DNA of 64,000 nt, taken from Sporomusaceae bacterium. Lineage in GTDB: Bacteria > Bacillota > Negativicutes > UBA1444. Numbering within the stretch: position 1 is the stretch's first letter; the number at the start of each line of letters is the position of its first letter. Position numbers and translations under genes: made by a program. Location: assembly GCA_018434355.1 (NCBI GenBank), contig JAHDPL010000011.1:124001-188000 (forward strand), in the 5' to 3' direction. Of this stretch, positions 1-64,000 are shown piece by piece. The notes beneath the pieces were generated by a model. That model did not search any database, was not told where the DNA came from, and was given only the letters and a program-made list of their open reading frames with translations.

Positions 1-78
1 GGCCGACAACAATGCCAGCGAGCCGAAACTGATCGCGACCAGCAGCAAAACCAGCTTGTACTTGAAACTGACCATCAT
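1..78 (-). CDS. N-terminus of a membrane protein (partial, runs off the left edge)
   Basis: On the minus strand an ATG-ATG pair at 78-73 follows a GGAGAG ribosome site. It opens 26 codons that run off the window: about seven polar or basic residues (MMVSFKYK), then a hydrophobic stretch rich in Leu, Val and Ala. This is the usual beginning of a protein with an N-terminal signal anchor, such as a chemoreceptor or sensor kinase. Nothing else can be seen, so the family is unknown. Confidence 0.5.
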   Translation of the reverse strand, partial: MMVSFKYKLVLLLVAISFGSLALLSA

Positions 79-149
79 CTCTCCAAACAATGATTCTTAA
101 CTAATTGGATAGTTGGTTATTTCCGCCTCCCTCGGCAAAAATCCTGCAA

Positions 150-2165
150 TTATCTGGCGACAACTTGCAAAGTTTGGCCAGCTTGGGCGGAAAAGGCGAG
201 AAAACTGCCGGCAGGGGCAACGATTTCCCCCTGATCGACCGCGCTGTCGAATAGCACCGCTTCCGCCGGCGAAAAGACGATGATCCGTCCGCTGGGCGGC
301 GTAGTAAACGACAAAATGGCATCACGGTCCAGTTTGCGCCATTCGTTGATGCCGGACCGGCTGATGGTGACCGCGTGGCTGCCGCCCGGCAGCAGCGGAG
401 TCTGCTCGATCGGTGAGTACAGCAGGCCGGACAGCCAGGCCCAGGTTTGTCCGTTTTCGCTAAACAGGATTAATTCACTGGAATCGCGGACACTGGCCAG
501 CGCCAAGCCGGCGGTCGTGGACGAGCTGATCCACTTGATGCCGCCGAAGTCGATGTAACCGGGCAGCTCCGGCAGCAACCGGGCGTTGCCGATATAGCCG
601 GACAGCGACATCCTCGCTTCGTAAGGGCTGGCGTTGCGCCGCAGCCAGCGGCTGCCGTCGATGTTTTGGCCCAACGACTGCGGATTTGCCAGCGGCTCGA
701 TTTTTTGGAACTGGACGATGTCGGCCAGCTTGGTGCTGTTGACGAAGAAGCGGTTGCCGTCCACGCTGGTCAGGTAATATTTTTTGCCGTCCCTGTCATG
801 GAACAAGCCGCCGCTATAGGTGGCGACCATCAGCGGCGACGGTTGGTCGGGCTCGCTGCTGGCAACCATCAAGCTGCCTCCCGCCGCATCAAGCGTTAGT
901 TTAAAGATCGAACCGCCATCGCCGGCATAGTAGCCCTGATAGGCAAGCAGACTTTCCGGGATCGGCTCGGCGGCAGGCGGCAGGCTGAGCGGTTGTTGCA
1001 GGGCCGAGCTGGCGAGGATGCCTTTCTGCAGCAGGTAGGCGTCCAGCACTTTTAATGAGATTTCCATCGCCCGGCCCGATTTGCCGGCGCCGATCACCGC
1101 TACAGAGATCTGTTTGTCCGGTACGGTGAACACCATCGAGGTATAGTTGCCGGTGCCGCCGCTCTTGCCCAGCACGTTGACGCCGGCTGCGGCGAAGTTG
1201 GGCAGCGAGGTGAAGTCCCAGCCGAGGCCCAGGCTGATCGTCGGTCCAGGCAGTTTACCCCAGAACGCCGAAGGCTGGTTTTTCTGCATTTCCGCCAGAC
1301 TGCGCGGCGACAGGATTTGCCGGCCGTGTCCGGAGAAACTGTCGGCGAACCGGCACAGATCCTCGGCCGTGGCCGACAGGCCGCCGGAGGCAAGGAAAGA
1401 AACGACCTCGGGCGGGTCGATCCGGCCGGCGGCGTCATAGTAACGGGCGATCGTCACACCGGACTGTGGCGGCAACTGACCAACGCCGAGACCGGTGCGG
1501 CTGAGCGAGAGTGGGGTAAAGATTCGTTCTTGCAGAAAAGCGGCGAATTTTTTGCCGGAGACTTTTTCGACGATCATTTCGGCCACGCTGAAACCGTCGT
1601 TACAATAGACCGCCATCGCGCCGGGGTCATGTTTCAGGTGCGATTTGGCCAGCGAGTTCAGGGTTTCCGGCAGGAAGCCGTCGTAATATTGAAATCCGAA
1701 GCTGTTGGCATAGCTGCCGCCAGGCAGACCGGAGCTGTGGTTGAGCAGCATCCGCACGGTGATCTGCCGGTACCGCTCGTCCGCCATGCGAAACTCCGGC
1801 AGGTAGCTGGTGACCGGTTTATCGAGATCGACCTTTCCTTCGTCGACCAGCAGCATGATCGATGTTGTGACATAGACTTTGCTGATCGAGCCGATATTGA
1901 AGCGGGTGTCCTTGTCGACAGGAATGCTTTGCAGACGGTTTGCCACGCCAAATCCTTCGGCGTAAACCAGCCGGCCGTGGTCGGTGATCGCGATGGTCGC
2001 GCTGCCATCCTGGCCGGCGGTGATCGATTTCCAGATTTCGCTGCGGGCCACCGACACGGCGTCGACCGCCGGCGGCGGGGCGACATGGGCTGCGGCAGCG
2101 GCAGGCAGGACGAGCAGGCAGACGGAACAGATCAGGAGCAGGGGATAACGGAACAAACGGTTCAT
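150..2165 (-). CDS. Secreted serine hydrolase, class C beta-lactamase / penicillin-binding protein-like family
   Basis: The 671-residue product starts at ATG 2165 behind AGGAGGG; an in-frame start ten codons upstream has no such site. Residues 1-26 form a signal peptide ending in an Ala-rich stretch. The catalytic domain carries SISK near residue 93 (the SxxK nucleophile), YCN (the YxN motif) and KSG-GTG (the third active-site motif), so the serine acyl-enzyme machinery looks complete. About 270 residues follow with no motif I recognise, probably a beta-rich domain. Related proteins include true beta-lactamases, D-amino-acid peptidases and esterases, so the substrate cannot be named. It probably acts in the periplasm or outside the cell. 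It is transcribed alone; the upstream gene ends at a terminator. Confidence 0.85.
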   Translation of the reverse strand: MNRLFRYPLLLICSVCLLVLPAAAAAHVAPPPAVDAVSVARSEIWKSITAGQDGSATIAITDHGRLVYAEGFGVANRLQSIPVDKDTRFNIGSISKVYVTTSIMLLVDEGKVDLDKPVTSYLPEFRMADERYRQITVRMLLNHSSGLPGGSYANSFGFQYYDGFLPETLNSLAKSHLKHDPGAMAVYCNDGFSVAEMIVEKVSGKKFAAFLQERIFTPLSLSRTGLGVGQLPPQSGVTIARYYDAAGRIDPPEVVSFLASGGLSATAEDLCRFADSFSGHGRQILSPRSLAEMQKNQPSAFWGKLPGPTISLGLGWDFTSLPNFAAAGVNVLGKSGGTGNYTSMVFTVPDKQISVAVIGAGKSGRAMEISLKVLDAYLLQKGILASSALQQPLSLPPAAEPIPESLLAYQGYYAGDGGSIFKLTLDAAGGSLMVASSEPDQPSPLMVATYSGGLFHDRDGKKYYLTSVDGNRFFVNSTKLADIVQFQKIEPLANPQSLGQNIDGSRWLRRNASPYEARMSLSGYIGNARLLPELPGYIDFGGIKWISSSTTAGLALASVRDSSELILFSENGQTWAWLSGLLYSPIEQTPLLPGGSHAVTISRSGINEWRKLDRDAILSFTTPPSGRIIVFSPAEAVLFDSAVDQGEIVAPAGSFLAFSAQAGQTLQVVAR

Positions 2166-2250
2166 CGTTTCAACCCTCCTTTTTCTCTGCGGCAAAATTA
2201 CAGGGGATGTTGAATAGCACTTCTACAGCAGGCAACAGAGTCCTGCAAAG

Positions 2251-2292
2251 AAAAACGTCCCGATTACGAGATTTTTGTCTCGATAATGGGAC
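2251..2292 (-). terminator. Rho-independent terminator of the PrpR_N-type regulator gene
   Basis: The inverted repeat CGTCCC-N6-GAGA / TCTC-N6-GGGACG lies 15 bases past the regulator's stop codon. Read on the minus strand it is followed by a run of five T, as expected for an intrinsic terminator. Confidence 0.7.
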
Positions 2293-2306
2293 GGTTTGCT
2301 TTGCGG

Positions 2307-4184
2307 CTATTCCGTTTTCATGCGGCGAAATAAAGTGGATTTTGGAATTCCTAGCTTTTTTGCCGCTTTGCGCAAGCTGCCTTCTTCTTGTAGCGCCTTT
2401 TGAATCAAATCTGCTTCATACGCCTTTATCTTTTCGGTCAGTTTTTTTGCTTGAACAGGATTTTTTTCCCCTGCCAACATATCCGGCGCAATCTTTCGGA
2501 TAAACTTTTCTGCGTTCCTGTGTTGAAGATAGCTGTCGAAATAAAACGAGAACCGCTGGCAAAAATTAAACAGTTCACGTACATTGCCCGGCCAAGAATA
2601 GTTCAGCAGAAATGGCATGAGGTCTTCAATCCTTTCAACTTCAGGCCCCATCCGCAACGAAGCCAGGAAGTGCCGGCACAACAAAGGGATATCCTCAAGC
2701 CGGTCTTGCAGGCTGGGAACTTCTAGATACAACACATTCAGCCGAAAATACAGATCTTCGCGCATTTTCCCTGCGGCGACCAAATCGGCAGGAATCTTGT
2801 TTGTGGCTGCGATGACCCTGACATTGATGGGCAGGATGGTATCGCCCCCCACCCGCAGCACTTCCTTCTCCTGCAAAACCCGCAGCAAACGACCCTGCAG
2901 CTCGATCGGGAGTGCATCGATTTCGTCCAGGAATACCGTTCCGCCGTGCGCAAGTTCGAAAAGTCCGGGTTTCCCTTTTCGTTTGGCGCCGGTAAAGGCG
3001 CCTTCGTCGTAGCCGAACAATTCGCTTTCCAGCAAGCTCGGCGGCAATGCGGCGCAATTGATGGCGACAAACGGCTGTTGCCTGCGCTTGCCTGCGGAAT
3101 GAATGCCCTGCGCGAACATTTCCTTGCCGCTGCCTGTCGGCCCGTAAATCAGCAGCGTTAAATCGGACGCGGCGCATTTTTTGGCCATTTCCTTCGTTTC
3201 GTTGATCGTTGCGGACTGTCCCAAAATGTGTCCCAGTTCATATTTGCAAACGAACCGGTTCTTCGTCAGTTCCCGTCGCAACCGGTGTTCGACCTGTACT
3301 ACGCGCGATGCGTCCTGAAAGGTTGCGACAGCGCCCATGATTTCCTGTTCATCTTTAATCGGCACCCGATTTGTTACGATTCGAGTGCTGCCGATCTCTT
3401 GCAGTTCGCCGATTTCGGCAATTCCTGTTTTCAGGATTTCGGTCAAACGACCGTTGGGAATCATTGCTGCAGCGGAGCATCCGATCGCTTTTTGCGCATT
3501 GATTCCCAAAATCCGTTCCGCCGCCGGATTGACTATTTCCAGCTTTCCGCTGCCGTCTACCGCCACAATGCCATCATAAACACTGTCGAGGATCGTCTTT
3601 AGACGGTAAGCCTTGCGTTTTTCCTCGCGGCGAAGTTTAGCAACTTCGACAGCCTGCAGCAAGGCTTCCCGCACCGTATCGCGACTGGCTTTGAGGAATA
3701 CTGCGGGCATTCCGTTGCTTCGGGCCATTTGTACCGATGGACCGCCGCCCACCAGACAATAGCCGCCTTCGGCAGACGCTTCGACAATGCGTTGCTCCAA
3801 TTCCTGCAGACTGGTAAACGTCAGTTCGGTGATGTCGATATCCATCGCCTTTTCCAGCAATCCGATGCCGACAAAACGCTTTTCAAAAGATGTCAGGACG
3901 ATTTTTCGCGACATTTTCCGGGCTTCTTCGCACGATTCCATGATGTCATAAATTCCGGTGGCGATATTCACCACCGGGATGTTGTAATGACCGGCAATGT
4001 AGGAATAGGTGCCGCCACGACTGATGAAAACATCGACTTCCGGTCCTTGCAAACGATCAATCGCGGTTTTGGCCGAATCCATGCCTCCTTCGTAGATTTC
4101 CAGCGTGACTCCCAGTTCTTTTGCCACATCGCCGGCCAAAATCCCCAGGTCTTTAAACGGAGAAATCAGTACAACCCTGCTCAT
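2307..4184 (-). CDS. Sigma-54-dependent transcriptional activator with PrpR_N sensor, PAS, AAA+ and Fis-type HTH domains
   Basis: The 625-residue protein reads, in order: a PrpR_N ligand domain (about 5-175), a PAS domain (about 195-300), the sigma-54 AAA+ domain with Walker A GPTGSGKE (348-355), the sigma-54 contact loop GAFTGA (395-400) and Walker B FLDEID (near 418), then a Fis-type helix-turn-helix over the last 25 residues. I use the ATG at 4184 because PrpR_N homology begins there; an ATG eight codons upstream has no ribosome site. PrpR_N domains sense small metabolites such as methylcitrate, but no methylcitrate genes lie nearby. The gene is divergent from the CoA transferase operon, which has a consensus sigma-54 promoter, so that operon is its likely target. 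Confidence 0.9.
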   Translation of the reverse strand: MSRVVLISPFKDLGILAGDVAKELGVTLEIYEGGMDSAKTAIDRLQGPEVDVFISRGGTYSYIAGHYNIPVVNIATGIYDIMESCEEARKMSRKIVLTSFEKRFVGIGLLEKAMDIDITELTFTSLQELEQRIVEASAEGGYCLVGGGPSVQMARSNGMPAVFLKASRDTVREALLQAVEVAKLRREEKRKAYRLKTILDSVYDGIVAVDGSGKLEIVNPAAERILGINAQKAIGCSAAAMIPNGRLTEILKTGIAEIGELQEIGSTRIVTNRVPIKDEQEIMGAVATFQDASRVVQVEHRLRRELTKNRFVCKYELGHILGQSATINETKEMAKKCAASDLTLLIYGPTGSGKEMFAQGIHSAGKRRQQPFVAINCAALPPSLLESELFGYDEGAFTGAKRKGKPGLFELAHGGTVFLDEIDALPIELQGRLLRVLQEKEVLRVGGDTILPINVRVIAATNKIPADLVAAGKMREDLYFRLNVLYLEVPSLQDRLEDIPLLCRHFLASLRMGPEVERIEDLMPFLLNYSWPGNVRELFNFCQRFSFYFDSYLQHRNAEKFIRKIAPDMLAGEKNPVQAKKLTEKIKAYEADLIQKALQEEGSLRKAAKKLGIPKSTLFRRMKTE

Positions 4185-4234
4185 TTCCGCCACATCCCCA
4201 CATGTCATGATCGACTCTTTTGATTATACTCATT

Positions 4235-4250
4235 TGGCACAAAAATTGCA
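4235..4250 (+). promoter_or_regulatory. Sigma-54 (-24/-12) promoter
   Basis: TGGCAC-N5-TTGCA matches the sigma-54 consensus at every conserved position. It lies 51 bases upstream of the CoA transferase start and about 50 bases from the divergent activator's start. The operon should therefore need that activator and RpoN. Confidence 0.92.
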
Positions 4251-4300
4251 TCAATGCAAAATGGTACAAAAAATAATCATAAATTGAGGGGGAGTTTTTC

Positions 4301-5497
4301 ATGTCACGACTGGGAGCTTTAGAGGGGATTACTGTACTCGATCTGACCCGTGTTCTGGCAGGACCGTTTGCCAGCATGATGATGGCCGACATGGGGGCAA
4401 ACGTCATCAAGATCGAAGAAACCGGCAAAGGCGCTGATGAGCGGCAAATGGGCCCGTTCTTAAACGGCGAGAGCGTTTACTACATGAACCTGAACCGAAA
4501 CAAAAAAGGGGTTAGCCTGAACCTGAAAGCGGCAAAAGGCAAGGAAATATTCAAGGAACTGGTCAAGAAAGCGGACGTGGTGCTGGAAAATTACCGACCG
4601 GGCACCATGGAAAAACTCGGGTTGGGTTATGACGTGCTGCGCGAAATCAACCCCGGCATAATTTATGCGGCAGTTTCCGGTTTTGGGCAATATGGGCCGT
4701 ACTCAAAGCGCCCCGGCTATGACATCATCAGCCAGGCCATGAGCGGCCTGATGAGCACCACCGGCTGGCCCGGCGGCGCACCGACCCGTTCGGGAACAGC
4801 CATGGGCGATGTGTTGGGAGGTCTGTCCGTTACCATCGGTATTTTGTCGGCCATTTACAATCGTTCTCATACCGGCAAAGGGCAATTGGTCGATGTCGCG
4901 CTGGTCGATTCGGCGGTAGCCAGCCTGGAGATCATCAACATGATTTACTTGGCGGAAGGCCGGTTGCCGCAACGCATCGGCAATCGCTACGAATCGGTAT
5001 ATCCATACGATTCTTTCCAGGCCAAGGACGATCTGGTCATCATCGGAGGCGGCAACGATAAACTTTGGTCCCTGTTCGCCAACCACATCGGCAAGCCGGA
5101 ACTTGTCAGCCATCCCGATTATGCCCGTACCCGCGACCGGGTGAAAAACCATGTCGCGGTCAAGGAAATCGTAGAAGCGTGGACAATAACAAAGACCGTA
5201 AAAGAGATTGTCGACGAGCTGCTCGCCGTGGGAATTCCGGCCGCTCCCATCTACGGAATCGACCAGGTCGTTGCCGATCCGCATATCGGCGGCGCACGCG
5301 AAATGTTCGTCGATACCGTTCATCCCAAAGCCGGTGCGGTCAAACTGACCGGTTCCCACATCAAATTCTCCGAAACCAAGGCGGGAATCCGTGACGCAGC
5401 CCCCGGTCTCGGCGAACACAACGAGGCGGTTCTGACCAGCTTGCTGGGAAAAACAAAAGAAGAAATTGCCAGCCTGAAACAGGAAGGGGTCATTTGA
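4301..5497 (+). CDS. Family III (CaiB/BaiF) CoA transferase
   Basis: This 398-residue protein would transfer CoA between a donor thioester and a carboxylic acid in the cytoplasm. Family signs are the N-terminal LDLTRVLAGP (14-22), the ADMGANVIKIE segment (29-39), the ENYRPG stretch (96-101) and Asp170 in SGTAMGDVLGG, which aligns with the aspartate that forms the acyl anhydride in formyl-CoA transferase. Length is normal and a GAGGGGG ribosome site precedes the ATG. It is the first gene after the sigma-54 promoter, and the HMG-CoA-lyase-like gene begins one base after its stop codon. The natural guess is that it activates a hydroxy-dicarboxylic acid imported by the third gene so that the lyase can split it. 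The acid is not identifiable from sequence alone. Confidence 0.93.
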   Translation: MSRLGALEGITVLDLTRVLAGPFASMMMADMGANVIKIEETGKGADERQMGPFLNGESVYYMNLNRNKKGVSLNLKAAKGKEIFKELVKKADVVLENYRPGTMEKLGLGYDVLREINPGIIYAAVSGFGQYGPYSKRPGYDIISQAMSGLMSTTGWPGGAPTRSGTAMGDVLGGLSVTIGILSAIYNRSHTGKGQLVDVALVDSAVASLEIINMIYLAEGRLPQRIGNRYESVYPYDSFQAKDDLVIIGGGNDKLWSLFANHIGKPELVSHPDYARTRDRVKNHVAVKEIVEAWTITKTVKEIVDELLAVGIPAAPIYGIDQVVADPHIGGAREMFVDTVHPKAGAVKLTGSHIKFSETKAGIRDAAPGLGEHNEAVLTSLLGKTKEEIASLKQEGVI

Positions 5498-5498
5498 C

Positions 5499-6413
5499 AT
5501 GCTTGACTCACTGCCGTCACAAGTTACCATTAACGAAGTAGGGCCGCGGGATGGATTTCAGAACGTTGCTGTGTTCATCCCGACTGGCGAAAAGATTGCC
5601 ATAGTCGAACAACTGATTGATGCGGGGCTGAAAAATTTCGAGCTGACTTCCTTTGTTTCGCCAAAAGCGATTCCGCAACTGGCGGATGCGGCAGAACTCT
5701 GCCGGACGATTCTCGAAAGACATGGTGACAAAATTAACGCCAGCGCATTGATTCCCAACCTGAAAGGCGCCCAGTCCGCCTGGGAGGCCGGAATCAGGGA
5801 AATCGCCTGCGTCATTTCGGTTTCGGTTTCACATAATAAGGCCAATATCAATCGAACGCATGAAGAGTCGTTGGCTGAATTGGCAAAAATCGTCGATTCG
5901 CTGCCCGGTATGAAGGTCAGGGTCGACCTGGCAACCGCGTTTGCTTGTCCGTTCGAGGGATGGACCAGCGTCGACTCGGTGTATGATTTGACAGAAAAGG
6001 TTGCCCGACTCGGTGTCAAAGACATCGTACTAGCCGATACCATCGGCGTTGCAACGCCGAACCGGGTATCTCGGTTATCCGTCGGCATCCGGCAAGCATT
6101 TCCCGCACTGAACTTTGGACTGCACATTCACGACACGCGGGGGATGGGTCTGGCCAATACCCTGTCCGGCCTGATGGCGGGAATCACCACTTATGAAACT
6201 TCCATCGCCGGTCTGGGCGGCTGCCCCTTTGCACCAGGCGCGGCCGGAAATACAGCCACCGAAGACTTGGTCAACATGCTGTCCGGCATGAATATCGCCA
6301 CCGGCGTCGACCTGGAAAAACTCATTGCCGTCGTCGGACTGGTCAACCAAAAAGTTGACGCGAAAACCAACAGTCACATGTCTCAGTCCAAGCTCTATGA
6401 ATCCCTAAAATAA
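5499..6413 (+). CDS. HMG-CoA lyase-like 3-hydroxyacyl-CoA lyase
   Basis: The 304-residue TIM-barrel protein belongs to the HMG-CoA lyase group of the DRE-TIM family. It has the catalytic GPRDGFQN stretch (Arg17, Asp18), the metal-binding HIHDTRG (His209, His211, Asp212) and the signature GLGGCPFAPGAAGN (239-251) with the catalytic Cys242. Proteins of this type cleave 3-hydroxy-3-methylglutaryl-CoA to acetoacetate and acetyl-CoA, or related tertiary-alcohol CoA esters such as citramalyl-CoA. One base separates it from the CoA transferase stop, so the two are surely co-translated. A leucine-degradation role looks unlikely, because no methylcrotonyl-CoA carboxylase or methylglutaconyl-CoA hydratase is present. 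Confidence 0.9.
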   Translation: MLDSLPSQVTINEVGPRDGFQNVAVFIPTGEKIAIVEQLIDAGLKNFELTSFVSPKAIPQLADAAELCRTILERHGDKINASALIPNLKGAQSAWEAGIREIACVISVSVSHNKANINRTHEESLAELAKIVDSLPGMKVRVDLATAFACPFEGWTSVDSVYDLTEKVARLGVKDIVLADTIGVATPNRVSRLSVGIRQAFPALNFGLHIHDTRGMGLANTLSGLMAGITTYETSIAGLGGCPFAPGAAGNTATEDLVNMLSGMNIATGVDLEKLIAVVGLVNQKVDAKTNSHMSQSKLYESLK

Positions 6414-6433
6414 AAAATGAAGGAGTGACTCGG

Positions 6434-7834
6434 ATGGGAAAATGGAAATCCTTCCTATTGGTGACGCTTATTGGCGCCGCAATCTGGTTCGTACCTGTTC
6501 CTGCCGGACTGAAACCGCAAGCCTGGCACCTGTTGGCAATTTTTGTTGCAACCATTATCGGCATCATTCTCAATCCTTTGCCGATGGGAGCTATGGCCCT
6601 GATCGGCATCACCGTCTGCGCCCTGACAAAGACCCTGACTGTGCCGGAGGCGCTCTCGGCGTTTGCTGATGCCACCATCTGGCTGATTGTCTGCGCGTTC
6701 CTGTTTGCCCGCAGCTTCATCAAGACCGGCCTGGGCAGCCGGATTGCCTACATGCTGATGCGCTCCATCGGCGACAGCACGCTGAAACTCGGCTATGTGC
6801 TCTGTATCAGCGATTTGATCCTGGCCCCGGCCACTCCGTCCAACACCGCCCGCGGCGGCGGCGTTCTCTATCCGATCGTGCGCAGCCTCGGTTCCGCGTT
6901 TGATTCCGAACCCGGCCCGACAGCCCGCCGCGTCGGCGCCTATCTCATGGCTACCCAATTCCAGGGAAACTGCATCACTTCGGCCATGTTCATGACGGCG
7001 ATGGCCGCCAACCCACTGGCAGCGGTCCTTGCCAAGCAAGTGCTCAAGATAGACATTAGCTGGGGCCTCTGGGCGTTGGCAGCCTCCGTGCCCGGCCTAG
7101 TGGCGTTGATTGTCATGCCCTATTTTCTCTATAAAATCTATCCGCCCGAACTAAAGCATACGCCGGAAGCCAAAGAGCTGGCCAAGAGCGAACTGGCAAA
7201 ACGCGGCGCGATGTCCACCCCGGAAAAAATCGTTCTGGCTGTATTCATTGGCGCTTTATTGCTGTGGAGCACATCCAGCTTTACCAAAATCAACGCAACC
7301 CTGGTTGCTTTGATGGGCGTTTGTGTCATGTTGATCACAGAAGTGCTGACCTGGCAGGATATTTTGGATGACAAAGGCCCCTGGGATACCTTGATGTGGA
7401 TGGGAGGCCTGGTCGGCATGGCTGGTTTCCTCAACAAACTTGGTTTTATCCCTTGGTTCGCCAAGACCGTAAGCGCCAGTCTGGGCGGTATCGCCTGGGT
7501 GCCGGCCCTGACCATCCTGCTGGTTGTGTACATGTACGCGCACTATGGTTTTGCCAGCCTGACCGCCCACGTCACAGCAATGTACCCGGCGTTCATCGCG
7601 GTCGCCGTGGCCGCCGGAGCGCCGCCGTTTTTAGCCGCGCTGTCCATGGCGTACCTCTCCAATCTGTGCGGCGGACTGACCCATTATTCCACCGGAACGG
7701 CGCCGATTTATTTCGGGTCGGGCTATGTCGACCAGGGAACCTGGTGGAAGCTCGGCTTCAGCGCCTCCGTCGTCAACATGCTGATATGGGTCGGCATCGG
7801 CGGAATCTGGTGGAAAGTACTCGGTCTTTGGTAG
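6434..7834 (+). CDS. DASS (SLC13-type) anion carrier, probably for di- or tricarboxylates
   Basis: The 466-residue polytopic protein starts at ATG 6434 behind AGGAG; a GTG three codons upstream overlaps that ribosome site. It carries the two motif pairs of the divalent anion:Na+ symporter family: PSNTARGGG in the first half and SNLCGGLTHYSTGTAPI in the second. Bacterial relatives of the CitT / 2-oxoglutarate-malate translocator type move C4 to C6 carboxylates in exchange or with sodium. Its place 20 bases after the lyase gene, in a sigma-54-driven operon, points to import of the acid that the CoA transferase activates. Substrate and mode (symport or antiport) remain open. Confidence 0.9.
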   Translation: MGKWKSFLLVTLIGAAIWFVPVPAGLKPQAWHLLAIFVATIIGIILNPLPMGAMALIGITVCALTKTLTVPEALSAFADATIWLIVCAFLFARSFIKTGLGSRIAYMLMRSIGDSTLKLGYVLCISDLILAPATPSNTARGGGVLYPIVRSLGSAFDSEPGPTARRVGAYLMATQFQGNCITSAMFMTAMAANPLAAVLAKQVLKIDISWGLWALAASVPGLVALIVMPYFLYKIYPPELKHTPEAKELAKSELAKRGAMSTPEKIVLAVFIGALLLWSTSSFTKINATLVALMGVCVMLITEVLTWQDILDDKGPWDTLMWMGGLVGMAGFLNKLGFIPWFAKTVSASLGGIAWVPALTILLVVYMYAHYGFASLTAHVTAMYPAFIAVAVAAGAPPFLAALSMAYLSNLCGGLTHYSTGTAPIYFGSGYVDQGTWWKLGFSASVVNMLIWVGIGGIWWKVLGLW

Positions 7835-7859
7835 ATTTACTTTCATTATTATGAGGATG

Positions 7860-7898
7860 AGATTGTCGATCCGCAAAGGTTGGCAATCTTGTCTTTTC
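7860..7898 (+). terminator. Possible weak terminator after the DASS carrier
   Basis: AGATTG and CAATCT form a six-pair stem with partial extension, followed by a short T-rich stretch. The stem is weak, so readthrough into the chemoreceptor gene is quite possible. Confidence 0.35.
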
Positions 7899-7982
7899 AT
7901 CCGATGAACAACCAGGTAGGGTGTGCTGTTTGCACGACCCTGCTTTCAATTTTACTCATGATGATTCAAGGGGGGAAGTTCA

Positions 7983-8822
7983 TTGCAAACGACCGATCAG
8001 GATATTTTGTCGCAATATCTATATGTCCTGGCAAAACTTAATGAATTCGTTCCGGCCGATTATGGCGTTACCATTGCCGACCGCGAAAAATATTTGTTGT
8101 ACCAGCCGGCAAAAAGCCTGGATTTAAAAGTTACCGTCGGAGATGCGATTCGTGTCGGCAGCGCAACGCACAGGGCGATTACGGAAAAAAAGCGTTTCTT
8201 CAATAAAATCGATAAATCTGTGCGGGGTATCCCTTACGTTGCCTTGGCCAACCCTCTTTTCAACGACCAAGGGGAAGTAATCGGCAGCATTGTAATCAGC
8301 GAGTCAATCGAGCGTTATGACAGTTTCAAGGAAATGGCAAGTAGCCTTACCGACTCCATTTCTTCCCTGGCTAGCACTAGTGAGCAGATTTCAGCACAGG
8401 CAGAAGAAATCGCCGCACTGACGCAAAGAGTGACTTTATCTTCGCAAGAATCTCAAAAACGAGCCAAAGAGACCGATGAAGTCCTTGGCTTAATTCGAAA
8501 TATTTCTTCACAGACCAATCTGCTGGGCTTAAATGCGGCCATTGAAGCAGCTCGGGTCGGAGAACAAGGGCGCGGCTTTGGTGTAGTCGCCGAAGAAATC
8601 CGCAAGCTTGCCGCCACTAGCGCTGAGTCAATCAAAAAAGTAGAGCAAATCACTAAGTTGATCCAGGAAAGCAGTGACGCGTCTTTTCAGCAGACGACCC
8701 AAATTGAAGGTGGAATTAACCAGATTGCTGAAGCAATGGGGCAAATTGCTGCTTCAATACAGCAAATAAATTCCATGGCCTTAAAGCTTGATCAATTTGC
8801 CGAGCAGCTGATGGCAGGATAG
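7983..8822 (+). CDS. Soluble methyl-accepting chemotaxis protein
   Basis: The protein has 279 residues and a TTG start placed by the strong AAGGGGGG site upstream. There is no transmembrane segment. Residues 1-115 form a globular sensor region of a type common in small Firmicute chemoreceptors. The rest is a coiled-coil signalling domain with a recognisable hairpin tip ([20 protein letters not shown]), where CheA and CheW bind. It would signal from the cytoplasm, perhaps reporting an internal metabolite. It follows the carboxylate carrier by 148 bases, and only a weak terminator lies between, so co-expression with the uptake operon is possible. Its own terminator follows. Confidence 0.9.
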
Positions 8823-8853
8823 GACTATATTGGCCGAATATATCGCTCATTTG

Positions 8854-8882
8854 ACCGCCCTGCTGATGTCCGGGCGGTTTTT
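8854..8882 (+). terminator. Rho-independent terminator of the chemoreceptor gene
   Basis: CCGCCC / GGGCGG stem with an 11-base loop, followed by five T. Confidence 0.85.
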
Positions 8883-8960
8883 CTGCCTGATGTCAGGCAG
8901 GATTTGTCGCAGAAAACCCGAAACATAATAAGGAAGTAATTTTGGAAGCGAGGGATCTCC

Positions 8961-9392
8961 ATGCGATCAATTCGTATTCTGTTGCTCGGCTCAATGCTGC
9001 TGTTGCTTTTGTGCCTGCCGGTTTCGGCGGCCACGTTCGGTCCTAACACAATCACCATATCGATCGAAGAAGGATTCTGGCAAAAATATCACCTCGCCAA
9101 CCCCGCCTCGGTCAGTGGCGATGTGGAGAAGATTTATAAAGTGAAAAAGGTCGAGGTCCGCCTATTGGCCGGCGAACGGGAGTTCGGTTCGCATACCTTC
9201 ACGCCGGAAGATAGCGCGCCGCGAAAGTTCTCTATGCTGCATGGCGCGGCTGCGGCGCTCAGTATCCGCATCAAGTCTTCGGCGGTCGACGATGTGATCT
9301 GGATCAGTACGCATCCCTATAAATACACCGGCAACGATATCGTGATCAAAGCGGCCCCGACCGGGATCACGCTGAATTACCCCGGCATATAA
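8961..9392 (+). CDS. Small secreted protein of unknown function
   Basis: A clear signal peptide (residues 1-24, basic start, Leu-rich core, VSAAT cleavage region) leads a mature part of about 120 residues. That part has no cysteine and no family motif I recognise. Its alternating hydrophobic and polar pattern suggests a beta-sandwich. The ATG follows GCGAGGGATCTCC, a usable ribosome site. It is flanked by the chemoreceptor's terminator and by the riboswitch leader of the next gene, so it is probably transcribed alone. Export is likely; any role would be a guess. Confidence 0.7.
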   Translation: MRSIRILLLGSMLLLLLCLPVSAATFGPNTITISIEEGFWQKYHLANPASVSGDVEKIYKVKKVEVRLLAGEREFGSHTFTPEDSAPRKFSMLHGAAAALSIRIKSSAVDDVIWISTHPYKYTGNDIVIKAAPTGITLNYPGI

Positions 9393-9474
9393 GCTCGCGT
9401 TTTGTTGAAGGCAAAAAAGATTTCTCCGCCTATTGTTTTTGACGAAAAATATATAGTAGAATGATACTCAGAGA

Positions 9475-9572
9475 AGCAATCGAATATTGGGCAAAACCGT
9501 CGAAAGGCGGCGACGCAAAGCCTTGGGTCTAATGGCGTAGAAACGCCTATGATTGCCAGGTTGCCGGCAGGA
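9475..9572 (+). ncRNA. Cyclic di-GMP-I (GEMM) riboswitch aptamer
   Basis: The conserved parts occur in order: GGGCAAAACC; a five-pair stem capped by a GAAA tetraloop; GACGCAAAGCC; a GGGTCTAA junction; a second hairpin GGCGT-AGAA-ACGCC; and GATTGCCAGGTTGCCGG, which holds the tetraloop-receptor strand. These are the hallmarks of the class I c-di-GMP aptamer. It lies about 65 bases upstream of the FliL-like start, and a terminator hairpin sits between, so control is probably by transcription termination. Confidence 0.92.
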
Positions 9573-9586
9573 ATGGGATGTTGATG

Positions 9587-9618
9587 ATGACCGGCGAAGT
9601 CTGGTCATTTTTATTTTT
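9587..9618 (+). terminator. Riboswitch expression platform (intrinsic terminator)
   Basis: ATGACC / GGTCAT closes a 10-base loop and is followed by TTTTTATTTTT. It stands between the c-di-GMP aptamer and the ribosome site of the FliL-like gene. No alternative anti-terminator pairing is obvious by eye, so whether c-di-GMP turns the gene on or off is not settled. Confidence 0.75.
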
Positions 9619-9635
9619 CGAGGGAGGGAAAGCGG

Positions 9636-10124
9636 ATGGTGAAATATATTGTCGGGCTGGTTTTGGCGGTGGTCATTACAGTCGCCGTCGCGGTGGCGGT
9701 GGCGATACCGGTGGCAAAACAGAATGCCGCTGCGGCGGCTGCTGCGCCGGTGAAACGGGAAGCCGGATACATGTTCAGCCTGACCGATCATGATAAAACC
9801 CAGTACCTGACCACCACGCTGGCTGACGGCAAGGTGGCGCGGCTGCAGCTGATCCTGGAACTGGACCCGGCACTGGCGCCAAAAGACCAGAAAAATCCTG
9901 ACCGCAAGATGCTGGTGCTGCAGGATACGCTGCTGCGCACCCTGCGCGAAATGAAAAGCAGCGACCTGGCAGCCGGTAATCAGGATGCTTTCAAGCAGCG
10001 GATCGCCGACGCGGCGACCAAAGTGCTGGGCAAACGGGCTGTGCTGGGAGTTTACCTGACTGGCGCCACGATGCAGATCGGCAGCTTGCCGGAGGAGACC
10101 GCGCGGTTGCACTTGCGCAGCTGA
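9636..10124 (+). CDS. FliL-like single-pass membrane protein under c-di-GMP control
   Basis: The protein has 162 residues and starts at an ATG behind GGGAGGG. Residues 4-26 form one transmembrane helix, followed by an Ala/Pro linker. The periplasmic domain has the FliL pattern: LQLILELDP, then a helix with VLQDTLLRTLREMKSSDL, then a segment running from residue 129 to KVLGKRAVLGVYLTGATMQIG, matching the core and last strand of FliL. FliL sits at the flagellar basal body and supports the stator motor proteins. Here there are no flagellar neighbours; the gene is monocistronic between a c-di-GMP riboswitch and a terminator. Identity as a FliL-domain protein is likely from the pattern, but whether it serves the flagellum or another motor is unknown. 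Confidence 0.7.
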   Translation: MVKYIVGLVLAVVITVAVAVAVAIPVAKQNAAAAAAAPVKREAGYMFSLTDHDKTQYLTTTLADGKVARLQLILELDPALAPKDQKNPDRKMLVLQDTLLRTLREMKSSDLAAGNQDAFKQRIADAATKVLGKRAVLGVYLTGATMQIGSLPEETARLHLRS

Positions 10125-10157
10125 CAGACAAATCGAGGGGTTGCAAATGAGCTATGA

Positions 10158-10188
10158 GGTCGCCGGCAAACGGCGGCCTTTTTATTTT
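10158..10188 (+). terminator. Rho-independent terminator of the FliL-like gene
   Basis: GGTCGCCG / CGGCGGCC stem (one G-T pair) followed by TTTTTATTTT. Confidence 0.85.
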
Positions 10189-10208
10189 CAGCAAGGGGCA
10201 GGAATTTG

Positions 10209-10220
10209 CCGACCGGTCGG
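10209..10220 (+). promoter_or_regulatory. Candidate operator shared with the TetR regulator at 21963
   Basis: CCGACCGGTCGG is a perfect 12-base palindrome 61 bases upstream of the iron alcohol dehydrogenase. It matches the core of two sites at 21930 and 22595 (CCAACCGGTCGG and CCAACTGGTCGG) that flank the TetR gene. The match is seen; shared control is inference. Confidence 0.4.
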
Positions 10221-10280
10221 GGAATTTTTATTACGTATCGACCGGTATTGATCTGATTATTTTGGATAGGGGGCGGGACA

Positions 10281-11447
10281 ATGAACGATTTTATCTTTAG
10301 AATGCCGACCAAAGTGATGTTCGGCGTCGGCGCATTGAAAAAAGTACCCGGATTGTGCAAGGAACAAGGCTATTCGCGGATTTTTGTCGTGACCGGCAGC
10401 ACCTCGACCCGCCAGTCGCCGCAGCTGCAGGAACTGCTGACGGAGCTGGCCGCGTTGTCGATCGCCACCCAGGTGTTTTCCGACGTGGAGGCCGACCCCA
10501 GCATTGAGACGGTAGACCGAGGGGCGGCGGCGCTCGGTGAATTCGGCGCTGAAGCGGTGATCGCCTATGGCGGCGGCAGTCCGATGGATGCGGCGAAGTC
10601 GATGTCGCTGGTCTGCGCCAACGGCGGCTCGATCGCCGACTATATGCGGGCGAAAAAGACGTTTGTAAAACGCGGCGTGCCGCTGATCTGCGTGCCGACC
10701 ACCGCCGGTACCGGCAGCGAGGTGACTGCCTCAGCCGTGACCACCGACAAGGCGACCAAGGAGAAGATCGGCATCGGCCATGATTTCCAGATGCCGGCCT
10801 ACGCAGTCATTGACCCGTTGGTACAGGTGAGTATGCCGCCGGCGGTGACCGCCGCTACCGGCATGGATGCGTTGACGCATGCCATCGAGTCCTTTGTGGC
10901 GCTGAAGGCAAATCCGATCAGCGACGGGATGGCGCTCACCGCGATCCGACTGATTGCCGAAAATCTGCGGCAGGCCTGCGCCAACGGCGAAAACCTGGAA
11001 GCGCGTAGCAACATGGCTCTGGCCAGCCTGATCGCCGGCGTTTCGTTCACTAATGCCGGACTGGGGGCCGTGCATGGCATCGCGCATCCGGTAGGGGCGC
11101 AGTATGGCATTTCGCATGGGTCGGCCAACGGGATCATTTTACCGTATGTCATGGAGTATTGCCTGATGGCCAACTATGGCAAGTTCCGCGAGATCGCGAT
11201 CGCGATGGGCGAGGACGTCGCCGGGCTGTCGGCGCGCGATGCCGCCGTGTACGCGGTGGCGGCGGTGGAGGAACTGAAGCAGGACCTGGGGATTGCCGCG
11301 ACACTGGCAGAGGTCGGCGTGCCGGAGGAAGCGCTGGAGCCGATCGTCAAGGACGCCGTCACGTTCCGTCTGCTGCCCAACAGCCCACGCCGTCTGAATG
11401 CCGACGATCTGCGCATCATCGTTTCCCGGGCGTTGGGCATTTCGTAA
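10281..11447 (+). CDS. Iron-containing (group III) alcohol dehydrogenase
   Basis: This 388-residue protein would interconvert an alcohol and an aldehyde or ketone with NAD(P). It has the nucleotide-binding GGGSPMDAAK (97-106), TTAGTGSE (140-147), and the metal ligands Asp196, His200, His265 and His279, matching the D-H-H-H set of FucO-type enzymes. HAIESF and GAVHGIAHPVGA are family signatures. Length and ligand spacing are normal. The ATG follows GGGGCGGGAC. Members include butanol, propanediol and 4-hydroxybutyrate dehydrogenases, so substrate cannot be read from sequence. A palindrome upstream resembles the operators of the TetR gene that controls the 4-hydroxybutyryl-CoA dehydratase operon. 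Confidence 0.95.
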   Translation: MNDFIFRMPTKVMFGVGALKKVPGLCKEQGYSRIFVVTGSTSTRQSPQLQELLTELAALSIATQVFSDVEADPSIETVDRGAAALGEFGAEAVIAYGGGSPMDAAKSMSLVCANGGSIADYMRAKKTFVKRGVPLICVPTTAGTGSEVTASAVTTDKATKEKIGIGHDFQMPAYAVIDPLVQVSMPPAVTAATGMDALTHAIESFVALKANPISDGMALTAIRLIAENLRQACANGENLEARSNMALASLIAGVSFTNAGLGAVHGIAHPVGAQYGISHGSANGIILPYVMEYCLMANYGKFREIAIAMGEDVAGLSARDAAVYAVAAVEELKQDLGIAATLAEVGVPEEALEPIVKDAVTFRLLPNSPRRLNADDLRIIVSRALGIS

Positions 11448-11500
11448 AAAGAGGACTTGGCCCCGTTCGTGACGAATATTTCAGCTGGAGGGATGCAAAT

Positions 11501-11707
11501 ATGCGCATTGTAGAACAATCTTTCATTGCCACGGACCGAATGACCGCCGTCAAGACCGAGTATCCGCCAGAAGCGCTGTTCCAGGTTTTCGTCAAAGGCA
11601 AGCTGCAGTACCGTCCTTCGTATTTGCTGGAAGACGGCAATATCGTCTTCGGGTTTGATTGTCTGCAGGCCGGCGACATCGTGCAGATTTTTTATCTTTT
11701 GGACTAA
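11501..11707 (+). CDS. Small conserved-looking protein of unknown function (68 residues)
   Basis: An ATG at 11501 behind GGAGGG opens 68 codons ending ahead of a strong terminator. A longer frame running through it from upstream is a shadow of the alcohol dehydrogenase gene. The product is acidic and soluble-looking, with an FQVFVKGKLQYRPSY centre and a hydrophobic end (VQIFYLLD). It may be a small beta-barrel of the kind that binds another protein. The 53-base gap after the alcohol dehydrogenase suggests one transcript, but I recognise no family. Confidence 0.65.
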   Translation: MRIVEQSFIATDRMTAVKTEYPPEALFQVFVKGKLQYRPSYLLEDGNIVFGFDCLQAGDIVQIFYLLD

Positions 11708-11728
11708 GCAGGCATAAGTTTAATTAAA

Positions 11729-11760
11729 AAGAACCCGGCGTTGCTGCCGGGTTCTTATTA
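11729..11760 (+). terminator. Rho-independent terminator
   Basis: AAGAACCCGGC / GCCGGGTTCTT, a perfect 11-pair stem with a six-base loop, followed by ATTATT. It ends the alcohol dehydrogenase and small-protein transcript. Confidence 0.8.
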
Positions 11761-11779
11761 TCAATGGAGGGATCGGTGG

Positions 11780-12538
11780 ATGAAGAAAACAACTTATGGG
11801 ATGCTGGCGGCGTTTTTGCTTGTGATATTGTGGACTTGCCAGCCGGCTTTGGCGGCGCAGAACGAGTGGCGGGATGCGCAATATAATTTTGGCACGCCCA
11901 AGTTTGTTTTGTTGACAGAGACGAAATTCGCCTACGAGGGATATGACACCAGCGGACGAAATAAGTTCAACCGGTTCCCTTATGCGGCGGACAAGATTCC
12001 CGATATGCTGCGGAACAAGCTGCAGGGCTTATCACGGCATCGACTGGTAGACATGGATTATGTCATCAAACAGATCAAAGCCGACCCGGCGGTCACCGAA
12101 CCGGTCGATCCCCTGGCGCCTGGATATTCGGCATTGCTGCAACGGGAACTCGGCAAGCATGTCGATTTGGTGCTCTACTTGGATATCCGTGATTACGGTT
12201 GGTTTTATGAATGGCACGAATCCTATATGAAGACGGAGTCCTACACCGAGCGTATTTCCTACAAACGCAAACATGCCGACGGTACCGTGTCGGAAGGCTG
12301 GACCGACGTGCCGCGCACCCGCGTCGTCTACGTACCGGCGGGTTACTATGTATCCGACTGCGCCGAAGCGGCGTTTCTGCTCTACGATCCGAAGACCGGA
12401 CGCGACGTCTGGAAATACACCGACTCTCGCAACCGCAAATCGCCGCCGATCAGTAACGGCTACGACCCCTCCGGGCCGGAATCGATGATGAGGCGGATAT
12501 TTGACGAGGCGTTCAAAAGAATGCCGCTAGCCCAATAG
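11780..12538 (+). CDS. Secreted protein of unknown function (252 residues)
   Basis: I start at ATG 11780 behind GGAGG; an upstream in-frame ATG lies in the terminator. Residues 1-27 are a signal peptide (MKKTTYGML start, PALAA cleavage region). The mature part is rich in Tyr, Trp and Arg, with a KFVLLTETKFAYEGYDTSG segment near the start and VYVPAGYYVSDCAEAAF later. It has a single mature cysteine and no lipobox, so it is likely a soluble periplasmic protein. I recognise no family. It converges on the ABC-F gene, with only 11 bases between stop codons and no terminator visible in that gap. Confidence 0.7.
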   Translation: MKKTTYGMLAAFLLVILWTCQPALAAQNEWRDAQYNFGTPKFVLLTETKFAYEGYDTSGRNKFNRFPYAADKIPDMLRNKLQGLSRHRLVDMDYVIKQIKADPAVTEPVDPLAPGYSALLQRELGKHVDLVLYLDIRDYGWFYEWHESYMKTESYTERISYKRKHADGTVSEGWTDVPRTRVVYVPAGYYVSDCAEAAFLLYDPKTGRDVWKYTDSRNRKSPPISNGYDPSGPESMMRRIFDEAFKRMPLAQ

Positions 12539-12549
12539 CAAAAACCGGT

Positions 12550-14148
<1,599 letters not shown>

Positions 14149-14258
14149 TGTTGAGACTCCATCCTTTATCTATGTTATTGGCGTCATTGACACCAAAATA
14201 TAACACGATTCCCGGGGAAAGTCCATGTTTTTGGATATAATCGGAGTTTTCCGATCAA

Positions 14259-14287
14259 TTGACGCAAGCCGGTGTTGGTTGTACAAT
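14259..14287 (+). promoter_or_regulatory. Sigma-A promoter of the LivJ-like gene
   Basis: TTGACG (14259-14264), a 17-base spacer and TACAAT (14282-14287), 36 bases ahead of the start codon. Confidence 0.8.
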
Positions 14288-14323
14288 GTATACTAAACGA
14301 CTCGATAATTAGGGGGAACAACA

Positions 14324-15499
14324 ATGAAAAAACAATTCATGGTGACTCTGATCGTACTGTTGTCCATGGGCTTGCTGCTTGCCGGTTGCGGCGGCGGCGA
14401 CAAAGCGAAGCCTGCTGCTCCGGCGTCGAACGAGATCAAGATCGGCGGCAACTTCGAACTGACCGGCGGCATCGCCAACTTTGGCAAGCAAACCGTCAAT
14501 GGAATCCAGATGGCATTCAAAGAAATCAATGCGGCCGGTGGCGTGAACGGCAAGCAATTGAAACTGATTCTGGCCGACAACAAATCCGAACCGGCTGAAG
14601 CAACCAACGCCGTGACCAAACTGATCACCCAGGATAAGGTCGTCGCCGTGCTCGGCCCGGTCGCCAGCTCCAACGTGCTGGCCACCTTGCAGGTCGCTCA
14701 GGACAACAAGATTCCGGTGCTCACCGCTACCGGCACCAATGAAAAGATTACCGTCGACGGCGGCAAAGTCCGTCCGTTCGCTTTCCGCGGCTGCTTCATC
14801 GACCCGTTCCAGGGCAAGGTGATGGCCAACTTCGCCACCAACACCGTCAAGGCGAAAACCGCGGTCATTTTTGTCGACCAAAGCTCCGACTATTCCAAAG
14901 GTCTCAAGCAATCGTTTGAAGAAGCGTTCGTGAAAAACGGCGGCAAAGTGCTGTCCACCGAAGCGTTCCTGCAAAAAGACCAGGATTTCAAAGCGACCCT
15001 GACCAAAATCAAAGGCTTGAATCCGGAAGTCGTCTTCATCCCGGCCTACTATGAAGAAGTCGGCAAAATCGTGAAACAGGCCCGCGAACTGGGCATCAAC
15101 ATTCCGCTGCTCGGCACCGACGGCTGGGATGATCCCAAGGTCGTCGAGATTGCCGGCGCCAAGGCGCTGAACAACACTTTCTTCAGCAATCACTATTCCT
15201 CGCAGGATACTGACCCGGCGGTCGTCAAGTTTGTTGCCGCCTACAAAAAAGAATACAACCAGGAGCCCAGTGCACTGGCTGCGCTTGGTTATGACTCCGG
15301 TCTGATGATCGCCGACGCGATCAAGCGGGCCGGCAGCACCGAAGGCGCCAAAATCGCCGAAGCCCTGGCCAAGACCAAAGACCTGAAGGTCAGCACCGGT
15401 ATCCTCACCATCGACGCCAACCACAATCCGGTCAAGAGCGCGGTTGTCATCGAGATGAAAGACGGCAAGCAGACCTTCAAGACCAAAGTAAATCCGTAG
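14324..15499 (+). CDS. Branched-chain amino acid-type ABC substrate-binding lipoprotein (orphan)
   Basis: The 391-residue protein has a lipoprotein signal with LLLAGC (lipid-modified Cys22) and a Gly/Ala/Pro linker. It then has the LivJ-type periplasmic fold: IGGNFELTGGIANFGKQTVN at the N-terminal ligand region, GPVASSNVLATLQVAQ and VFIPAYYEEVGKIVKQAREL later. It would capture an amino acid or similar ligand outside the inner membrane. No LivH, LivM, LivG or LivF gene is next to it, and its own sigma-A promoter and terminator bracket it. It therefore must share a distant permease, or act as a ligand sensor. Ligand unknown. Confidence 0.92.
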   Translation: MKKQFMVTLIVLLSMGLLLAGCGGGDKAKPAAPASNEIKIGGNFELTGGIANFGKQTVNGIQMAFKEINAAGGVNGKQLKLILADNKSEPAEATNAVTKLITQDKVVAVLGPVASSNVLATLQVAQDNKIPVLTATGTNEKITVDGGKVRPFAFRGCFIDPFQGKVMANFATNTVKAKTAVIFVDQSSDYSKGLKQSFEEAFVKNGGKVLSTEAFLQKDQDFKATLTKIKGLNPEVVFIPAYYEEVGKIVKQARELGINIPLLGTDGWDDPKVVEIAGAKALNNTFFSNHYSSQDTDPAVVKFVAAYKKEYNQEPSALAALGYDSGLMIADAIKRAGSTEGAKIAEALAKTKDLKVSTGILTIDANHNPVKSAVVIEMKDGKQTFKTKVNP

Positions 15500-15522
15500 T
15501 TGCGCTGTAGCCATACGTAAGA

Positions 15523-15550
15523 AAGACCGGTTCGCCGGTCTTTTTTTTAT
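15523..15550 (+). terminator. Rho-independent terminator of the LivJ-like gene
   Basis: AAGACCGG-TTCG-CCGGTCTT with a stable UUCG loop, followed by eight T in all. Confidence 0.92.
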
Positions 15551-15689
15551 ATCAGGCCGCCAATAGGCAGGAGAATCGTGCAAAGGTGTCGAACCCATTT
15601 TTTTGTTGTCTAAAGTTAGGGAAGCGCTGAATAATTCCAAATTTCAGCGCTTGCCTAGCAAGCATTTTGAATGAAAGGTTGTGACTCCT

Positions 15690-17684
15690 ATGACCCCATC
15701 GAGACCTCTCGGGATGTACAGCGAGAGCTATCTGATCATGTGGGCCCTCATGCTGGTCACCTTCGCCATTTTTGGCAAGGGTGTCTACGACCGGTACCGA
15801 CTCTGGAAAGTCGGCGCACCGGAAAAAAGGCCGGAATCATGGTCGCAGGGAATTGGCCGGTTCATCAACAACTCGCTGTTGCATCTAAGAATCTTGCGCG
15901 AATCAGTACCCGGACTGATGCATTTACTGCTGTTTTCCGCATTTGCCGTCTGCGCCCTCGGCACCTTGTCGGTGGCGGTGACCGAAGACCTGGGCATCCC
16001 GTTGTTTTATGGCTGGTATTATCTTATTCTTTCGCTGGCAATGGACATTTTGGGCTTCGCTGCCCTGCTCGGCATCGGCATCGCGTTTTGGCGGCGCTAC
16101 ATGACCACGACGCCCGGGCTGGACAATCAGATGACCGATCTGGTGTCGCTGATGCTGCTGAAAGCGATCTTCGTCAGCGGCTTTCTGCTTGAAGGCTTGC
16201 GGATCGCGCTGATGGGCGATCCCTGGTTCATGTGGAATCCGGTCGGCTGGCTGGTGTCGCTGCCGTTCGCCGGCATGGCGAAACCCACGTTGAAAATGCT
16301 GCATGTTTCGACCTGGTGGATTCATCTATTCCTTAGCTTCGGCTTCATCGCCTATATCCCGTATTCGAAGTTTTTCCATATCCTGACCGGCCCGCTCAAC
16401 CAGATGCTGGCCAAGGACAAGGCATGCACGGCGCTGACACCGCTCGACATGGAGGACGAGGCGATCGAGCAGTTCGGCGTGGCGCAGATTCAGCAATTCA
16501 CCTGGAAGCAGCTGCTGGACGGCGATGCCTGCATCCGCTGCGGCCGCTGCGAAAACAACTGTCCGGCCCATCTGACCGACAAGCCGTTGTCGCCGAAAAA
16601 GCTGGTGCAGGATCTGAACAATCATCTGCACGCCCAAGGACCGACCCTGCTGAAGGGCGAGGAAATCAAGGAAGAGGACGCCAAAATGCTGGTGCCGGAC
16701 GTGATCGAGGAAGAGACGGTCTGGGCCTGCACGACCTGCGGTTCCTGCGAGGCGCAGTGTCCGGTGTTCGTCGAGCATGTCGAAAAGATCGTCGATATGC
16801 GCCGCAATCTGATGATGATGGAGAGCAACTTCCCGCACGAGGCCCAAGCGGTGTTCAAGGGCATGGAGAAGTACGGCAATCCCTGGGGAATCGGCCGCTC
16901 GGAAGCCGATTGGCTGCAGAAGGAGCTGACGGTGACGCCGCTGGCCGAAAACAACGAAGTCGAGTATCTGTATTTTGTCGGCTGCGCCGGCACGTTCGAT
17001 GAACGCAACCGTAAGGTGACGACCGCTGTGGTGAAACTGCTGCAAATGGCCGGCGTGTCGTTCGGCATCCTCGGCAAAGAGCAGAGCTGCTGCGGCGATT
17101 CGGCCCGCCGGCTCGGCAACGAATACCTGTACCAGTCGCTGGTTGCCGCCAACGTGGAGCAATGGCAAGGCTACGGGGTGAAGAAGATCATCACTTCCTG
17201 CCCGCACTGCCTGAACACGATCAAGAACGAATATCCGCAGTTCGGCGGCCAGTTCGAAGTGGTGCACCATTCGGTATTGTTGGCCCAGCTGCTGGCAGCC
17301 GGCAAGTTGAAACCGAAGAAACCGATTGAGGCGAGTTGCACTTATCACGATTCCTGCTACCTCGGCCGTTACAACGACATCTACAGCGAGCCGCGCAACG
17401 TGATCGCCGCCATCCCCGGCCTAAAAGCGACCGAGATGGAGCGCAACCACGACAAGGGCTTCTGCTGCGGCGCCGGCGGCGGACGGATGTGGCTGGAAGA
17501 ATTGATCGGCAAGCGGATCAACGTGGAGCGGACCGAACAGGCGCTGGCGACCGGCGCGAACCTGGTGGTGACGGCCTGTCCGTACTGCCTGACGATGATC
17601 GACGACGGAACCAAGACCAAGAATGTCGACGAGACCGTCAAGACCAAGGATATCGCCGAAATCCTCTGGGAGAGCGTGCAGTAG
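15690..17684 (+). CDS. Membrane-bound Fe-S oxidoreductase resembling ETF:menaquinone oxidoreductase (NarI-like plus HdrD-like)
   Basis: The 664-residue protein fuses a five- or six-helix NarI/HdrE-type membrane part (about 10-240, with candidate haem histidines such as His78, His205, His212 and His230) to a cytoplasmic HdrD-like part. The latter has two [4Fe-4S] motifs, CIRCGRCENNC (281-291) and CTTCGSCEAQC (347-357), and two CCG domains with SCCGDSARR and FCCGAGGGRMW. This layout is that of enzymes moving electrons between electron-transfer flavoprotein and menaquinone during acyl-CoA oxidation in anaerobes. No etfAB gene is adjacent. I start at ATG 15690, placed 10 bases from GAAAGG; a GTG three codons earlier is too close to that site. 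An alternative role is as a generic heterodisulfide-reductase-like quinone module. Confidence 0.8.
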   Translation: MTPSRPLGMYSESYLIMWALMLVTFAIFGKGVYDRYRLWKVGAPEKRPESWSQGIGRFINNSLLHLRILRESVPGLMHLLLFSAFAVCALGTLSVAVTEDLGIPLFYGWYYLILSLAMDILGFAALLGIGIAFWRRYMTTTPGLDNQMTDLVSLMLLKAIFVSGFLLEGLRIALMGDPWFMWNPVGWLVSLPFAGMAKPTLKMLHVSTWWIHLFLSFGFIAYIPYSKFFHILTGPLNQMLAKDKACTALTPLDMEDEAIEQFGVAQIQQFTWKQLLDGDACIRCGRCENNCPAHLTDKPLSPKKLVQDLNNHLHAQGPTLLKGEEIKEEDAKMLVPDVIEEETVWACTTCGSCEAQCPVFVEHVEKIVDMRRNLMMMESNFPHEAQAVFKGMEKYGNPWGIGRSEADWLQKELTVTPLAENNEVEYLYFVGCAGTFDERNRKVTTAVVKLLQMAGVSFGILGKEQSCCGDSARRLGNEYLYQSLVAANVEQWQGYGVKKIITSCPHCLNTIKNEYPQFGGQFEVVHHSVLLAQLLAAGKLKPKKPIEASCTYHDSCYLGRYNDIYSEPRNVIAAIPGLKATEMERNHDKGFCCGAGGGRMWLEELIGKRINVERTEQALATGANLVVTACPYCLTMIDDGTKTKNVDETVKTKDIAEILWESVQ

Positions 17685-17730
17685 GCGACTGCGCGTGATG
17701 TAGCGACAATACAAGGATAAGCTATAATAA

Positions 17731-17770
17731 AGAGGCCGTGGGGAATCTGATTTTCCCACGGCCTCTGCTT
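17731..17770. terminator. Bidirectional terminator between convergent genes
   Basis: AGAGGCCGTGGG / CCCACGGCCTCT, a perfect 12-pair stem between the Fe-S oxidoreductase and the glycyl radical enzyme genes. GCTTTT follows on the plus side. Confidence 0.8.
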
Positions 17771-17779
17771 TTCAACTAT

Positions 17780-20140
17780 TTACTGAAACGACTGCTCGGT
17801 CCGTTCGATGATCTCGTCCTGCAGCTCTTTGCTCAGGTTGTGAAAATGGTCGCTGTAGCCGGCGACGCGGACGATCAGGTCCTTGTAGTCTTCTGGTTGC
17901 TGCTGCGCCGCCAACAGGGTGGCGCGGTCTATCACGTTGAACTGGATATGATGCCCGTCGAGGCTGAAATAAGAGCGGATCAGCGCCGCCATGCTGTCGA
18001 GGCCCTTCTCGCCGGCCACCACGGCTGGCGTGAACTTTTGATTGAGTAGCGTGCCTCCGGTTTGCAGATGGTCCATTTTGGCCGCCGATTTGATGACGGC
18101 GGTCGGCCCTTTGCGGTCGGCTCCCTTTTCCGGTGAAATCCCTTCGGATACCGGTTTGCCGGCTTTTCTGCCGTTGGGGCTGGCGCCCATCACCGAGCCG
18201 AAATAGACATGGCAGGTGGTGGGCAGCATGTCGATGCGGTAAGTGTCGCCGCGACCGTTCGGCCTGCCGGTCACTTCGGCGTGGTAGGCGCTGAAGGCCA
18301 GTTTCATCAGCTCATCGGCATAGTCGTCGTCGTTGCCGTACTTGGGCGTTTTTTCCCGCACCAGGTGATAGATGACCTCGTTGCCTGCGAAGTCGCTGCC
18401 CAGCGCCTGCAGCAAGGCGTCCATGGAAAACCGCTGCTGATCGAAGACGTTGAATTTGATCGCCACCAGCGAGTCGGTGAGCGTACCGATGCCGACCCCC
18501 TGGATGTAGCTGGTGTTGTATCGCGCGCCGCCGGCGTTGTAGTCCTGTCCCTTGGCAATGCAGTCATCGACGACGACCGACAGGAAGGGGACCGGCATCT
18601 GTTTGGCGTACAGCTGCTCGATGATCTGGTTGCCACGGACTTTGATGTCGACAAAATGTCGCAGCTGCAGTCGAAAAGCTTGGAACAGCTCGTCAAACGA
18701 GCCGAAATCGGTCGCTTTGCCGGTGTGGGGACCCAGCTGGCGGCCGGAGATGTTGTCGAAACCGTCGTAAAGCGTCAGTTCTAAAATCTTCGGCAGGTTC
18801 AGGTAACCGGTGAGAATGTAGGCCTCCTTGCCGAACGCGCCGGTTTCAACGCAGCCGCTAGCGCCGCCTTGCCGGGCGTCGGCGAGGCTTTTGCCGGCGT
18901 TCAGCAGTTCCTGGACGATCGCTTCCGTGTTGTAGAAGGCCGGCTGCCCCCAGCCCTTGCGGGAGATCTCGCAGGCTTTGCGCAGGAAGGCCTGCGGGGT
19001 TTTGCGGCTGATCTGGACATTGGAGCTCGGTTGCAGCAACGTCAGTTCGTCCATCGTTTCCAGGATCAGATAAGAGACTTCGTTGACTCCGTCGAAGCCG
19101 TCGGCGGTGATGCCGCCGCTGTTGATATTGGCGAAATCGGTGTAGGTGCTGCTTTCCTTTAGCGTGATGCCGACCTTCGGCGGCGCGGGTTGGTTGTTGA
19201 ACTTGATCCAGAAGCACTCGAGCAATTCCTTGGCTTGTTCGCGATTTAAGCGGCCGCTGTCGATGTCGCGCTGGTAGAACGGCGCCAGATGCTGGTCCAG
19301 CCGGCCGGGGCTGAGGGCGTCCCAGGGGTTGATTTCGCTGGTGACGCCGAGATGGACAAACCAGTACATCTGCAATGCCTGCTGAAAGGTTTGCGGCCGC
19401 TGCGCCGGCACGACGTCACAGTTGACAGCAATCTGCAACAGTTCGGCCCTGCGCTGCGGGCAGGTTTCGTCCGCTGCCAGCTCGCGGGCATATGCGGCAT
19501 AACGCCGGCCATACAGGAGGATGGCGTCACAGGCGATGTCCATCGCTTCCAACTGGATTTTACGCTCGTAGGCCCGCGGGTCGGATAAGTAGTCCAAGGC
19601 AGCTATAGCGGCGGCAATATCTGCCTTGAAGTCGAGGAACCCTTTGGCGTAGATTTTGCCGTCCAGGACGGTGTGGCCGGGGCCGCGCTGCTCCATGAAC
19701 TCGGTGAAGATGCCGCTTTCATAGCAGGAATGCCATTCGGGGCTCATGTGGCGCAGGATCGCCTGTCGCAGCGAGCGGTTCTGCCAATAGGGGATGATGG
19801 TTTCCGCCTGCAGTTGGCGCGCTGCCTCATCGACCCGGAAGAAGATTTTTTCCCGCCGGTTCATCACATCTAGGTCTTCCAACGAGTGGCAGCACAGCTC
19901 GGGGAACGAGGGGGCGCTTTGCGGCCGGCTGCCCTTCTCGCCGACGATCAGCTCGCCGTTGCCGATCCAGAGCGTTTTGTTGGCCAGGATGTGTTTGAAG
20001 ACCAACGCTCGCAGAATCGGCGTTTCCACCGTTCCGGCAAATTTCTCATAGGCCTCGGTGACCAGGCGGGCCCGCTCGATGCAGAGTCGCGGGGTGGCGT
20101 CCAGGCTTTCCTGGCGTAGCTTGCTGATGCGTTCGTTCAT
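17780..20140 (-). CDS. hypD: Glycyl radical enzyme, probable trans-4-hydroxy-L-proline dehydratase
   Basis: The 786-residue enzyme has the radical loop RVAGYSDHF (glycyl radical Gly761) and the thiyl motif GCVETG (Cys430, Glu432). Several residues line up with the published Clostridioides difficile HypD active site, as I recall its numbering, at a constant offset of four: Phe148, His156, Ser330, Asp335, Phe336, Cys430, Glu432, Tyr446, Thr641 and Gly761. HypD dehydrates trans-4-hydroxy-L-proline to 1-pyrroline-5-carboxylate. The usual partner, pyrroline-5-carboxylate reductase, is not in the window. The start is ATG 20140 with AAAGG nine bases ahead. The activase gene lies directly upstream in the same operon. 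Pyruvate formate-lyase is excluded by the lone GCVE cysteine in place of the Cys-Cys pair. Confidence 0.85.
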   Translation of the reverse strand: MNERISKLRQESLDATPRLCIERARLVTEAYEKFAGTVETPILRALVFKHILANKTLWIGNGELIVGEKGSRPQSAPSFPELCCHSLEDLDVMNRREKIFFRVDEAARQLQAETIIPYWQNRSLRQAILRHMSPEWHSCYESGIFTEFMEQRGPGHTVLDGKIYAKGFLDFKADIAAAIAALDYLSDPRAYERKIQLEAMDIACDAILLYGRRYAAYARELAADETCPQRRAELLQIAVNCDVVPAQRPQTFQQALQMYWFVHLGVTSEINPWDALSPGRLDQHLAPFYQRDIDSGRLNREQAKELLECFWIKFNNQPAPPKVGITLKESSTYTDFANINSGGITADGFDGVNEVSYLILETMDELTLLQPSSNVQISRKTPQAFLRKACEISRKGWGQPAFYNTEAIVQELLNAGKSLADARQGGASGCVETGAFGKEAYILTGYLNLPKILELTLYDGFDNISGRQLGPHTGKATDFGSFDELFQAFRLQLRHFVDIKVRGNQIIEQLYAKQMPVPFLSVVVDDCIAKGQDYNAGGARYNTSYIQGVGIGTLTDSLVAIKFNVFDQQRFSMDALLQALGSDFAGNEVIYHLVREKTPKYGNDDDYADELMKLAFSAYHAEVTGRPNGRGDTYRIDMLPTTCHVYFGSVMGASPNGRKAGKPVSEGISPEKGADRKGPTAVIKSAAKMDHLQTGGTLLNQKFTPAVVAGEKGLDSMAALIRSYFSLDGHHIQFNVIDRATLLAAQQQPEDYKDLIVRVAGYSDHFHNLSKELQDEIIERTEQSFQ

Positions 20141-20163
20141 TGCAGTCACCCTTTCGTTGTGCG

Positions 20164-21066
20164 TTAACCGCCGATATGGGTATCGAACCCGGCGGCGGCA
20201 AACTGATGGCGGATTTCTTCCAGTCTGTCCGGCGTCGGAGGTTTTAGCTGCTCGCCGGTTTCGTCGGCACGGCCCAGGCGGGCGTATTTGCTGCGACCGG
20301 TGGCGTGGTACGGCAACAGGTTGACTTGCCGTAGCCGCAGTGTTTTGGCGAAGGCCAGCGTGGCGGCGATATTTTCGCTATCGGCGTTGATGCCCTCGAT
20401 CAGCGGCAGCCGCAGAAAAATGTTGGCGCCGAAGTCTGATAAAAGCCGCAGGTTGGCGAGGATCAGCCGGTTGTCCTGACCGGTGTACAGCCGGTGTTTA
20501 GCCGGATCCATGTGTTTCAGGTCGAACAGGAACAGGTCGGTGTAGCGGAGGCTGCGCCGGAAGCTCTCGGCCGGGGCATGGCCGCAGGTATCGACGCACA
20601 CATGCAGCCGGTGCCGTTTACTTTCTTGCGCCAGCGTTTCCAGCACGTCGATGTGGCTGAGCGGTTCGCCGCCGGAGAACGTGACGCCGCCGCCGGACTG
20701 CTCGTAAAACACCTGGTCGGCGAGCAGCTGCGGCAGCAGTTCGGCCGGGGAGATGGCCCGCCCGGCAATCTGGCGGGCACCGTGCAGGCAGTGGTCGCTG
20801 CATTCGCCGCAGGCGCGGCACAGGTTGCGGTCGGTGGCGGCGGATGCAGTGATGGCTTGTTGCGGGCAGTGCGGCAAGCAGCGCAGGCATTGCGTGCATT
20901 TTTCCGCGTCATACAGCAGTTCGGCCCGGTAACTCTGGCTCTCCGGGTTGTGGCACCAGCTGCAGCGCAGTGGGCAGCCTTTGAAGAACACGGTGGTGCG
21001 GATGCCGGGGCCGTCGTGGATCGAGAATTTCTGCAGGGTCAAGCCCAGGGAAACCGGCTGCGTCAT
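20164..21066 (-). CDS. Glycyl radical enzyme activating enzyme (radical SAM)
   Basis: The 300-residue protein has the radical SAM motif Cys31-x3-Cys35-x2-Cys38 (CPLRCSWC) after KFSIHDGPGIRTTVFFKG. It also has an inserted ferredoxin-like domain with two more clusters, starting at CTQCLRC (57-63) and CRACGECSDHC (83-93), and the GGEPL SAM-binding stretch. It would place the glycyl radical on the neighbouring dehydratase, using S-adenosylmethionine and one electron in the absence of oxygen. Its 3' end is 23 bases from the dehydratase start, and its start overlaps the regulator's stop by four bases, so the three genes form one operon. The two extra clusters are typical of activases outside the pyruvate formate-lyase group. 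Confidence 0.93.
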   Translation of the reverse strand: MTQPVSLGLTLQKFSIHDGPGIRTTVFFKGCPLRCSWCHNPESQSYRAELLYDAEKCTQCLRCLPHCPQQAITASAATDRNLCRACGECSDHCLHGARQIAGRAISPAELLPQLLADQVFYEQSGGGVTFSGGEPLSHIDVLETLAQESKRHRLHVCVDTCGHAPAESFRRSLRYTDLFLFDLKHMDPAKHRLYTGQDNRLILANLRLLSDFGANIFLRLPLIEGINADSENIAATLAFAKTLRLRQVNLLPYHATGRSKYARLGRADETGEQLKPPTPDRLEEIRHQFAAAGFDTHIGG

Positions 21067-21638
21067 TGACCGGTCCCCTTGTCCGGGAATGGATTGGGTG
21101 TGCTGACGACCAGTAGCCGGACCATTTTCGAAGTGTAATTGGCCCAGTTGTGCGGCGTGGCGGAGGGGTAGTGGGCCGAGTCGCCAGGGAACAGTTCGTG
21201 TTGTTCGTTTTCGATGAACAGGCTCAGCACGCCTTCCAACACATAGACGAATTCTTCCCCCTCGTGGGAGTAGGGCAAGATCGGTTCGGCGCTGCCGATC
21301 GGCAGTAGCTCGATGAACCGCGGCAGCAACGATTTTTCGCCGATCTGATTGGTCAGATGGTAATGGATGAAGCGGGCCGAATCAATCTGAAAGATTTCCT
21401 TCTCATAACTGCGCAGGATGCGGCGCGGAGCCTGACGCGGCTGCTGGAAAAAGTGCGAGCGGTCGACCTGGAGCGCGGTGGCAACCGTGCCCAAAAGATC
21501 GGTGGCGATGTCGGTCAGTCCCCGTTCCAGCTGGGACAGATAGCCGACCGACAGGCCGGTTTGTTGCGCCAGGTCTTTTAAGGTCAGTTTATTTTGCAGG
21601 CGAAGTTCACGGATTTTTTCTCCGATTGGTTTTACCAT
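21063..21638 (-). CDS. XRE-family regulator with C-terminal cupin domain
   Basis: The 191-residue protein carries an XRE helix-turn-helix (about 9-62: LRLQNKLTLKDLAQQTGLSV, then YLSQLERG) and a small cupin barrel (about 112-182: YSHEGEEFVYVLEG with metal- or ligand-facing residues, then PGDSAHYPSATPHNW). Cupin-XRE regulators commonly sense amino acids, polyamines or related small molecules. It is the first gene of the operon with activase and dehydratase, so it probably controls that operon and itself. A perfect palindrome lies in the promoter region upstream. The ATG at 21638 follows AAGGAG. Confidence 0.92.
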   Translation of the reverse strand: MVKPIGEKIRELRLQNKLTLKDLAQQTGLSVGYLSQLERGLTDIATDLLGTVATALQVDRSHFFQQPRQAPRRILRSYEKEIFQIDSARFIHYHLTNQIGEKSLLPRFIELLPIGSAEPILPYSHEGEEFVYVLEGVLSLFIENEQHELFPGDSAHYPSATPHNWANYTSKMVRLLVVSTPNPFPDKGTGQ

Positions 21639-21704
21639 GAAATTTATCTCCTTGATTTCACGATTAAGTGTATTATATCGTTAATCTGCAGGAAATAGAA
21701 GAAG

Positions 21705-21726
21705 AAATTTCACCGTTGTGAAATTT
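21705..21726. promoter_or_regulatory. Candidate operator of the cupin-XRE regulator
   Basis: AAATTTCAC-CGTT-GTGAAATTT is a perfect 9+4+9 palindrome, 28 bases upstream of the operon's TATAAT element. An extra GTGAAAT half-site lies at 21655-21661 near the start codon. Position suggests autoregulation. Confidence 0.6.
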
Positions 21727-21860
21727 ATATGAAGCCGGAACTTGCGCTTTAGCGGTTGATTTCTCTACCGCGCGAGAAAATCTCAATCCATTCTATCAGG
21801 CAATTAAAGACCGGGCGGGGAAAAGTCCGAGACTGCAAAAACCGAGCCATTGAAATACGA

Positions 21861-21890
21861 GTTGAATCGAATCGACGGATTCGATTCAAC
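21861..21890. repeat. Long inverted repeat, GATTCGATTCAA family (copy 1)
   Basis: GTTGAATCGAATC-GACG-GATTCGATTCAAC is a perfect 13+4+13 palindrome. It shares the core GACGG-N-TTCGATTCAA with hairpins at 34364-34392 and 35128-35157. It has no T-run, so it is not a plain terminator. Confidence 0.7.
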
Positions 21891-21898
21891 CGACCCCA

Positions 21899-21927
21899 TT
21901 GACAATGAGCAACGGACAATATAATAT
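21899..21927 (+). promoter_or_regulatory. Sigma-A promoter of the TetR gene
   Basis: TTGACA (21899-21904), 17-base spacer, TAATAT (21922-21927); an overlapping TATAAT at 21920 would give a 15-base spacer. The TetR operator begins three bases further on. Confidence 0.6.
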
Positions 21928-21929
21928 TG

Positions 21930-21945
21930 TACCAACCGGTCGGGA
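21930..21945 (+). promoter_or_regulatory. Candidate TetR operator (copy 1)
   Basis: TACCAACCGGTCGGGA, a near-palindrome just downstream of the -10 element and ahead of the TetR gene. A second copy with two differences precedes the operon the regulator likely controls (22595-22610). Confidence 0.65.
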
Positions 21946-21962
21946 AAGAGAGGCTGAGTTGT

Positions 21963-22556
21963 ATGTCGGACAAACGACAACACATCATTAAAATATCCGC
22001 CGCCCTGATGCATTCCAAAGGCTATGAGAACACCAAACTTAGCGACATCCTGCAGGCTGCGGAAATTGGCAAGGGAAACTTCTACCACTATTTTGAATCG
22101 AAACAGGAATTGGGGCTGGCGGTTTTAGACTATATTTTCAGTTATTGGAAATATGCCTTGCTGGAAAACATATTGAGCGCAGACAAAGACCCTGAAGTGA
22201 AATTCAACGAAATGCTTGCCTGGGTTGTGAATCAACAAAAGCGCAATCAAAGCAAATGCGGCTGCGTATTCGGCAATTTAGCGGTGGAAATGAGCGAACA
22301 CGATGAGACGTTTCGACGGAAAGTCGAATCGGTTTTTGACCAATGGACAGATAAACTGGCGCGTGTTTTCGCAGAAATGATCGGGCCTGCCGCCGGGAAC
22401 GACCAGCAGATATTCAAATTCGCCCAATCCATCGTCGCCATGCTGGAAGGTGGTATTCTTCTGATGAAGAGCAAGCAGGATATCGCCGTATTGGAAAACG
22501 TGATCGAGCTGGCCAGAACTTCGGTTCGCCATTTTATTCAACAATACAAGCAGTAG
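21963..22556 (+). CDS. TetR/AcrR-family transcriptional regulator
   Basis: The 197-residue protein has a TetR helix-turn-helix (about 8-55: GYENTKLSDILQAAEIGKGN then FYHYFESKQELG) and a helical ligand domain with little conservation. The ATG at 21963 follows GAGAGGCTGAGTTGT; a longer in-frame start would place the operator inside the coding region. The same 16-base near-palindrome lies in front of this gene and in front of the acyl-CoA operon that follows, the classic layout of a repressor governing itself and its neighbour. An acyl-CoA or related acid is a reasonable inducer, but this is inference. Confidence 0.9.
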   Translation: MSDKRQHIIKISAALMHSKGYENTKLSDILQAAEIGKGNFYHYFESKQELGLAVLDYIFSYWKYALLENILSADKDPEVKFNEMLAWVVNQQKRNQSKCGCVFGNLAVEMSEHDETFRRKVESVFDQWTDKLARVFAEMIGPAAGNDQQIFKFAQSIVAMLEGGILLMKSKQDIAVLENVIELARTSVRHFIQQYKQ

Positions 22557-22594
22557 TAAGCCAGTCAGCCAAAGGGATTATTATACGGGTTCTG

Positions 22595-22610
22595 TACCAA
22601 CTGGTCGGTA
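22595..22610 (+). promoter_or_regulatory. Candidate TetR operator (copy 2)
   Basis: TACCAACTGGTCGGTA lies a few bases after a TTATAC -10-like element and 108 bases ahead of the DUF1330-like gene. It matches the copy at 21930 in 14 of 16 positions. Confidence 0.65.
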
Positions 22611-22717
22611 AAAAGAGTGCTGCGATTTTCGCAGGAGGCGGGTGGTCTAGGAGGGCAGTGCAAAGCAGATCTTAGGGATTGATGGCTGGGAAAAAATAAT
22701 GATCGGAGGAATGAAGC

Positions 22718-23056
22718 ATGAATAGTGGTCCCGTTTACGCATTAAATCTGTTTAACGTTAAGGATCGTGAGGAGTACCTGACCTATGTGAGAAGGTCGGC
22801 GAAGGAAGTGCCGGCGCATGGCGGAAAAGTGGTGGCGGTGGGGAAATACCGGGATGCCGAGGTGGGCGAGATTTCGCCCCGGCAGGTGTTGATCCTGGTG
22901 GAATGGGAATCGCGGCAGGCATTGCAGTGGTATATCGATGACCCTGCTCTGGCCGACCTTCACCCACACCGTATCAACGGAACCTCCGACTACATCTGGC
23001 ATTTTTACGATAAACTGGAAGACTTTCGTCCGATTCTAAAGGGGGAACATAGATGA
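22718..23056 (+). CDS. DUF1330-like dimeric alpha-beta barrel protein
   Basis: The 112-residue protein has the DUF1330/ferredoxin-like pattern: a first strand with ALNLFNVKDREEYLTYVRRS, a GGKVVAVGKY strand, VLILVEWESRQALQWYIDDP, then a C-terminal tail. Such proteins form small dimeric barrels; some are enzymes and some only bind ligands, so the role is open. It is the first gene of the operon, behind GGAGGA, and overlaps the MaoC gene by four bases (ATGA). That coupling argues for a function tied to acyl-CoA turnover. Confidence 0.75.
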   Translation: MNSGPVYALNLFNVKDREEYLTYVRRSAKEVPAHGGKVVAVGKYRDAEVGEISPRQVLILVEWESRQALQWYIDDPALADLHPHRINGTSDYIWHFYDKLEDFRPILKGEHR

Positions 23057-23469
23057 TACGAGAGGTGAAGTTTGCAGATATTGCGATTGGTGATACGGCG
23101 AGTTTTTCAAAAACGATCACGGAACACGATGTTTACGCATTCGCCGGTTTGTCCGGCAACTTCAATCCGGTCCATGTTGACGAGGAGTTTGCCAGGAATA
23201 CACGGTTTAAAGGGCGGATCGCCCATGGCTTATTGGCTGCCGGATTGATTTCCGCCGTTATTGGAACTGCGCTTCCCGGAGCGAATGCCATTTATCTTGC
23301 GCAGGAACTGGTCTTTAAATCGCCGGTGATGTTTGGCGATACGTTGACAGCGACGGTAGAAGTGATAGAAAAGATCGAAGCGAAAAAGCGGATCATTTTT
23401 AAAACGTTAGTGACAAATCAAAGCGGAGTAGTTGTCATCGAGGGAAAAGATACCATATATAAAGAATAA
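23053..23469 (+). CDS. MaoC-like hot-dog hydratase with an altered catalytic residue
   Basis: The 138-residue protein has the R-specific enoyl-CoA hydratase fold and motif. The segment SGNFNPVHVDEEFA, followed by RIAHGLL, aligns with the SxDFNPLH motif of PhaJ-type enzymes. In those, Asp and His (five residues apart) activate water. Here the His is kept but the Asp is Asn (codon AAC). It may therefore be a slow hydratase, act on a different substrate, or only bind acyl-CoA. It overlaps the previous gene by four bases and is followed by the dehydratase after a 111-base gap. Confidence 0.85.
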   Translation: MIREVKFADIAIGDTASFSKTITEHDVYAFAGLSGNFNPVHVDEEFARNTRFKGRIAHGLLAAGLISAVIGTALPGANAIYLAQELVFKSPVMFGDTLTATVEVIEKIEAKKRIIFKTLVTNQSGVVVIEGKDTIYKE

Positions 23470-23580
23470 GTGATTTCTTGCGCCAAGCAGAGAAGTTAGT
23501 TGTTTTAACAAAAAATGCATTGCCAAGAAAGTTCTGAATGAATTTAGCGTATCGTGTAAATTTCGAATGGAGGTAATGAA

Positions 23581-25032
23581 TTGAAAACCGGCCAAGAGTA
23601 TGAAGACAGTCTGAGAAAGCTGAACTTTAAGGTGTTTTTGCAAGGCCAGAGGGTGGAAAATCCGGTGGATCATCCCATCATTCGTCCTTCGATGAATGCG
23701 GTCAAAATGACGTATGAATTAGCGCATGATCCACAATATGAAGAGCTCATGACGGCAAAATCCCACCTTTCCGGTGAAAAAATTAACCGTTTCACCAATC
23801 TTCATCAAAACACAGCGGATCTGATAAAAAAAGTCAAGATGCAGCGATTGCTGGGACAAAAAACGGCATCTTGCTTCCAGCGTTGTGTCGGCATGGATGC
23901 GATTAACGCTGTGGATAGCGTGACTTTTGAAATGGATCAGAAGTTGGGCACGGAGTATCACCGTCGATTCACACACTTTGTCCAGATGGTTCAGACGGAG
24001 GACCTGGTGATAGACGGGGCCATGACGGATCCTAAAGGGGATCGCAGCAAACCGCCACATAAGCAGACTGACCCCGATCTATATGTCCGTGTAGTCGAAA
24101 AGCGTCACGACGGCGTTGTCGTGCGTGGCGCCAAGGTTCACCAAACCGGCGCTCTCAACTCGCATTGGATTTTGGTTATGCCTACTGTCTCCATGAGCAA
24201 GGAAGATGCGGACTATGCGATATCCTTCTGTGCTCCGGCCGATGCCGAGGGAATCTACTACATCTATGGTCGCCAGTCTTGTGATACCAGGAAACTGGAG
24301 GGTAGCGAAATTGATGTGGGCAATTGCCAGTTTGGCGGTCACGAAGCCCTAATGGTTTTCGACAATGTCTTTATTCCTTGGCAGAATGTGTTTATGTGCG
24401 GCGAGTACGAATTCAGCGGATTGCTGGTGGAACGCTTCGCGGGGTATCATCGGCAAAGTTATGGCGGCTGCAAGGTTGGCGTGGGGGACGTGCTGATCGG
24501 TGCGGCAGCATTGGCCGCCGATTACAACGGGGCCAATAAAGCTTCTCATGTCAAGGATAAGCTTATTGAAATGATTCACCTCAATGAGACCCTCTATTCG
24601 TCGGGGATCGCCTGTTCAGCAGAAGGGACCCGGACTGCTTCTGGAACGTATATTATTGATTTGTTGCTGGCGAATGTCTGCAAACTCAATGTCACCCGGT
24701 TTCCCTATGAGCTGACGAGACTTGCCGAAGATATTGCCGGCGGTTTGATGGTGACGATGCCATCGGAAAAGGATTTGCGTCATCCCGAAATAGGCAAAGT
24801 GGTTGAAAAATATTTTAATACGAGTTCATCCATTCCTACCGAATGGCGGTTGCGCATTTTGCGACTGATCGAAAACCTTACGCTGGGCACGGCTGCCGTA
24901 GGATACCGTACCGAGTCAATGCACGGCGCAGGATCGCCCCAGGCTCAGCGAGTCATGATCGCCAGGCAGGGAAATTTTGAACATAAGAAAAAGCTGGCTA
25001 AAAAAATCGCTGGGATTCCGGTTCCCGAATAA
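23581..25032 (+). CDS. abfD: 4-Hydroxybutyryl-CoA dehydratase / vinylacetyl-CoA isomerase family enzyme
   Basis: The 483-residue protein starts at TTG 23581, seven bases after GGAGGT. It has the [4Fe-4S] ligands of the Clostridium aminobutyricum enzyme at an offset of about one to two: Cys98, Cys102 (SCFQRC), His290 and Cys297 (HRQSYGGC). Tyr294, Lys298 and Glu255 match recalled active-site residues. The enzyme uses the iron-sulfur cluster and FAD in a ketyl-radical dehydration of 4-hydroxybutyryl-CoA to crotonyl-CoA. The cluster ligands distinguish it from the related flavin hydroxylases (HpaB), which lack them. It lies between a MaoC protein and an acyl-CoA dehydrogenase, which fits crotonyl-CoA being formed and then reduced, but a branched or longer 4-hydroxyacyl-CoA substrate is possible. 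Confidence 0.88.
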   Translation: MKTGQEYEDSLRKLNFKVFLQGQRVENPVDHPIIRPSMNAVKMTYELAHDPQYEELMTAKSHLSGEKINRFTNLHQNTADLIKKVKMQRLLGQKTASCFQRCVGMDAINAVDSVTFEMDQKLGTEYHRRFTHFVQMVQTEDLVIDGAMTDPKGDRSKPPHKQTDPDLYVRVVEKRHDGVVVRGAKVHQTGALNSHWILVMPTVSMSKEDADYAISFCAPADAEGIYYIYGRQSCDTRKLEGSEIDVGNCQFGGHEALMVFDNVFIPWQNVFMCGEYEFSGLLVERFAGYHRQSYGGCKVGVGDVLIGAAALAADYNGANKASHVKDKLIEMIHLNETLYSSGIACSAEGTRTASGTYIIDLLLANVCKLNVTRFPYELTRLAEDIAGGLMVTMPSEKDLRHPEIGKVVEKYFNTSSSIPTEWRLRILRLIENLTLGTAAVGYRTESMHGAGSPQAQRVMIARQGNFEHKKKLAKKIAGIPVPE

Positions 25033-25057
25033 CCAGAATATAGGGAGGAAAACAATT

Positions 25058-26197
25058 ATGGTGTTTGAATTTACTGATCAGCAAAAGATGATCCAGAAGA
25101 TGGTACGGGAATTTGCTGAAAAAGAGATTGCGCCCGGAGTTTCGGAACGGGATGAACGCGAGGAATTTTCGCGAGTGATCAGCGACAGGATCGGCGAGCT
25201 GGGATTGACCGGTCTTTGCTTTCCGGAAGCATATGGCGGCTCGGACGGCGATTATATCAGCTACATCATAGCCAACGAGGAACTGGCGAAGGTTGACGAC
25301 TGTGTGCAGGCGGGGTGCGCGGCATCGATCTCCTTATGTGCCATGCCAATATTTCAGTTTGGCACGGAAGAACAAAAGCAAAGGTTCCTGGTCCCGCTGG
25401 CGGAAGGGGTGAAGCTCGGAGCCTTCGGACTGACCGAACCCAACGCCGGCAGCGATGCCGCTTCACAGCTTACAACGGCAGTCGCCGATGGAGATTATTA
25501 TGTGTTGAACGGAAATAAGATATTCATTACGAATGGCGGCGAGGCCGAAACGTATGTTGTGTTTGCTATGACAGACAAAACCAAAGGGGTGAAAGGGATC
25601 ACAGCCTTCATTTTGGAGAAAGGAATGCCGGGGTTCACTTTCGGCAAAACCGAACACAAAATGGGTATCCGTTCTTCTCAGACGCAGGAACTGATTTTTC
25701 AAAATGTGAAAGTCCCCAAAGAAAATTTGCTGGGCAAAGAGGGGGAAGGCTTCAAAATTGCGATGAGTGCTTTGGACGGCGGGCGAATCACTGTTGCGGC
25801 GCAGGCGCTGGGAATTGCACAGGCGGCATTGCATCAGGCAATAAAGTACTCCAAGGAACGAGTGCAATTTGGCAAGCCGATTTCTGCCAATCAGGCGGTA
25901 GCGTTTATGTTGGCGGATATGGCGACGGAAATCGATGCCGCAAGGTTGCTGACCTATCGCGCAGCCTATCTGAAACAGAAAGGCCAGCCGTTTTCCAAAG
26001 AAGCCGCCATGGCCAAATTGTTTGCGTCCGATGCAGCAATGAAAATAACGACAGACGCAGTGCAAATTTTCGGTGGATATGGTTTTAGTCGGGAATACCC
26101 GGTAGAACGCCTGATGCGTAACGCCAAAATCACTCAGATCTATGAAGGGGCCAATCAAGTTCAGCGTATGGTAATTGCGGGTGCTGTGTTACGATAG
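25058..26197 (+). CDS. Acyl-CoA dehydrogenase, short-chain (butyryl-CoA) type
   Basis: The 379-residue flavoprotein starts at ATG 25058 behind AGGGAGGAA; an in-frame ATG further upstream lies inside the preceding gene. It has the FAD-binding [10 protein letters not shown], the FITNG strand, and the catalytic base in [12 protein letters not shown] near the C-terminus, where short-chain members carry Glu. It would interconvert an acyl-CoA and a 2,3-enoyl-CoA with ETF as electron partner. After the 4-hydroxybutyryl-CoA dehydratase it could reduce crotonyl-CoA to butyryl-CoA. ETF genes are not adjacent. Confidence 0.95.
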
Positions 26198-26245
26198 TAA
26201 AGGGCATAAGAATTAACGGATGACCGTGTAAGGAGGGAAAAAACC

Positions 26246-26608
26246 ATGAGCGTCGAGTTTCAAACGGATGAAGGAAAAAAGCTATATGTGATGTGGACAA
26301 GCGGTGATCGGGAAGTCGCCTTGAAGATGGTTTTTATGTACACGTATAATTCCAAGGCGAAAGGCTGGTGGGATGAGGTCTGCCTGATCGTTTGGGGCCC
26401 GTCAAGCAGGTTGTTGACGGAAGACCCTGAATTGCAAGCATACCTGGCCAGAATGATTGAGGCCGGTGTTGAAGTGGTCGCATGCAAGGCGTGCGCCGAC
26501 AGTTATGGAGTCACGAAGCAACTGGAAGAACAGGGAATTGAAGTGATTTTCATGGGGCAGCCACTGACTCAGCTATTGAAACAGAACGCGAAACTGATTA
26601 CCTTTTAG
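26246..26608 (+). CDS. DsrE-like small protein
   Basis: The 120-residue protein has the DsrE/DsrF-like alpha/beta fold pattern: strand LYVMWTSGD, then EVCLIVWGPSSRLL, then VEVVACKACADSYG and IEVIFMGQPLTQLLKQ. Two cysteines lie in ACKAC, near the position of the sulfur-carrying cysteine of DsrE proteins, so a sulfur-transfer or redox role is possible. Many family members have no known role. It is the last gene of the TetR-controlled operon; a hairpin follows. Confidence 0.75.
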   Translation: MSVEFQTDEGKKLYVMWTSGDREVALKMVFMYTYNSKAKGWWDEVCLIVWGPSSRLLTEDPELQAYLARMIEAGVEVVACKACADSYGVTKQLEEQGIEVIFMGQPLTQLLKQNAKLITF

Positions 26609-26622
26609 TGATTTTTGCGCAC

Positions 26623-26653
26623 GATGGGGGATTGACGGAGTGAATCCCCCATC
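26623..26653 (+). terminator. Hairpin ending the acyl-CoA operon
   Basis: GATGGGGGATT / AATCCCCCATC is a perfect 11-pair stem with a nine-base loop. The tail (ATATAATT) is not a T-run, so termination may be partial. The -35 element of the next gene begins in the arm and loop of this hairpin. Confidence 0.55.
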
Positions 26654-26660
26654 ATATAAT
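26632..26660 (+). promoter_or_regulatory. Sigma-A promoter of the second TetR gene
   Basis: TTGACG (26632-26637), 17-base spacer, TATAAT (26655-26660). It is nested in the preceding operon's terminator hairpin. Confidence 0.75.
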
Positions 26661-26674
26661 TGACTTAAGTCAGT
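26659..26674 (+). promoter_or_regulatory. Candidate operator of the efflux TetR (copy 1)
   Basis: ATTGACTTAAGTCAGT, palindromic except at one pair, overlapping the -10 end and the expected transcription start. The partner site is at 27392. Confidence 0.7.
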
Positions 26675-26705
26675 CGATAATAGTCGAGATGCGGGAGGGG
26701 AAATC

Positions 26706-27326
26706 ATGGCGAGAATCACTAAAGATCCGCAGGAGCGCATGAAGGAAATTTTGGATACCGCGGAAGAAATGTTTTACGCCAATGGTTACCATGAGACGCA
26801 GATTACTGATATTGTAAAAAAAATCGGCGTTGCCCAGGGAACGTTCTACTACTATTTCAAATCCAAGGAAGAGATTCTGGAAGTATTGATTTCGCGTCAA
26901 ATACAAGCGGCCGCCAATAAAGTGGGGCAAATAGTGGCAGATAAAAATAGCGGTCCGCACCGAAAACTGGAACTGGTTCTGGAAGTGATGTTTCGTACCA
27001 TCCGCTACAAGGATGGCTTGTTGTTCGAGTTTTTGTATAATGACCAATATCTGCACCTGATGGATAAACTGGTGTGTAAAGGAAAACAGATTATGTCGCC
27101 GTCGCTGACCCGCGTGATCGAGGAAGGCAAGGAGCAGGGCGTGTTTTTCGTCAGTCACCCGGAGATAGCGCAGGCTTTTATCGGCGGTATCATGGAAACC
27201 GTATTTGAAGCAACGTATGAAAAAGTTCCTGCCGCCATTTATGCGCATTATCTGGAAACCGCATCCATGTTGATTGAAAAAGTATTGGGATTGCCGGACA
27301 ATTCATTGAAGCTGATGCAGGACTAG
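26706..27326 (+). CDS. TetR/AcrR-family regulator of the efflux operon
   Basis: The 206-residue protein has an N-terminal helix-turn-helix (ANGYHETQITDIVKKIGVAQ, then FYYYFKSKEEILE) and an all-helical effector domain. It starts behind GGGAGGGG. A 16-base palindrome of consensus A(C/T)TGACT(A/T)AAGTCAGT overlaps both its own promoter and that of the RND operon which follows in the same direction. It is therefore probably a repressor of both, released by a compound the pump exports. Confidence 0.93.
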   Translation: MARITKDPQERMKEILDTAEEMFYANGYHETQITDIVKKIGVAQGTFYYYFKSKEEILEVLISRQIQAAANKVGQIVADKNSGPHRKLELVLEVMFRTIRYKDGLLFEFLYNDQYLHLMDKLVCKGKQIMSPSLTRVIEEGKEQGVFFVSHPEIAQAFIGGIMETVFEATYEKVPAAIYAHYLETASMLIEKVLGLPDNSLKLMQD

Positions 27327-27391
27327 TAGCTGAGGGCAAAGATAACAGACTGATTTGACCTAAACGAAGGCGACAATTTTTTTGCCAACTA

Positions 27392-27417
27392 ACTGACTAA
27401 AGTCAGTCAAATATAAT
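27392..27417 (+). promoter_or_regulatory. Efflux operon promoter with TetR operator (copy 2)
   Basis: ACTGACTAAAGTCAGT (27392-27407) sits just upstream of TATAAT (27412-27417); the -35 is weak. The operator lies between the core elements, a position that would block RNA polymerase. Confidence 0.7.
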
Positions 27418-27440
27418 TTTAATCAATGGGAGCGGATAAA

Positions 27441-28628
27441 ATGAATGGAAAAAACCAATGGCAAAATCTGACGGAGAATATTCGCAGCACGCGGACAGAG
27501 CTACTCGGCACTTTGCAGCGGAGCCGATCCGGCAAAATGAAAGCGATGTTTTTACTGGGGATTCTGGTAGTTGGCGGTCTGGCGGGCGGTTTTTTTTGGT
27601 ACGGTCAGCAAAAACCAAAGGTATCGGCCCACGAGCAAGTATTGGTAAAGACGCAAAAAGTAGCCGCCAGCGATGCGAAAAACATAAATATATATTCCGG
27701 TGAAGTCCGCGGACGATATGAGAGCCAACTGGCGTTTCAGGTGAGCGGAAAAATTACCCGACGTTTTGTTGAAGCAGGCAGTATTGTCAAACCAGGCGAT
27801 GCCCTGCTGCAAATCGACTCGCGCGATATCCGGCAGACCGTCAATATTGCCTCGGCCCAGGTTGCCTCGTCCGAATCGCAGCTGAAGTTTGCGGCAAGCA
27901 ATCTGGAACGTTATCGCCAGCTATATGAAAAGGGCGCCGTCAGCAAGGCGCAATACGATCAATATCTCAGTGCTTATGAAGTGGCAGTCGCTGCGGCGCG
28001 GCAAGCTTCCGCGCAATATGCGCAAGGCGCCAACCAACTCGACTACAGCATTTTGCAGGCGGATAAAGCGGGGGTCGTTGCGGCGGTCTCGGTGGAAGCC
28101 GGCCAGGTGGTGAGTGCGGGACAGGCTGTTGTGACCCTGGTGCAAGCTGGCGAGCGCGAAGTGGAAATCAGTGTGCCGGAGGGGCGACGCGCCGAATTCC
28201 GTGAAGGAATGCCGATGCGGGTGAAGCTGTGGGCGATGCCGGACAGTGTAATACAAGGGTCGGTGCGAGAAATTTCGCCGGTTGCCGACGCAGTGACGCG
28301 AACCTATCGGGCCCGCATCGCAATTTCCCAGCCACCGGCAGGCATGACCCTGGGGATGACGGCGGCGGTGGAGTCGACCCAAACAACACCCGGGTCTCCT
28401 CGTTACGAGATTCCGCTATCGGCGCTGTATCAATCCAATGGTCAGCCATCAGTTTGGTTGGTAACCAATGACAGCGTGACACTGCGGCCAGTGCAGACAG
28501 GCAACTTTGGCAAGAATACGGTGCAGGTGATCAGCGGCCTGCAACAAGGAGATACGATCGTGACGGCCGGAGTGCAAAAGCTGCGTGAAGGGCAAAAAGT
28601 CCGCTTGTCAGGCGAGGCGCTGCAATGA
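27441..28628 (+). CDS. RND efflux periplasmic adaptor (membrane fusion protein)
   Basis: The 395-residue protein starts at ATG 27441 behind GGGAGCGG. It has about 33 residues before the transmembrane anchor (FLLGILVVGGLAGGFFW), unusually many. Then come the biotinyl-lipoyl half (GEVRGRYESQLAFQVSGKIT, followed by VEAGSIVKPGDALLQID), an alpha-hairpin (about 125-185) and the beta-barrel and membrane-proximal domains (GMPMRVKLWA, VVTLVQAGEREVEI). It would join the RND pump to the TolC channel. It overlaps the pump gene by four bases. Confidence 0.93.
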   Translation: MNGKNQWQNLTENIRSTRTELLGTLQRSRSGKMKAMFLLGILVVGGLAGGFFWYGQQKPKVSAHEQVLVKTQKVAASDAKNINIYSGEVRGRYESQLAFQVSGKITRRFVEAGSIVKPGDALLQIDSRDIRQTVNIASAQVASSESQLKFAASNLERYRQLYEKGAVSKAQYDQYLSAYEVAVAAARQASAQYAQGANQLDYSILQADKAGVVAAVSVEAGQVVSAGQAVVTLVQAGEREVEISVPEGRRAEFREGMPMRVKLWAMPDSVIQGSVREISPVADAVTRTYRARIAISQPPAGMTLGMTAAVESTQTTPGSPRYEIPLSALYQSNGQPSVWLVTNDSVTLRPVQTGNFGKNTVQVISGLQQGDTIVTAGVQKLREGQKVRLSGEALQ

Positions 28629-31600
28629 AAGGGTTTAATCTGACGGAGTGGTCGCTGCGCAACAAAGAACTCGTGTATTTTTTAATTGCCCTGACTTTTA
28701 TTGCCGGTGTTTTTTCCTATCAGAAGCTGGGCCGGATGGAAGACCCAGATTTTACGATCCGGACCATGGTCGTCAGCGTAAGCTGGCCGGGCGCTTCAGC
28801 GCGCGAGGTGGAACAGCAGGTCACGGATAAAATCGAGAAAAAACTGCAGGACCTGCCAGGACTAGATTACCTGAAAAGCTACTCCAAACCGGAACAGTCA
28901 TTAATTTACGTCAATCTCAAAGAAACGTCGGTCAAGGAGGCCCAGGTCCGCCCGTTGTGGCTGGAGGCGCGCAACTTGGTGAACGACGTGAAAGGGTCGT
29001 TGCCGTCCGGCGTGGTGGGGCCGTTTTTCAACGACCGGTTTGACGATGTGTTCGGCAATGTCTATGCCTTGACCGGCGACGGCTACAACTATGAAGAAAT
29101 GCGGGATCAGGCCGAAAAGATTCGCCGCACGCTGATTGGAATTCACAACGTAAAAAAAGTCGAACTGATCGGTGAACAGACCGAAAAAATCTATGTGGAA
29201 ATCGAAACCGTCAAATTGGCGCAACTGGGCATGAGTCCGACCGACATCACTTCGGCGATCCAGGCGCAAAATGCGATGACACCTTCAGGCATGCTGGAAA
29301 CTTCGACTGACAATGTATATCTACGGGTCAGCGGCATGTTTGAACGGATCGAAGATTTAAAAAGTCTGCCGATTCGGGCCGGCGGCAGGACATTCCGTTT
29401 GGCTGACATCGCCAAAGTGGAGCGCAGTTTTGTCGAGCCGATGGAAGGAAAATTTTTCTTCAACGGACAGCCGGCCATTGGCATTGCCGTGTCGATGGAA
29501 CGGGGCGGCAACATTCTGGACCTGGGCGAAAGTTTAAAATCGCAGATTGGGCGGTGGCAGAAGGAACTGCCGGCGGGCATGGAATTGCACACGGTGTTTA
29601 ACCAACCCAAAGTGGTGGAAAGCTCGATTGGGGAATTCACCAAATCACTGGCTGAAGCGATTGCAATCGTGCTGCTGGTCAGTTTTGTCAGTTTGGGGCT
29701 GCGTTCCGGCCTGGTGGTCGCCTTTTGCATTCCACTGGTTATCGCCGCCGTGTTTGCGGTGATGAAAATTATCCATATCGACTTGCACAACATTTCTCTC
29801 GGCGCCCTGATCATATCGCTCGGATTGCTGGTGGACGATGCCATCATCGCGATCGAAATGATGTCGGTGAAACTCGAACAGGGGTGGAACCGGTTTGACG
29901 CCGCCTGTCATGCTTATAGCGTAACCGCGTTTCCGATGCTGACCGGTACGTTGATTACCTGCGCCGGTTTTATCCCGGTCGGTTTTGCGCCGGGTGTGGC
30001 CGCCGAATATGTGGGCAGCATGTTTTACGTGATATTGATCGCGCTTGTGATTTCTTGGGTGGTGGCTGCCGTGGCGACGCCGCTGTTCGGCTACCACCTG
30101 ATCCAGACGCCGCAGCATGAAGCAAAAAGTCACCATGATATGTACAATACGCCATTTTACCGCAAGTTTAAGCAAATCCTGACCAGCTGCCTGCGGCAGC
30201 GCAAGATGGTGCTGATCGGCACTCTGGTTTGTTTTGTCTTATCAATCGGCCTGATGGGACTGGTGCGGGAAGAGTTTTTCCCGGCATCGACGCATATGGA
30301 AGTTATCGTCGACTTGCACCTGCCGGCAGGATCCTCCATGCAGGCGTCAGAGGCTGAAGTGAAGCGGCTTGCCCAGCAGTTTGAAGGCGATCCCCATGTT
30401 GACAGTCTGAGCTATTATGTTGGCGAAGGGGCGCCGCGATTTGTGCTGACCATAAATCCTGCCGACCCGATGGCCCATTTCAGTCAATTGGTAATTTCGG
30501 CCAAAGATATGGCTGGGCGCAATGCTGTAATGGAAAAAGCGCAAACGCTGCTGGCGACAGAGTTTCCTGCGGTCCAGGGCAATGTGAAGATGCTTAAGAG
30601 CGGGCCGTCAGAGCCGTATGGCGTAATGATCCGGGTCAGCGGGCCCGACCATCACAAACTTCGCATTATCGCTGAACAGGTGCGCGAACGGATGGCAGGC
30701 AACCCTGATTTAATCAATGTCAACCTGGACTGGAATGAGAAGTCAAAGCTGGTCAGGCTGGATGTGGATCGCGACAAAGCCCGCATGCTGGGGTTGAATA
30801 ACCAGGCAGTGGCGCAAAATCTGCAGGCGTTTTTGTCGGGTACGACGGTCGGGGAATTTCGCGAGCGGGATAAAACGGTGGGCATCGATTTTCGGGTGGA
30901 CGCTGCATGGCGGGAAGATTTGTCCAGGCTCAAGGATTTGAATATTCATTTGGGAAGCGGCAAATACATTCCACTCGAGCAAGTCGCTACAATCAAAAGC
31001 GAGATGGAGGACGGGCTGATCTGGCGCCGCAACCTGATTCCCACCATCACGGCGCAGGCCAACGCGATTTCCGGCGTTGCCGCCGACTCGGCAGCCAAGG
31101 CATTCTTTGCAACACTCGGCGATTTGCAGGCAACTCTGCCGCCCGGCTACAATATCGTGCTGGGAGGCACGGCGGAATCAAGCGCCAATGCCGCGGCATG
31201 GTTGCTGGAGCCGGTGCCGGTCATGCTGATTTTGATCCTGGTTTTATTGATGCTTCAACTGGGCAGCGTAGCCAAAACGATGCTGGTTCTGCTAACCGCA
31301 CCGCTGGGGCTGATTGGCGTAAGCGTCGGGCTCTTGGCTACCGGCAGGCCGATGGGCTTTGTCGTTCAGCTCGGGATATTGGCGCTGTCAGGAATCATCA
31401 TGCGAAACTCGGTCATCCTGATTGACCAGATCGAAAAACATCTGGAAGAGGGAGAAGAGCCCTGGGATGCGATCATCAACGCAACGATTTCCCGTTTCCG
31501 TCCGATATTGCTTACTGCCGCCGCTGCAATTCTGGCAATGATCCCGCTCGTTTCCAGCCTGTTCTGGGGGCCGATGGCGGTGGCGATTGCGGCGGGATTG

Positions 31601-31684
31601 TCCGGCGCTACGATTCTCACGCTGATCGTGCTGCCGGTGATGTATGCGGCTTGGTATAAGGTGCCGTCCAAAGTTGAGGAATGA
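28625..31684 (+). CDS. RND multidrug efflux permease (AcrB/HAE1 type)
   Basis: The 1019-residue protein has the RND plan: a first helix (ELVYFLIALTFIAGVFSY), a large periplasmic loop, helices 2-6 with GLLVDDAIIAIEMM (the paired acidic residues of the proton relay), a second loop and the closing helices (SGIIMRNSVILIDQIE). It would export toxic compounds in exchange for protons. The ATG overlaps the adaptor stop. Substrate is unknown; regulation by the upstream TetR is likely. Confidence 0.95.
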   Translation: MKGFNLTEWSLRNKELVYFLIALTFIAGVFSYQKLGRMEDPDFTIRTMVVSVSWPGASAREVEQQVTDKIEKKLQDLPGLDYLKSYSKPEQSLIYVNLKETSVKEAQVRPLWLEARNLVNDVKGSLPSGVVGPFFNDRFDDVFGNVYALTGDGYNYEEMRDQAEKIRRTLIGIHNVKKVELIGEQTEKIYVEIETVKLAQLGMSPTDITSAIQAQNAMTPSGMLETSTDNVYLRVSGMFERIEDLKSLPIRAGGRTFRLADIAKVERSFVEPMEGKFFFNGQPAIGIAVSMERGGNILDLGESLKSQIGRWQKELPAGMELHTVFNQPKVVESSIGEFTKSLAEAIAIVLLVSFVSLGLRSGLVVAFCIPLVIAAVFAVMKIIHIDLHNISLGALIISLGLLVDDAIIAIEMMSVKLEQGWNRFDAACHAYSVTAFPMLTGTLITCAGFIPVGFAPGVAAEYVGSMFYVILIALVISWVVAAVATPLFGYHLIQTPQHEAKSHHDMYNTPFYRKFKQILTSCLRQRKMVLIGTLVCFVLSIGLMGLVREEFFPASTHMEVIVDLHLPAGSSMQASEAEVKRLAQQFEGDPHVDSLSYYVGEGAPRFVLTINPADPMAHFSQLVISAKDMAGRNAVMEKAQTLLATEFPAVQGNVKMLKSGPSEPYGVMIRVSGPDHHKLRIIAEQVRERMAGNPDLINVNLDWNEKSKLVRLDVDRDKARMLGLNNQAVAQNLQAFLSGTTVGEFRERDKTVGIDFRVDAAWREDLSRLKDLNIHLGSGKYIPLEQVATIKSEMEDGLIWRRNLIPTITAQANAISGVAADSAAKAFFATLGDLQATLPPGYNIVLGGTAESSANAAAWLLEPVPVMLILILVLLMLQLGSVAKTMLVLLTAPLGLIGVSVGLLATGRPMGFVVQLGILALSGIIMRNSVILIDQIEKHLEEGEEPWDAIINATISRFRPILLTAAAAILAMIPLVSSLFWGPMAVAIAAGLSGATILTLIVLPVMYAAWYKVPSKVEE

Positions 31685-31703
31685 GGAAAAAGGGGTGTAG
31701 ACG

Positions 31704-32978
31704 ATGAGGCGCGGATTAGTTTGCTTTCTGGCCGGCAGTTTATTATTGCTGGCAACGCTGGGCCATGCCGGGACACGCGAAGAATACGCCGAAGCCGATA
31801 AAATTCATTTGTCAGCCGGCGCTAGTGTTGCCGCCTACCAAAACCGCATGGGCGAGATTGCTTCGCGGTATCTGGCGCAGGCGGGGTGGCAGGTCGATCA
31901 TTATGTCCAGCCGTCAGGCCGGTCCGGCGCGCGGTTCATTGTCGCAACAAGGCAGGCGGAACTTGGCGACCCGCTATATGTAGTGGCGATTGTCGGCACG
32001 GAAAATTCCAAGGATGTTAAAGTGGACCTGAAAACAGGCAAGGAGGGCTTCGTCGGCCCGGATAGCCCGGAAAAAGTCCATCAGGGATTTAAGGAATTTA
32101 TTCAGTCCGGGCCAGCGGCGGTTGCGCGCAACTCGGGAACGTTACTGCCCAATTTGCCGGAACTGCTGAAAATGAATCCGCAGGCGAAGCTGATCTTGAC
32201 GGGGCACAGCTTGGGCGGCGCAGCAGCGACGCTGGCAGGGGCATACCTGATTGAACAGGGGATTAATCCCAACCAAATCGAAGTGATATCTTTTGGTGCG
32301 CCGGCGGTCGGCAACGCGGCATTCGCCGAAAAATACGGTTCGGTCCTCAAGTTGACCCGTGTCGTGATTGCCGGCGATCCGGTGGTGACGGCGCTGCAAG
32401 GGTTGGTGGGCGGATACCGACAGTTTGGTCGGGAAATAAAGTTCAAAATACCGGAAACATTGGAAGACCCGCATAATATTGCCGGCTATCTCGATGTGGC
32501 GATGAAAAATCATTATGACAAAAGGCTGGTGGTCTTGGCGTCTGGCGAAGCACTGCAGGAGCAAGCGGTCGAACGATCGGTCGACCCAGGAAAAGTCTGC
32601 ATCGCACCGCTGCAAAACAAGTTGCCCAATTCACTGGCCGGCGAATATGTTTACATGCGGGAAGCGCTGCTGGATGAATATCGACAGACTCTGCCGAATG
32701 CGCTGCTGCTTCAGGCGGGAAATTCCAGCGACCTGATGTCGGCGGCAACTGCTCAAGAGTGCCGCTGGTTGGTTTCGCCGCGGGTCGAAGGAGTGGCGGT
32801 GCGACAGGAGAAAAAAGTCTACTATATTACAAACCAACAAATCGTCTATGAAGTGCAGACGGGAACAGTAGTCGATGTGGCCGATTTTTCAACCGGAACC
32901 TATAACCTAACGCCATTGGAAGCCTTTGTACATGGATTCAAAGGAATTGCCGCCCATCGCAGCAATTGGCTGAAATAA
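31704..32978 (+). CDS. Secreted class 3 lipase-like protein inside the efflux operon
   Basis: The 424-residue protein has a signal peptide (1-22) and the class 3 (fungal-type) lipase core. The nucleophile elbow is TGHSLGGA (Ser169), then SFGAPAVGN, and a candidate Asp in VIAGDPV. The last quarter holds no motif I know and ends with AAHRSNW; its His is one candidate for the triad. It would act in the periplasm or at the outer membrane on a lipid or ester. Uncommonly, it lies between the RND pump gene (19 bases upstream) and the TolC gene (27 bases downstream), in the same operon. This suggests a role in the pump's envelope environment or in processing its substrate. Confidence 0.8.
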   Translation: MRRGLVCFLAGSLLLLATLGHAGTREEYAEADKIHLSAGASVAAYQNRMGEIASRYLAQAGWQVDHYVQPSGRSGARFIVATRQAELGDPLYVVAIVGTENSKDVKVDLKTGKEGFVGPDSPEKVHQGFKEFIQSGPAAVARNSGTLLPNLPELLKMNPQAKLILTGHSLGGAAATLAGAYLIEQGINPNQIEVISFGAPAVGNAAFAEKYGSVLKLTRVVIAGDPVVTALQGLVGGYRQFGREIKFKIPETLEDPHNIAGYLDVAMKNHYDKRLVVLASGEALQEQAVERSVDPGKVCIAPLQNKLPNSLAGEYVYMREALLDEYRQTLPNALLLQAGNSSDLMSAATAQECRWLVSPRVEGVAVRQEKKVYYITNQQIVYEVQTGTVVDVADFSTGTYNLTPLEAFVHGFKGIAAHRSNWLK

Positions 32979-33005
32979 AAATACTAACAGAACAAAAGAG
33001 GGGAA

Positions 33006-34340
33006 ATGATGAATTTGCAGTCATGGAAAGGGAAACGCCCGTTGGTACTCGTTTTGTCTGTTTGGATCGCCATAATGAATCTGGCCGGGGTAACCGGTTT
33101 TGCGGCGGCTAAGGATCTGACATTGGAGGAAGCCGTCCGGTTGGCGCTCGCCAATAACCCCAGCGGCAAGATCGCCGTCCATGAATTCGAAGCCGCCAAA
33201 GGAGCGCTGACTTCAGCCCGATCCTACCGATGGGGGACCATCAGCGTAAGTCATAAGGATTCATGGGCCTGGAATGGTGAAGCCTACAACAAAAGATACG
33301 GTTACGATCCCAACTATGTCTTGGACAGCTTCACCAACAGTGCCACGTTGAACTGGACCCTCTGGTCCGGCAACAAGGTGGAAAGCCAGGTCAGTCAGGC
33401 CAAACTGGCGCTCGACTCCAGCCAGTGGGGTATCGCCAAGGCCCGCCAGCAACTCAAATACGACGCCACCGACGCCTACTTCAAGTTCATGGCGGCGCGT
33501 GACAATGTGAAATTGAGCCAGGAATCGGTCGAGCGTTTGGAACGCTACCTGCAGGACGTAAAATTGCAGTTTGACGTTGGTGTCGTAGCCAAAGTCGATG
33601 TGCTGCGGTCCGAGGTCGAACTGGCCAAGGCGAAGCAGACCCTGATCGAAGCGCAGAACAGCTACGATGTGACGATGGCTTCCCTGAACAATGTCATCGG
33701 CTATCCGCTGACCACCGAGCTGAACATCAAGGGTGACATGGGCTATACCCGCTACGAAAAGGAACTGGCCTTCTGCATCGATACGGCGCTGCGGCAACGC
33801 CCGGAGATCAGCCAATATACCGACGCCGCGAAAATCGCACAGGAAGCGATCACCGTTGCCAAAGCCGGCTATTTGCCGACCGTATCGGCGGTCTATCAGG
33901 CCGGCTGGGGCGACAGCACTTTTCCCGGCGGCAACAACTACAACTGGACCGCCTATCTGCTGACCAGCTGGAACGTATTTGATTCCGGCCTGACCGCCGG
34001 CAAAGTGAAACAGGCGGTGGAAGGCTACAAGACGGCCCAGGAACAGCTGAAGCAGACCGTCGACAGCGTGCAGCTGGACGTGCGTCAGACGTACCTGAGC
34101 CTGAAATCGGCCGAGCAGAGCATCGCCACCAGCAGTTCGGCGGTGGGGCTGGCGGAAGAGGACTACAAAATCAAAGTCATTCGCTACCAGGCCGGCGTGG
34201 GGACGAACCTGGACGTGCTGGACGCGCAGGTGGCGCTGACTACGGCCAAGAACAACTACCTGAAAGCCATGTATGAGTACAACAACTACCGGGCCAAGCT
34301 GGACAAAGCCATGGGCGCGCCGGTAAAGACTGACATATAA
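33006..34340 (+). CDS. TolC-family outer membrane efflux protein
   Basis: The 444-residue protein has a signal peptide (about 1-34, ending GFAAA) and two TolC repeats with the long helical segments LTLEEAVRLALANNPSGK, ARQQLKYDATDAYFKFMAAR and VQLDVRQTYLSLKSAEQSIA. Tyr- and Trp-rich strands form the outer membrane barrel. It is the exit duct for the RND pump and adaptor upstream. Its presence is direct evidence for an outer membrane. The start is ATG 33006 (a second ATG follows at 33009) behind GAGGGG. Confidence 0.95.
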   Translation: MMNLQSWKGKRPLVLVLSVWIAIMNLAGVTGFAAAKDLTLEEAVRLALANNPSGKIAVHEFEAAKGALTSARSYRWGTISVSHKDSWAWNGEAYNKRYGYDPNYVLDSFTNSATLNWTLWSGNKVESQVSQAKLALDSSQWGIAKARQQLKYDATDAYFKFMAARDNVKLSQESVERLERYLQDVKLQFDVGVVAKVDVLRSEVELAKAKQTLIEAQNSYDVTMASLNNVIGYPLTTELNIKGDMGYTRYEKELAFCIDTALRQRPEISQYTDAAKIAQEAITVAKAGYLPTVSAVYQAGWGDSTFPGGNNYNWTAYLLTSWNVFDSGLTAGKVKQAVEGYKTAQEQLKQTVDSVQLDVRQTYLSLKSAEQSIATSSSAVGLAEEDYKIKVIRYQAGVGTNLDVLDAQVALTTAKNNYLKAMYEYNNYRAKLDKAMGAPVKTDI

Positions 34341-34363
34341 TCAATTTAGTAGGATTCGTTATT

Positions 34364-34392
34364 CGACGGGGTCGATTCAATCGAACCCGTCG
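34364..34392 (+). repeat. Hairpin after tolC, GATTCGATTCAA family (copy 2)
   Basis: CGACGGG-N-TCGATT-CA-AATCGA-A-CCCGTCG-type inverted repeat, 23 bases after the TolC stop. One mismatch and no T-run. It is nearly the same sequence as the terminator at 35128-35157. Confidence 0.65.
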
Positions 34393-34432
34393 ATTCGCAA
34401 GTTGAACCTTTCTAAAGGAAAGCCTTGGTTCT

Positions 34433-34459
34433 GTCGATATACTCTATAGTCGATATACT
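34433..34459 (+). repeat. Tandem direct repeat in a promoter region
   Basis: GTCGATATACT occurs twice with a 16-base period (34433 and 34449), each containing TATACT, a -10-like element. It precedes the Gly/Pro-rich protein gene by 27 bases and may be a double promoter or an activator site. Confidence 0.45.
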
Positions 34460-34486
34460 GTATATAAGTGTCGTGGAGGGGAAAGC

Positions 34487-35095
34487 ATGCGAGCAAGCAG
34501 TCCGGGCCGTTGGAGCGACGGCATCGTCAGGCTGATCCTGTTGTTGATTGTCATCGGCTTGGTGGCTGTTTGTCTGCCCGCGGCAGTCAGCGCCGACGGG
34601 ACGCCGGTCGATCCGAACGCGGGTCCGGGGCAACCGGGGGCGAATAACGGGCAAGGCCCCGGCGCAAATAAGCCGGGCGCAGGGTGGCCGCCGGCCGGCA
34701 CGCAGCCGAAAGGGCCGTTTGTCGATGGCGGGTTTGCCGGCACCTGGTATGCGTTTGTCGATAACACGGCGTTCACGTTGGTCATCCAGCAGGAAGGTCA
34801 ATTGCTGAAAGTAGCCCACACAGCGATTTATGACTACGGACGTCGCATCGACTCCAGCCACGGCGTGGTATCGATGGCAGGCACGGTCAGCGGTTCACTG
34901 GCCTATCTGGAATGGAAAAGCAGCCTGAGCCCGGAAACCGGACGAGCAACGCTGGAGTACATGCCGGGACGACCGGTGACTCTGCACTGGAAGATTGTCG
35001 ATGCGGTGAAAAAACCGGAAAGCGACACCGATGCGCCTGCTTCAACCGAAGTGGCCTATTTTCTGCCGGCGTCAGCGTATTTGATGCGGAAGTGA
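34487..35095 (+). CDS. Exported Gly/Pro-rich protein of unknown function
   Basis: The 202-residue protein has a long signal peptide or anchor (hydrophobic 14-36, ending PAAVSAD). A low-complexity linker rich in Gly, Pro, Asn and Ala (about 37-80) follows, then a C-terminal domain with repeated beta-strand patterns (GTWYAFVDNTAFTLVIQQEG, VSMAGTVSGSLAYLEWKS). I recognise no family. The linker suggests a domain held away from the membrane or in the wall layer. The gene stands alone, with a direct-repeat promoter region before it and a strong terminator after it. Confidence 0.65.
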   Translation: MRASSPGRWSDGIVRLILLLIVIGLVAVCLPAAVSADGTPVDPNAGPGQPGANNGQGPGANKPGAGWPPAGTQPKGPFVDGGFAGTWYAFVDNTAFTLVIQQEGQLLKVAHTAIYDYGRRIDSSHGVVSMAGTVSGSLAYLEWKSSLSPETGRATLEYMPGRPVTLHWKIVDAVKKPESDTDAPASTEVAYFLPASAYLMRK

Positions 35096-35120
35096 AACCA
35101 CAGCGGAAATAGCTGATGAT

Positions 35121-35162
35121 AAAAAAACGACGGGTTCGATTCAATCGAATGCGTCGTTTTTT
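35121..35162. terminator. Bidirectional terminator, GATTCGATTCAA family (copy 3)
   Basis: AAAAAACGACG, a TTCGAT-TCA-ATCGAA core and CGTCGTTTTTT form a long stem with T-runs on both strands. The core is shared with the repeats at 21861 and 34364. Confidence 0.85.
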
Positions 35163-35244
35163 GTTGCAAGGAGTTGGCGTTACGGCGTCGAAGTATTAGC
35201 AGCAGAATATTGAGTGGTTTAGTCCACGGGGAGAAGCGAACACA

Positions 35245-37170
35245 TTGAGAAAAAAATGGCTTGCGGGCTTGTTTTTGTTGGCGGGAGTTCTGAATTTCGG
35301 CGGTGCCTGCGAGGCATCGTCGCCGCTTGCCCCCTATGCGGTCAGCGAGGGAAAACTGTTTTTGCTGCAGGAGAGACAGGTGATCGCGGTGGCGCTGGAT
35401 GACAGGTTGCCCGGCGACGGGATCGAAGATGTCCTGAAGCTTGGGCTGCGGCCAAGCTATGAGGAGAAACGCGGCGCTGACCGACTGGAACTGGTGCTGG
35501 CCAATGCGGTGCTGGCATTAAAGGAATCGCCGGTTGACTATCCGCTGCGGTTTGAGGCGCTGCCAGGCAACCGGGTCAGGCTGACCTTGCAAGGACCGGA
35601 TGCGGCAAAGGCCGAAGTGAAAACCGTCCGCCGCAAAACAGTGAAGGCCCGCGACGGGATGATCCGGATGCGGACCTATGTCGTGATCACGACGCCGCGC
35701 GGCGCCAAGCGGGAGATTCCGACCGTGGTGCTCGATGCTGGCCACGGCGGGACCGATACCGGCGCGGTAAAGAACTTCATTCTGGAAAAGGATATCAATC
35801 TCGATATCACGCTGCGGACCGCCCGGCTGTTTGAACAGAAGGGCTGGAATGTGGTGCTGACCCGCCGGACCGATGTCGAACCGTCGCTTTTGGAGCGGGC
35901 CGATGCCGCCAATATCGTCGACGCCACGGTGTTTATTTCCGTTCACAACAACTCGCTGCCGGAAGACAAGCTGCCGCGCAGCCGCGAGTTCGGCACGACC
36001 GTCCTCTACAATGCATCCGCCCGGCAGCCGGCCCAGGACCTGGCCCAAATCATGCAGACAGAACTGATCCAGGCGACCGGTACGCAGCGCGAGGTGCTGC
36101 AGGACCGGCCCCGTCTGGTCGTGCTCAATTCGACCTGGGTGCCGGCGGTGTTGACCGAAGGCATCATGATGCCAAATCCGGCCAATGCCAAACTGATTCT
36201 GGACCGGTTCCAGCGGCAGCGCTCGGCGGAAGCGATCGTCAAAGCCACGGAAACCTGGTATGGTAAAAAAGTGCTGGCAGCCAAAAAGCCCAAGCCCGGG
36301 CCGGTGCAGCCGGTCGTGAAACTGGAAGCCGCGCCGTCTGGTAGCGGCAACCAGGCCGGCAATACCGCCAACCGGGGTACGCTGGCAGAGAGGGACGGCT
36401 GGATCTATTATCTGAAGAAAGCGGATTCACTGAGCGGCGAAAAGGAAGAGACTCTCTGGCGGTTCCGCCCCGACCGGTTCCTGTCCGACCAACTGGTGGC
36501 GGACCAGGAAGCCTGGGATGTGAATATCACCGCAGAAGGCCTATACTTTGCCAACTGGTCCGACCAACACAGGCTGTATGTGTCGGCGCCGGACGGGGGC
36601 AACCCTCAGCGACTGACCGACGGACCGGTCCAGCAGCTCAGCTTTAGCGGCGACCGGCTGGTGTTTGTCCGTGGCCGCCAGATCTACACGATGCCGCGCG
36701 GCGGCGGCATGGCACTGCGAGTCAACGACGACGAAGCCGAAAACGTCGTGGCCTGGGGCGACTGGATTTATTATGCCAATGGCGCCGACGGATTCAAGCC
36801 GTACCGGGTCCGCGTCGACGGGACCGGCCGGATGAAGCTGAGCGATGACGAGACCCTGTTTTTATTGGTGACCGGCGAATGGCTGTTTTACAGCAACTTG
36901 AGCGATGGCGAGAAGCTTTACCGGGTTCGCGCCGACGGTAGCGGCCGCAGCAAGGTTTCCGACGACCGGGTCGGCTATCTGAACTATGACCGGCGCTACA
37001 TCTATTACACCAACACGGCGGATCGGCACGCGTTGTATCGGGTATTGCCGGAGGGCGGCGACAGAAGCAAGGTGATGGAAGGCGGCAAAGCGGCCGGTCC
37101 GGTCGGGATTGCCGGCGGCAAGATCTATTATCAGGGGCTGTTCCAAGATATAAAGGAACCGCTGAAATAA
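35245..37170 (+). CDS. N-acetylmuramoyl-L-alanine amidase fused to a DUF5050-like propeller domain
   Basis: The 641-residue protein starts at TTG behind GGGGAGAAGCG and has a signal peptide (1-24). An AMIN-like region (about 28-125) precedes an Amidase_3 zinc domain (about 158-345) with His167 (LDAGHGG), Glu181, His234 (SVHNN) and catalytic Glu305 (LTEG). These match the AmiC set, so cleavage of the peptide from muramic acid in peptidoglycan is expected. After a Pro/Lys-rich linker (345-380) come about 260 residues of repeats, each with a YY or LFYSN-type strand and an RVRADGSG-like turn. This is the DUF5050 propeller pattern. It could bind wall polymers or proteins and target the enzyme. Confidence 0.88.
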   Translation: MRKKWLAGLFLLAGVLNFGGACEASSPLAPYAVSEGKLFLLQERQVIAVALDDRLPGDGIEDVLKLGLRPSYEEKRGADRLELVLANAVLALKESPVDYPLRFEALPGNRVRLTLQGPDAAKAEVKTVRRKTVKARDGMIRMRTYVVITTPRGAKREIPTVVLDAGHGGTDTGAVKNFILEKDINLDITLRTARLFEQKGWNVVLTRRTDVEPSLLERADAANIVDATVFISVHNNSLPEDKLPRSREFGTTVLYNASARQPAQDLAQIMQTELIQATGTQREVLQDRPRLVVLNSTWVPAVLTEGIMMPNPANAKLILDRFQRQRSAEAIVKATETWYGKKVLAAKKPKPGPVQPVVKLEAAPSGSGNQAGNTANRGTLAERDGWIYYLKKADSLSGEKEETLWRFRPDRFLSDQLVADQEAWDVNITAEGLYFANWSDQHRLYVSAPDGGNPQRLTDGPVQQLSFSGDRLVFVRGRQIYTMPRGGGMALRVNDDEAENVVAWGDWIYYANGADGFKPYRVRVDGTGRMKLSDDETLFLLVTGEWLFYSNLSDGEKLYRVRADGSGRSKVSDDRVGYLNYDRRYIYYTNTADRHALYRVLPEGGDRSKVMEGGKAAGPVGIAGGKIYYQGLFQDIKEPLK

Positions 37171-37231
37171 TGGAGATTGCATTGGATTGCGACCGTAGTA
37201 TTCGCCGATGAAGCTGCAAAATTTGTCGAAG

Positions 37232-37254
37232 AAAATCAACAGGAAGTTGATTTT
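37232..37254 (+). other. Hairpin downstream of the amidase gene
   Basis: AAAATCAAC / GTTGATTTT, a perfect nine-pair stem with a five-base loop, 61 bases after the stop. The T-rich arm may make it a weak terminator. The rest of 37171-37375 shows no coding sense. Confidence 0.45.
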
Positions 37255-37375
37255 AGCGCATAGCGACTGGACGGAGTATTATGCGCGCCCGACAAATTGT
37301 AGCAGCGAATCGATGCGAATCAAGGCTGCAATCTTTAGCGATCGAAATTATTCAGCGGTTCCTTATTTAGACTAA

Positions 37376-37412
37376 AAGACTCCCCGCAAGCACTTCGCCT
37401 GCAAGGAGTCTT
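37376..37412. terminator. Bidirectional terminator between amidase and corA
   Basis: AAGACTCC / GGAGTCTT with an inner GCA/TGC pairing; TTATCTGTCTT follows on plus and TTTT on minus. Confidence 0.75.
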
Positions 37413-37442
37413 ATCTGTCTTCCCATTTTCGCTATTTCTCGT

Positions 37443-38399
37443 TCAAATCATCTTTTTGCGCCAGAGGATCAGCCAGGTGATGCCGGTCAAAAGTAGCGAC
37501 AATCCGACGACGAACCAGAACCCTTCCGGTTGACTGAGATAGGGTACCCCGACATTCATGCCCCAGAAACTCGAGATCATGGTGGGAACTGCGATAAGAA
37601 TCGTGATCGAAGCCAGGAATTTCATGACCTGGTTCAGGTTATTGGAAATTACCGAAGTGAAGGCATCCATCATGCCGCTGAGGATGTCGGAGTACATCTG
37701 TACCATCTCCAGCGCCTGACGGTTTTCGATGATGGTGTCTTCGAGGATGTCCTCGTCCTCTTCGAACAGTGGCAGCAGATGCTTCAGGTTGCCGCTCTTG
37801 CGCAAGCGCAGCAACCGGTCCAGCACGATTCCGTTGGTGCGCAGGGCTGCCGTGAAGTAGGTGAGGCCTTTTTCCATATCGAGTAGTTGAAAGACTTCGG
37901 CGTTGTTCATCGATTTGCGCAGATGACGCTCTATCTCGTCGGTTTGCCGGTTAATCTGATGGATATAGCGCAAAAACATCGTCGCGTTCTTGTACAGGAT
38001 CTGAAACAGGAACCGGGTGCGTTTGGAAGTGTGATATTGCGCCGAGATCGAGCTGCCGTCCGGTGGGCAAGGCAGTACAGCGGTTTCTTCCAGCGATACG
38101 GTAATCAGGTTCTCCGGAGTCAGGATCATCGCGAGCGGCAAGGTGTCATAGTTGTCCGGTCCCCGCATGACAGGGATGTTGGTCAATACCAGCATGCAGT
38201 GGTCTTCGACTTCGATACGCGAGCGTTCTTCTTCGTCCAGGGCGGCCCGGATGAAATCTTCCGGTACGCCGGTGGTGATGCAGATGGTACGGATTTCGTC
38301 CGGCGAAGGATTGACCATCCGGACCCAGGCGTCTTTGATGATTTCGTTGCCAGGCACTGCCTGCAACTTGTGATCCGTCGTTTTAAAAACGTTGAGCAT
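37443..38399 (-). CDS. corA: CorA-family magnesium/divalent cation transporter
   Basis: The 318-residue protein has a long soluble N-terminal domain, a stalk helix and two C-terminal transmembrane helices. The signature GMN (about 280-282) ends the first helix and the protein closes with the basic ILWRKKMI. CorA proteins form pentameric channels for Mg2+ (some for Co2+ or Ni2+, and a few for Zn2+ efflux). The start is ATG 38399, 12 bases after AGGAGG. It has a 200-base leader with a consensus promoter and several hairpins, which points to control at the RNA level. Confidence 0.93.
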   Translation of the reverse strand: MLNVFKTTDHKLQAVPGNEIIKDAWVRMVNPSPDEIRTICITTGVPEDFIRAALDEEERSRIEVEDHCMLVLTNIPVMRGPDNYDTLPLAMILTPENLITVSLEETAVLPCPPDGSSISAQYHTSKRTRFLFQILYKNATMFLRYIHQINRQTDEIERHLRKSMNNAEVFQLLDMEKGLTYFTAALRTNGIVLDRLLRLRKSGNLKHLLPLFEEDEDILEDTIIENRQALEMVQMYSDILSGMMDAFTSVISNNLNQVMKFLASITILIAVPTMISSFWGMNVGVPYLSQPEGFWFVVGLSLLLTGITWLILWRKKMI

Positions 38400-38424
38400 A
38401 GTTAGCTAGCGCCTCCTTTCGATG

Positions 38425-38487
38425 CGGAGACGCAAAAACCATCATCTAGAGCGCAAGGGGTGCGTCAGATGGCTGGAATCGTCTCCG
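38425..38487 (-). promoter_or_regulatory. Nested hairpin in the corA leader
   Basis: CGGAGACG (38425-38432) pairs with CGTCTCCG (38480-38487), eight pairs. Inside it CCATC pairs with GATGG and CGCA with TGCG. The outer stem ends just ahead of the corA ribosome site, so folding could influence translation. Confidence 0.5.
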
Positions 38488-38538
38488 GTCTGATTCAATT
38501 GACTGTTGCATAAATGAGGCCCGTCGGCGTCCACCCAT
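38446..38538 (-). CDS. Possible 30-residue leader peptide upstream of corA
   Basis: On the minus strand GGAGGTGAG precedes ATG 38538, which opens 30 codons (start MGGRRRASFM, Arg-rich, one Pro near each of two late positions) ending inside the nested leader hairpin. The ribosome site is excellent, and the frame overlaps the 3' arm and loop of the structure before corA. Leader peptides that sense Mg2+ through ribosome stalling are known in enterobacteria (MgtL). There is no sequence likeness, so this is inference from position only. Confidence 0.35.
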   Translation of the reverse strand: MGGRRRASFMQQSIESDRRRFQPSDAPLAL

Positions 38539-38546
38539 CTCACCTC

Positions 38547-38591
38547 CAAAAAATAAATCAGGCCGTCCTTTTGCTATAGAAGGCGTGCCTG
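38547..38591 (-). terminator. Terminator-like hairpin at the start of the corA leader
   Basis: On the minus strand, CAGGC...GCCTG with inner CCTT/AAGG is followed by ATTTATTTTTT. It lies within about 55 bases of the expected transcription start, so it could act as an attenuator. Confidence 0.45.
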
Positions 38592-38606
38592 TCAGTCTGC
38601 ATTTCC

Positions 38607-38635
38607 ATTATATTGTGCTCCTTCCGGCCTGTCAA
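38607..38635 (-). promoter_or_regulatory. Consensus sigma-A promoter for corA
   Basis: Read on the minus strand: TTGACA (38635-38630), 17-base spacer, TATAAT (38612-38607). All 12 core positions match the consensus. Confidence 0.9.
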
Positions 38636-38846
38636 TTCGTTATTGCGCCGATGTGTTAAAAACAAGTAAAACTTATCGGACCGCCTGAAAAAATCTGCGG
38701 GGAAATGTGCTTCACATCAGATGAGTTGGGGGCTGGAGGCAAGAAAAAGGATTTTGCGGTTTGATGAAGAATAGTATAATTTACATGTTTACTGACATAG
38801 GGTCTGCATGTCAGCCGAAAAAAACAACGAAAGAAGGGACTGCCTA

Positions 38847-41800
38847 ATGAGAAAAATGAAAACTATGGACGGCAATAACGCTGCCGCCCACATCGCGTAT
38901 GCATTTACCGATGTCGCCGCGATCTTCCCGATCACTCCTTCGTCGACGATGGCCGAATATGTCGATGAATGGAGCGCCCAGGGACTGAAAAACATTTTCG
39001 GGCAAACCGTACGTGTGGCGGAAATGCAATCAGAAGCCGGCGCTGCAGGCGCTGTGCACGGATCGCTGCAATCCGGCGCGCTCACAACGACCTTTACCGC
39101 TTCGCAGGGCTTGCTGCTGATGATCCCCAATATGTACAAAATGGCCGGCGAACTGCTGCCTGGCGTATTTCACGTCAGCGCACGCGCCGTTGCCGCCAAT
39201 TCGCTGAGCATTTTCGGCGATCACCAGGACGTTATGGCGACCCGCCAGACCGGTTTCGCCCTGCTGGCCGAAAGCAGCGTGCAACAGGTCATGGACCTGG
39301 CCGCAGTGGCCCATCTGTCGGCAATCAAAGGCCGCGTGCCGTTCCTCAATTTCTTTGACGGCTTCCGTACTTCGCACGAAGCGCAAAAAATTGAAGTGAT
39401 CGAATATGATGAACTGGCCGGCCTGATCGACCAGGATGCACTGAACGCCTTCCGCCGCCGGGCGCTGAACCCCGACCATCCGGTGGTTCGCGGCACCGCC
39501 CAGAATCCGGATATTTACTTCCAGGAGCGAGAAGTCTCCAATCTCTACTATGAGGCCATCCCCGGCATCGTCGAGGAATATATGGCTGAAATCAGCAAAA
39601 TGACCGGCCGCGAGTATCACCTGTTCAATTATTACGGCGCTGAAGACGCCGACCGCATCATCATCGCGATGGGTTCGGTCTGCGACGTGATCGAGGAAAC
39701 AGTCGACTACCTGAACGCCAAAGGCGAAAAGGTCGGTTTGCTGACGGTCCACCTGTATCGTCCGTTCTCGCTGGAGCATTTCTTCCGCTATATCCCCAAG
39801 ACGGTCAAAAAGATCGCCGTACTCGACCGGACCAAAGAGCCGGGATCGATCGGCGAGCCGCTGTATCTCGATGTCCAGAGCGCGTTCTACGGCAAGGAGT
39901 GGCAGCCGGTCATCGTTGGCGGCCGCTATGGCCTTGGCTCCAAAGACGTCATTCCTTCCCACATCGTGCCGGTGTTTGACAACCTGAAACTGCCGGTTCC
40001 CAAGAACGGCTTCACCGTCAGCATCGTCGATGATGTTACCTTCACGTCCCTGCCTGCAGGCGAAGATATCGACACCACGCCCGCCGGCACCACCGCCTGC
40101 AAATTCTGGGGTCTTGGCTCCGATGGCACGGTTGGCGCGAATAAAGCGGCGATCAAAATCATCGGCGACCATACCAACATGTATGCTCAGGCCTATTTTG
40201 CCTATGACTCGAAAAAATCCGGCGGCATCACCGTATCGCACCTGCGGTTCGGCAAAAAGCCGATCAAATCCTCTTATCTGATCAACAAGGCCGATTTCGT
40301 CGCTTGCCACAACCAGTCCTATGTCGACAAGTACGACGTGCTGGCCGGCCTGAAACCGAAAGGAATCTTCCTGCTGAACTGTACCTGGAGTCCGGAAGAA
40401 CTCGGCGAAAAACTGCCGGGATTCATGAAGCGGTATATAGCCAAAAATGAAATCCAGTTTTACACGATCGACGGCGCCGGAATTGCCCAGCAATTGGGCC
40501 TCGGCGGCCGGATCAACATGGTCATGCAGTCGGCGTTCTTCAAACTGGCGGCGATCGTGCCGCTGGAAGACGCCAAAATGTATCTGAAGGAAGCCGTGGT
40601 CGACGATTACGGCAAGCAGGGACAGAAAATCATCGACATGAACTATGCCGCGATTGAGAAAGGCATGGAGTCGGCGGTGAAGATCAACGTGCCGGCCGAC
40701 TGGTTGACCGCAGCCGACAAGGAAGCCGACATGCAAAAGGTCGCTTGCGCCTGCTCCAGCGCCACCGTCGCCGATGACCTGCCGAAGTTCGTCAAGGAAC
40801 TGATGGTGCCGATGAACCGCCAGGAAGGCGACAGCCTGCCTGTCAGCGCGTTCAAGGGCCGTGAAGACGGAACCTTCCCGGTGGGAACTTCCGCTTATGA
40901 GAAACGCGGCATCGCGATGAATGTGCCGGAATGGCAGATCGAGCACTGCATCCAATGCAACCAGTGCGCTTATGTCTGTCCGCACGCCACGATCCGTCCG
41001 GTATTGATCAATGATGCTGAAATGAAGGCCGCTCCGGAAGGATTCACCGCCAAACCGGCGATGGGCGCCAAAGACCTGCAGTTCCGCATCGCGGTTGCGC
41101 CGCTCGATTGCATCGGTTGCGGCAACTGCGCCCAGGTTTGCCCGGCCAAAGAAAAAGCCCTGATCATGAAGCCGTTTGAGTCGCAGCAGGTACAGGCGCC
41201 GCTGTGGGATTACGCGATGTCCCTGTCGCCCAAAGCCAACCCGATGAGCAAAGAGACCGTCAAAGGCAGCCAGTTTGAAACGCCGCTGCTCGAGTTCTCC
41301 GGCGCTTGCGGCGGCTGCGGCGAAACGCCTTACGCCAAGCTGATCACCCAGTTGTTTGGTGACCGGATGATGATTGCCAATGCAACCGGTTGTTCCTCGA
41401 TCTGGGGCGCCAGCGCTCCCTCGATGCCGTACACCAAGAACCATCTCGGCCAGGGTCCGGCCTGGGCCAACTCGCTGTTCGAAGACAACGCCGAGTATGG
41501 CTACGGCATGTTCCTCGGCGTCAAGCAATCCCGCCAACGTCTGGCGGTCGACATCAAGGCGGCGATGGAACTGCCGGTGAGCAGCGAGCTGAAAGCGGCC
41601 TGTGAAGACTGGCTGGCCAACATCGACAACGGCAAAGGCACCCGCGAGCGGGCCGACAAGCTGATTGGCCTATTGGAAACGGAAAAAGGCAACGACGCGC
41701 TGCTGAACTCGATCTATACCAACAAGGACTTCCTGGTCAAGCGTTCGCACTGGATCTTCGGCGGCGACGGCTGGGCCTACGACATCGGTTTCGGCGGTCT

Positions 41801-42416
41801 GGACCATGTGCTGGCGATGAACGAAGACGTCAACGTGCTGGTGTTTGACACCGAAGTCTATTCCAATACCGGCGGTCAGTCCTCCAAAGCGACGCCGACC
41901 GCGGCGATCGCCAAGTTCGCCGCCAGCGGCAAACGGACCAAGAAAAAAGACCTCGGCATGATCGCGATGAGCTACGGTTATGTATATGTTGCGCAGATCT
42001 CGATGGGCGCCGACAAGAACCAGACGCTCAAGGCGATCGCCGAAGCCGAAGCCTATCCCGGCCCGTCGCTGATCATCGCCTATGCGCCTTGCATCAATCA
42101 TGGACTGAAAGCCGGCATGGGCGCCAGCCAGCTGGAAGCGAAGAAAGCCGTCGAATCCGGCTACTGGGGCATGTATCGCTACAATCCCGCCTTGCTGGAA
42201 CAGGGCAAGAGCCCGTTCAGCATGGATTCCAAAGAGCCGACGATGGATTTCAAAGAGTTCCTGATGGGCGAAGTCCGTTACTCGTCGCTGAAACAGCAAT
42301 TCCCCGAGCAAGCGGAGGAGTTGTTTGAAAAAACAGCCCAGGATGCGAAAGAGCGGCTGGAAAACTACAAACGGCTGGCCAAGAACTATGCCGAGGCAGC
42401 AGCTGCCAAAGCTTAG
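38847..42416 (+). CDS. nifJ: Pyruvate:ferredoxin (flavodoxin) oxidoreductase
   Basis: The 1189-residue single-chain enzyme converts pyruvate and CoA to acetyl-CoA, CO2 and reduced ferredoxin. Visible parts are the N-terminal pyruvate domain (AIFPITPSS), the transketolase-like and CoA domains, a two-cluster ferredoxin domain (CIQCNQCAYVC and CIGCGNCAQVC), and a C-terminal thiamine diphosphate domain with GACGGCGETPY (proximal cluster), GDGWAYDIGFGG and VYSNTGGQSSKATP. Length is normal for the homodimeric type. I take ATG 38847, eight bases after GAAGGG, rather than the in-frame ATG 39 bases upstream. It supplies reduced ferredoxin for the cell's fermentative and radical enzymes. The next gene begins one base after its stop. 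Confidence 0.97.
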   Translation: MRKMKTMDGNNAAAHIAYAFTDVAAIFPITPSSTMAEYVDEWSAQGLKNIFGQTVRVAEMQSEAGAAGAVHGSLQSGALTTTFTASQGLLLMIPNMYKMAGELLPGVFHVSARAVAANSLSIFGDHQDVMATRQTGFALLAESSVQQVMDLAAVAHLSAIKGRVPFLNFFDGFRTSHEAQKIEVIEYDELAGLIDQDALNAFRRRALNPDHPVVRGTAQNPDIYFQEREVSNLYYEAIPGIVEEYMAEISKMTGREYHLFNYYGAEDADRIIIAMGSVCDVIEETVDYLNAKGEKVGLLTVHLYRPFSLEHFFRYIPKTVKKIAVLDRTKEPGSIGEPLYLDVQSAFYGKEWQPVIVGGRYGLGSKDVIPSHIVPVFDNLKLPVPKNGFTVSIVDDVTFTSLPAGEDIDTTPAGTTACKFWGLGSDGTVGANKAAIKIIGDHTNMYAQAYFAYDSKKSGGITVSHLRFGKKPIKSSYLINKADFVACHNQSYVDKYDVLAGLKPKGIFLLNCTWSPEELGEKLPGFMKRYIAKNEIQFYTIDGAGIAQQLGLGGRINMVMQSAFFKLAAIVPLEDAKMYLKEAVVDDYGKQGQKIIDMNYAAIEKGMESAVKINVPADWLTAADKEADMQKVACACSSATVADDLPKFVKELMVPMNRQEGDSLPVSAFKGREDGTFPVGTSAYEKRGIAMNVPEWQIEHCIQCNQCAYVCPHATIRPVLINDAEMKAAPEGFTAKPAMGAKDLQFRIAVAPLDCIGCGNCAQVCPAKEKALIMKPFESQQVQAPLWDYAMSLSPKANPMSKETVKGSQFETPLLEFSGACGGCGETPYAKLITQLFGDRMMIANATGCSSIWGASAPSMPYTKNHLGQGPAWANSLFEDNAEYGYGMFLGVKQSRQRLAVDIKAAMELPVSSELKAACEDWLANIDNGKGTRERADKLIGLLETEKGNDALLNSIYTNKDFLVKRSHWIFGGDGWAYDIGFGGLDHVLAMNEDVNVLVFDTEVYSNTGGQSSKATPTAAIAKFAASGKRTKKKDLGMIAMSYGYVYVAQISMGADKNQTLKAIAEAEAYPGPSLIIAYAPCINHGLKAGMGASQLEAKKAVESGYWGMYRYNPALLEQGKSPFSMDSKEPTMDFKEFLMGEVRYSSLKQQFPEQAEELFEKTAQDAKERLENYKRLAKNYAEAAAAKA

Positions 42417-42417
42417 T

Positions 42418-43260
42418 ATGCAACTGCTGTCGCAAAGAAGCTTGCGTTCCTGTACCCGACAGACAAACAATAGTCGGATTACGGCCGAAGCGGTGCTGCT
42501 ATCCACGGATTGTGAGATAGTGGCCCGCATCGCGGCCGCTGCCGACACGTTTATCATTGAACAGGCAGAGTGGGAACTGCTGCGTCAGGGGGCTGAATAT
42601 GCCCCTTCTGGCGGGGCAGTTCCCGCTTTGCTTGGCGCCGAGGCTTACTTTGGCGTGGCGCCCGTCTTGACTCAGGCGTTTCCCAATCCGGCGCAGGATT
42701 TTGTCCGCGAAATGTTCGCCGAATGCGTCAAGGCGGTCCTGCAGTCCGAGACCTATCTATATACCCAGCGCGGTTTTGCCAGCGGTCAGGCTTATCAGGA
42801 CAACTGGGACGTTTCCCACCCCGATTCCTGCCGTTATTATTCGCATCTGGACATCGTCGAACGACGCTGGTTCGACCATATCGGCCCGCAGCCACGCAGC
42901 GGCAACCTGTTTCACCGGCACAAGAACGTAGCGGTCTGGCGCTGCGGCGAAACCGGTTTGCAGGCAACCGGCTCGTTCCTCGATTCGTTCCATGAGGTCG
43001 GCGTGGTGGTCGACTGCGATGCAACCGGGTTCATCAAGCGGTTTGACGCAACGTTCATGCGGGCGCCGGACCGGATTTGCTTTGGCACGGCAGAGTTGGT
43101 GCAAGACCTGATTGGCAAGAATGTCAAACAGCTGTCCCGTCGTGACATCAACCGCTGCGCCGGCGGCGGTGAAGGCTGCGCCCATCTGCTGGACATCAGC
43201 CGGGATACGCTGGCCGAGCTGGCGAAATCGATCACGGCAATTGACGGACTTTACCGATAA
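42418..43260 (+). CDS. Unknown protein linked to PFOR, perhaps DUF2889-like at its C-terminus
   Basis: The 280-residue soluble protein starts at ATG 42418, one base after the PFOR stop, with no separate ribosome site, so it is probably translated by coupling. It has nine cysteines, including one in RDINRCAGGGEGCAHLLD. That stretch resembles the C-terminal GGxxGCxHL pattern of DUF2889 proteins, which have no settled function; the resemblance is from memory and weak. No cluster-binding Cys spacing or membrane segment is visible. The coupling suggests a role in PFOR assembly, protection or regulation. Confidence 0.6.
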   Translation: MQLLSQRSLRSCTRQTNNSRITAEAVLLSTDCEIVARIAAAADTFIIEQAEWELLRQGAEYAPSGGAVPALLGAEAYFGVAPVLTQAFPNPAQDFVREMFAECVKAVLQSETYLYTQRGFASGQAYQDNWDVSHPDSCRYYSHLDIVERRWFDHIGPQPRSGNLFHRHKNVAVWRCGETGLQATGSFLDSFHEVGVVVDCDATGFIKRFDATFMRAPDRICFGTAELVQDLIGKNVKQLSRRDINRCAGGGEGCAHLLDISRDTLAELAKSITAIDGLYR

Positions 43261-43320
43261 AAGCTATAATAATCAAGGAAACTGCGTACGCTATATTTAG
43301 TAATGGGGGGAAGCAAAAGG

Positions 43321-44373
43321 ATGAAGAACCGAAGAATCCAGTGGTTGGTCCTGGCGGTAGTCGTTGCCATGTTGGCCATGGTGGCTGCAGGTTGCGGCGG
43401 CGGGGACAAGAAACCGGCAGCGCCGGCGAAACCGGATGCACCGAAAATTTCCGGCAAACTCATGATCTACACTTCCATTTACCCGGACATCATCGAAGGC
43501 GTTAAACCGGCGATCAAAAAAGCGTTTCCTGATCTTGACGTGCAATGGTTCCAGGCAGGAACCGAAAAAGTCATCACCAAACTGACCGGTGAAATCGAAG
43601 CGAAAAAGGTGCAGGCCGACCTGCTGATGGTCGCCGATCCTTCCTATTATCTGACGCTGAAAGAAAAGAACCTGTTGATGAAATATGACGCGCCCAACCG
43701 CAAGGATGTCACCGCATCCAAGGATACCGAGGGGTACTGGACCGGCGTGCGCATTTCCAACATGATTATTGCCTACAATACGGCAAAAGTGAAACCGGAA
43801 GATGCACCGAAGACCTTTAAAGAGCTGACCGAGCCGAAGTGGAAAAACAAAGTCGCGATCCCCAGCCCGCTGCTGTCGGGTTCGGCTTATGTGGCCGTCG
43901 GTGTGATCGCTGACAAATACGGCTGGGATTATTTCAAGAAACTGAAAGACAATGGCGGCAAAGTGGAGCCAGGCAACTCGGCGATCCAGAACAAACTGGT
44001 CACCGGCGAGTATCAGGCTGCGATGATTCTGGAAGAAAACATCCTGAAAATCATGGCCAAAGGCGAGCCGATCAAAGTGGTGTATCCGGAAGACGGCACC
44101 ATCGTGATCCCCAGCCCGATCGCCATCTTCAGTTCGACAACCAACCCGGAAGCCGCCAAAGCATTGACCAACTGGTGGCTGTCCAAAGAAGGACAGGAAG
44201 CGATCGTCAAAGGCTGGATGCATGCGGTGCGTGACGACGTAGCCCCGCCCAAAGGCGCCCCGGCGCTGAAAACCTTCCTGACCAAAGGCGACCTGAAACC
44301 GAACTGGGACAAGCTGGCCAAACAAATGGCGCAAATCAAAGGCGAGTTCCAGAAAGTCATGGACGCGAAGTAA
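43321..44373 (+). CDS. Iron(III)-type ABC substrate-binding lipoprotein (orphan)
   Basis: The 350-residue protein has a lipoprotein signal (AAGC, lipid-modified Cys25) and a Pro/Ala/Lys linker. It then has the periplasmic binding fold of the ferric ion / aminoethylphosphonate / polyamine cluster: KLMIYTSIYPDIIEGVKPAI, VQADLLMVADPSYYLTLKEK, ISNMIIAYNTAKV, and TNWWLSKEGQEAIVKGW. The start is ATG 43321, behind GGGGGGAAG; an in-frame ATG overlaps that site. No permease or ATPase gene follows; a strong terminator does. Ligand is not determinable; ferric ion and phosphonates are both possible. Confidence 0.88.
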   Translation: MKNRRIQWLVLAVVVAMLAMVAAGCGGGDKKPAAPAKPDAPKISGKLMIYTSIYPDIIEGVKPAIKKAFPDLDVQWFQAGTEKVITKLTGEIEAKKVQADLLMVADPSYYLTLKEKNLLMKYDAPNRKDVTASKDTEGYWTGVRISNMIIAYNTAKVKPEDAPKTFKELTEPKWKNKVAIPSPLLSGSAYVAVGVIADKYGWDYFKKLKDNGGKVEPGNSAIQNKLVTGEYQAAMILEENILKIMAKGEPIKVVYPEDGTIVIPSPIAIFSSTTNPEAAKALTNWWLSKEGQEAIVKGWMHAVRDDVAPPKGAPALKTFLTKGDLKPNWDKLAKQMAQIKGEFQKVMDAK

Positions 44374-44396
44374 ATCAGAACCTAACCGAATCAATC

Positions 44397-44433
44397 GAGG
44401 TCCGCGCAATGCGCGGGCCTCTTGTATTTTTTT
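44397..44433 (+). terminator. Rho-independent terminator of the iron-type lipoprotein gene
   Basis: GAGGTCCGCGC-AAT-GCGCGGGCCTC stem (one G-T pair), then TTGTATTTTTTT. Confidence 0.9.
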
Positions 44434-44567
44434 GTAAGGCAGGAGAAGTTTGTCATAAAGGCGAAGAGGTACAAAATTATGTTCATGTGATGAGAAGTTA
44501 GGCGACCATCGACTGATTTGGCAGCAGGATTTTACACAAGAATGATCAGATATGCGAGGTGTTGCAA

Positions 44568-45260
44568 ATGAAAAAGCTGGGCATTGTCGGCGGCATCGGG
44601 CCGGAATCGACGCTGGATTATTATAAGGGGATCAATGCCGGTTATGCGCAGCGCGCCTGTGGCGGCGGCAATCCGCCGCTCATCATCGACAGCCTGAACT
44701 TGGCCGATATGTATGCGCTTGCGGCGAACAAGCAGTGGCCCGAGTTTACCGAACGGCTGGCGGGATCGGTCCGCAATCTGGTGGCCGGCGGCGCCGAGTT
44801 CGCCGTGATGGCGGCCAATACGGCCCATATCGTGTTCGAGGCGGTAGAGCGTCAATCATCGATTCCGCTCCTCAGCATCGTCGAAGAAACCTGTCGGGCC
44901 GCTAAAGCGAAACACTGCAAAACCGTCGTGATTTTCGGCACCGCGTTTACGATGAGCAGCGGTCTGTATAACGAGGCGTTTGCCCGATACGGCATCGCCG
45001 CGCACGTGCCGTCCGCCGAGGAGCAGGCGGTGATTCACGGCATCATCTTCCCCCATTTGCAGGAAGGCATCGTACTGCCGGCAGAAAAAGCGGCCATGCT
45101 GCAGATCGCCGGCCGCATGGTTGCGGAGCTGAACGCTGACGCACTGGTGCTTGGCTGCACCGAGCTGCCGCTGATCATCAAACCGGACGATCTGGCCGTA
45201 CCGCTACTGGATACCACCGAGATTCATATCGAAGCAAGCCTGAACTACATGCTTGCGTAG
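44568..45260 (+). CDS. Aspartate/glutamate racemase-family protein lacking the first catalytic cysteine
   Basis: The 230-residue protein has the family's N-terminal GIVGGIGPESTLDYY and the second-half motif LGCTELPLII with the conserved Cys. The first-half motif reads MAANTAH, where two-cysteine racemases have CNTAH, so only one catalytic cysteine is present. One-base racemases with an asymmetric active site are known (E. coli L-Asp/Glu-specific enzyme, with Thr there), so activity in one direction, or a lyase- or hydantoin-type role, is possible. The ATG at 44568 follows GCGAGGTG. It is the first gene of a three-gene operon with a dehydrogenase-like protein and an NCS2 permease. Confidence 0.85.
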   Translation: MKKLGIVGGIGPESTLDYYKGINAGYAQRACGGGNPPLIIDSLNLADMYALAANKQWPEFTERLAGSVRNLVAGGAEFAVMAANTAHIVFEAVERQSSIPLLSIVEETCRAAKAKHCKTVVIFGTAFTMSSGLYNEAFARYGIAAHVPSAEEQAVIHGIIFPHLQEGIVLPAEKAAMLQIAGRMVAELNADALVLGCTELPLIIKPDDLAVPLLDTTEIHIEASLNYMLA

Positions 45261-45292
45261 GAAACCTGTGAAAAATGAGGAGGCCATAAACC

Positions 45293-46210
45293 GTGTTCCG
45301 TAAACTCGTCGCCATCGAACCGATCAACCTGGTTCCCGCTGCCAAGCAAAAGTTGCAGCAATATGCCGAAATAGTCATCCAGTATGACGACCTGCCGCAG
45401 GACGAGGCCGAGATCATCCGTCGCATCGGCGATGCCGACGCCGTACTGCTCAGCTATACCAGCCGCATCGAAAAGCCGGTCATCGAAGCCTGCCCGTCGC
45501 TGCGCTACATCGGCATGTGCTGCAGTCTGTATTCGGAGCAGAGCGCCAATGTCGACATCCGCAGCGCCCGCGAGCGCAATGTTGTCGTGACCGGGGTGCG
45601 CGATTACGGCGACCAGGGCGTCGTGGAGTACGTCATCAGTGAATTGGTCCGCTACCTGCATGGCTTCGGCGTCAAGCGCTGGCAGCAGCAACCGGTGGAA
45701 CTGACCGGGTTAAGGGTCGGCATCATCGGGCTGGGTGTTTCCGGACAATTGATCGCCGCCGGGCTGCAGGCGCTGGGCGCCGATCTTTATTATTTCAGTC
45801 GCAGCCGCAAACCAGACCAGGAAGCGCGGGGCATCAAGTACCTGCCGCTACCCCAGCTGTTGCCACTCGTCGATGTCGTCTGTTGCTGCCTCAACAAGAA
45901 CGTGATTTTGTTTGGCGAGGAACAGTTCGGCTGGCTGGGCAATCACAAAATCCTGTTCAACACCTCGATCGGTCCGTCGCATGACCTGGTCGCGCTTGGC
46001 AAATGGCTGGCGCACGGCGACAACGAGTTCTTTTGCGACAGCGCCGCCGCGCTCGGCGACCCCAGCGGTTTACTGCTCGACCATCCTCATGTCAACTGCC
46101 TGAATCGGTCCTCAGGATTGACCCGCCAGGCGCTCGAACGGCTCAGTGAAAAAGCGCTGAGAAACATCGAAACCTACCTCGAAACCGAGAGGAGGGAATC
46201 CGGTGCCTAA
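45293..46210 (+). CDS. D-2-hydroxyacid dehydrogenase-family protein with altered catalytic positions
   Basis: The 305-residue protein starts at GTG behind GAGGAGG. It has the dinucleotide-binding GIIGLGVSG (around 142-150) and overall 2-hydroxyacid dehydrogenase layout. The three catalytic positions seem lost. The Arg of the usual NxxRG is Ile in NTSIGPSHD; the Glu of the DVxxxEP motif is absent in DSAAALGDP; and the His of TPHxxG is replaced in CLNRSSGLT. The NAD fold appears intact, so it may bind NAD(H) without dehydrogenating hydroxyacids, or use a different mechanism. It overlaps the permease gene by eight bases. Confidence 0.8.
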   Translation: MFRKLVAIEPINLVPAAKQKLQQYAEIVIQYDDLPQDEAEIIRRIGDADAVLLSYTSRIEKPVIEACPSLRYIGMCCSLYSEQSANVDIRSARERNVVVTGVRDYGDQGVVEYVISELVRYLHGFGVKRWQQQPVELTGLRVGIIGLGVSGQLIAAGLQALGADLYYFSRSRKPDQEARGIKYLPLPQLLPLVDVVCCCLNKNVILFGEEQFGWLGNHKILFNTSIGPSHDLVALGKWLAHGDNEFFCDSAAALGDPSGLLLDHPHVNCLNRSSGLTRQALERLSEKALRNIETYLETERRESGA

Positions 46211-47915
46211 ACAGCGTCGAGCCGCCAATCTGCTGTACGGGGTGGATGATCCCGTACCGTTGTCCTCGCTGGTTCCGCTTGTGTTGCAACAGGTGATCAT
46301 GTTGTCGGTCGATCTGGTGTTTCCGGTGCTGGTGGTGGCGGCGATGGGCGGTTCGGTCGAACTGGCGCAAACCATGGTCAGCCTGATGATGATTTCGATG
46401 GGCTTTGGCACGCTGCTGCAGGCTTACGGCAGGAAGTCGGTCGGCTCGGGCTACTTTTGTGCGCATGAAACCGGCGCTCCCTATTTCCCCGTATCGGTGA
46501 TGGCGGTGCAGGCAGGTGGCATTCCGCTGCTTTGCGGCATGACGGTGGTCACGGGGATTTTTCAGACCTTGCTCAGCCGCATCGTGCATCGGCTGCGAAT
46601 CCTGTTTCCTGTGGAAATAACCGGTCTGATCGTGACGTTGATGGCAATCATCTTCATCACGTACGCCATCCCCAACTTCATCGGCCTGGATGCAGCCGGG
46701 CACAGCAATCCGCAGGTCTTTCTCCTATCCAGCCTCACGCTGGCGATTATCGTTGCCATGCATATCTGGGGAAACCGGCGGTTGCGGGAGTACTCGATCA
46801 TTGCCGGCATCCTGTTCGGTTATGGTGCTGCCTTTGCCTTGGACATGATTGCGCCGGAGCAACTGGCAAAATTCCATGACACGCCGTGGGTCGCCATGCC
46901 GAGCCTCAGCCATGTCGGCTTCAGTTTTGACCCGGCGCTGCTCGCGCCGTTTTTGATTGCCGCGTTGTGTTCCAGCATCAAGACCATCGGCAACCTGACG
47001 ACCTGCCAGAAGGTGAATGATGACGGCTGGAAGCGGCTCGACATCAAATCGGTGGGCGACGGACTGCTGGCGGAAGGCCTGGGCACGATCAGCGGCGGTC
47101 TGCTGGGAACGATGGGTCAGACGACCAGTTCAGGCAGCGTCGGTCTGACGGTGGCGACCGGGGCAACCAGCCGGCAGATCGGCATCGGCGCCGGAATCTG
47201 TTTCATATTGCTGGCGTTTTTCCCCAAACTCGCCGCCTTGTTTGCGATTATGCCGCAATCGGTGATCGGAGTGATTTTGTTGGTGGAGATCGCTTTCGTC
47301 GTGCCGACCGCCATGCAGATCTGCTCCTCGCGCCTCTTGGACGGACGACGGATGTTCGTGCTTGGCATCTCGATGGCGTTCGGCTTCGGCGTGTCGATCG
47401 TGCCCGATTTTAGCAAAGCTTTCCCGGTCTGGCTGCAGCCGCTCACCGGCAACGCCCTGGCGGTGGGGACCATCATCGCGATTTCGCTGCACTTGCTGTT
47501 TAGGATCGGCATTGCCAGCCATCAGAAACTGGAGATTGTTCCCGGAGCGGCCGCGATGGAGGATGTGGTGCTGTTTATGCAGCGCAGTGGCGGCGCCTGG
47601 GGCGCGCGCCCCGAAGTTGTCGCCAAAGCGACCTCGGCCCTCAGCGAGCTGATGGAAGTTTTGCAGGAGCAACAACTGAGTCAAGGCCCGCTGCAAATTG
47701 ACGCCAGTTTTGAAGAGTTCAACCTGAATGTCGATGTCAGCTATCAGGGCGAATTGCTGGAAATCAGCAAACAACGGCCGACTGAACGGGAACTGCTGGA
47801 AGATGATACGGCATTTATCCGTCTGTCCGGTTTCTTGCTGACCAAGTTCGCCGACAAGATCAGTAGCGAACAAAAAAATGGCCGCTGCCATATCCACTTC
47901 AATTTCCAACATTAG
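46203..47915 (+). CDS. NCS2-family permease (uracil/xanthine type) with a long C-terminal extension
   Basis: The 570-residue protein starts at GTG behind GAGGAGGGA. Residues 1-440 form a polytopic NCS2 carrier, with the helix-8 region LAPFLIAALCSSIKTIGNLT and the signature stretch GLGTISGGLLGTMGQTTSSG. Ordinary members import xanthine, uric acid or uracil with H+ or Na+. About 125 extra residues follow the last helix, with alternating strands and helices (PLQIDASFEEFNLNVDVSYQ) and no family I know; they may be a regulatory or enzymatic domain. The racemase-like and dehydrogenase-like genes upstream suggest a heterocycle-derived substrate such as a hydantoin. Confidence 0.88.
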   Translation: MPKQRRAANLLYGVDDPVPLSSLVPLVLQQVIMLSVDLVFPVLVVAAMGGSVELAQTMVSLMMISMGFGTLLQAYGRKSVGSGYFCAHETGAPYFPVSVMAVQAGGIPLLCGMTVVTGIFQTLLSRIVHRLRILFPVEITGLIVTLMAIIFITYAIPNFIGLDAAGHSNPQVFLLSSLTLAIIVAMHIWGNRRLREYSIIAGILFGYGAAFALDMIAPEQLAKFHDTPWVAMPSLSHVGFSFDPALLAPFLIAALCSSIKTIGNLTTCQKVNDDGWKRLDIKSVGDGLLAEGLGTISGGLLGTMGQTTSSGSVGLTVATGATSRQIGIGAGICFILLAFFPKLAALFAIMPQSVIGVILLVEIAFVVPTAMQICSSRLLDGRRMFVLGISMAFGFGVSIVPDFSKAFPVWLQPLTGNALAVGTIIAISLHLLFRIGIASHQKLEIVPGAAAMEDVVLFMQRSGGAWGARPEVVAKATSALSELMEVLQEQQLSQGPLQIDASFEEFNLNVDVSYQGELLEISKQRPTERELLEDDTAFIRLSGFLLTKFADKISSEQKNGRCHIHFNFQH

Positions 47916-47972
47916 TACAAAGACAGTTAGCGAAAAATCTGCCTACGGGAGATGGAGTAACGGAATGCAATC

Positions 47973-49094
47973 ATGGTAAGCGATGTTTTCGCCCGAATTC
48001 AAGTTCATATCTTTGCCACGCTGATTTGTCTGGTGATGCTGGTGGAAACCCAGAATCACAAGGACAGCCGGCAATACTCGTTTCGTCTGTTCCGCGCCCA
48101 GTTGATCGCCTGCATGCTGCTGCTTGTTTCGGAAGCAGCCAGCTGGTCGACTGCCGGCTCGACAAAGTTTTTCTGGAATACGGTGTGCTTTTCCCTGCAC
48201 GCATTCCCCGGCTATTTGTTCAGCCTGTATGCCGACTACCAACTGGGGGCCGGCGAAGAACAGTTGCGGCGCAATCCGCTGCCGCGGCTGATTCCGCTGT
48301 TGCTGGCGGAAGTGCTGGTTGTGGCGAACTTGTTTACGCCGCTGCTGTTCAGCGTGGACAGCAACGGGTTTTATCATCGCGAAAGCTGGTTTTTGGTTGA
48401 TACGCTGCTCAGTTACTCTTACCTCGGCTACTCCTTCGCACGGATCGTGCGCAACCGGCGCGAGATGGATCGAATGTTGGTAAGGCCGCTGATCCTGTTT
48501 CATATTATTCCGTTTGTCGGCGGCGCGATCCAGGTCTGCTTTTACGGTTCCGGTTTCACGTTGCCGAGCTTTGCCCTGGCGTTGCTCGTCTGTTACGTGT
48601 ATATCCAACAGCGACAACTGGGCACCGATTATCTGACCAGCGCCTGCAACCGGCTGCAAGCCGACAAAGAGCTGCGCCAGCGGATGCAAGGGTCCACGGA
48701 GTCGCCTTTTGCCCTGCTTAGTCTTGATATCAACAATTTCAAAAACATCAACGACCAGTTCGGTCATGCGGTCGGCGACGAGGCGCTGATCGAAACCGTG
48801 CGATTGTTGCAGCGTACTTTGCGGCGCTCGGACACGCTGGCGCGATATGGTGGCGACGAGTTCCTGATTATCACTGATACCAGCGATCCGGCAGGATTGC
48901 AGCATATGCTGGACCGAATCCATCAGGCGTTTGACCGGTTCAATCAGCAGGCGGACCGCCCCTATCAGCTCAGTCTGAGCATCGGTCAAGCGATCTACGA
49001 TCCGGCGAGTCCGTCTTCGCAGGAACAGTTGCTGGCTATCGCTGATGCCCGTATGTACCAGCACAAGCAGGAGAAAAGCGAAAAAGGGCGGTAA
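47973..49094 (+). CDS. Membrane-bound diguanylate cyclase (GGDEF)
   Basis: The 373-residue protein has an N-terminal block of about six or seven transmembrane helices (1-210) and a GGDEF domain with the intact YGGDEFLI motif. The inhibitory-site RxxD (RRSD) lies five residues before the motif, so product feedback is likely. It should make c-di-GMP from two GTP at the inner membrane. The ribosome site is weak (ACGGAA). It follows the NCS2 gene by 57 bases in the same direction and ends in a strong terminator. A c-di-GMP riboswitch elsewhere in this window (9475) could respond to the pool it feeds. Confidence 0.92.
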   Translation: MVSDVFARIQVHIFATLICLVMLVETQNHKDSRQYSFRLFRAQLIACMLLLVSEAASWSTAGSTKFFWNTVCFSLHAFPGYLFSLYADYQLGAGEEQLRRNPLPRLIPLLLAEVLVVANLFTPLLFSVDSNGFYHRESWFLVDTLLSYSYLGYSFARIVRNRREMDRMLVRPLILFHIIPFVGGAIQVCFYGSGFTLPSFALALLVCYVYIQQRQLGTDYLTSACNRLQADKELRQRMQGSTESPFALLSLDINNFKNINDQFGHAVGDEALIETVRLLQRTLRRSDTLARYGGDEFLIITDTSDPAGLQHMLDRIHQAFDRFNQQADRPYQLSLSIGQAIYDPASPSSQEQLLAIADARMYQHKQEKSEKGR

Positions 49095-49120
49095 CGGGAG
49101 TTGCGGCCTCGATTGTTTGC

Positions 49121-49150
49121 AAAGCAGCAGAAGGTTCTGCTGCTTTTTGT
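49121..49150 (+). terminator. Rho-independent terminator of the diguanylate cyclase gene
   Basis: AAAGCAGCAGAA / TTCTGCTGCTTT, a perfect 12-pair stem with two loop bases (fewer pairs in practice), followed by TTGTTT. Confidence 0.9.
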
Positions 49151-49191
49151 TTAAAAAGTTTGTTTAATGGGAATTTTCCGACAGGATATTT

Positions 49192-49220
49192 TTGAAAAGC
49201 GCCGAATGATTTTATATAAC
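49192..49220 (+). promoter_or_regulatory. Sigma-A promoter of the hydrogenase-molybdoenzyme operon
   Basis: TTGAAA (49192-49197), 17-base spacer, TATAAC (49215-49220), 33 bases ahead of the first start codon. Confidence 0.7.
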
Positions 49221-49253
49221 TAATTGTTTGCCGGAATCGAAAGGAGCGCCGTG

Positions 49254-49703
49254 ATGGGCAAAACGCTGATTATCGGGTTTGGCAATCTGCTCATGGGTGA
49301 TGACGGCGCCGGAATTCATCTGATTCAAAAGTTGGCGACGCATGATTTGCCTGCAGAGGTGGAACTAGTCGACGGCGGGGTAAGTTCGTTTGCGGCGCTG
49401 GCCGAATTGCCGTCGGCGGAACGGGCGATTTTGATTGATACTATGGCTGGAGGAGGAACGCCTGGCACGATTTATCGACTGACAGCACAGCAACTCGATG
49501 CCCTGCCGAAAACATCGGCGATTTCTGTCCATGACTTTTCGTTGCCTGATTCGTTGCAGTTGATCGGTCGGATTGGTGAGTTGCCGCCAATCCTCATTTA
49601 TGCGATCGAGCCGGCATCGCTGGAATTGACGATGCAGCTCAGCCGGCCAGTAGAACTGGCTGTAGAGAAAGTGATCGGGTACATTCAGGCAGAGCTTTGT
49701 TAA
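49254..49703 (+). CDS. [NiFe] hydrogenase maturation protease
   Basis: The 149-residue protein belongs to the HybD/HycI family. It starts at ATG 49254 behind AAAGGAG. The nickel-sensing residues are present: the acidic pair in LLMGDDGAG, the Asp of LIDTMAGG and the His of SVHDFSL, matching Glu16, Asp62 and His93 of HybD. It removes the C-terminal tail of the hydrogenase large subunit after nickel is inserted. It is the first gene of the operon whose last gene encodes a large subunit with a 13-residue tail, so that is its substrate. Confidence 0.95.
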   Translation: MGKTLIIGFGNLLMGDDGAGIHLIQKLATHDLPAEVELVDGGVSSFAALAELPSAERAILIDTMAGGGTPGTIYRLTAQQLDALPKTSAISVHDFSLPDSLQLIGRIGELPPILIYAIEPASLELTMQLSRPVELAVEKVIGYIQAELC

Positions 49704-49722
49704 ATCTTATCAAGGAAGGGGT

Positions 49723-51915
49723 ATGAGTGTGTTTGAGAAAAGCTTTTCTCGCAGGAGCTTCCTAAAGGCCACAACGGCGACGCTGGCAGTGGCAGGCAGT
49801 ACGGAAGCATTTTCGTTCGGCCAGTGGCAAAAAAAGGCGGAAGCGGCAGAGGTTAAAGTCGTGCCTTCGCTATGCGGTTCCTGTTCCGCCGAATGCGGCA
49901 TGTGGGTTCATGTCAAAAATGGCCGCGTCTGGAAAGCAACCGGTCAAAAAGACCATCCGTCGTCGCGCGGCAAACTGTGCGCCCGTGGGCATGCGGCGCT
50001 TTCCGTACCCTATCACAAGGACCGCATCACGCATCCGATGAAAAGGATCGGCGACAACAACTATGTTCCGATCAGCTGGGAAGAGGCCTATACGGAAATT
50101 TCCGCGAAGCTGAAAGACTTGCTTGCCAAGCACGGGCCGCAGCCGATGGCTTACATCGAAAACCCCAGGCCGACCGGTTCCTTCTATGGTCGACGGTTGG
50201 CTGCTGCGATCGGCTTTCCGACCACGACCACCCATCACTCCATCTGCTTCAATTCGCGTACCGCAGCCAACAACCATGTCATCGGGCCTCTGGCGACGGC
50301 CGACGTCAGCAACGCCAAATACGTCCTGTTCCTTGGCCGGAACTACGCGGAGGGGCTGTCGCCGTCCAATACGGCAGCATTAACTACCGCCTATGAAAAA
50401 GGGATCAAAGTCGTTATCGTCGATCCCCGGCACAATGCCGCCTGTATTTTGGCCAACGAGTGGGTGCCAATCCGCCCGGGCACCGACCTCGGTCTGCTGC
50501 TGGGCATCGCCAATGTGCTGATTCAAGAGAATTTGTATGATAAAGAGTTCGTCGAGCAATACTCTCTCGGTTTTGATGAGTTCAAGAAGACGGTGAAACA
50601 GTATACACCGGAGTGGGCGCAAACCGTGACCGACATCCCGGCGGCCAAAATCTATGAAATCGCCAGGGACCTCGGCAAGAACCGGCCGACTGCCTGTATC
50701 GAGCAAGGCTACAAGGCGCCGAACGGCGCCAACTACATCAACGGACCCGACACTTTCCGGATGATGGCGATCGTCAACGGTCTGCTCGGCAACTTTGGCA
50801 AGAAAGGCGGCATGAACTGGCCAAGCGGTCCACGGCTGGGTTCGCTGGACAAAACCAAGCATCCCGACCCGCCCAGACCCAAGGTGAAACGCTGCGACGG
50901 CGCAGGAATCAAAGGCGAACATCCGCTGGCGGCTGTGGCTGCCGGCAGTATTCCCGAAATCACCAAACGGGCGATGGAAGGGAAAATCAAATTTGTCCTG
51001 ACCAACCGGATCAATCCGGTGCGAACCTGTATCGATCCGGGATATATGGAGAAGGCCTTCCACAAGATCGACCTGCATGTGCATTGCGATATCCAGTGGT
51101 CCGAGACGGCCCGCGTCGCCGACTATGTGCTGCCCGAAACCAGCTTCCTCGAGCGGGAGGACCTGGTCGCCGGCCTGTCCGGCGGCAGACCCGGCGTGAC
51201 GATGCGCAGTCAGGTGATCGATGCCGTACATGTCGAAACCAAGGCGTTTGACCAGATCGTTCCCGAACTGGCCGAGCACCTGGGTCTGGGACAGTACTTC
51301 AATTTCACGCGGGAAGATGTGAGCAGCGCCATGCTGAAGCCACTCAAACTAACGCTGGAAGACTTGCGCAGCAAAGGCACCGTCATGTTGCCGGCGCCGG
51401 CTGCTAAGCCGCTGGCGTTTGCGACCCCGTCGAAAATGTTCCAGTTCTCGTCCAAAGAGTACGCGGAGCATGGCTACCCTGCAGTACCGGTATGGCAGGC
51501 GCCGCTGGCCAAGGCCGAAGCGGATTCCTTCGTATTGATTTCCGGCAAGCAGGCGATCATGTCCCACGTTTTTTCCGCCAACCATCCGTTCGCGCTGCAA
51601 ATCGCCAAGGACTACAACCTGGAGCGGATCTGGATCAATGCGGACCGGGCCAAGCGGCTCGGCATCAAAGACGGCGACCTGGTGGAAGTAAGCTCGCCGA
51701 TCGCCCGCAAAAAAGTGCGGGCAAAAGTCACCGAACGGATTCATCCGGAAGCGGCCTGGCTGCCGCTTGGTTACGGCGCCTATTCGCCCTGGCTGAAGAC
51801 GGCCGGCGGTTTCGGCGTGAGCCCGAACGATTTTGTGCCGTTCCAGATCGAACCGATCGGCGGGGCTTGTCTGTTCATGGAAGTCACTGTGAAGATCAGA
51901 AAGGCAGGTGAATGA
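49723..51915 (+). CDS. Tat-exported molybdopterin (bis-MGD) oxidoreductase, catalytic subunit
   Basis: The 730-residue protein has a twin-arginine signal (SRRSFLK, residues 9-15) and a [4Fe-4S] site Cys51, Cys54, Cys58, Cys86. In the family it is followed by bis-MGD-binding domains 2-4; LFLGRNYAEG and VSSPIARKKVRAKVTERI are typical. Cys175 in HHSICFNSR is the likely molybdenum or tungsten ligand, as in the polysulfide/thiosulfate reductase branch. Substrate cannot be assigned: sulfur compounds, tetrathionate or arsenicals are all handled by such enzymes. The operon also encodes a four-cluster ferredoxin subunit and a hydrogenase, but no membrane anchor. Confidence 0.9.
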   Translation: MSVFEKSFSRRSFLKATTATLAVAGSTEAFSFGQWQKKAEAAEVKVVPSLCGSCSAECGMWVHVKNGRVWKATGQKDHPSSRGKLCARGHAALSVPYHKDRITHPMKRIGDNNYVPISWEEAYTEISAKLKDLLAKHGPQPMAYIENPRPTGSFYGRRLAAAIGFPTTTTHHSICFNSRTAANNHVIGPLATADVSNAKYVLFLGRNYAEGLSPSNTAALTTAYEKGIKVVIVDPRHNAACILANEWVPIRPGTDLGLLLGIANVLIQENLYDKEFVEQYSLGFDEFKKTVKQYTPEWAQTVTDIPAAKIYEIARDLGKNRPTACIEQGYKAPNGANYINGPDTFRMMAIVNGLLGNFGKKGGMNWPSGPRLGSLDKTKHPDPPRPKVKRCDGAGIKGEHPLAAVAAGSIPEITKRAMEGKIKFVLTNRINPVRTCIDPGYMEKAFHKIDLHVHCDIQWSETARVADYVLPETSFLEREDLVAGLSGGRPGVTMRSQVIDAVHVETKAFDQIVPELAEHLGLGQYFNFTREDVSSAMLKPLKLTLEDLRSKGTVMLPAPAAKPLAFATPSKMFQFSSKEYAEHGYPAVPVWQAPLAKAEADSFVLISGKQAIMSHVFSANHPFALQIAKDYNLERIWINADRAKRLGIKDGDLVEVSSPIARKKVRAKVTERIHPEAAWLPLGYGAYSPWLKTAGGFGVSPNDFVPFQIEPIGGACLFMEVTVKIRKAGE

Positions 51916-51916
51916 T

Positions 51917-52459
51917 ATGCCGCGTTATGCTCTGATTGTTGATGTAAAAAAGTGCGTCGGCTGTTTTGCCTGCAGGGTTGCCTGCCAGAATCAGAATTCG
52001 TTGCCGGCGGAAACCTCGCTAATCCGTTTTGAAGACCATGAAACAGGCAAGTATCCCAAAGTAAAATACGAAGTTCTGACACTGCAGTGCATGCATTGCG
52101 AAGATGCCCCCTGCGTGCCGGTGTGTCCGACCAATGCCTCGGTCAAAGACAAACAGACCGGCCTGACCCTGGTCAATCCGGACAAATGTATCGGTTGCCG
52201 CCGCTGCGTCGTAGCCTGTCCCTATCACGCCCGGCATTATGTGAAGGAGACCGGCGTTGTCCAGGGTTGCAATCTGTGTCTGTCGCTGCTCCAGGCGGGC
52301 CAGGAACCGGCCTGTGTTTCGACCTGCCTGACCAAGGCGCGGCTATTCGGAGATCTCGACGATCCCAAGGGCGATTTTGCCAAACTGCTGCCGAAGGCAA
52401 AGCCCTTGCGCCCCGATTTCAAGACCAAACCGACAACCCTGTATATTTTCCAGGCGTAG
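51917..52459 (+). CDS. Four-cluster ferredoxin-like electron transfer subunit (DmsB/PsrB type)
   Basis: The 180-residue protein has four [4Fe-4S] motifs: CVGCFACRVAC, CMHCEDAPCVPVC, CIGCRRCVVAC and CNLCLSLLQAG...CVSTC. It has no signal peptide, so it would cross the membrane as a passenger of the Tat-exported catalytic subunit. It should form an electron wire between that subunit and its partner, which here seems to be the hydrogenase. The ATG at 51917 overlaps the region of the previous stop (one base apart) and follows AGGCAGGTG. Confidence 0.95.
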   Translation: MPRYALIVDVKKCVGCFACRVACQNQNSLPAETSLIRFEDHETGKYPKVKYEVLTLQCMHCEDAPCVPVCPTNASVKDKQTGLTLVNPDKCIGCRRCVVACPYHARHYVKETGVVQGCNLCLSLLQAGQEPACVSTCLTKARLFGDLDDPKGDFAKLLPKAKPLRPDFKTKPTTLYIFQA

Positions 52460-52475
52460 GAGGGAATAAGATAAG

Positions 52476-53453
52476 ATGAGAAATATGGATCGCCGGGAAT
52501 TTTTGCGCTTATGCGGCGCCACTGGAGCGACAATCAGTCTGGCCGAAGCGTTAAAACCGGAAATCGCCGCGGCGTTTGCCGGACCCAAGGGCGGCAAGCC
52601 CCCGGTGCTCTGGCTGCAGGGCGGCTCGTGCAGCGGCTGCTCGATCGGTCTGCTCAATTCGGTTTCGCCGGAAATCGCCGAAGTGCTGACCGGCGTGATC
52701 AGCCTGAACTTTCATCAGACGCTGATGTCGGCGGCTGGCGAGCAAGCGATGCATGTATTGACTGACGTACAGAAAAAATATCGCGGCGAATACGTACTGA
52801 TTGTCGAAGGCGGGATTCCGCTGGCGGCGGACGGAAAATACGCCACGCTCGGCGAGAAAGGCGACCAACCGATTGCTTTCTCCAAGTGGGTGAAAGACTT
52901 GGCGGCCGATGCCAAAGCGATCATTGCGGTCGGCAGTTGCGCCGCGTTTGGCGGTTTGCCGGCGGCTGCGCCCAACCCGACCGGCAGCGTGCCTGTCAGC
53001 AAAATGGTCAGCGGCAAAACCGTGATCAATATCCCCGGCTGTCCGTCCCACCCCGACTGGGTTCTCGGCAGCGTCGTCCATCTGCTGAAATTTGGCATGC
53101 CGGAGCTGGACAAGCACGGTCGGCCGAAAGTGTTTTTTGGTCGCTGTATTCACGACCTGTGCGGTCGGCGCAAGGCGTTCGACCGCGGCGAGTTTGCCAC
53201 CCGTCTGTCGGAAAGAGGCTGCCTTTACAAACTCGGCTGTCGTGGCCCGATGGCGTTTGCCGATTGTCCTGAGCGGCGGTTCAATAACGGGACCAGCTGG
53301 TGTGTGGCGGCCAATTCGCCTTGCATCGCATGCGTGGAACCGGAGTTCCCCGACAAGACCGGACCATTTTTTGAGCGGATGCCGGAGTACGGTCCCGAAG
53401 GAACCTTCATTCCTGAGCGGAAACCCGCCAAACTGACAGGGGGGAATAAGTGA
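52476..53453 (+). CDS. [NiFe] hydrogenase small subunit, Tat-exported
   Basis: The 325-residue protein has an N-terminal twin-arginine signal (RREFLRLCG). The proximal cluster ligands are in GGSCSGC, GSCAAFGG and IPGCPSHP. The distal cluster is ligated by a His and three Cys (HDLC, then RGCLYKLGC), and the medial cluster by three Cys in WCVAANSPCIACVEPEFPD. These are group 1 (uptake) hydrogenase features. There is no C-terminal transmembrane helix, so it is not anchored as usual membrane hydrogenases are. The large subunit gene overlaps it by one base. Confidence 0.96.
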   Translation: MRNMDRREFLRLCGATGATISLAEALKPEIAAAFAGPKGGKPPVLWLQGGSCSGCSIGLLNSVSPEIAEVLTGVISLNFHQTLMSAAGEQAMHVLTDVQKKYRGEYVLIVEGGIPLAADGKYATLGEKGDQPIAFSKWVKDLAADAKAIIAVGSCAAFGGLPAAAPNPTGSVPVSKMVSGKTVINIPGCPSHPDWVLGSVVHLLKFGMPELDKHGRPKVFFGRCIHDLCGRRKAFDRGEFATRLSERGCLYKLGCRGPMAFADCPERRFNNGTSWCVAANSPCIACVEPEFPDKTGPFFERMPEYGPEGTFIPERKPAKLTGGNK

Positions 53454-54853
53454 TGCGACAAATCGTGATTGATCCCGTAACCCGCCTGGAAGGCCACCTT
53501 AAGGTAGTGGTTGCGGTTGACGCAGGCAAAGTCGTAAAAGCGGAAGTCGTCGGCACGATGTTCCGTGGTTTTGAAAAAATCCTCGCTGGTCGCGATCCCC
53601 GCGATGCGATCTTTTTGACCCAACGCATCTGTGGCGTCTGTCCGGCCGACCACGCCACGGCGTCCGCCCTGGCGCTGGATGATGCTTTCAAAGCTGAAGT
53701 GCCGGACAATGGCAGACTGTTGCGCAACCTGATGCTTGGCGCCAACTATCTGCAGTCCCACATCACCCATTTCTACCATCTGTCGCTGCCGGATTATGTG
53801 CAACTACCGGAGATGGCCCCGTTCACGCCGCATTACACCGGCGATTTCCGCTTCAACAAGGCAGCGAATGAAAAATTGGCCGATCACTATTTTCAGGCAT
53901 TGGTCATCCGCCGCAAGTGCCACGAACTGGTAGCCCAGTTTGGTGGCAAGATGCCTCATCTGGCCTCGATCATCGTCGGCGGCACGTCGCAAAACGCCAA
54001 TGCCGACCGGATCAAGGCGGCCAAGGGTTTGCTGGAAGAAATCAGCACGTTTATCAATACGGTCTATGAGGAAGATGTCCGCACTATCGCCGCCGCCTAT
54101 CAGGATTATTTCAAGGCAGGCAAGGGCAGCGGCCGTCTGATGACTTACGGCGCATTTCCAATGGATGCGGCAGGCCGTCAAAAACTGTTTGCCCGCGGGA
54201 TTTTTGCCGAGGGGAAAATCAGTGCGCTCGATCCGGCCAAAATCACCGAAGACGTTTCGCATGCCTGGTACCAGGCGCAGTCCGGCGGGCAACCGGCCGA
54301 ACTTTCGACCCAACCGGCTGTCGACAAGAAAGGCGCCTACAGCTGGGTCAAGGCGCCGCGTTATGACGGGACTGTGGTGGAAGTGGGCCCGCTGGCCCGG
54401 ATGTGGATGAACGGCATGTATCAACAGGGAATTTCGGCCATGGACCGGATCGTGGCCCGGATGCTGGAGGCAAAACTGATGGCCGGCGCACTAGACCGCT
54501 GGCTGAACGAACTGGATCTCGGCGGCAAATGCGAGGCGGCAGTCGAGATTCCCCAGGAAGCGGAGGGCGTTGGCCTGACCGAGGCGGCGCGCGGCGCGCT
54601 CGGCCACTGGATCAAAATCAGCGGCGGCAAGATCGCCCGCTATGAAGCGGTGGTGCCAACCACCTGGAATGCCTCGCCGCTCGACGTTGCCGGGCAGCAT
54701 GGCCCGATTGAGGCGGCGCTGCTTGGCCTGGAAGTGCCGGATGCCGACAATCCGTTACCGGTGGTGAGGGTCATTCACTCGTTCGATCCCTGTCTGGCCT
54801 GCGCGGTGCACTTGATTACCGCTAACCGGCCGATGACGGAGTTCAAAATTTAA
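53453..54853 (+). CDS. [NiFe] hydrogenase large subunit
   Basis: The 466-residue protein has the L1 motif RICGVCPADH (Cys60, Cys63, His67) and the L2 motif DPCLACAVH near the C-terminus (Cys447, Cys450, His453). These four cysteines bind the Ni-Fe site. A 13-residue tail (LITANRPMTEFKI) follows His453, the expected target of the maturation protease in the same operon. It carries no signal and would be exported with the small subunit. The hydrogenase probably feeds electrons from H2 through the ferredoxin subunit to the molybdoenzyme, or the reverse. Sequence does not show which. Confidence 0.97.
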   Translation: MRQIVIDPVTRLEGHLKVVVAVDAGKVVKAEVVGTMFRGFEKILAGRDPRDAIFLTQRICGVCPADHATASALALDDAFKAEVPDNGRLLRNLMLGANYLQSHITHFYHLSLPDYVQLPEMAPFTPHYTGDFRFNKAANEKLADHYFQALVIRRKCHELVAQFGGKMPHLASIIVGGTSQNANADRIKAAKGLLEEISTFINTVYEEDVRTIAAAYQDYFKAGKGSGRLMTYGAFPMDAAGRQKLFARGIFAEGKISALDPAKITEDVSHAWYQAQSGGQPAELSTQPAVDKKGAYSWVKAPRYDGTVVEVGPLARMWMNGMYQQGISAMDRIVARMLEAKLMAGALDRWLNELDLGGKCEAAVEIPQEAEGVGLTEAARGALGHWIKISGGKIARYEAVVPTTWNASPLDVAGQHGPIEAALLGLEVPDADNPLPVVRVIHSFDPCLACAVHLITANRPMTEFKI

Positions 54854-54873
54854 GGCCGGAACGAATTCCGGCC
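54854..54873 (+). other. Hairpin directly after the hydrogenase operon
   Basis: GGCCGGAA-CGAA-TTCCGGCC, eight perfect pairs, starting at the stop codon's last base plus one. No T-run follows, so it is a weak or 3'-protecting hairpin. Confidence 0.5.
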
Positions 54874-54894
54874 CGGTACCCGACAATATTGTTG

Positions 54895-55503
54895 TTAGCG
54901 GCGGCGCAATTCCTGTGCGAGGAATTGCGCCGTCAGTTTTATCAGTTGCAGATAGTAGTCCGGGATTTCTTTCTGCTCCGCTTCGGCAACGAGGTCTTCC
55001 AGCCAGTCCAGATGCTCGCTGAGGAACACCCCGAATTTTTCTTGCTCGTCATGTTCAAGCAGCAAGGCGGCGAATTCGAGTTCCAGGCAGAGATGGTCCG
55101 GCATCGACTCGTATTCGGCAGGCAGGCTGATGCCAAAGGCCTCGTAGAGGTCTTTCATGTGCAGTGCGTGGTCGCTGAGCAGCAACCCCTTCTCGGCGGC
55201 GAACGGCACTTCGGCGCTCGCGTCGCTCGTCCAGCGGCGATAGACCGACTCGACCGGCAGCACGCGAGAATGGACCGGGAACACGAAGCTTTGCCGGTAA
55301 GCGGCGGTGGCGGTGGCCAGGTCGGGCAGTAAGGCGGGCCAATCCTCATACAAATTTCGCGGCAGGGGATAGCTTAATTCTTGCAGTGACTGCTCCAAAA
55401 AACGGACGATGGCGCCTTGTTCGGCGACAAACTCGGCGGTGGGCTGCTTAAAAGCCTCGGACAACAACAGATAAATTTCGCGGCGCAGCGAGGTGCAAGT
55501 CAT
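54895..55503 (-). CDS. TorD/DmsD-family chaperone for molybdoenzymes
   Basis: The 202-residue all-helical protein has the TorD-family pattern: an N-terminal helix, HALHMKDLYEAFGISLP, then ESMPDHLCLELEFAALLL (the E-x-PDH-L motif) and SEHLDWLEDL. It would bind the twin-arginine signal of the molybdoenzyme and hold it until cofactor insertion is complete. It is on the opposite strand, convergent with the hydrogenase-molybdoenzyme operon, and starts behind AAGGAGCG. Its C-terminal codons lie in a long inverted repeat (54902-54932). Confidence 0.93.
   Translation of the reverse strand: MTCTSLRREIYLLLSEAFKQPTAEFVAEQGAIVRFLEQSLQELSYPLPRNLYEDWPALLPDLATATAAYRQSFVFPVHSRVLPVESVYRRWTSDASAEVPFAAEKGLLLSDHALHMKDLYEAFGISLPAEYESMPDHLCLELEFAALLLEHDEQEKFGVFLSEHLDWLEDLVAEAEQKEIPDYYLQLIKLTAQFLAQELRRR
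54902..54932. terminator. Inverted repeat inside the 3' end of the chaperone gene
   Basis: CGGCGCAATTCCT-GTGCG-AGGAATTGCGCCG, 13 perfect pairs with a five-base loop, overlapping the last codons of the chaperone gene. On the plus strand TCAGTTTTA follows, so it may stop transcripts arriving from the hydrogenase operon. Confidence 0.5.
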
Positions 55504-55596
55504 TCGGGTCGCTCCTTTTGGCGCATAATCGGCGCGCTAAACTAATAGTTTGTTAATACGACGACTGATGCAAAAAAACCTTTGTTTTGCGTAAAC

Positions 55597-55630
55597 GGCG
55601 ACAAGGGCAGGATTATTGTCGCCCTGCCCT
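55597..55630 (+). other. Two interlocked inverted repeats upstream of a PPOX gene
   Basis: GGCGACAA pairs with TTGTCGCC (8 pairs). GGGCAG, inside that loop, can instead pair with CTGCCC directly after it. The two stems exclude each other sterically, so they look like alternative folds. The site lies 73 bases upstream of the gene start. Confidence 0.45.
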
Positions 55631-55702
55631 GAATTAAGCATTGAAGATGTTTTTGTCCGCGCCGAAGCCCCAAAATACACAAACTAAGGAGAGATGTTGA
55701 AC

Positions 55703-56167
55703 ATGAAATCAATGCGTCGCGTCGACCGTCAGATGGCTGAAACAGAAGCGAAGGAACTGCTGGGCCGGGGAGAATACGGGATTCTGGCCGTGATTGATGA
55801 AGACGGCAGGCCTTATGGCGTTCCGTTAAATTATGTATATGCCAACGATGCGGTGTATGTCCACTGCGCCTTGCAAGGCAAGAAGCTCAATGCGATCGCA
55901 GACAATCCCCAGGCTTGTTTTACGGTCGTCGGCCACAACCAGGTATTGCCTGACAAATTCGCCACAAATTATGAAAGTGTGATGGTGTTCGGCCCGGCGG
56001 CAATCGTCGACGCGGCGGAGAAAGAGTTTGCACTGGAAGCGATTATTCAAAGATATAGCGCCGACTTCCTTGAAGCGGGCCACGCCTATATCGAGAAGTT
56101 TCGCGCCGCAACCCAGGTGGTGAAAATAAGCATCGAGCATATTTCCGGCAAACGGCGGGCCGGCTGA
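55703..56167 (+). CDS. PPOX-fold flavin-binding protein, NimA-like
   Basis: The 154-residue protein has the pyridoxamine 5'-phosphate oxidase split barrel: residues near 20-55 with YGILAVIDEDGRPYGVPLNY, then HCALQGKKLNAI, then FTVVGHNQVLPDKF. NimA-like members of this fold are linked with flavin or nitroimidazole reduction, but many are unassigned. The start is ATG 55703, 11 bases after AAGGAG; an ATG at 55694 is too close to that site. Sixteen bases separate it from the photolyase gene, so the two may share a transcript. A similar protein is encoded at 61484. Confidence 0.88.
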   Translation: MKSMRRVDRQMAETEAKELLGRGEYGILAVIDEDGRPYGVPLNYVYANDAVYVHCALQGKKLNAIADNPQACFTVVGHNQVLPDKFATNYESVMVFGPAAIVDAAEKEFALEAIIQRYSADFLEAGHAYIEKFRAATQVVKISIEHISGKRRAG

Positions 56168-56183
56168 CAGGCGGCCCGGCATC

Positions 56184-57536
56184 ATGAATCCGCGACGTGT
56201 GCGTATTCTGAAATCGGCTGTCAGTGCGCTGTCGGGCCCGGTAGTTTACTGGATGAGCCGTGACCAACGGGCGGAAGATAACTGGGCATTGCTGCATGCC
56301 CAGCAACAAGCGGTCAGCACCAAGCAACCGCTTGTGGTCGTGTTTTGCCTGGTCCCGGATTTTCTGCAAGCCACCCTGCGCCAATACGGCTTTATGTTGC
56401 GCGGACTGATGGAAACTTTCGCTGAACTTGAGCGAAAAAATATTGCCTACCGCCTGTTGGTGGGGCAACCGGAGGAAGTGCTGCCCGGTTTTTTGGCGCA
56501 GCTGCAGGCAAGTTTGCTTGTCACTGATTTTGACCCGTTGCGGATCAAGCGGCAGTGGAAAGCAAAGCTACTGGCGCGGCTTACCATCGACTGCCACGAG
56601 GTGGACGCCCATAATATTGTTCCCTGCTGGATTGCTTCGCCGAAACTGGAGTTTGCCGCCTACACCCTGCGACCTAAGCTCAAAAAACTGTTGCCGGAGT
56701 TTCTCGAGCAGTTTCCACCGCTGGAGCGGCACCCCTACCCATTGGCGCAGGTTGCTACGCCGCTGCCTGAAGTCGAAACTGTGCTGGCAGGACTGAACAT
56801 CGACCGCAGCGTCGGCGAAGTAGACTGGTTGCAAGTGGGTGCGCAGGCAGCCCTGTTGCGATTGCATCAGTTTTTGCAGGACGGACTCGACGATTACGGT
56901 GTGAACAGCAACGATCCGTTGCTGGACCGGCAGTCCCAGCTGTCGCCTTATCTTCACTTCGGTCAGTTGTCGGCCCAGCGGACAGCGCTGGAAGTTTTGC
57001 GGCACGACGGGCCAGTTCAGCAGACGGAGGCGTTTCTGGAAGAGCTGATTGTCCGGCGGGAACTGGCCGACAACTTTTGCTGCTACAATCCGGATTATGA
57101 CAACCCCGCCGGTTTTCCTGCCTGGGCGCAGCAGACCCTGTCTGACCACTTGGGTGATCTGCGATCCTATAGCTATACTGCGGCGGAGTTTGAACAGGCA
57201 ACCACCCATGACCCGATATGGAACGCAGCACAAAGGCAGATGGTGAAAACAGGCAAAATGCATGGCTACATGCGGATGTACTGGGCGAAGAAAATCCTCG
57301 AATGGTCGGCGAGCCCGCGACAGGCGATGCAGACGGCGATTTATCTCAATGACAGATACGAACTGGACGGGCGCGACCCAAATGGTTATGCGGGTATTGC
57401 CTGGAGCATCGGCGGCGTGCACGACCGCGCCTGGAGCGAACGGCAAATTTTCGGCAAGATCCGCTATATGAACGACAAGGGGCTGAGAAGAAAATTTACG
57501 ATCGATCGCTATTGTGAAAGGTTTGCAGCAGAGTGA
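56184..57536 (+). CDS. Class II CPD photolyase
   Basis: The 450-residue flavoprotein would split cyclobutane pyrimidine dimers in DNA under blue light with FADH-. The class II marks are the N-terminal PVVYWMSRDQRAEDNW and the C-terminal FAD-binding region (MRMYWAKKILEW, NDRYELDGRDPNGYAG, WSIGGVHDRAW). Length is normal. The ribosome site is poor, with only GGCGGCCCGG upstream, so translation may depend on the flavoprotein gene 16 bases ahead. A photolyase in an anaerobe suggests light-exposed habitats or spores. Confidence 0.95.
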   Translation: MNPRRVRILKSAVSALSGPVVYWMSRDQRAEDNWALLHAQQQAVSTKQPLVVVFCLVPDFLQATLRQYGFMLRGLMETFAELERKNIAYRLLVGQPEEVLPGFLAQLQASLLVTDFDPLRIKRQWKAKLLARLTIDCHEVDAHNIVPCWIASPKLEFAAYTLRPKLKKLLPEFLEQFPPLERHPYPLAQVATPLPEVETVLAGLNIDRSVGEVDWLQVGAQAALLRLHQFLQDGLDDYGVNSNDPLLDRQSQLSPYLHFGQLSAQRTALEVLRHDGPVQQTEAFLEELIVRRELADNFCCYNPDYDNPAGFPAWAQQTLSDHLGDLRSYSYTAAEFEQATTHDPIWNAAQRQMVKTGKMHGYMRMYWAKKILEWSASPRQAMQTAIYLNDRYELDGRDPNGYAGIAWSIGGVHDRAWSERQIFGKIRYMNDKGLRRKFTIDRYCERFAAE

Positions 57537-57570
57537 TGCGGGATGAGGATTTTTGCTAATGCGAAAAAAC

Positions 57571-57618
57571 AAGGGGCTGTCTCGAACAGGTTAACGAACC
57601 GCTTCGAGACAGCCCCTT
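57571..57618. terminator. Strong terminator between convergent genes
   Basis: AAGGGGCTGTCTCGAA / TTCGAGACAGCCCCTT, a perfect 16-pair stem. On the minus strand TTGTTTTTTC follows, so it chiefly serves the carrier gene on that strand. Confidence 0.9.
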
Positions 57619-57641
57619 GGGTTTAGTTATTGAGACTAAGT

Positions 57642-58835
57642 TTAGCTCTTGGATTCGCTGTTCTGAACCACGACGCAACCAGCGGCGTCGCCGGTGATGT
57701 TGAGAGTGGTCCGGGCCATGTCCAGAACACGGTCGATACCGGCGATCAGGGCGACGCCTTCGATCGGCAGGCCGACAGAGGTCAGAACCAGTGTCAACAT
57801 GATCAGGCCGGCGCCGGGTACGCCGGCAGCGCCGATTGAGGCCAAGGTGCCGGTCAGGATAATGGTCATGTATTGTCCGGCATTCAGCTCGATTCCATAA
57901 GCCTGCGCGACGAACAATGCGGCAAGACCGCAATAGATGGCGGTTCCGTCCATGTTGACGGTGGCGCCGAGCGGCAGACAGAAGCTGGATACGTCTTTTC
58001 TGACGCCCAGATTTTCTTGGGTGCATTTCAGGGTGACAGGCAGGGTGGCGCCGCTGCTGCAAGTGGAGAAGGCCACCAGCATGGCCGGGGCGATGCCCTT
58101 GAAGAACCTGACCGGCGACATGCCGCCCAGGGTTGCCACGGTGCCGCTATACACCACAACGGCGTGAACGATGGAAGCGATGTACATCGCAGCGACGACC
58201 GAGGCCAAAGGCAACAGCACTTTCGGGCCGTTGACGGCGACGACCGGCATCATCAGGGCAAATACGCCGAACGGAGCAAAACTCATGATCATGTCGATAA
58301 TTTTATAGGTGACTTCCGCCAGTCCATTGAAAAAATCTTCCACTGGTTTGGCTTTGGCGCCAACCATGGTAATGCCGATGCCAAGGAATATCGCAAAGAC
58401 GATGATTTGCAGCATGTCGCCCTTTTCCATCGCGACAAAGGGATTGGACGGGATGATGTTGACCAGTACGTCCTGCAGCGGCGGGGCCATTTTGGAAGCG
58501 GCCTTGGCGCCGGCGGGAATGGTGAGGCCTTTGCCGGGTTGCATCAGGGTGCCGAACATCAGGCCGATTGCAACCGCGAACGCAGTGGTCGCCAGATAGA
58601 ATATCATGATTTTGACGCCGACGCGGCCCAGTTTTTTGACATCGCCGATCGAAGCGACACCGGCAACGATGGAAGCCAGCACGACAGGCACGATAACCAT
58701 TTTGATCAAATTAATAAAAATGGTGCCGATGGGCGCGATCCAGACTTTCATCCAGGGAACTGCGGTGGGGCCGGCGATCAGGCCGCCGATTACGCCAAGA
58801 ATGAGACCGATGAGAATTTTAATGGATAAATGCAT
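57642..58835 (-). CDS. DAACS-family dicarboxylate/amino acid:cation symporter
   Basis: The 397-residue carrier has the family's serine-rich reentrant loop (FSTCSSGATLPVTLK), then NMDGTAIYCGLAALFVAQ, and GAAGVPGAGLIMLTLVL. Members carry glutamate, aspartate, serine or C4-dicarboxylates with Na+ or H+. It starts behind GAGGAGG. It follows the RidA gene (36 bases) in one operon, divergent from a YheO-like regulator. RidA proteins remove reactive enamines made by amino acid enzymes, so an amino acid substrate is the better guess. Confidence 0.93.
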   Translation of the reverse strand: MHLSIKILIGLILGVIGGLIAGPTAVPWMKVWIAPIGTIFINLIKMVIVPVVLASIVAGVASIGDVKKLGRVGVKIMIFYLATTAFAVAIGLMFGTLMQPGKGLTIPAGAKAASKMAPPLQDVLVNIIPSNPFVAMEKGDMLQIIVFAIFLGIGITMVGAKAKPVEDFFNGLAEVTYKIIDMIMSFAPFGVFALMMPVVAVNGPKVLLPLASVVAAMYIASIVHAVVVYSGTVATLGGMSPVRFFKGIAPAMLVAFSTCSSGATLPVTLKCTQENLGVRKDVSSFCLPLGATVNMDGTAIYCGLAALFVAQAYGIELNAGQYMTIILTGTLASIGAAGVPGAGLIMLTLVLTSVGLPIEGVALIAGIDRVLDMARTTLNITGDAAGCVVVQNSESKS

Positions 58836-58871
58836 GAATACTCCTCCTCATTTTTTGTCGGATCGGAAATC

Positions 58872-59252
58872 TTAGACGCCGGTGGCAATAGCTTCGATTT
58901 CAATCAGAACGTCTTTGGGGAGCCGGGCGATCTGTACCGTGGAGCGTGCAGGCGGATTGGCGGGGAAATAGGTTGCATAAATTGCGTTGACAGTGGCAAA
59001 GTCATCCATGTTTTTCAAAAAAATTGTGGTTTTTACTACATTTTCGGTAGATAGGTTCACGCTGGCCAGGATAGCGGACATGTTCTTGAGCACTTGCTGG
59101 GTCTGGGCTTCAATCCCGTCAGGGACGTTTCCGGTTTCCGGATCGATTGGGATTTGGCCAGACAGGAACAGGAAGCCGTTGGCGATAATCGCCTGGGAAT
59201 AAGGGCCGATGGCTGCTGGGGCCTTGCTGGTTGAGACAACTTGTTTTTGCAA
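58872..59252 (-). CDS. ridA: RidA-family enamine/imine deaminase
   Basis: The 126-residue protein starts at TTG 59252, placed by GGAAGGTG upstream; an ATG seven codons earlier has no ribosome site. It has SKAPAAIGPYSQAI at the start, NPPARSTVQIARLP with the conserved Arg, and VLIEIEAIA at the end. RidA trimers hydrolyse reactive enamines and imines from pyridoxal enzymes such as serine or threonine dehydratase. It is the first gene of the operon with the DAACS carrier. Confidence 0.95.
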   Translation of the reverse strand: MQKQVVSTSKAPAAIGPYSQAIIANGFLFLSGQIPIDPETGNVPDGIEAQTQQVLKNMSAILASVNLSTENVVKTTIFLKNMDDFATVNAIYATYFPANPPARSTVQIARLPKDVLIEIEAIATGV

Positions 59253-59377
59253 TGCGACACCTTCCTTTTCCATTGTTTATTGGCTTTGCCTATAGAATAG
59301 TCAATTTTCTAACAAATGTCAATCGAAATGCAAAGTCGAATCAACAAAAAGTTGAAAATGTAAAAAATATTACTAAA

Positions 59378-59392
59378 CAAGTTGAAAACTTG
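59378..59392. promoter_or_regulatory. Candidate operator in the ridA / YheO-like divergent region
   Basis: CAAGTT-GAA-AACTTG palindrome; a second element TCAAC-AAAAA-GTTGA lies 23 bases upstream (59341-59355) with a shared AAGTTGAAAA half. Both sit in the 201-base space between the divergent genes. Confidence 0.5.
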
Positions 59393-59453
59393 CAGGAGAA
59401 ACCGCTGTCGACTTGGAATTAATCCATAGTATTTTTTGCGAGGGAGAGTTTGT

Positions 59454-60104
59454 ATGGAACACCGCAAAATCCCCCCAGGCCTGCAAGGGCTGATTCCGGT
59501 TGCCGACGCCATCGCGGCGGCAGTCGGGCCATACTGCGAAGTGGTTTTGCACGACATCTCGCGGCCGGAGCGATCGGTGGTCTATATGGCGGGGAATGTG
59601 ACTAATCGAAGCATTGGCGCGCCGTTGACCGACATGGTATTGCGCCGGCTCCGCGAGCAAGGCGATGCGATCAGTGATTTGCCCGGTTATCACAATGTAA
59701 CGAAAGACGGCAAGACGTTGCGGTCTTCGACCACGTTCGTGCGGGATGGTCAGGGCAAGGTGATCGGCTGTCTGTGTGTGAATATCGACCAGACGCCCTT
59801 GGTGTCGTGGCGGCATTTTTTGGAGAACAGCCTGTTTTCTGCGCCCGGCGAGACGAAAGAGACTTTTGCGACCGGCATGACCGAAGCGCTCAATGATATC
59901 GTCCAGTCGGTTTTGGAGAATTACGGAGGGGATCCCGGCGCTCTGACCAAGGAAGAAAAGACGTCGGTGGTGCAGCAACTTGAAGAACGCGGCGTCTTCC
60001 TGATGAAGGGATCGGTGGAGATGGTGGCGGGAATCCTTGGTGTGACGCGATACACGGTGTATAACTATATCGATGCTGTGCGCAACAAAACCGGCGAAGC
60101 ATAG
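59454..60104 (+). CDS. YheO-like PAS/HTH regulator
   Basis: The 216-residue protein starts at ATG 59454 behind AGGGAGAG. The first half has the PAS_6-like YheO signature (YCEVVLHDISRPERSVVYMA, then GNVTNRSIGAPLTDMVLR). The C-terminal 50 residues form a Fis-like helix-turn-helix (MKGSVEMVAGILGVTRYTVY). Homologues such as DauR act on D-amino acid catabolism. It is divergent from ridA and the carrier, with palindromes between, so it likely controls them. The ligand could be an amino acid. Confidence 0.9.
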   Translation: MEHRKIPPGLQGLIPVADAIAAAVGPYCEVVLHDISRPERSVVYMAGNVTNRSIGAPLTDMVLRRLREQGDAISDLPGYHNVTKDGKTLRSSTTFVRDGQGKVIGCLCVNIDQTPLVSWRHFLENSLFSAPGETKETFATGMTEALNDIVQSVLENYGGDPGALTKEEKTSVVQQLEERGVFLMKGSVEMVAGILGVTRYTVYNYIDAVRNKTGEA

Positions 60105-60115
60105 GCGAACAGAGT

Positions 60116-60150
60116 AAAGAGCCTCGGTTCAACTGAGCCGAGGCTCTTTT
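60116..60150. terminator. Bidirectional terminator overlapping the end of the MFS gene
   Basis: AAAGAGCCTCGG / CCGAGGCTCTTT, a perfect 12-pair stem, then TTTTT on plus. The last codons and stop of the MFS gene (minus) lie inside the loop and right arm. Confidence 0.9.
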
Positions 60151-61340
60151 TTCGGCAATAGCCAGGCGAGGCTGAGCAATAGCAGACAGAGTGCCGCCGT
60201 CCAGTAAGCGGCATAGGGATCGATGGTCGAATTGAGAATATAGCCGATAATCGGGCCAATCGCCGAACCGAGGTCGATGGCGAGCGAGTAGGCTGTCAAC
60301 ACCAGTACTTTGGAGGTGCGCGTCGCCGCGTCGGCTGCCACTGCATCGGTAAGCGTGGTCAGGGCTGTCGCAGTGACCTGCACGCCCATGACGGCAAGCA
60401 ACCATGGCCACAAAGGGATATCCAGCGGCAACAGGCAAAAAAGCAGCGTTGCCAGCAACAGAGACAGCAGCAAAGTCTTTTTTCGTCCGTGGCGGCCGTC
60501 GGACTTTATGCCGACCCAGGGCGCCAACCAGGGTTCCCAGGCCCAACGGATTGCTTGCAAAATGCCGGCCAGTGAGGCCGCGCCGAAGGCAAACCCAAGT
60601 AAATGGACGGTGGAGGAGTTGTGGGTTTCTACCAGATAACTCAAGGTGGCGGTGAAGATCCCCTGATAGATCATCGCTACGACGGCGCCGGTGGTCAAGG
60701 CCAACAAGATGACGGAATCACGCCAAAGCACACCGATCGGGGCGGAGTCTTCCGTTTTGGCGGTGCTTTGATTTTTTGCGGCAGGAACATGCCAAAACGC
60801 GGCCGGAATCGCTGACAGCGTGATTGCGCTGAAAAAAAGCGCCGTAGCGGTGAGGCCGAACAGGTCGGCGATAAAACCGCCTGCCAGCATTCCGGCCAGG
60901 CTACCCAGCCGGTACAGGCCGTTAAACACGCCCATGCAGTGTCCCCGGTTGGTATCGCCGGCGCAATCGGCGATTGCAAAAAATGAGCCGAGGCGTAGAA
61001 ACGCCCAGGCGACTCCCCAGATGCAGCGAATCAGCAGCAAGGGATAGAAGCCTTTGACGAAGCCATACGACAGGGTGGTCAACAAGGCCAGCACTGCCGC
61101 GATCAGTACGCCCTGCCGCGTGCTGATCCGTTGATAAACCCAGCCGACCAGAGGATTTAACGGCAGCCGGACCAAACGGTTGGCGGAAAGCAAAATCCCG
61201 ACCTCCCAGAGTGATTCCAGGCCGAATTCGCGCCAATGCGTCGGCATCACAATATAGAGCATCGAGTCGCCGACCAGACAGGCGGCGGTGAGCAGGGCCA
61301 GCACGATGACAGGCCTGATTTGCGGGTCGTATTTAAACAT
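60129..61340 (-). CDS. Major facilitator superfamily transporter
   Basis: The 403-residue protein has twelve predicted helices in two halves, with the loop RISTRQGVLIAAVL between helices 2 and 3 and KSDGRHGRKKTLLLSLLL in the second half, typical of MFS. It looks like the YfcJ/YnfM-type drug or metabolite carriers, but I cannot name a substrate. The ribosome site is weak (GATGGGATAG). It ends inside the terminator shared with the YheO-like gene. The neighbours give no clear hint. Confidence 0.88.
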   Translation of the reverse strand: MFKYDPQIRPVIVLALLTAACLVGDSMLYIVMPTHWREFGLESLWEVGILLSANRLVRLPLNPLVGWVYQRISTRQGVLIAAVLALLTTLSYGFVKGFYPLLLIRCIWGVAWAFLRLGSFFAIADCAGDTNRGHCMGVFNGLYRLGSLAGMLAGGFIADLFGLTATALFFSAITLSAIPAAFWHVPAAKNQSTAKTEDSAPIGVLWRDSVILLALTTGAVVAMIYQGIFTATLSYLVETHNSSTVHLLGFAFGAASLAGILQAIRWAWEPWLAPWVGIKSDGRHGRKKTLLLSLLLATLLFCLLPLDIPLWPWLLAVMGVQVTATALTTLTDAVAADAATRTSKVLVLTAYSLAIDLGSAIGPIIGYILNSTIDPYAAYWTAALCLLLLSLAWLLPKKEPRLS

Positions 61341-61483
61341 ATCTATACTATCCCATCTTTGCTGGAAATTGGCAAGAGCAGGGAGCTGTTGCTGCTTTTA
61401 TGTAATTGTAGGCCGGGAGGCAGGTTCAGCAGCGCCTGTGTTGAATACTAAGGGAGATGGAATTTTCCTGGAGGGGATATTGT

Positions 61484-61951
61484 ATGTTTCGTGAACTGCG
61501 ACGCTGCGAAAAACTGATGCCAGATGCGGCGGCAAGAAAAATCCTTGCCGAGGCCGAATACGGAACGTTGGCGACGATGGGGCAAGATGGCTATCCATAT
61601 GCGACGCCGCTGAACTTTGTCTTGCAAGAAAACACCATTTATTTTCACACGGCGCTGACAGGGCATAAACTGGACAACATCGACTTCATTCCCCGCGTCT
61701 GTTTTTCGGTGGTGGGGTATCATAAATTGCTGGCGGATAAGTTTGATACGGAATATGACAGCGTGACGGTGTACGGGACCGCGGCAAAAGTTGTCGATCC
61801 GGCGGAAAAAAGGCAGGCACTGCTGGCTTTGGTAGAAAAGTACTCAAACGAGTGGCGCGAACAGGGACTTGAATATATTGACGGCGGTAGCTGCGGCGCG
61901 CATGTCTATAAGATTGACATCCAGCATATGACTGGGAAAATCGGCCGTTAA
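61484..61951 (+). CDS. PPOX-fold flavin-binding protein (second copy)
   Basis: The 155-residue protein resembles the product at 55703: GTLATMGQDGYPYATPLNFV, HTALTGHKLDNI and FSVVGYHKLLADKF match its counterparts, and the fold is the pyridoxamine phosphate oxidase split barrel. The start is ATG 61484 behind GGAGGGG. It precedes the sigma-54 activator gene by 23 bases in the same direction, so the two probably share a transcript. Flavin-dependent reduction is likely by family; the physiological substrate is unknown. Confidence 0.88.
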   Translation: MFRELRRCEKLMPDAAARKILAEAEYGTLATMGQDGYPYATPLNFVLQENTIYFHTALTGHKLDNIDFIPRVCFSVVGYHKLLADKFDTEYDSVTVYGTAAKVVDPAEKRQALLALVEKYSNEWREQGLEYIDGGSCGAHVYKIDIQHMTGKIGR

Positions 61952-61974
61952 CCGGTTGGTCGGGGAGGAACGCT

Positions 61975-63354
61975 ATGAGCGTGGGTAAAAACATCCTTGA
62001 CGCCGCCTCTTTGGCGAAATGGTCGATCGACATCTTTGATTCGTTGAATGAGGGGTTGTTGATTGCCGACGCCGAGGGTATTGTCCAGTATGTCAACAAG
62101 CAATACCTGCGGATTATCGGCCGCGAGGTCGAAGAAATCCTGTTCCGCAAATTGGCCGAAGTGCGGCCCGGCGCCATGCTGCCCAGCGTGATCAAGACCG
62201 GTCAGGCGATGAACGGCGTCTATCGGACCGACGGAAAAGTCGAATACATCGTCGATATGTCGCCGATTGTCGTGGCTGGCGAAATTATCGGCGGCGTTTC
62301 GATTATCCGCGATATCACCGAAGCAAAAAAGATGTCGGAAGAGCTTGGCAAAGCCAAAAACACGCTGCTGGACTTGCAGGGAACCGTCAAAGGCATTCTC
62401 AGCGCCAAATACACGTTCGATGATCTGATATATTGCAGCGAGGCGTTTGGCGCCTGTGTGGCGCTGGCCGAACGGGCTGCATTATCCGATGCCAACATCG
62501 TTTTGCAGGGCGAAAGCGGCTCAGGCAAAGAGTTGATCGCCCAGGGCATCCATAATGCCAGTGCGCGCAAACACCGACCGTTCGTTGCGATCAACTGCGC
62601 GGCAGTCCCGGCCGGGTTGCTGGAAAGCGAGCTGTTCGGCCATACCGAAGGTTCGTTCACCGGGTCTAAGAAGGGCGGAAAACCGGGTCTGTTGCAGCTG
62701 GCCGACGGCGGGACGCTTTTCCTTGATGAAATCGGCGACATGGGCAATGACCTGCAGGCGAAACTGTTGCGTGTTCTGCAGGAAAAGACGGTGCGGCGGG
62801 TCGGCGGCTTTGCCGAACAACGGATCGATATCCGGGTGGTTTGCGCCACCCATCAAGACCTGGAACTGATGGTGGCGAAAAATACATTCCGTCAGGATTT
62901 GTATTATCGGGTGAACGTGTTTCAGATCAATTTGCCGCCGCTGCGAAAACGCAAAGAGGATATCCCGCTATTGGCGAGGTATTTTGCCGAAAACCACCGC
63001 AACCCTAAAAAGGAACCGATCAGCATCAGCCCGGAAGTGGTGCGTATATTGCAGGAATATGACTGGCCGGGCAATGTGCGCGACTTGAAAAACACGATCG
63101 AATTTTGCTGCACGATGAGTTCCGGCAAACAGATTCTGCCGGAACATTTACCGCAACGACTCCGTTTGCAGACGAATCCGATGTTGCATTTCATGACCGG
63201 CGGCACGTTGGCGCAGCGGGTCAGCGAATTTGAACGGCAAAACATCTTAGAGCTGCTAAAAGAGCATGGCGAATCGACCGAAGGCAAGAAAAAAGTCGCG
63301 GCCATTCTGGGAATATCGATTGCCGGTCTGTATCGTCGGTTAAGAAATCACTGA
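61975..63354 (+). CDS. Sigma-54-dependent activator with PAS domain
   Basis: The 459-residue protein has a PAS domain (about 15-115), the AAA+ domain with Walker A GESGSGKE, the sigma-54 loop GSFTGS (a common variant of GAFTGA), Walker B TLFLDEIGDM and the LLRVLQEKTVRRVGG stretch, and a C-terminal Fis-type helix-turn-helix (VAAILGISIAGLYRRLRNH). It starts behind GGGGAGG. A perfect sigma-54 promoter stands 158 bases after its stop and drives a CitM-type carrier, so that operon is its probable target. The PAS domain would sense the signal, perhaps redox or a metabolite. Confidence 0.93.
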   Translation: MSVGKNILDAASLAKWSIDIFDSLNEGLLIADAEGIVQYVNKQYLRIIGREVEEILFRKLAEVRPGAMLPSVIKTGQAMNGVYRTDGKVEYIVDMSPIVVAGEIIGGVSIIRDITEAKKMSEELGKAKNTLLDLQGTVKGILSAKYTFDDLIYCSEAFGACVALAERAALSDANIVLQGESGSGKELIAQGIHNASARKHRPFVAINCAAVPAGLLESELFGHTEGSFTGSKKGGKPGLLQLADGGTLFLDEIGDMGNDLQAKLLRVLQEKTVRRVGGFAEQRIDIRVVCATHQDLELMVAKNTFRQDLYYRVNVFQINLPPLRKRKEDIPLLARYFAENHRNPKKEPISISPEVVRILQEYDWPGNVRDLKNTIEFCCTMSSGKQILPEHLPQRLRLQTNPMLHFMTGGTLAQRVSEFERQNILELLKEHGESTEGKKKVAAILGISIAGLYRRLRNH

Positions 63355-63511
63355 GCCGTTATTGAATTCGCAAAAATGATAATAAGCCCTTTCCATTTTC
63401 ATTTTTGATAATTGACTTGCTGTTGGCTTATGAATGAGCTTGCGGCAAGTTTTTCTTTTGCATTTCATGTCAAATTTGATAAAAATATTGGTGTTTGCCG
63501 TGGTTTTGGCT

Positions 63512-63527
63512 TGGCACGGAACTTGCA
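63512..63527 (+). promoter_or_regulatory. Sigma-54 (-24/-12) promoter
   Basis: TGGCAC-N5-TTGCA, consensus at all key positions, 38 bases ahead of the CitM-type carrier. A TCAAATTTGA palindrome at 63470-63479 is a possible enhancer site for the activator. Confidence 0.92.
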
Positions 63528-63565
63528 AAAACTATATGGCAAAATAGACAAAGGGGGATTCGACC

Positions 63566-64000
63566 ATGCTTTCGTTTTGGGGATTTTGTATTATTCTAGC
63601 TCTGTTGGCGCTGATCATGACCAAACGCGCCTCGGTCATCGTGGCGTTGGTCGCCGTGCCGATGATTTTTGGTGCTTTGGCCGGGTTCGGTCCGAAGCTG
63701 GGCGCGTTTGCTTTTGACGGCATCAAAAGCGTAGCGCCGGTAGGAGTCATGTTGACTTTCGCGATTCTTTATTTTGGCGTGATGAATGACACCGGCATGT
63801 TTGATCCGGCAATCAAGCGGATCATCAAGTACGGTGGCGGCGACCCGGTAAAAGTGGCGGTGGGAACGGCGATCATCGCTATGCTCGCCCATCTGGACGG
63901 CTCCGGCGCCTCCACATTCCTGATCGCGGTACCTGCCATGCTGCCGATTTACGACAAACTCGGCATGGATCGCAAGGTGCTGACCTGCATCGTGGCCATG
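63566..64000 (+). CDS. CitM-type carboxylate transporter (partial, runs off the right edge)
   Basis: The 145 codons seen start at ATG 63566 behind AAGGGGG. They contain four to five hydrophobic helices with the family stretch ILYFGVMNDTGMFDPAIKRI and AMLAHLDGSGASTFLI. These resemble the citrate-metal symporters of the CitMHS family and related gluconate- or lactate-type carriers. It is driven by the sigma-54 promoter just upstream and controlled, most likely, by the activator at 61975. The substrate is probably an organic acid; the rest of the gene and operon lie beyond the window. Confidence 0.85.
   Translation, partial: MLSFWGFCIILALLALIMTKRASVIVALVAVPMIFGALAGFGPKLGAFAFDGIKSVAPVGVMLTFAILYFGVMNDTGMFDPAIKRIIKYGGGDPVKVAVGTAIIAMLAHLDGSGASTFLIAVPAMLPIYDKLGMDRKVLTCIVAM

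Follow-up and report, generated by a model that had tools for sequence, protein, structure and literature searches.

Proteins such as YcgR and other members of the PilZ group relay c-di-GMP to the flagellar motor, and riboswitches place whole flagellar operons under its control. The locus described here, which lies in a 64,000-nucleotide stretch of DNA (the window) from a flagellated Sporomusaceae bacterium (class Negativicutes), raises the question of whether such a riboswitch can also serve one accessory gene of the motor, as an earlier note had proposed for a lone FliL-like gene. We consider it probable that a c-di-GMP-I OFF riboswitch controls, by transcription termination, a monocistronic, lineage-restricted FliL paralog (FliL2) that acts at the MotAB stators. 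The sequence itself shows the aptamer, the terminator, a product of the FliL family and the joint occurrence of switch and gene in two genomes of the genus; a role at the motor is suggested by family, fold and regulation.

Architecture of the locus

The features of the unit are as follows.

9439..9468, + strand: possible sigma-70-type promoter (TTGACG, 18 nt, GATACT), from a consensus scan
9480..9568, + strand: c-di-GMP-I (GEMM-I) riboswitch aptamer (RF01051, 77.1 bits)
9561..9567, + strand: UUGCCGG, aptamer 3' end, proposed 5' strand of the antiterminator, inferred from folding
9586..9618, + strand: intrinsic terminator, a stem-loop (9586–9609) followed by a U-rich tail, hairpin about -11 kcal/mol
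9591..9597, + strand: CCGGCGA, proposed 3' strand of the antiterminator, overlapping the terminator 5' arm, from folding with weak shuffle support
9619..9628, + strand: ribosome-binding-site-like CGAGGGAGGG, read from the sequence
9636..10124, + strand: fliL2, encoding a 162-aa FliL-family paralog with a helix at residues 2–29 followed by a FliL/SPFH-like domain (PF03748, structure model, fold match)
10156..10180, + strand: intrinsic terminator 3' of fliL2, 10 pairs

The earlier note had read a complete GEMM-I aptamer at this position, and the Rfam covariance model bore this out with a full-length match at 9480–9568 on the + strand (model positions 1–87 of 87; 77.1 bits against a gathering cut-off of 35 bits; E 2.1e-13), RF01051 being the sole Rfam family above cut-off across the 64-kb window. 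Family membership predicts c-di-GMP as the ligand. In each of the genome's five aptamers, and likewise in that of a relative from the same genus, the base before GCAAA is G; from known structures, we take this base to be position 20, at which G marks the c-di-GMP type and A the 3',3'-cGAMP type. The possible promoter at 9439–9468 lies where initiation would fall just 5' of the aptamer, although it is weak by count, as sigma-70-like matches were near chance (2 found versus 1.3 expected in shuffles). Downstream, the stem-loop at 9586–9609 is followed by TTTATTTTT, and GAGGGAGGG lies 3' of the terminator, ahead of the ATG at 9636. Terminator-like sites were more frequent than expected (6 found versus 1.5 expected in 1.5 kb, both strands). 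Both terminators named in the earlier note, the one between aptamer and ribosome site and the gene's own, were thus located.

The gene had also been described as standing alone without flagellar neighbors. This holds in that the adjoining genes are non-flagellar, with an iron-containing alcohol dehydrogenase gene 3' of fliL2; however, one of the two genes 5' of the riboswitch encodes an MCP signaling domain (7983–8822) and is motility-related. The other (8961–9392), which separates this MCP-like gene from the riboswitch, encodes a probable exported protein of 143 aa lacking a Pfam match. A 265-aa exported-looking protein, likewise lacking a Pfam match, is encoded further downstream (11741–12538).

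FliL2 is a divergent member of the FliL family

The one-helix FliL-pattern protein of the earlier note was recovered by both profile and fold. The only Pfam match of FliL2 was to FliL (PF03748, 31.5 bits, cut-off 24.6 bits), and the orthologous protein of the relative, scored separately, reached 35.0 bits, so that the assignment rests on more than one marginal match. The NCBIfam FliL equivalog NF005826 matched at 33.7 bits, below the 140 bits needed. An AlphaFold model, built on a two-sequence alignment, placed the N-terminal helix at residues 2–29, ahead of a domain mostly at pLDDT 73–91 (mean pLDDT 72). In a Foldseek search with this model, the five best PDB matches were FliL structures from Campylobacter jejuni and Helicobacter pylori (7sgn), with E-values of 1.2e-4 to 5.7e-4, headed by the motor-embedded FliL of C. 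jejuni (9hmf, E 1.2e-4). Stomatins ranked closely behind, FliL being ahead in both E-value and TM-score. No matches were returned by phmmer for FliL2 against the PDB, so the link to FliL structures came from the fold search alone. Judged by its sequence, FliL2 is a FliL-family protein, though no ordinary FliL.

The genome also encodes a canonical FliL (G000:C50:195302, 58 bits, confirmed as FliL by Pfam), in a cluster that by gene order and sequences looks like the fli operon. Given this intact canonical fliL, fliL2, which lies outside the flagellar operon, is a paralog. The canonical FliL is approximately 51–55% identical to canonical FliLs of other families, whereas FliL2 is only about 26% identical to it and to other FliLs of the class. 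Canonical FliLs scored 50–72 bits in 121 genomes of the class, against which FliL2, at 32 bits, is an outlier, and a tree set the pair of FliL2 proteins apart on a long branch, a placement that shows divergence rather than origin. This distance and low score suggest that the function of FliL2 may have changed.

Two extra weak FliL matches in other genomes were set aside as counterparts: one (G083) is located in a tRNA/rRNA region and appears spurious, and the other (G037) has no riboswitch. A further genome of the class (G061) carries two FliL genes with high scores (63 and 57 bits; C150/L063 and C122/L064), neither with a riboswitch nearby, for which contamination and true duplication are both possible. 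At canonical FliL loci of approximately 28 class genomes, no c-di-GMP-I switch was detected within the stretch examined around each.

Switch and gene are retained together in the genus

In the relative (G001), a c-di-GMP-I aptamer of 80 bits stands directly 5' of fliL2, whose product is 61% identical to FliL2 here, while the neighboring genes differ. Although few genomes bear on this comparison (two of the genus), the switch–gene unit has persisted through changes in its platform sequence and in its surroundings. Outside the genus, FliL2 orthologs went undetected in a sample of 301 class genomes and, at E 1e-13, in a sample of 399 phylum genomes. A single-sequence search of GTDB contigs likewise found no ortholog, and the only match to a two-sequence profile was evidently the relative's own contig (G001:C113). 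As these genome sets are samples, they demonstrate the rarity of FliL2 rather than its uniqueness.

Direction of control

OFF control is the most likely mode: FliL2 would be made at low c-di-GMP and its transcript terminated at high c-di-GMP, a direction favored first by the layout and second by folding energies. At low c-di-GMP, the aptamer 3' end would pair with the 5' arm of the terminator, allowing fliL2 to be transcribed; at high c-di-GMP, the folded aptamer would leave the terminator free to form and transcription would stop. This is the layout of Cd1 of Clostridioides difficile, a proven OFF switch ahead of a flagellar operon (PMC9262584; PMC6366702). The terminator uses no aptamer bases and lies wholly 3' of the aptamer, so the two can coexist, and both are present in the minimum-energy fold. 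The proposed antiterminator is a minimum-energy intermediate: pairing of 9561–9567 with 9591–9597 gives the minimum-energy fold for transcripts ending at 9599–9607, and once the terminator 3' arm is complete, the terminator is favored over the antiterminator by 1.3 kcal/mol. The corresponding pairing also forms in the relative, with a different terminator sequence and expression platform.

Shuffling lent the antiterminator weak support at this locus, where 135 of 2000 shuffled sequences (7%) paired at least as strongly and a stricter shuffle test fell short of significance (p 0.30); in the relative, 3–9% of shuffles were equal or stronger. Pooled over six switches, the pairing reached p 0.036, driven mostly by a switch before a gene for a STAS-domain protein (L017:7371-7926), which has the strongest antiterminator of the six tested (GGUUGC with GCAACC). 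Relative to shuffles, the leader as a whole had an ordinary folding energy (z -0.65), a measure that says little about riboswitches.

These weak pairing statistics leave some room for an ON switch, in which c-di-GMP would block termination and sessile or surface-attached cells would produce FliL2, for instance to keep stators in place under the high load met on surfaces. FliL is most important under high load and in swarming (PMC9195833), and class I ON switches such as Bc2 are known (PMC6366702). However, the ON switch pilM builds its terminator from the 3' strand of the aptamer itself (PMC9262584), an arrangement at odds with the self-contained terminator of fliL2, and no alternative antiterminator requiring the folded aptamer was seen, which makes ON control improbable. 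That the riboswitch is a functionless relic, or that fliL2 is decaying, we regard as very unlikely: only 11 of 16 c-di-GMP riboswitches in C. difficile are functional (PMC6366702), but the fliL2 aptamer spans the full model at 77 bits, and the relative has retained an aptamer together with an uninterrupted, 61%-identical gene despite its different platform and neighbors.

Four further c-di-GMP-I switches, located before MCP, GGDEF, HD-GYP and STAS genes, indicate that c-di-GMP riboswitch control is in use in this genome. The switch-controlled MCP carries Cache and HAMP domains, the PAS-HD protein has an intact HD-GYP motif (HHEHYDGNGYP) and the GGDEF cyclase an intact GGDEF. As the switches at L016:7545-8851 and L015:10464-11760 (contigs C1 and C42) stand directly before the GGDEF cyclase and HD-GYP phosphodiesterase genes, c-di-GMP would control its own synthesis and breakdown; such self-regulation has been described as rare for c-di-GMP-I switches (PMC6366702).

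Proposed role of FliL2

As a single-helix membrane protein, FliL2 would place its extracytoplasmic domain in the rings around MotAB, joining or replacing canonical FliL there, and so would aid the motor while the cell is motile and be withdrawn as it turns sessile. The genome encodes one MotA–MotB pair and two ExbB/ExbD sets; a second stator set that might be dedicated to FliL2 was sought and not found, the remaining MotA/ExbB matches having ExbD-like genes after them. With a single MotAB set, FliL2 most likely acts on the same stators as canonical FliL. More speculatively, and with less than even likelihood, FliL2 might be an exchangeable ring subunit, c-di-GMP shifting the ring from FliL to FliL2 and altering torque or stator dwell time while the flagellum is not rebuilt.

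FliL2 might instead be FliL-like in fold and non-flagellar, a stomatin/SPFH-type protein acting perhaps on the MotAB-related ExbBD complexes, with c-di-GMP control serving the envelope or adhesion. The strong divergence from canonical FliL, the closeness of stomatins in the fold search, the two ExbB/ExbD sets and the separation of fliL2 from flagellar genes all fit this reading. We nevertheless find it unlikely, given the lead of FliL over stomatin in the fold search, the absence of any Pfam match other than FliL and the typical association of c-di-GMP-I switches with motility genes (PMC6366702). Moreover, a stray paralog can serve motility: Vibrio fischeri fliL2 is monocistronic, lies outside the flagellar locus and is needed for full motility (PMC3948606). 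We therefore retain a role at the MotAB stators as the preferred reading.

Comparison with known systems

The role of FliL has long been termed enigmatic (PMC9195833). If the proposed role is true, placing a single stator-associated accessory gene under a riboswitch would add a separate, slower, RNA-level control of motor output and would offer a clean genetic handle on FliL function. The fliL2 switch is of a known kind with a new target, and its parts are known ones in an unusual combination; no paper naming a c-di-GMP riboswitch and fliL jointly in its title or abstract was found in a search that covered subscription journals thinly.

With the canonical FliLs of H. pylori (7SGN) and C. jejuni (9HMF), and with 6AHQ, FliL2 shares a single N-terminal helix and a FliL/SPFH-like domain, but it stands alone under a riboswitch, is only about 26% identical to FliLs of its class and has a very short cytoplasmic tail (approximately 3 residues, where the genome's canonical FliL has about 17 more). 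Like fliL2 of V. fischeri (VF_2446), it is a stray monocistronic paralog beside an intact canonical fliL; the V. fischeri gene, however, is under the flagellar activator FlrA, with no riboswitch reported, and is conserved across many Vibrio species, whereas the gene described here is under a riboswitch and was found in one genus only. The closest regulatory likeness is to the Cd1 switch (Cdi-1-3) of the C. difficile flgB operon, which has in common a GEMM-I aptamer, a self-contained downstream terminator, a flagellar target and an antiterminator, here a proposed one, formed from the aptamer 3' strand and the terminator 5' side. OFF control is proven for Cd1 and inferred for the fliL2 switch, and while Cd1 governs a 23-kb early flagellar operon, the target here is a single stray fliL paralog.
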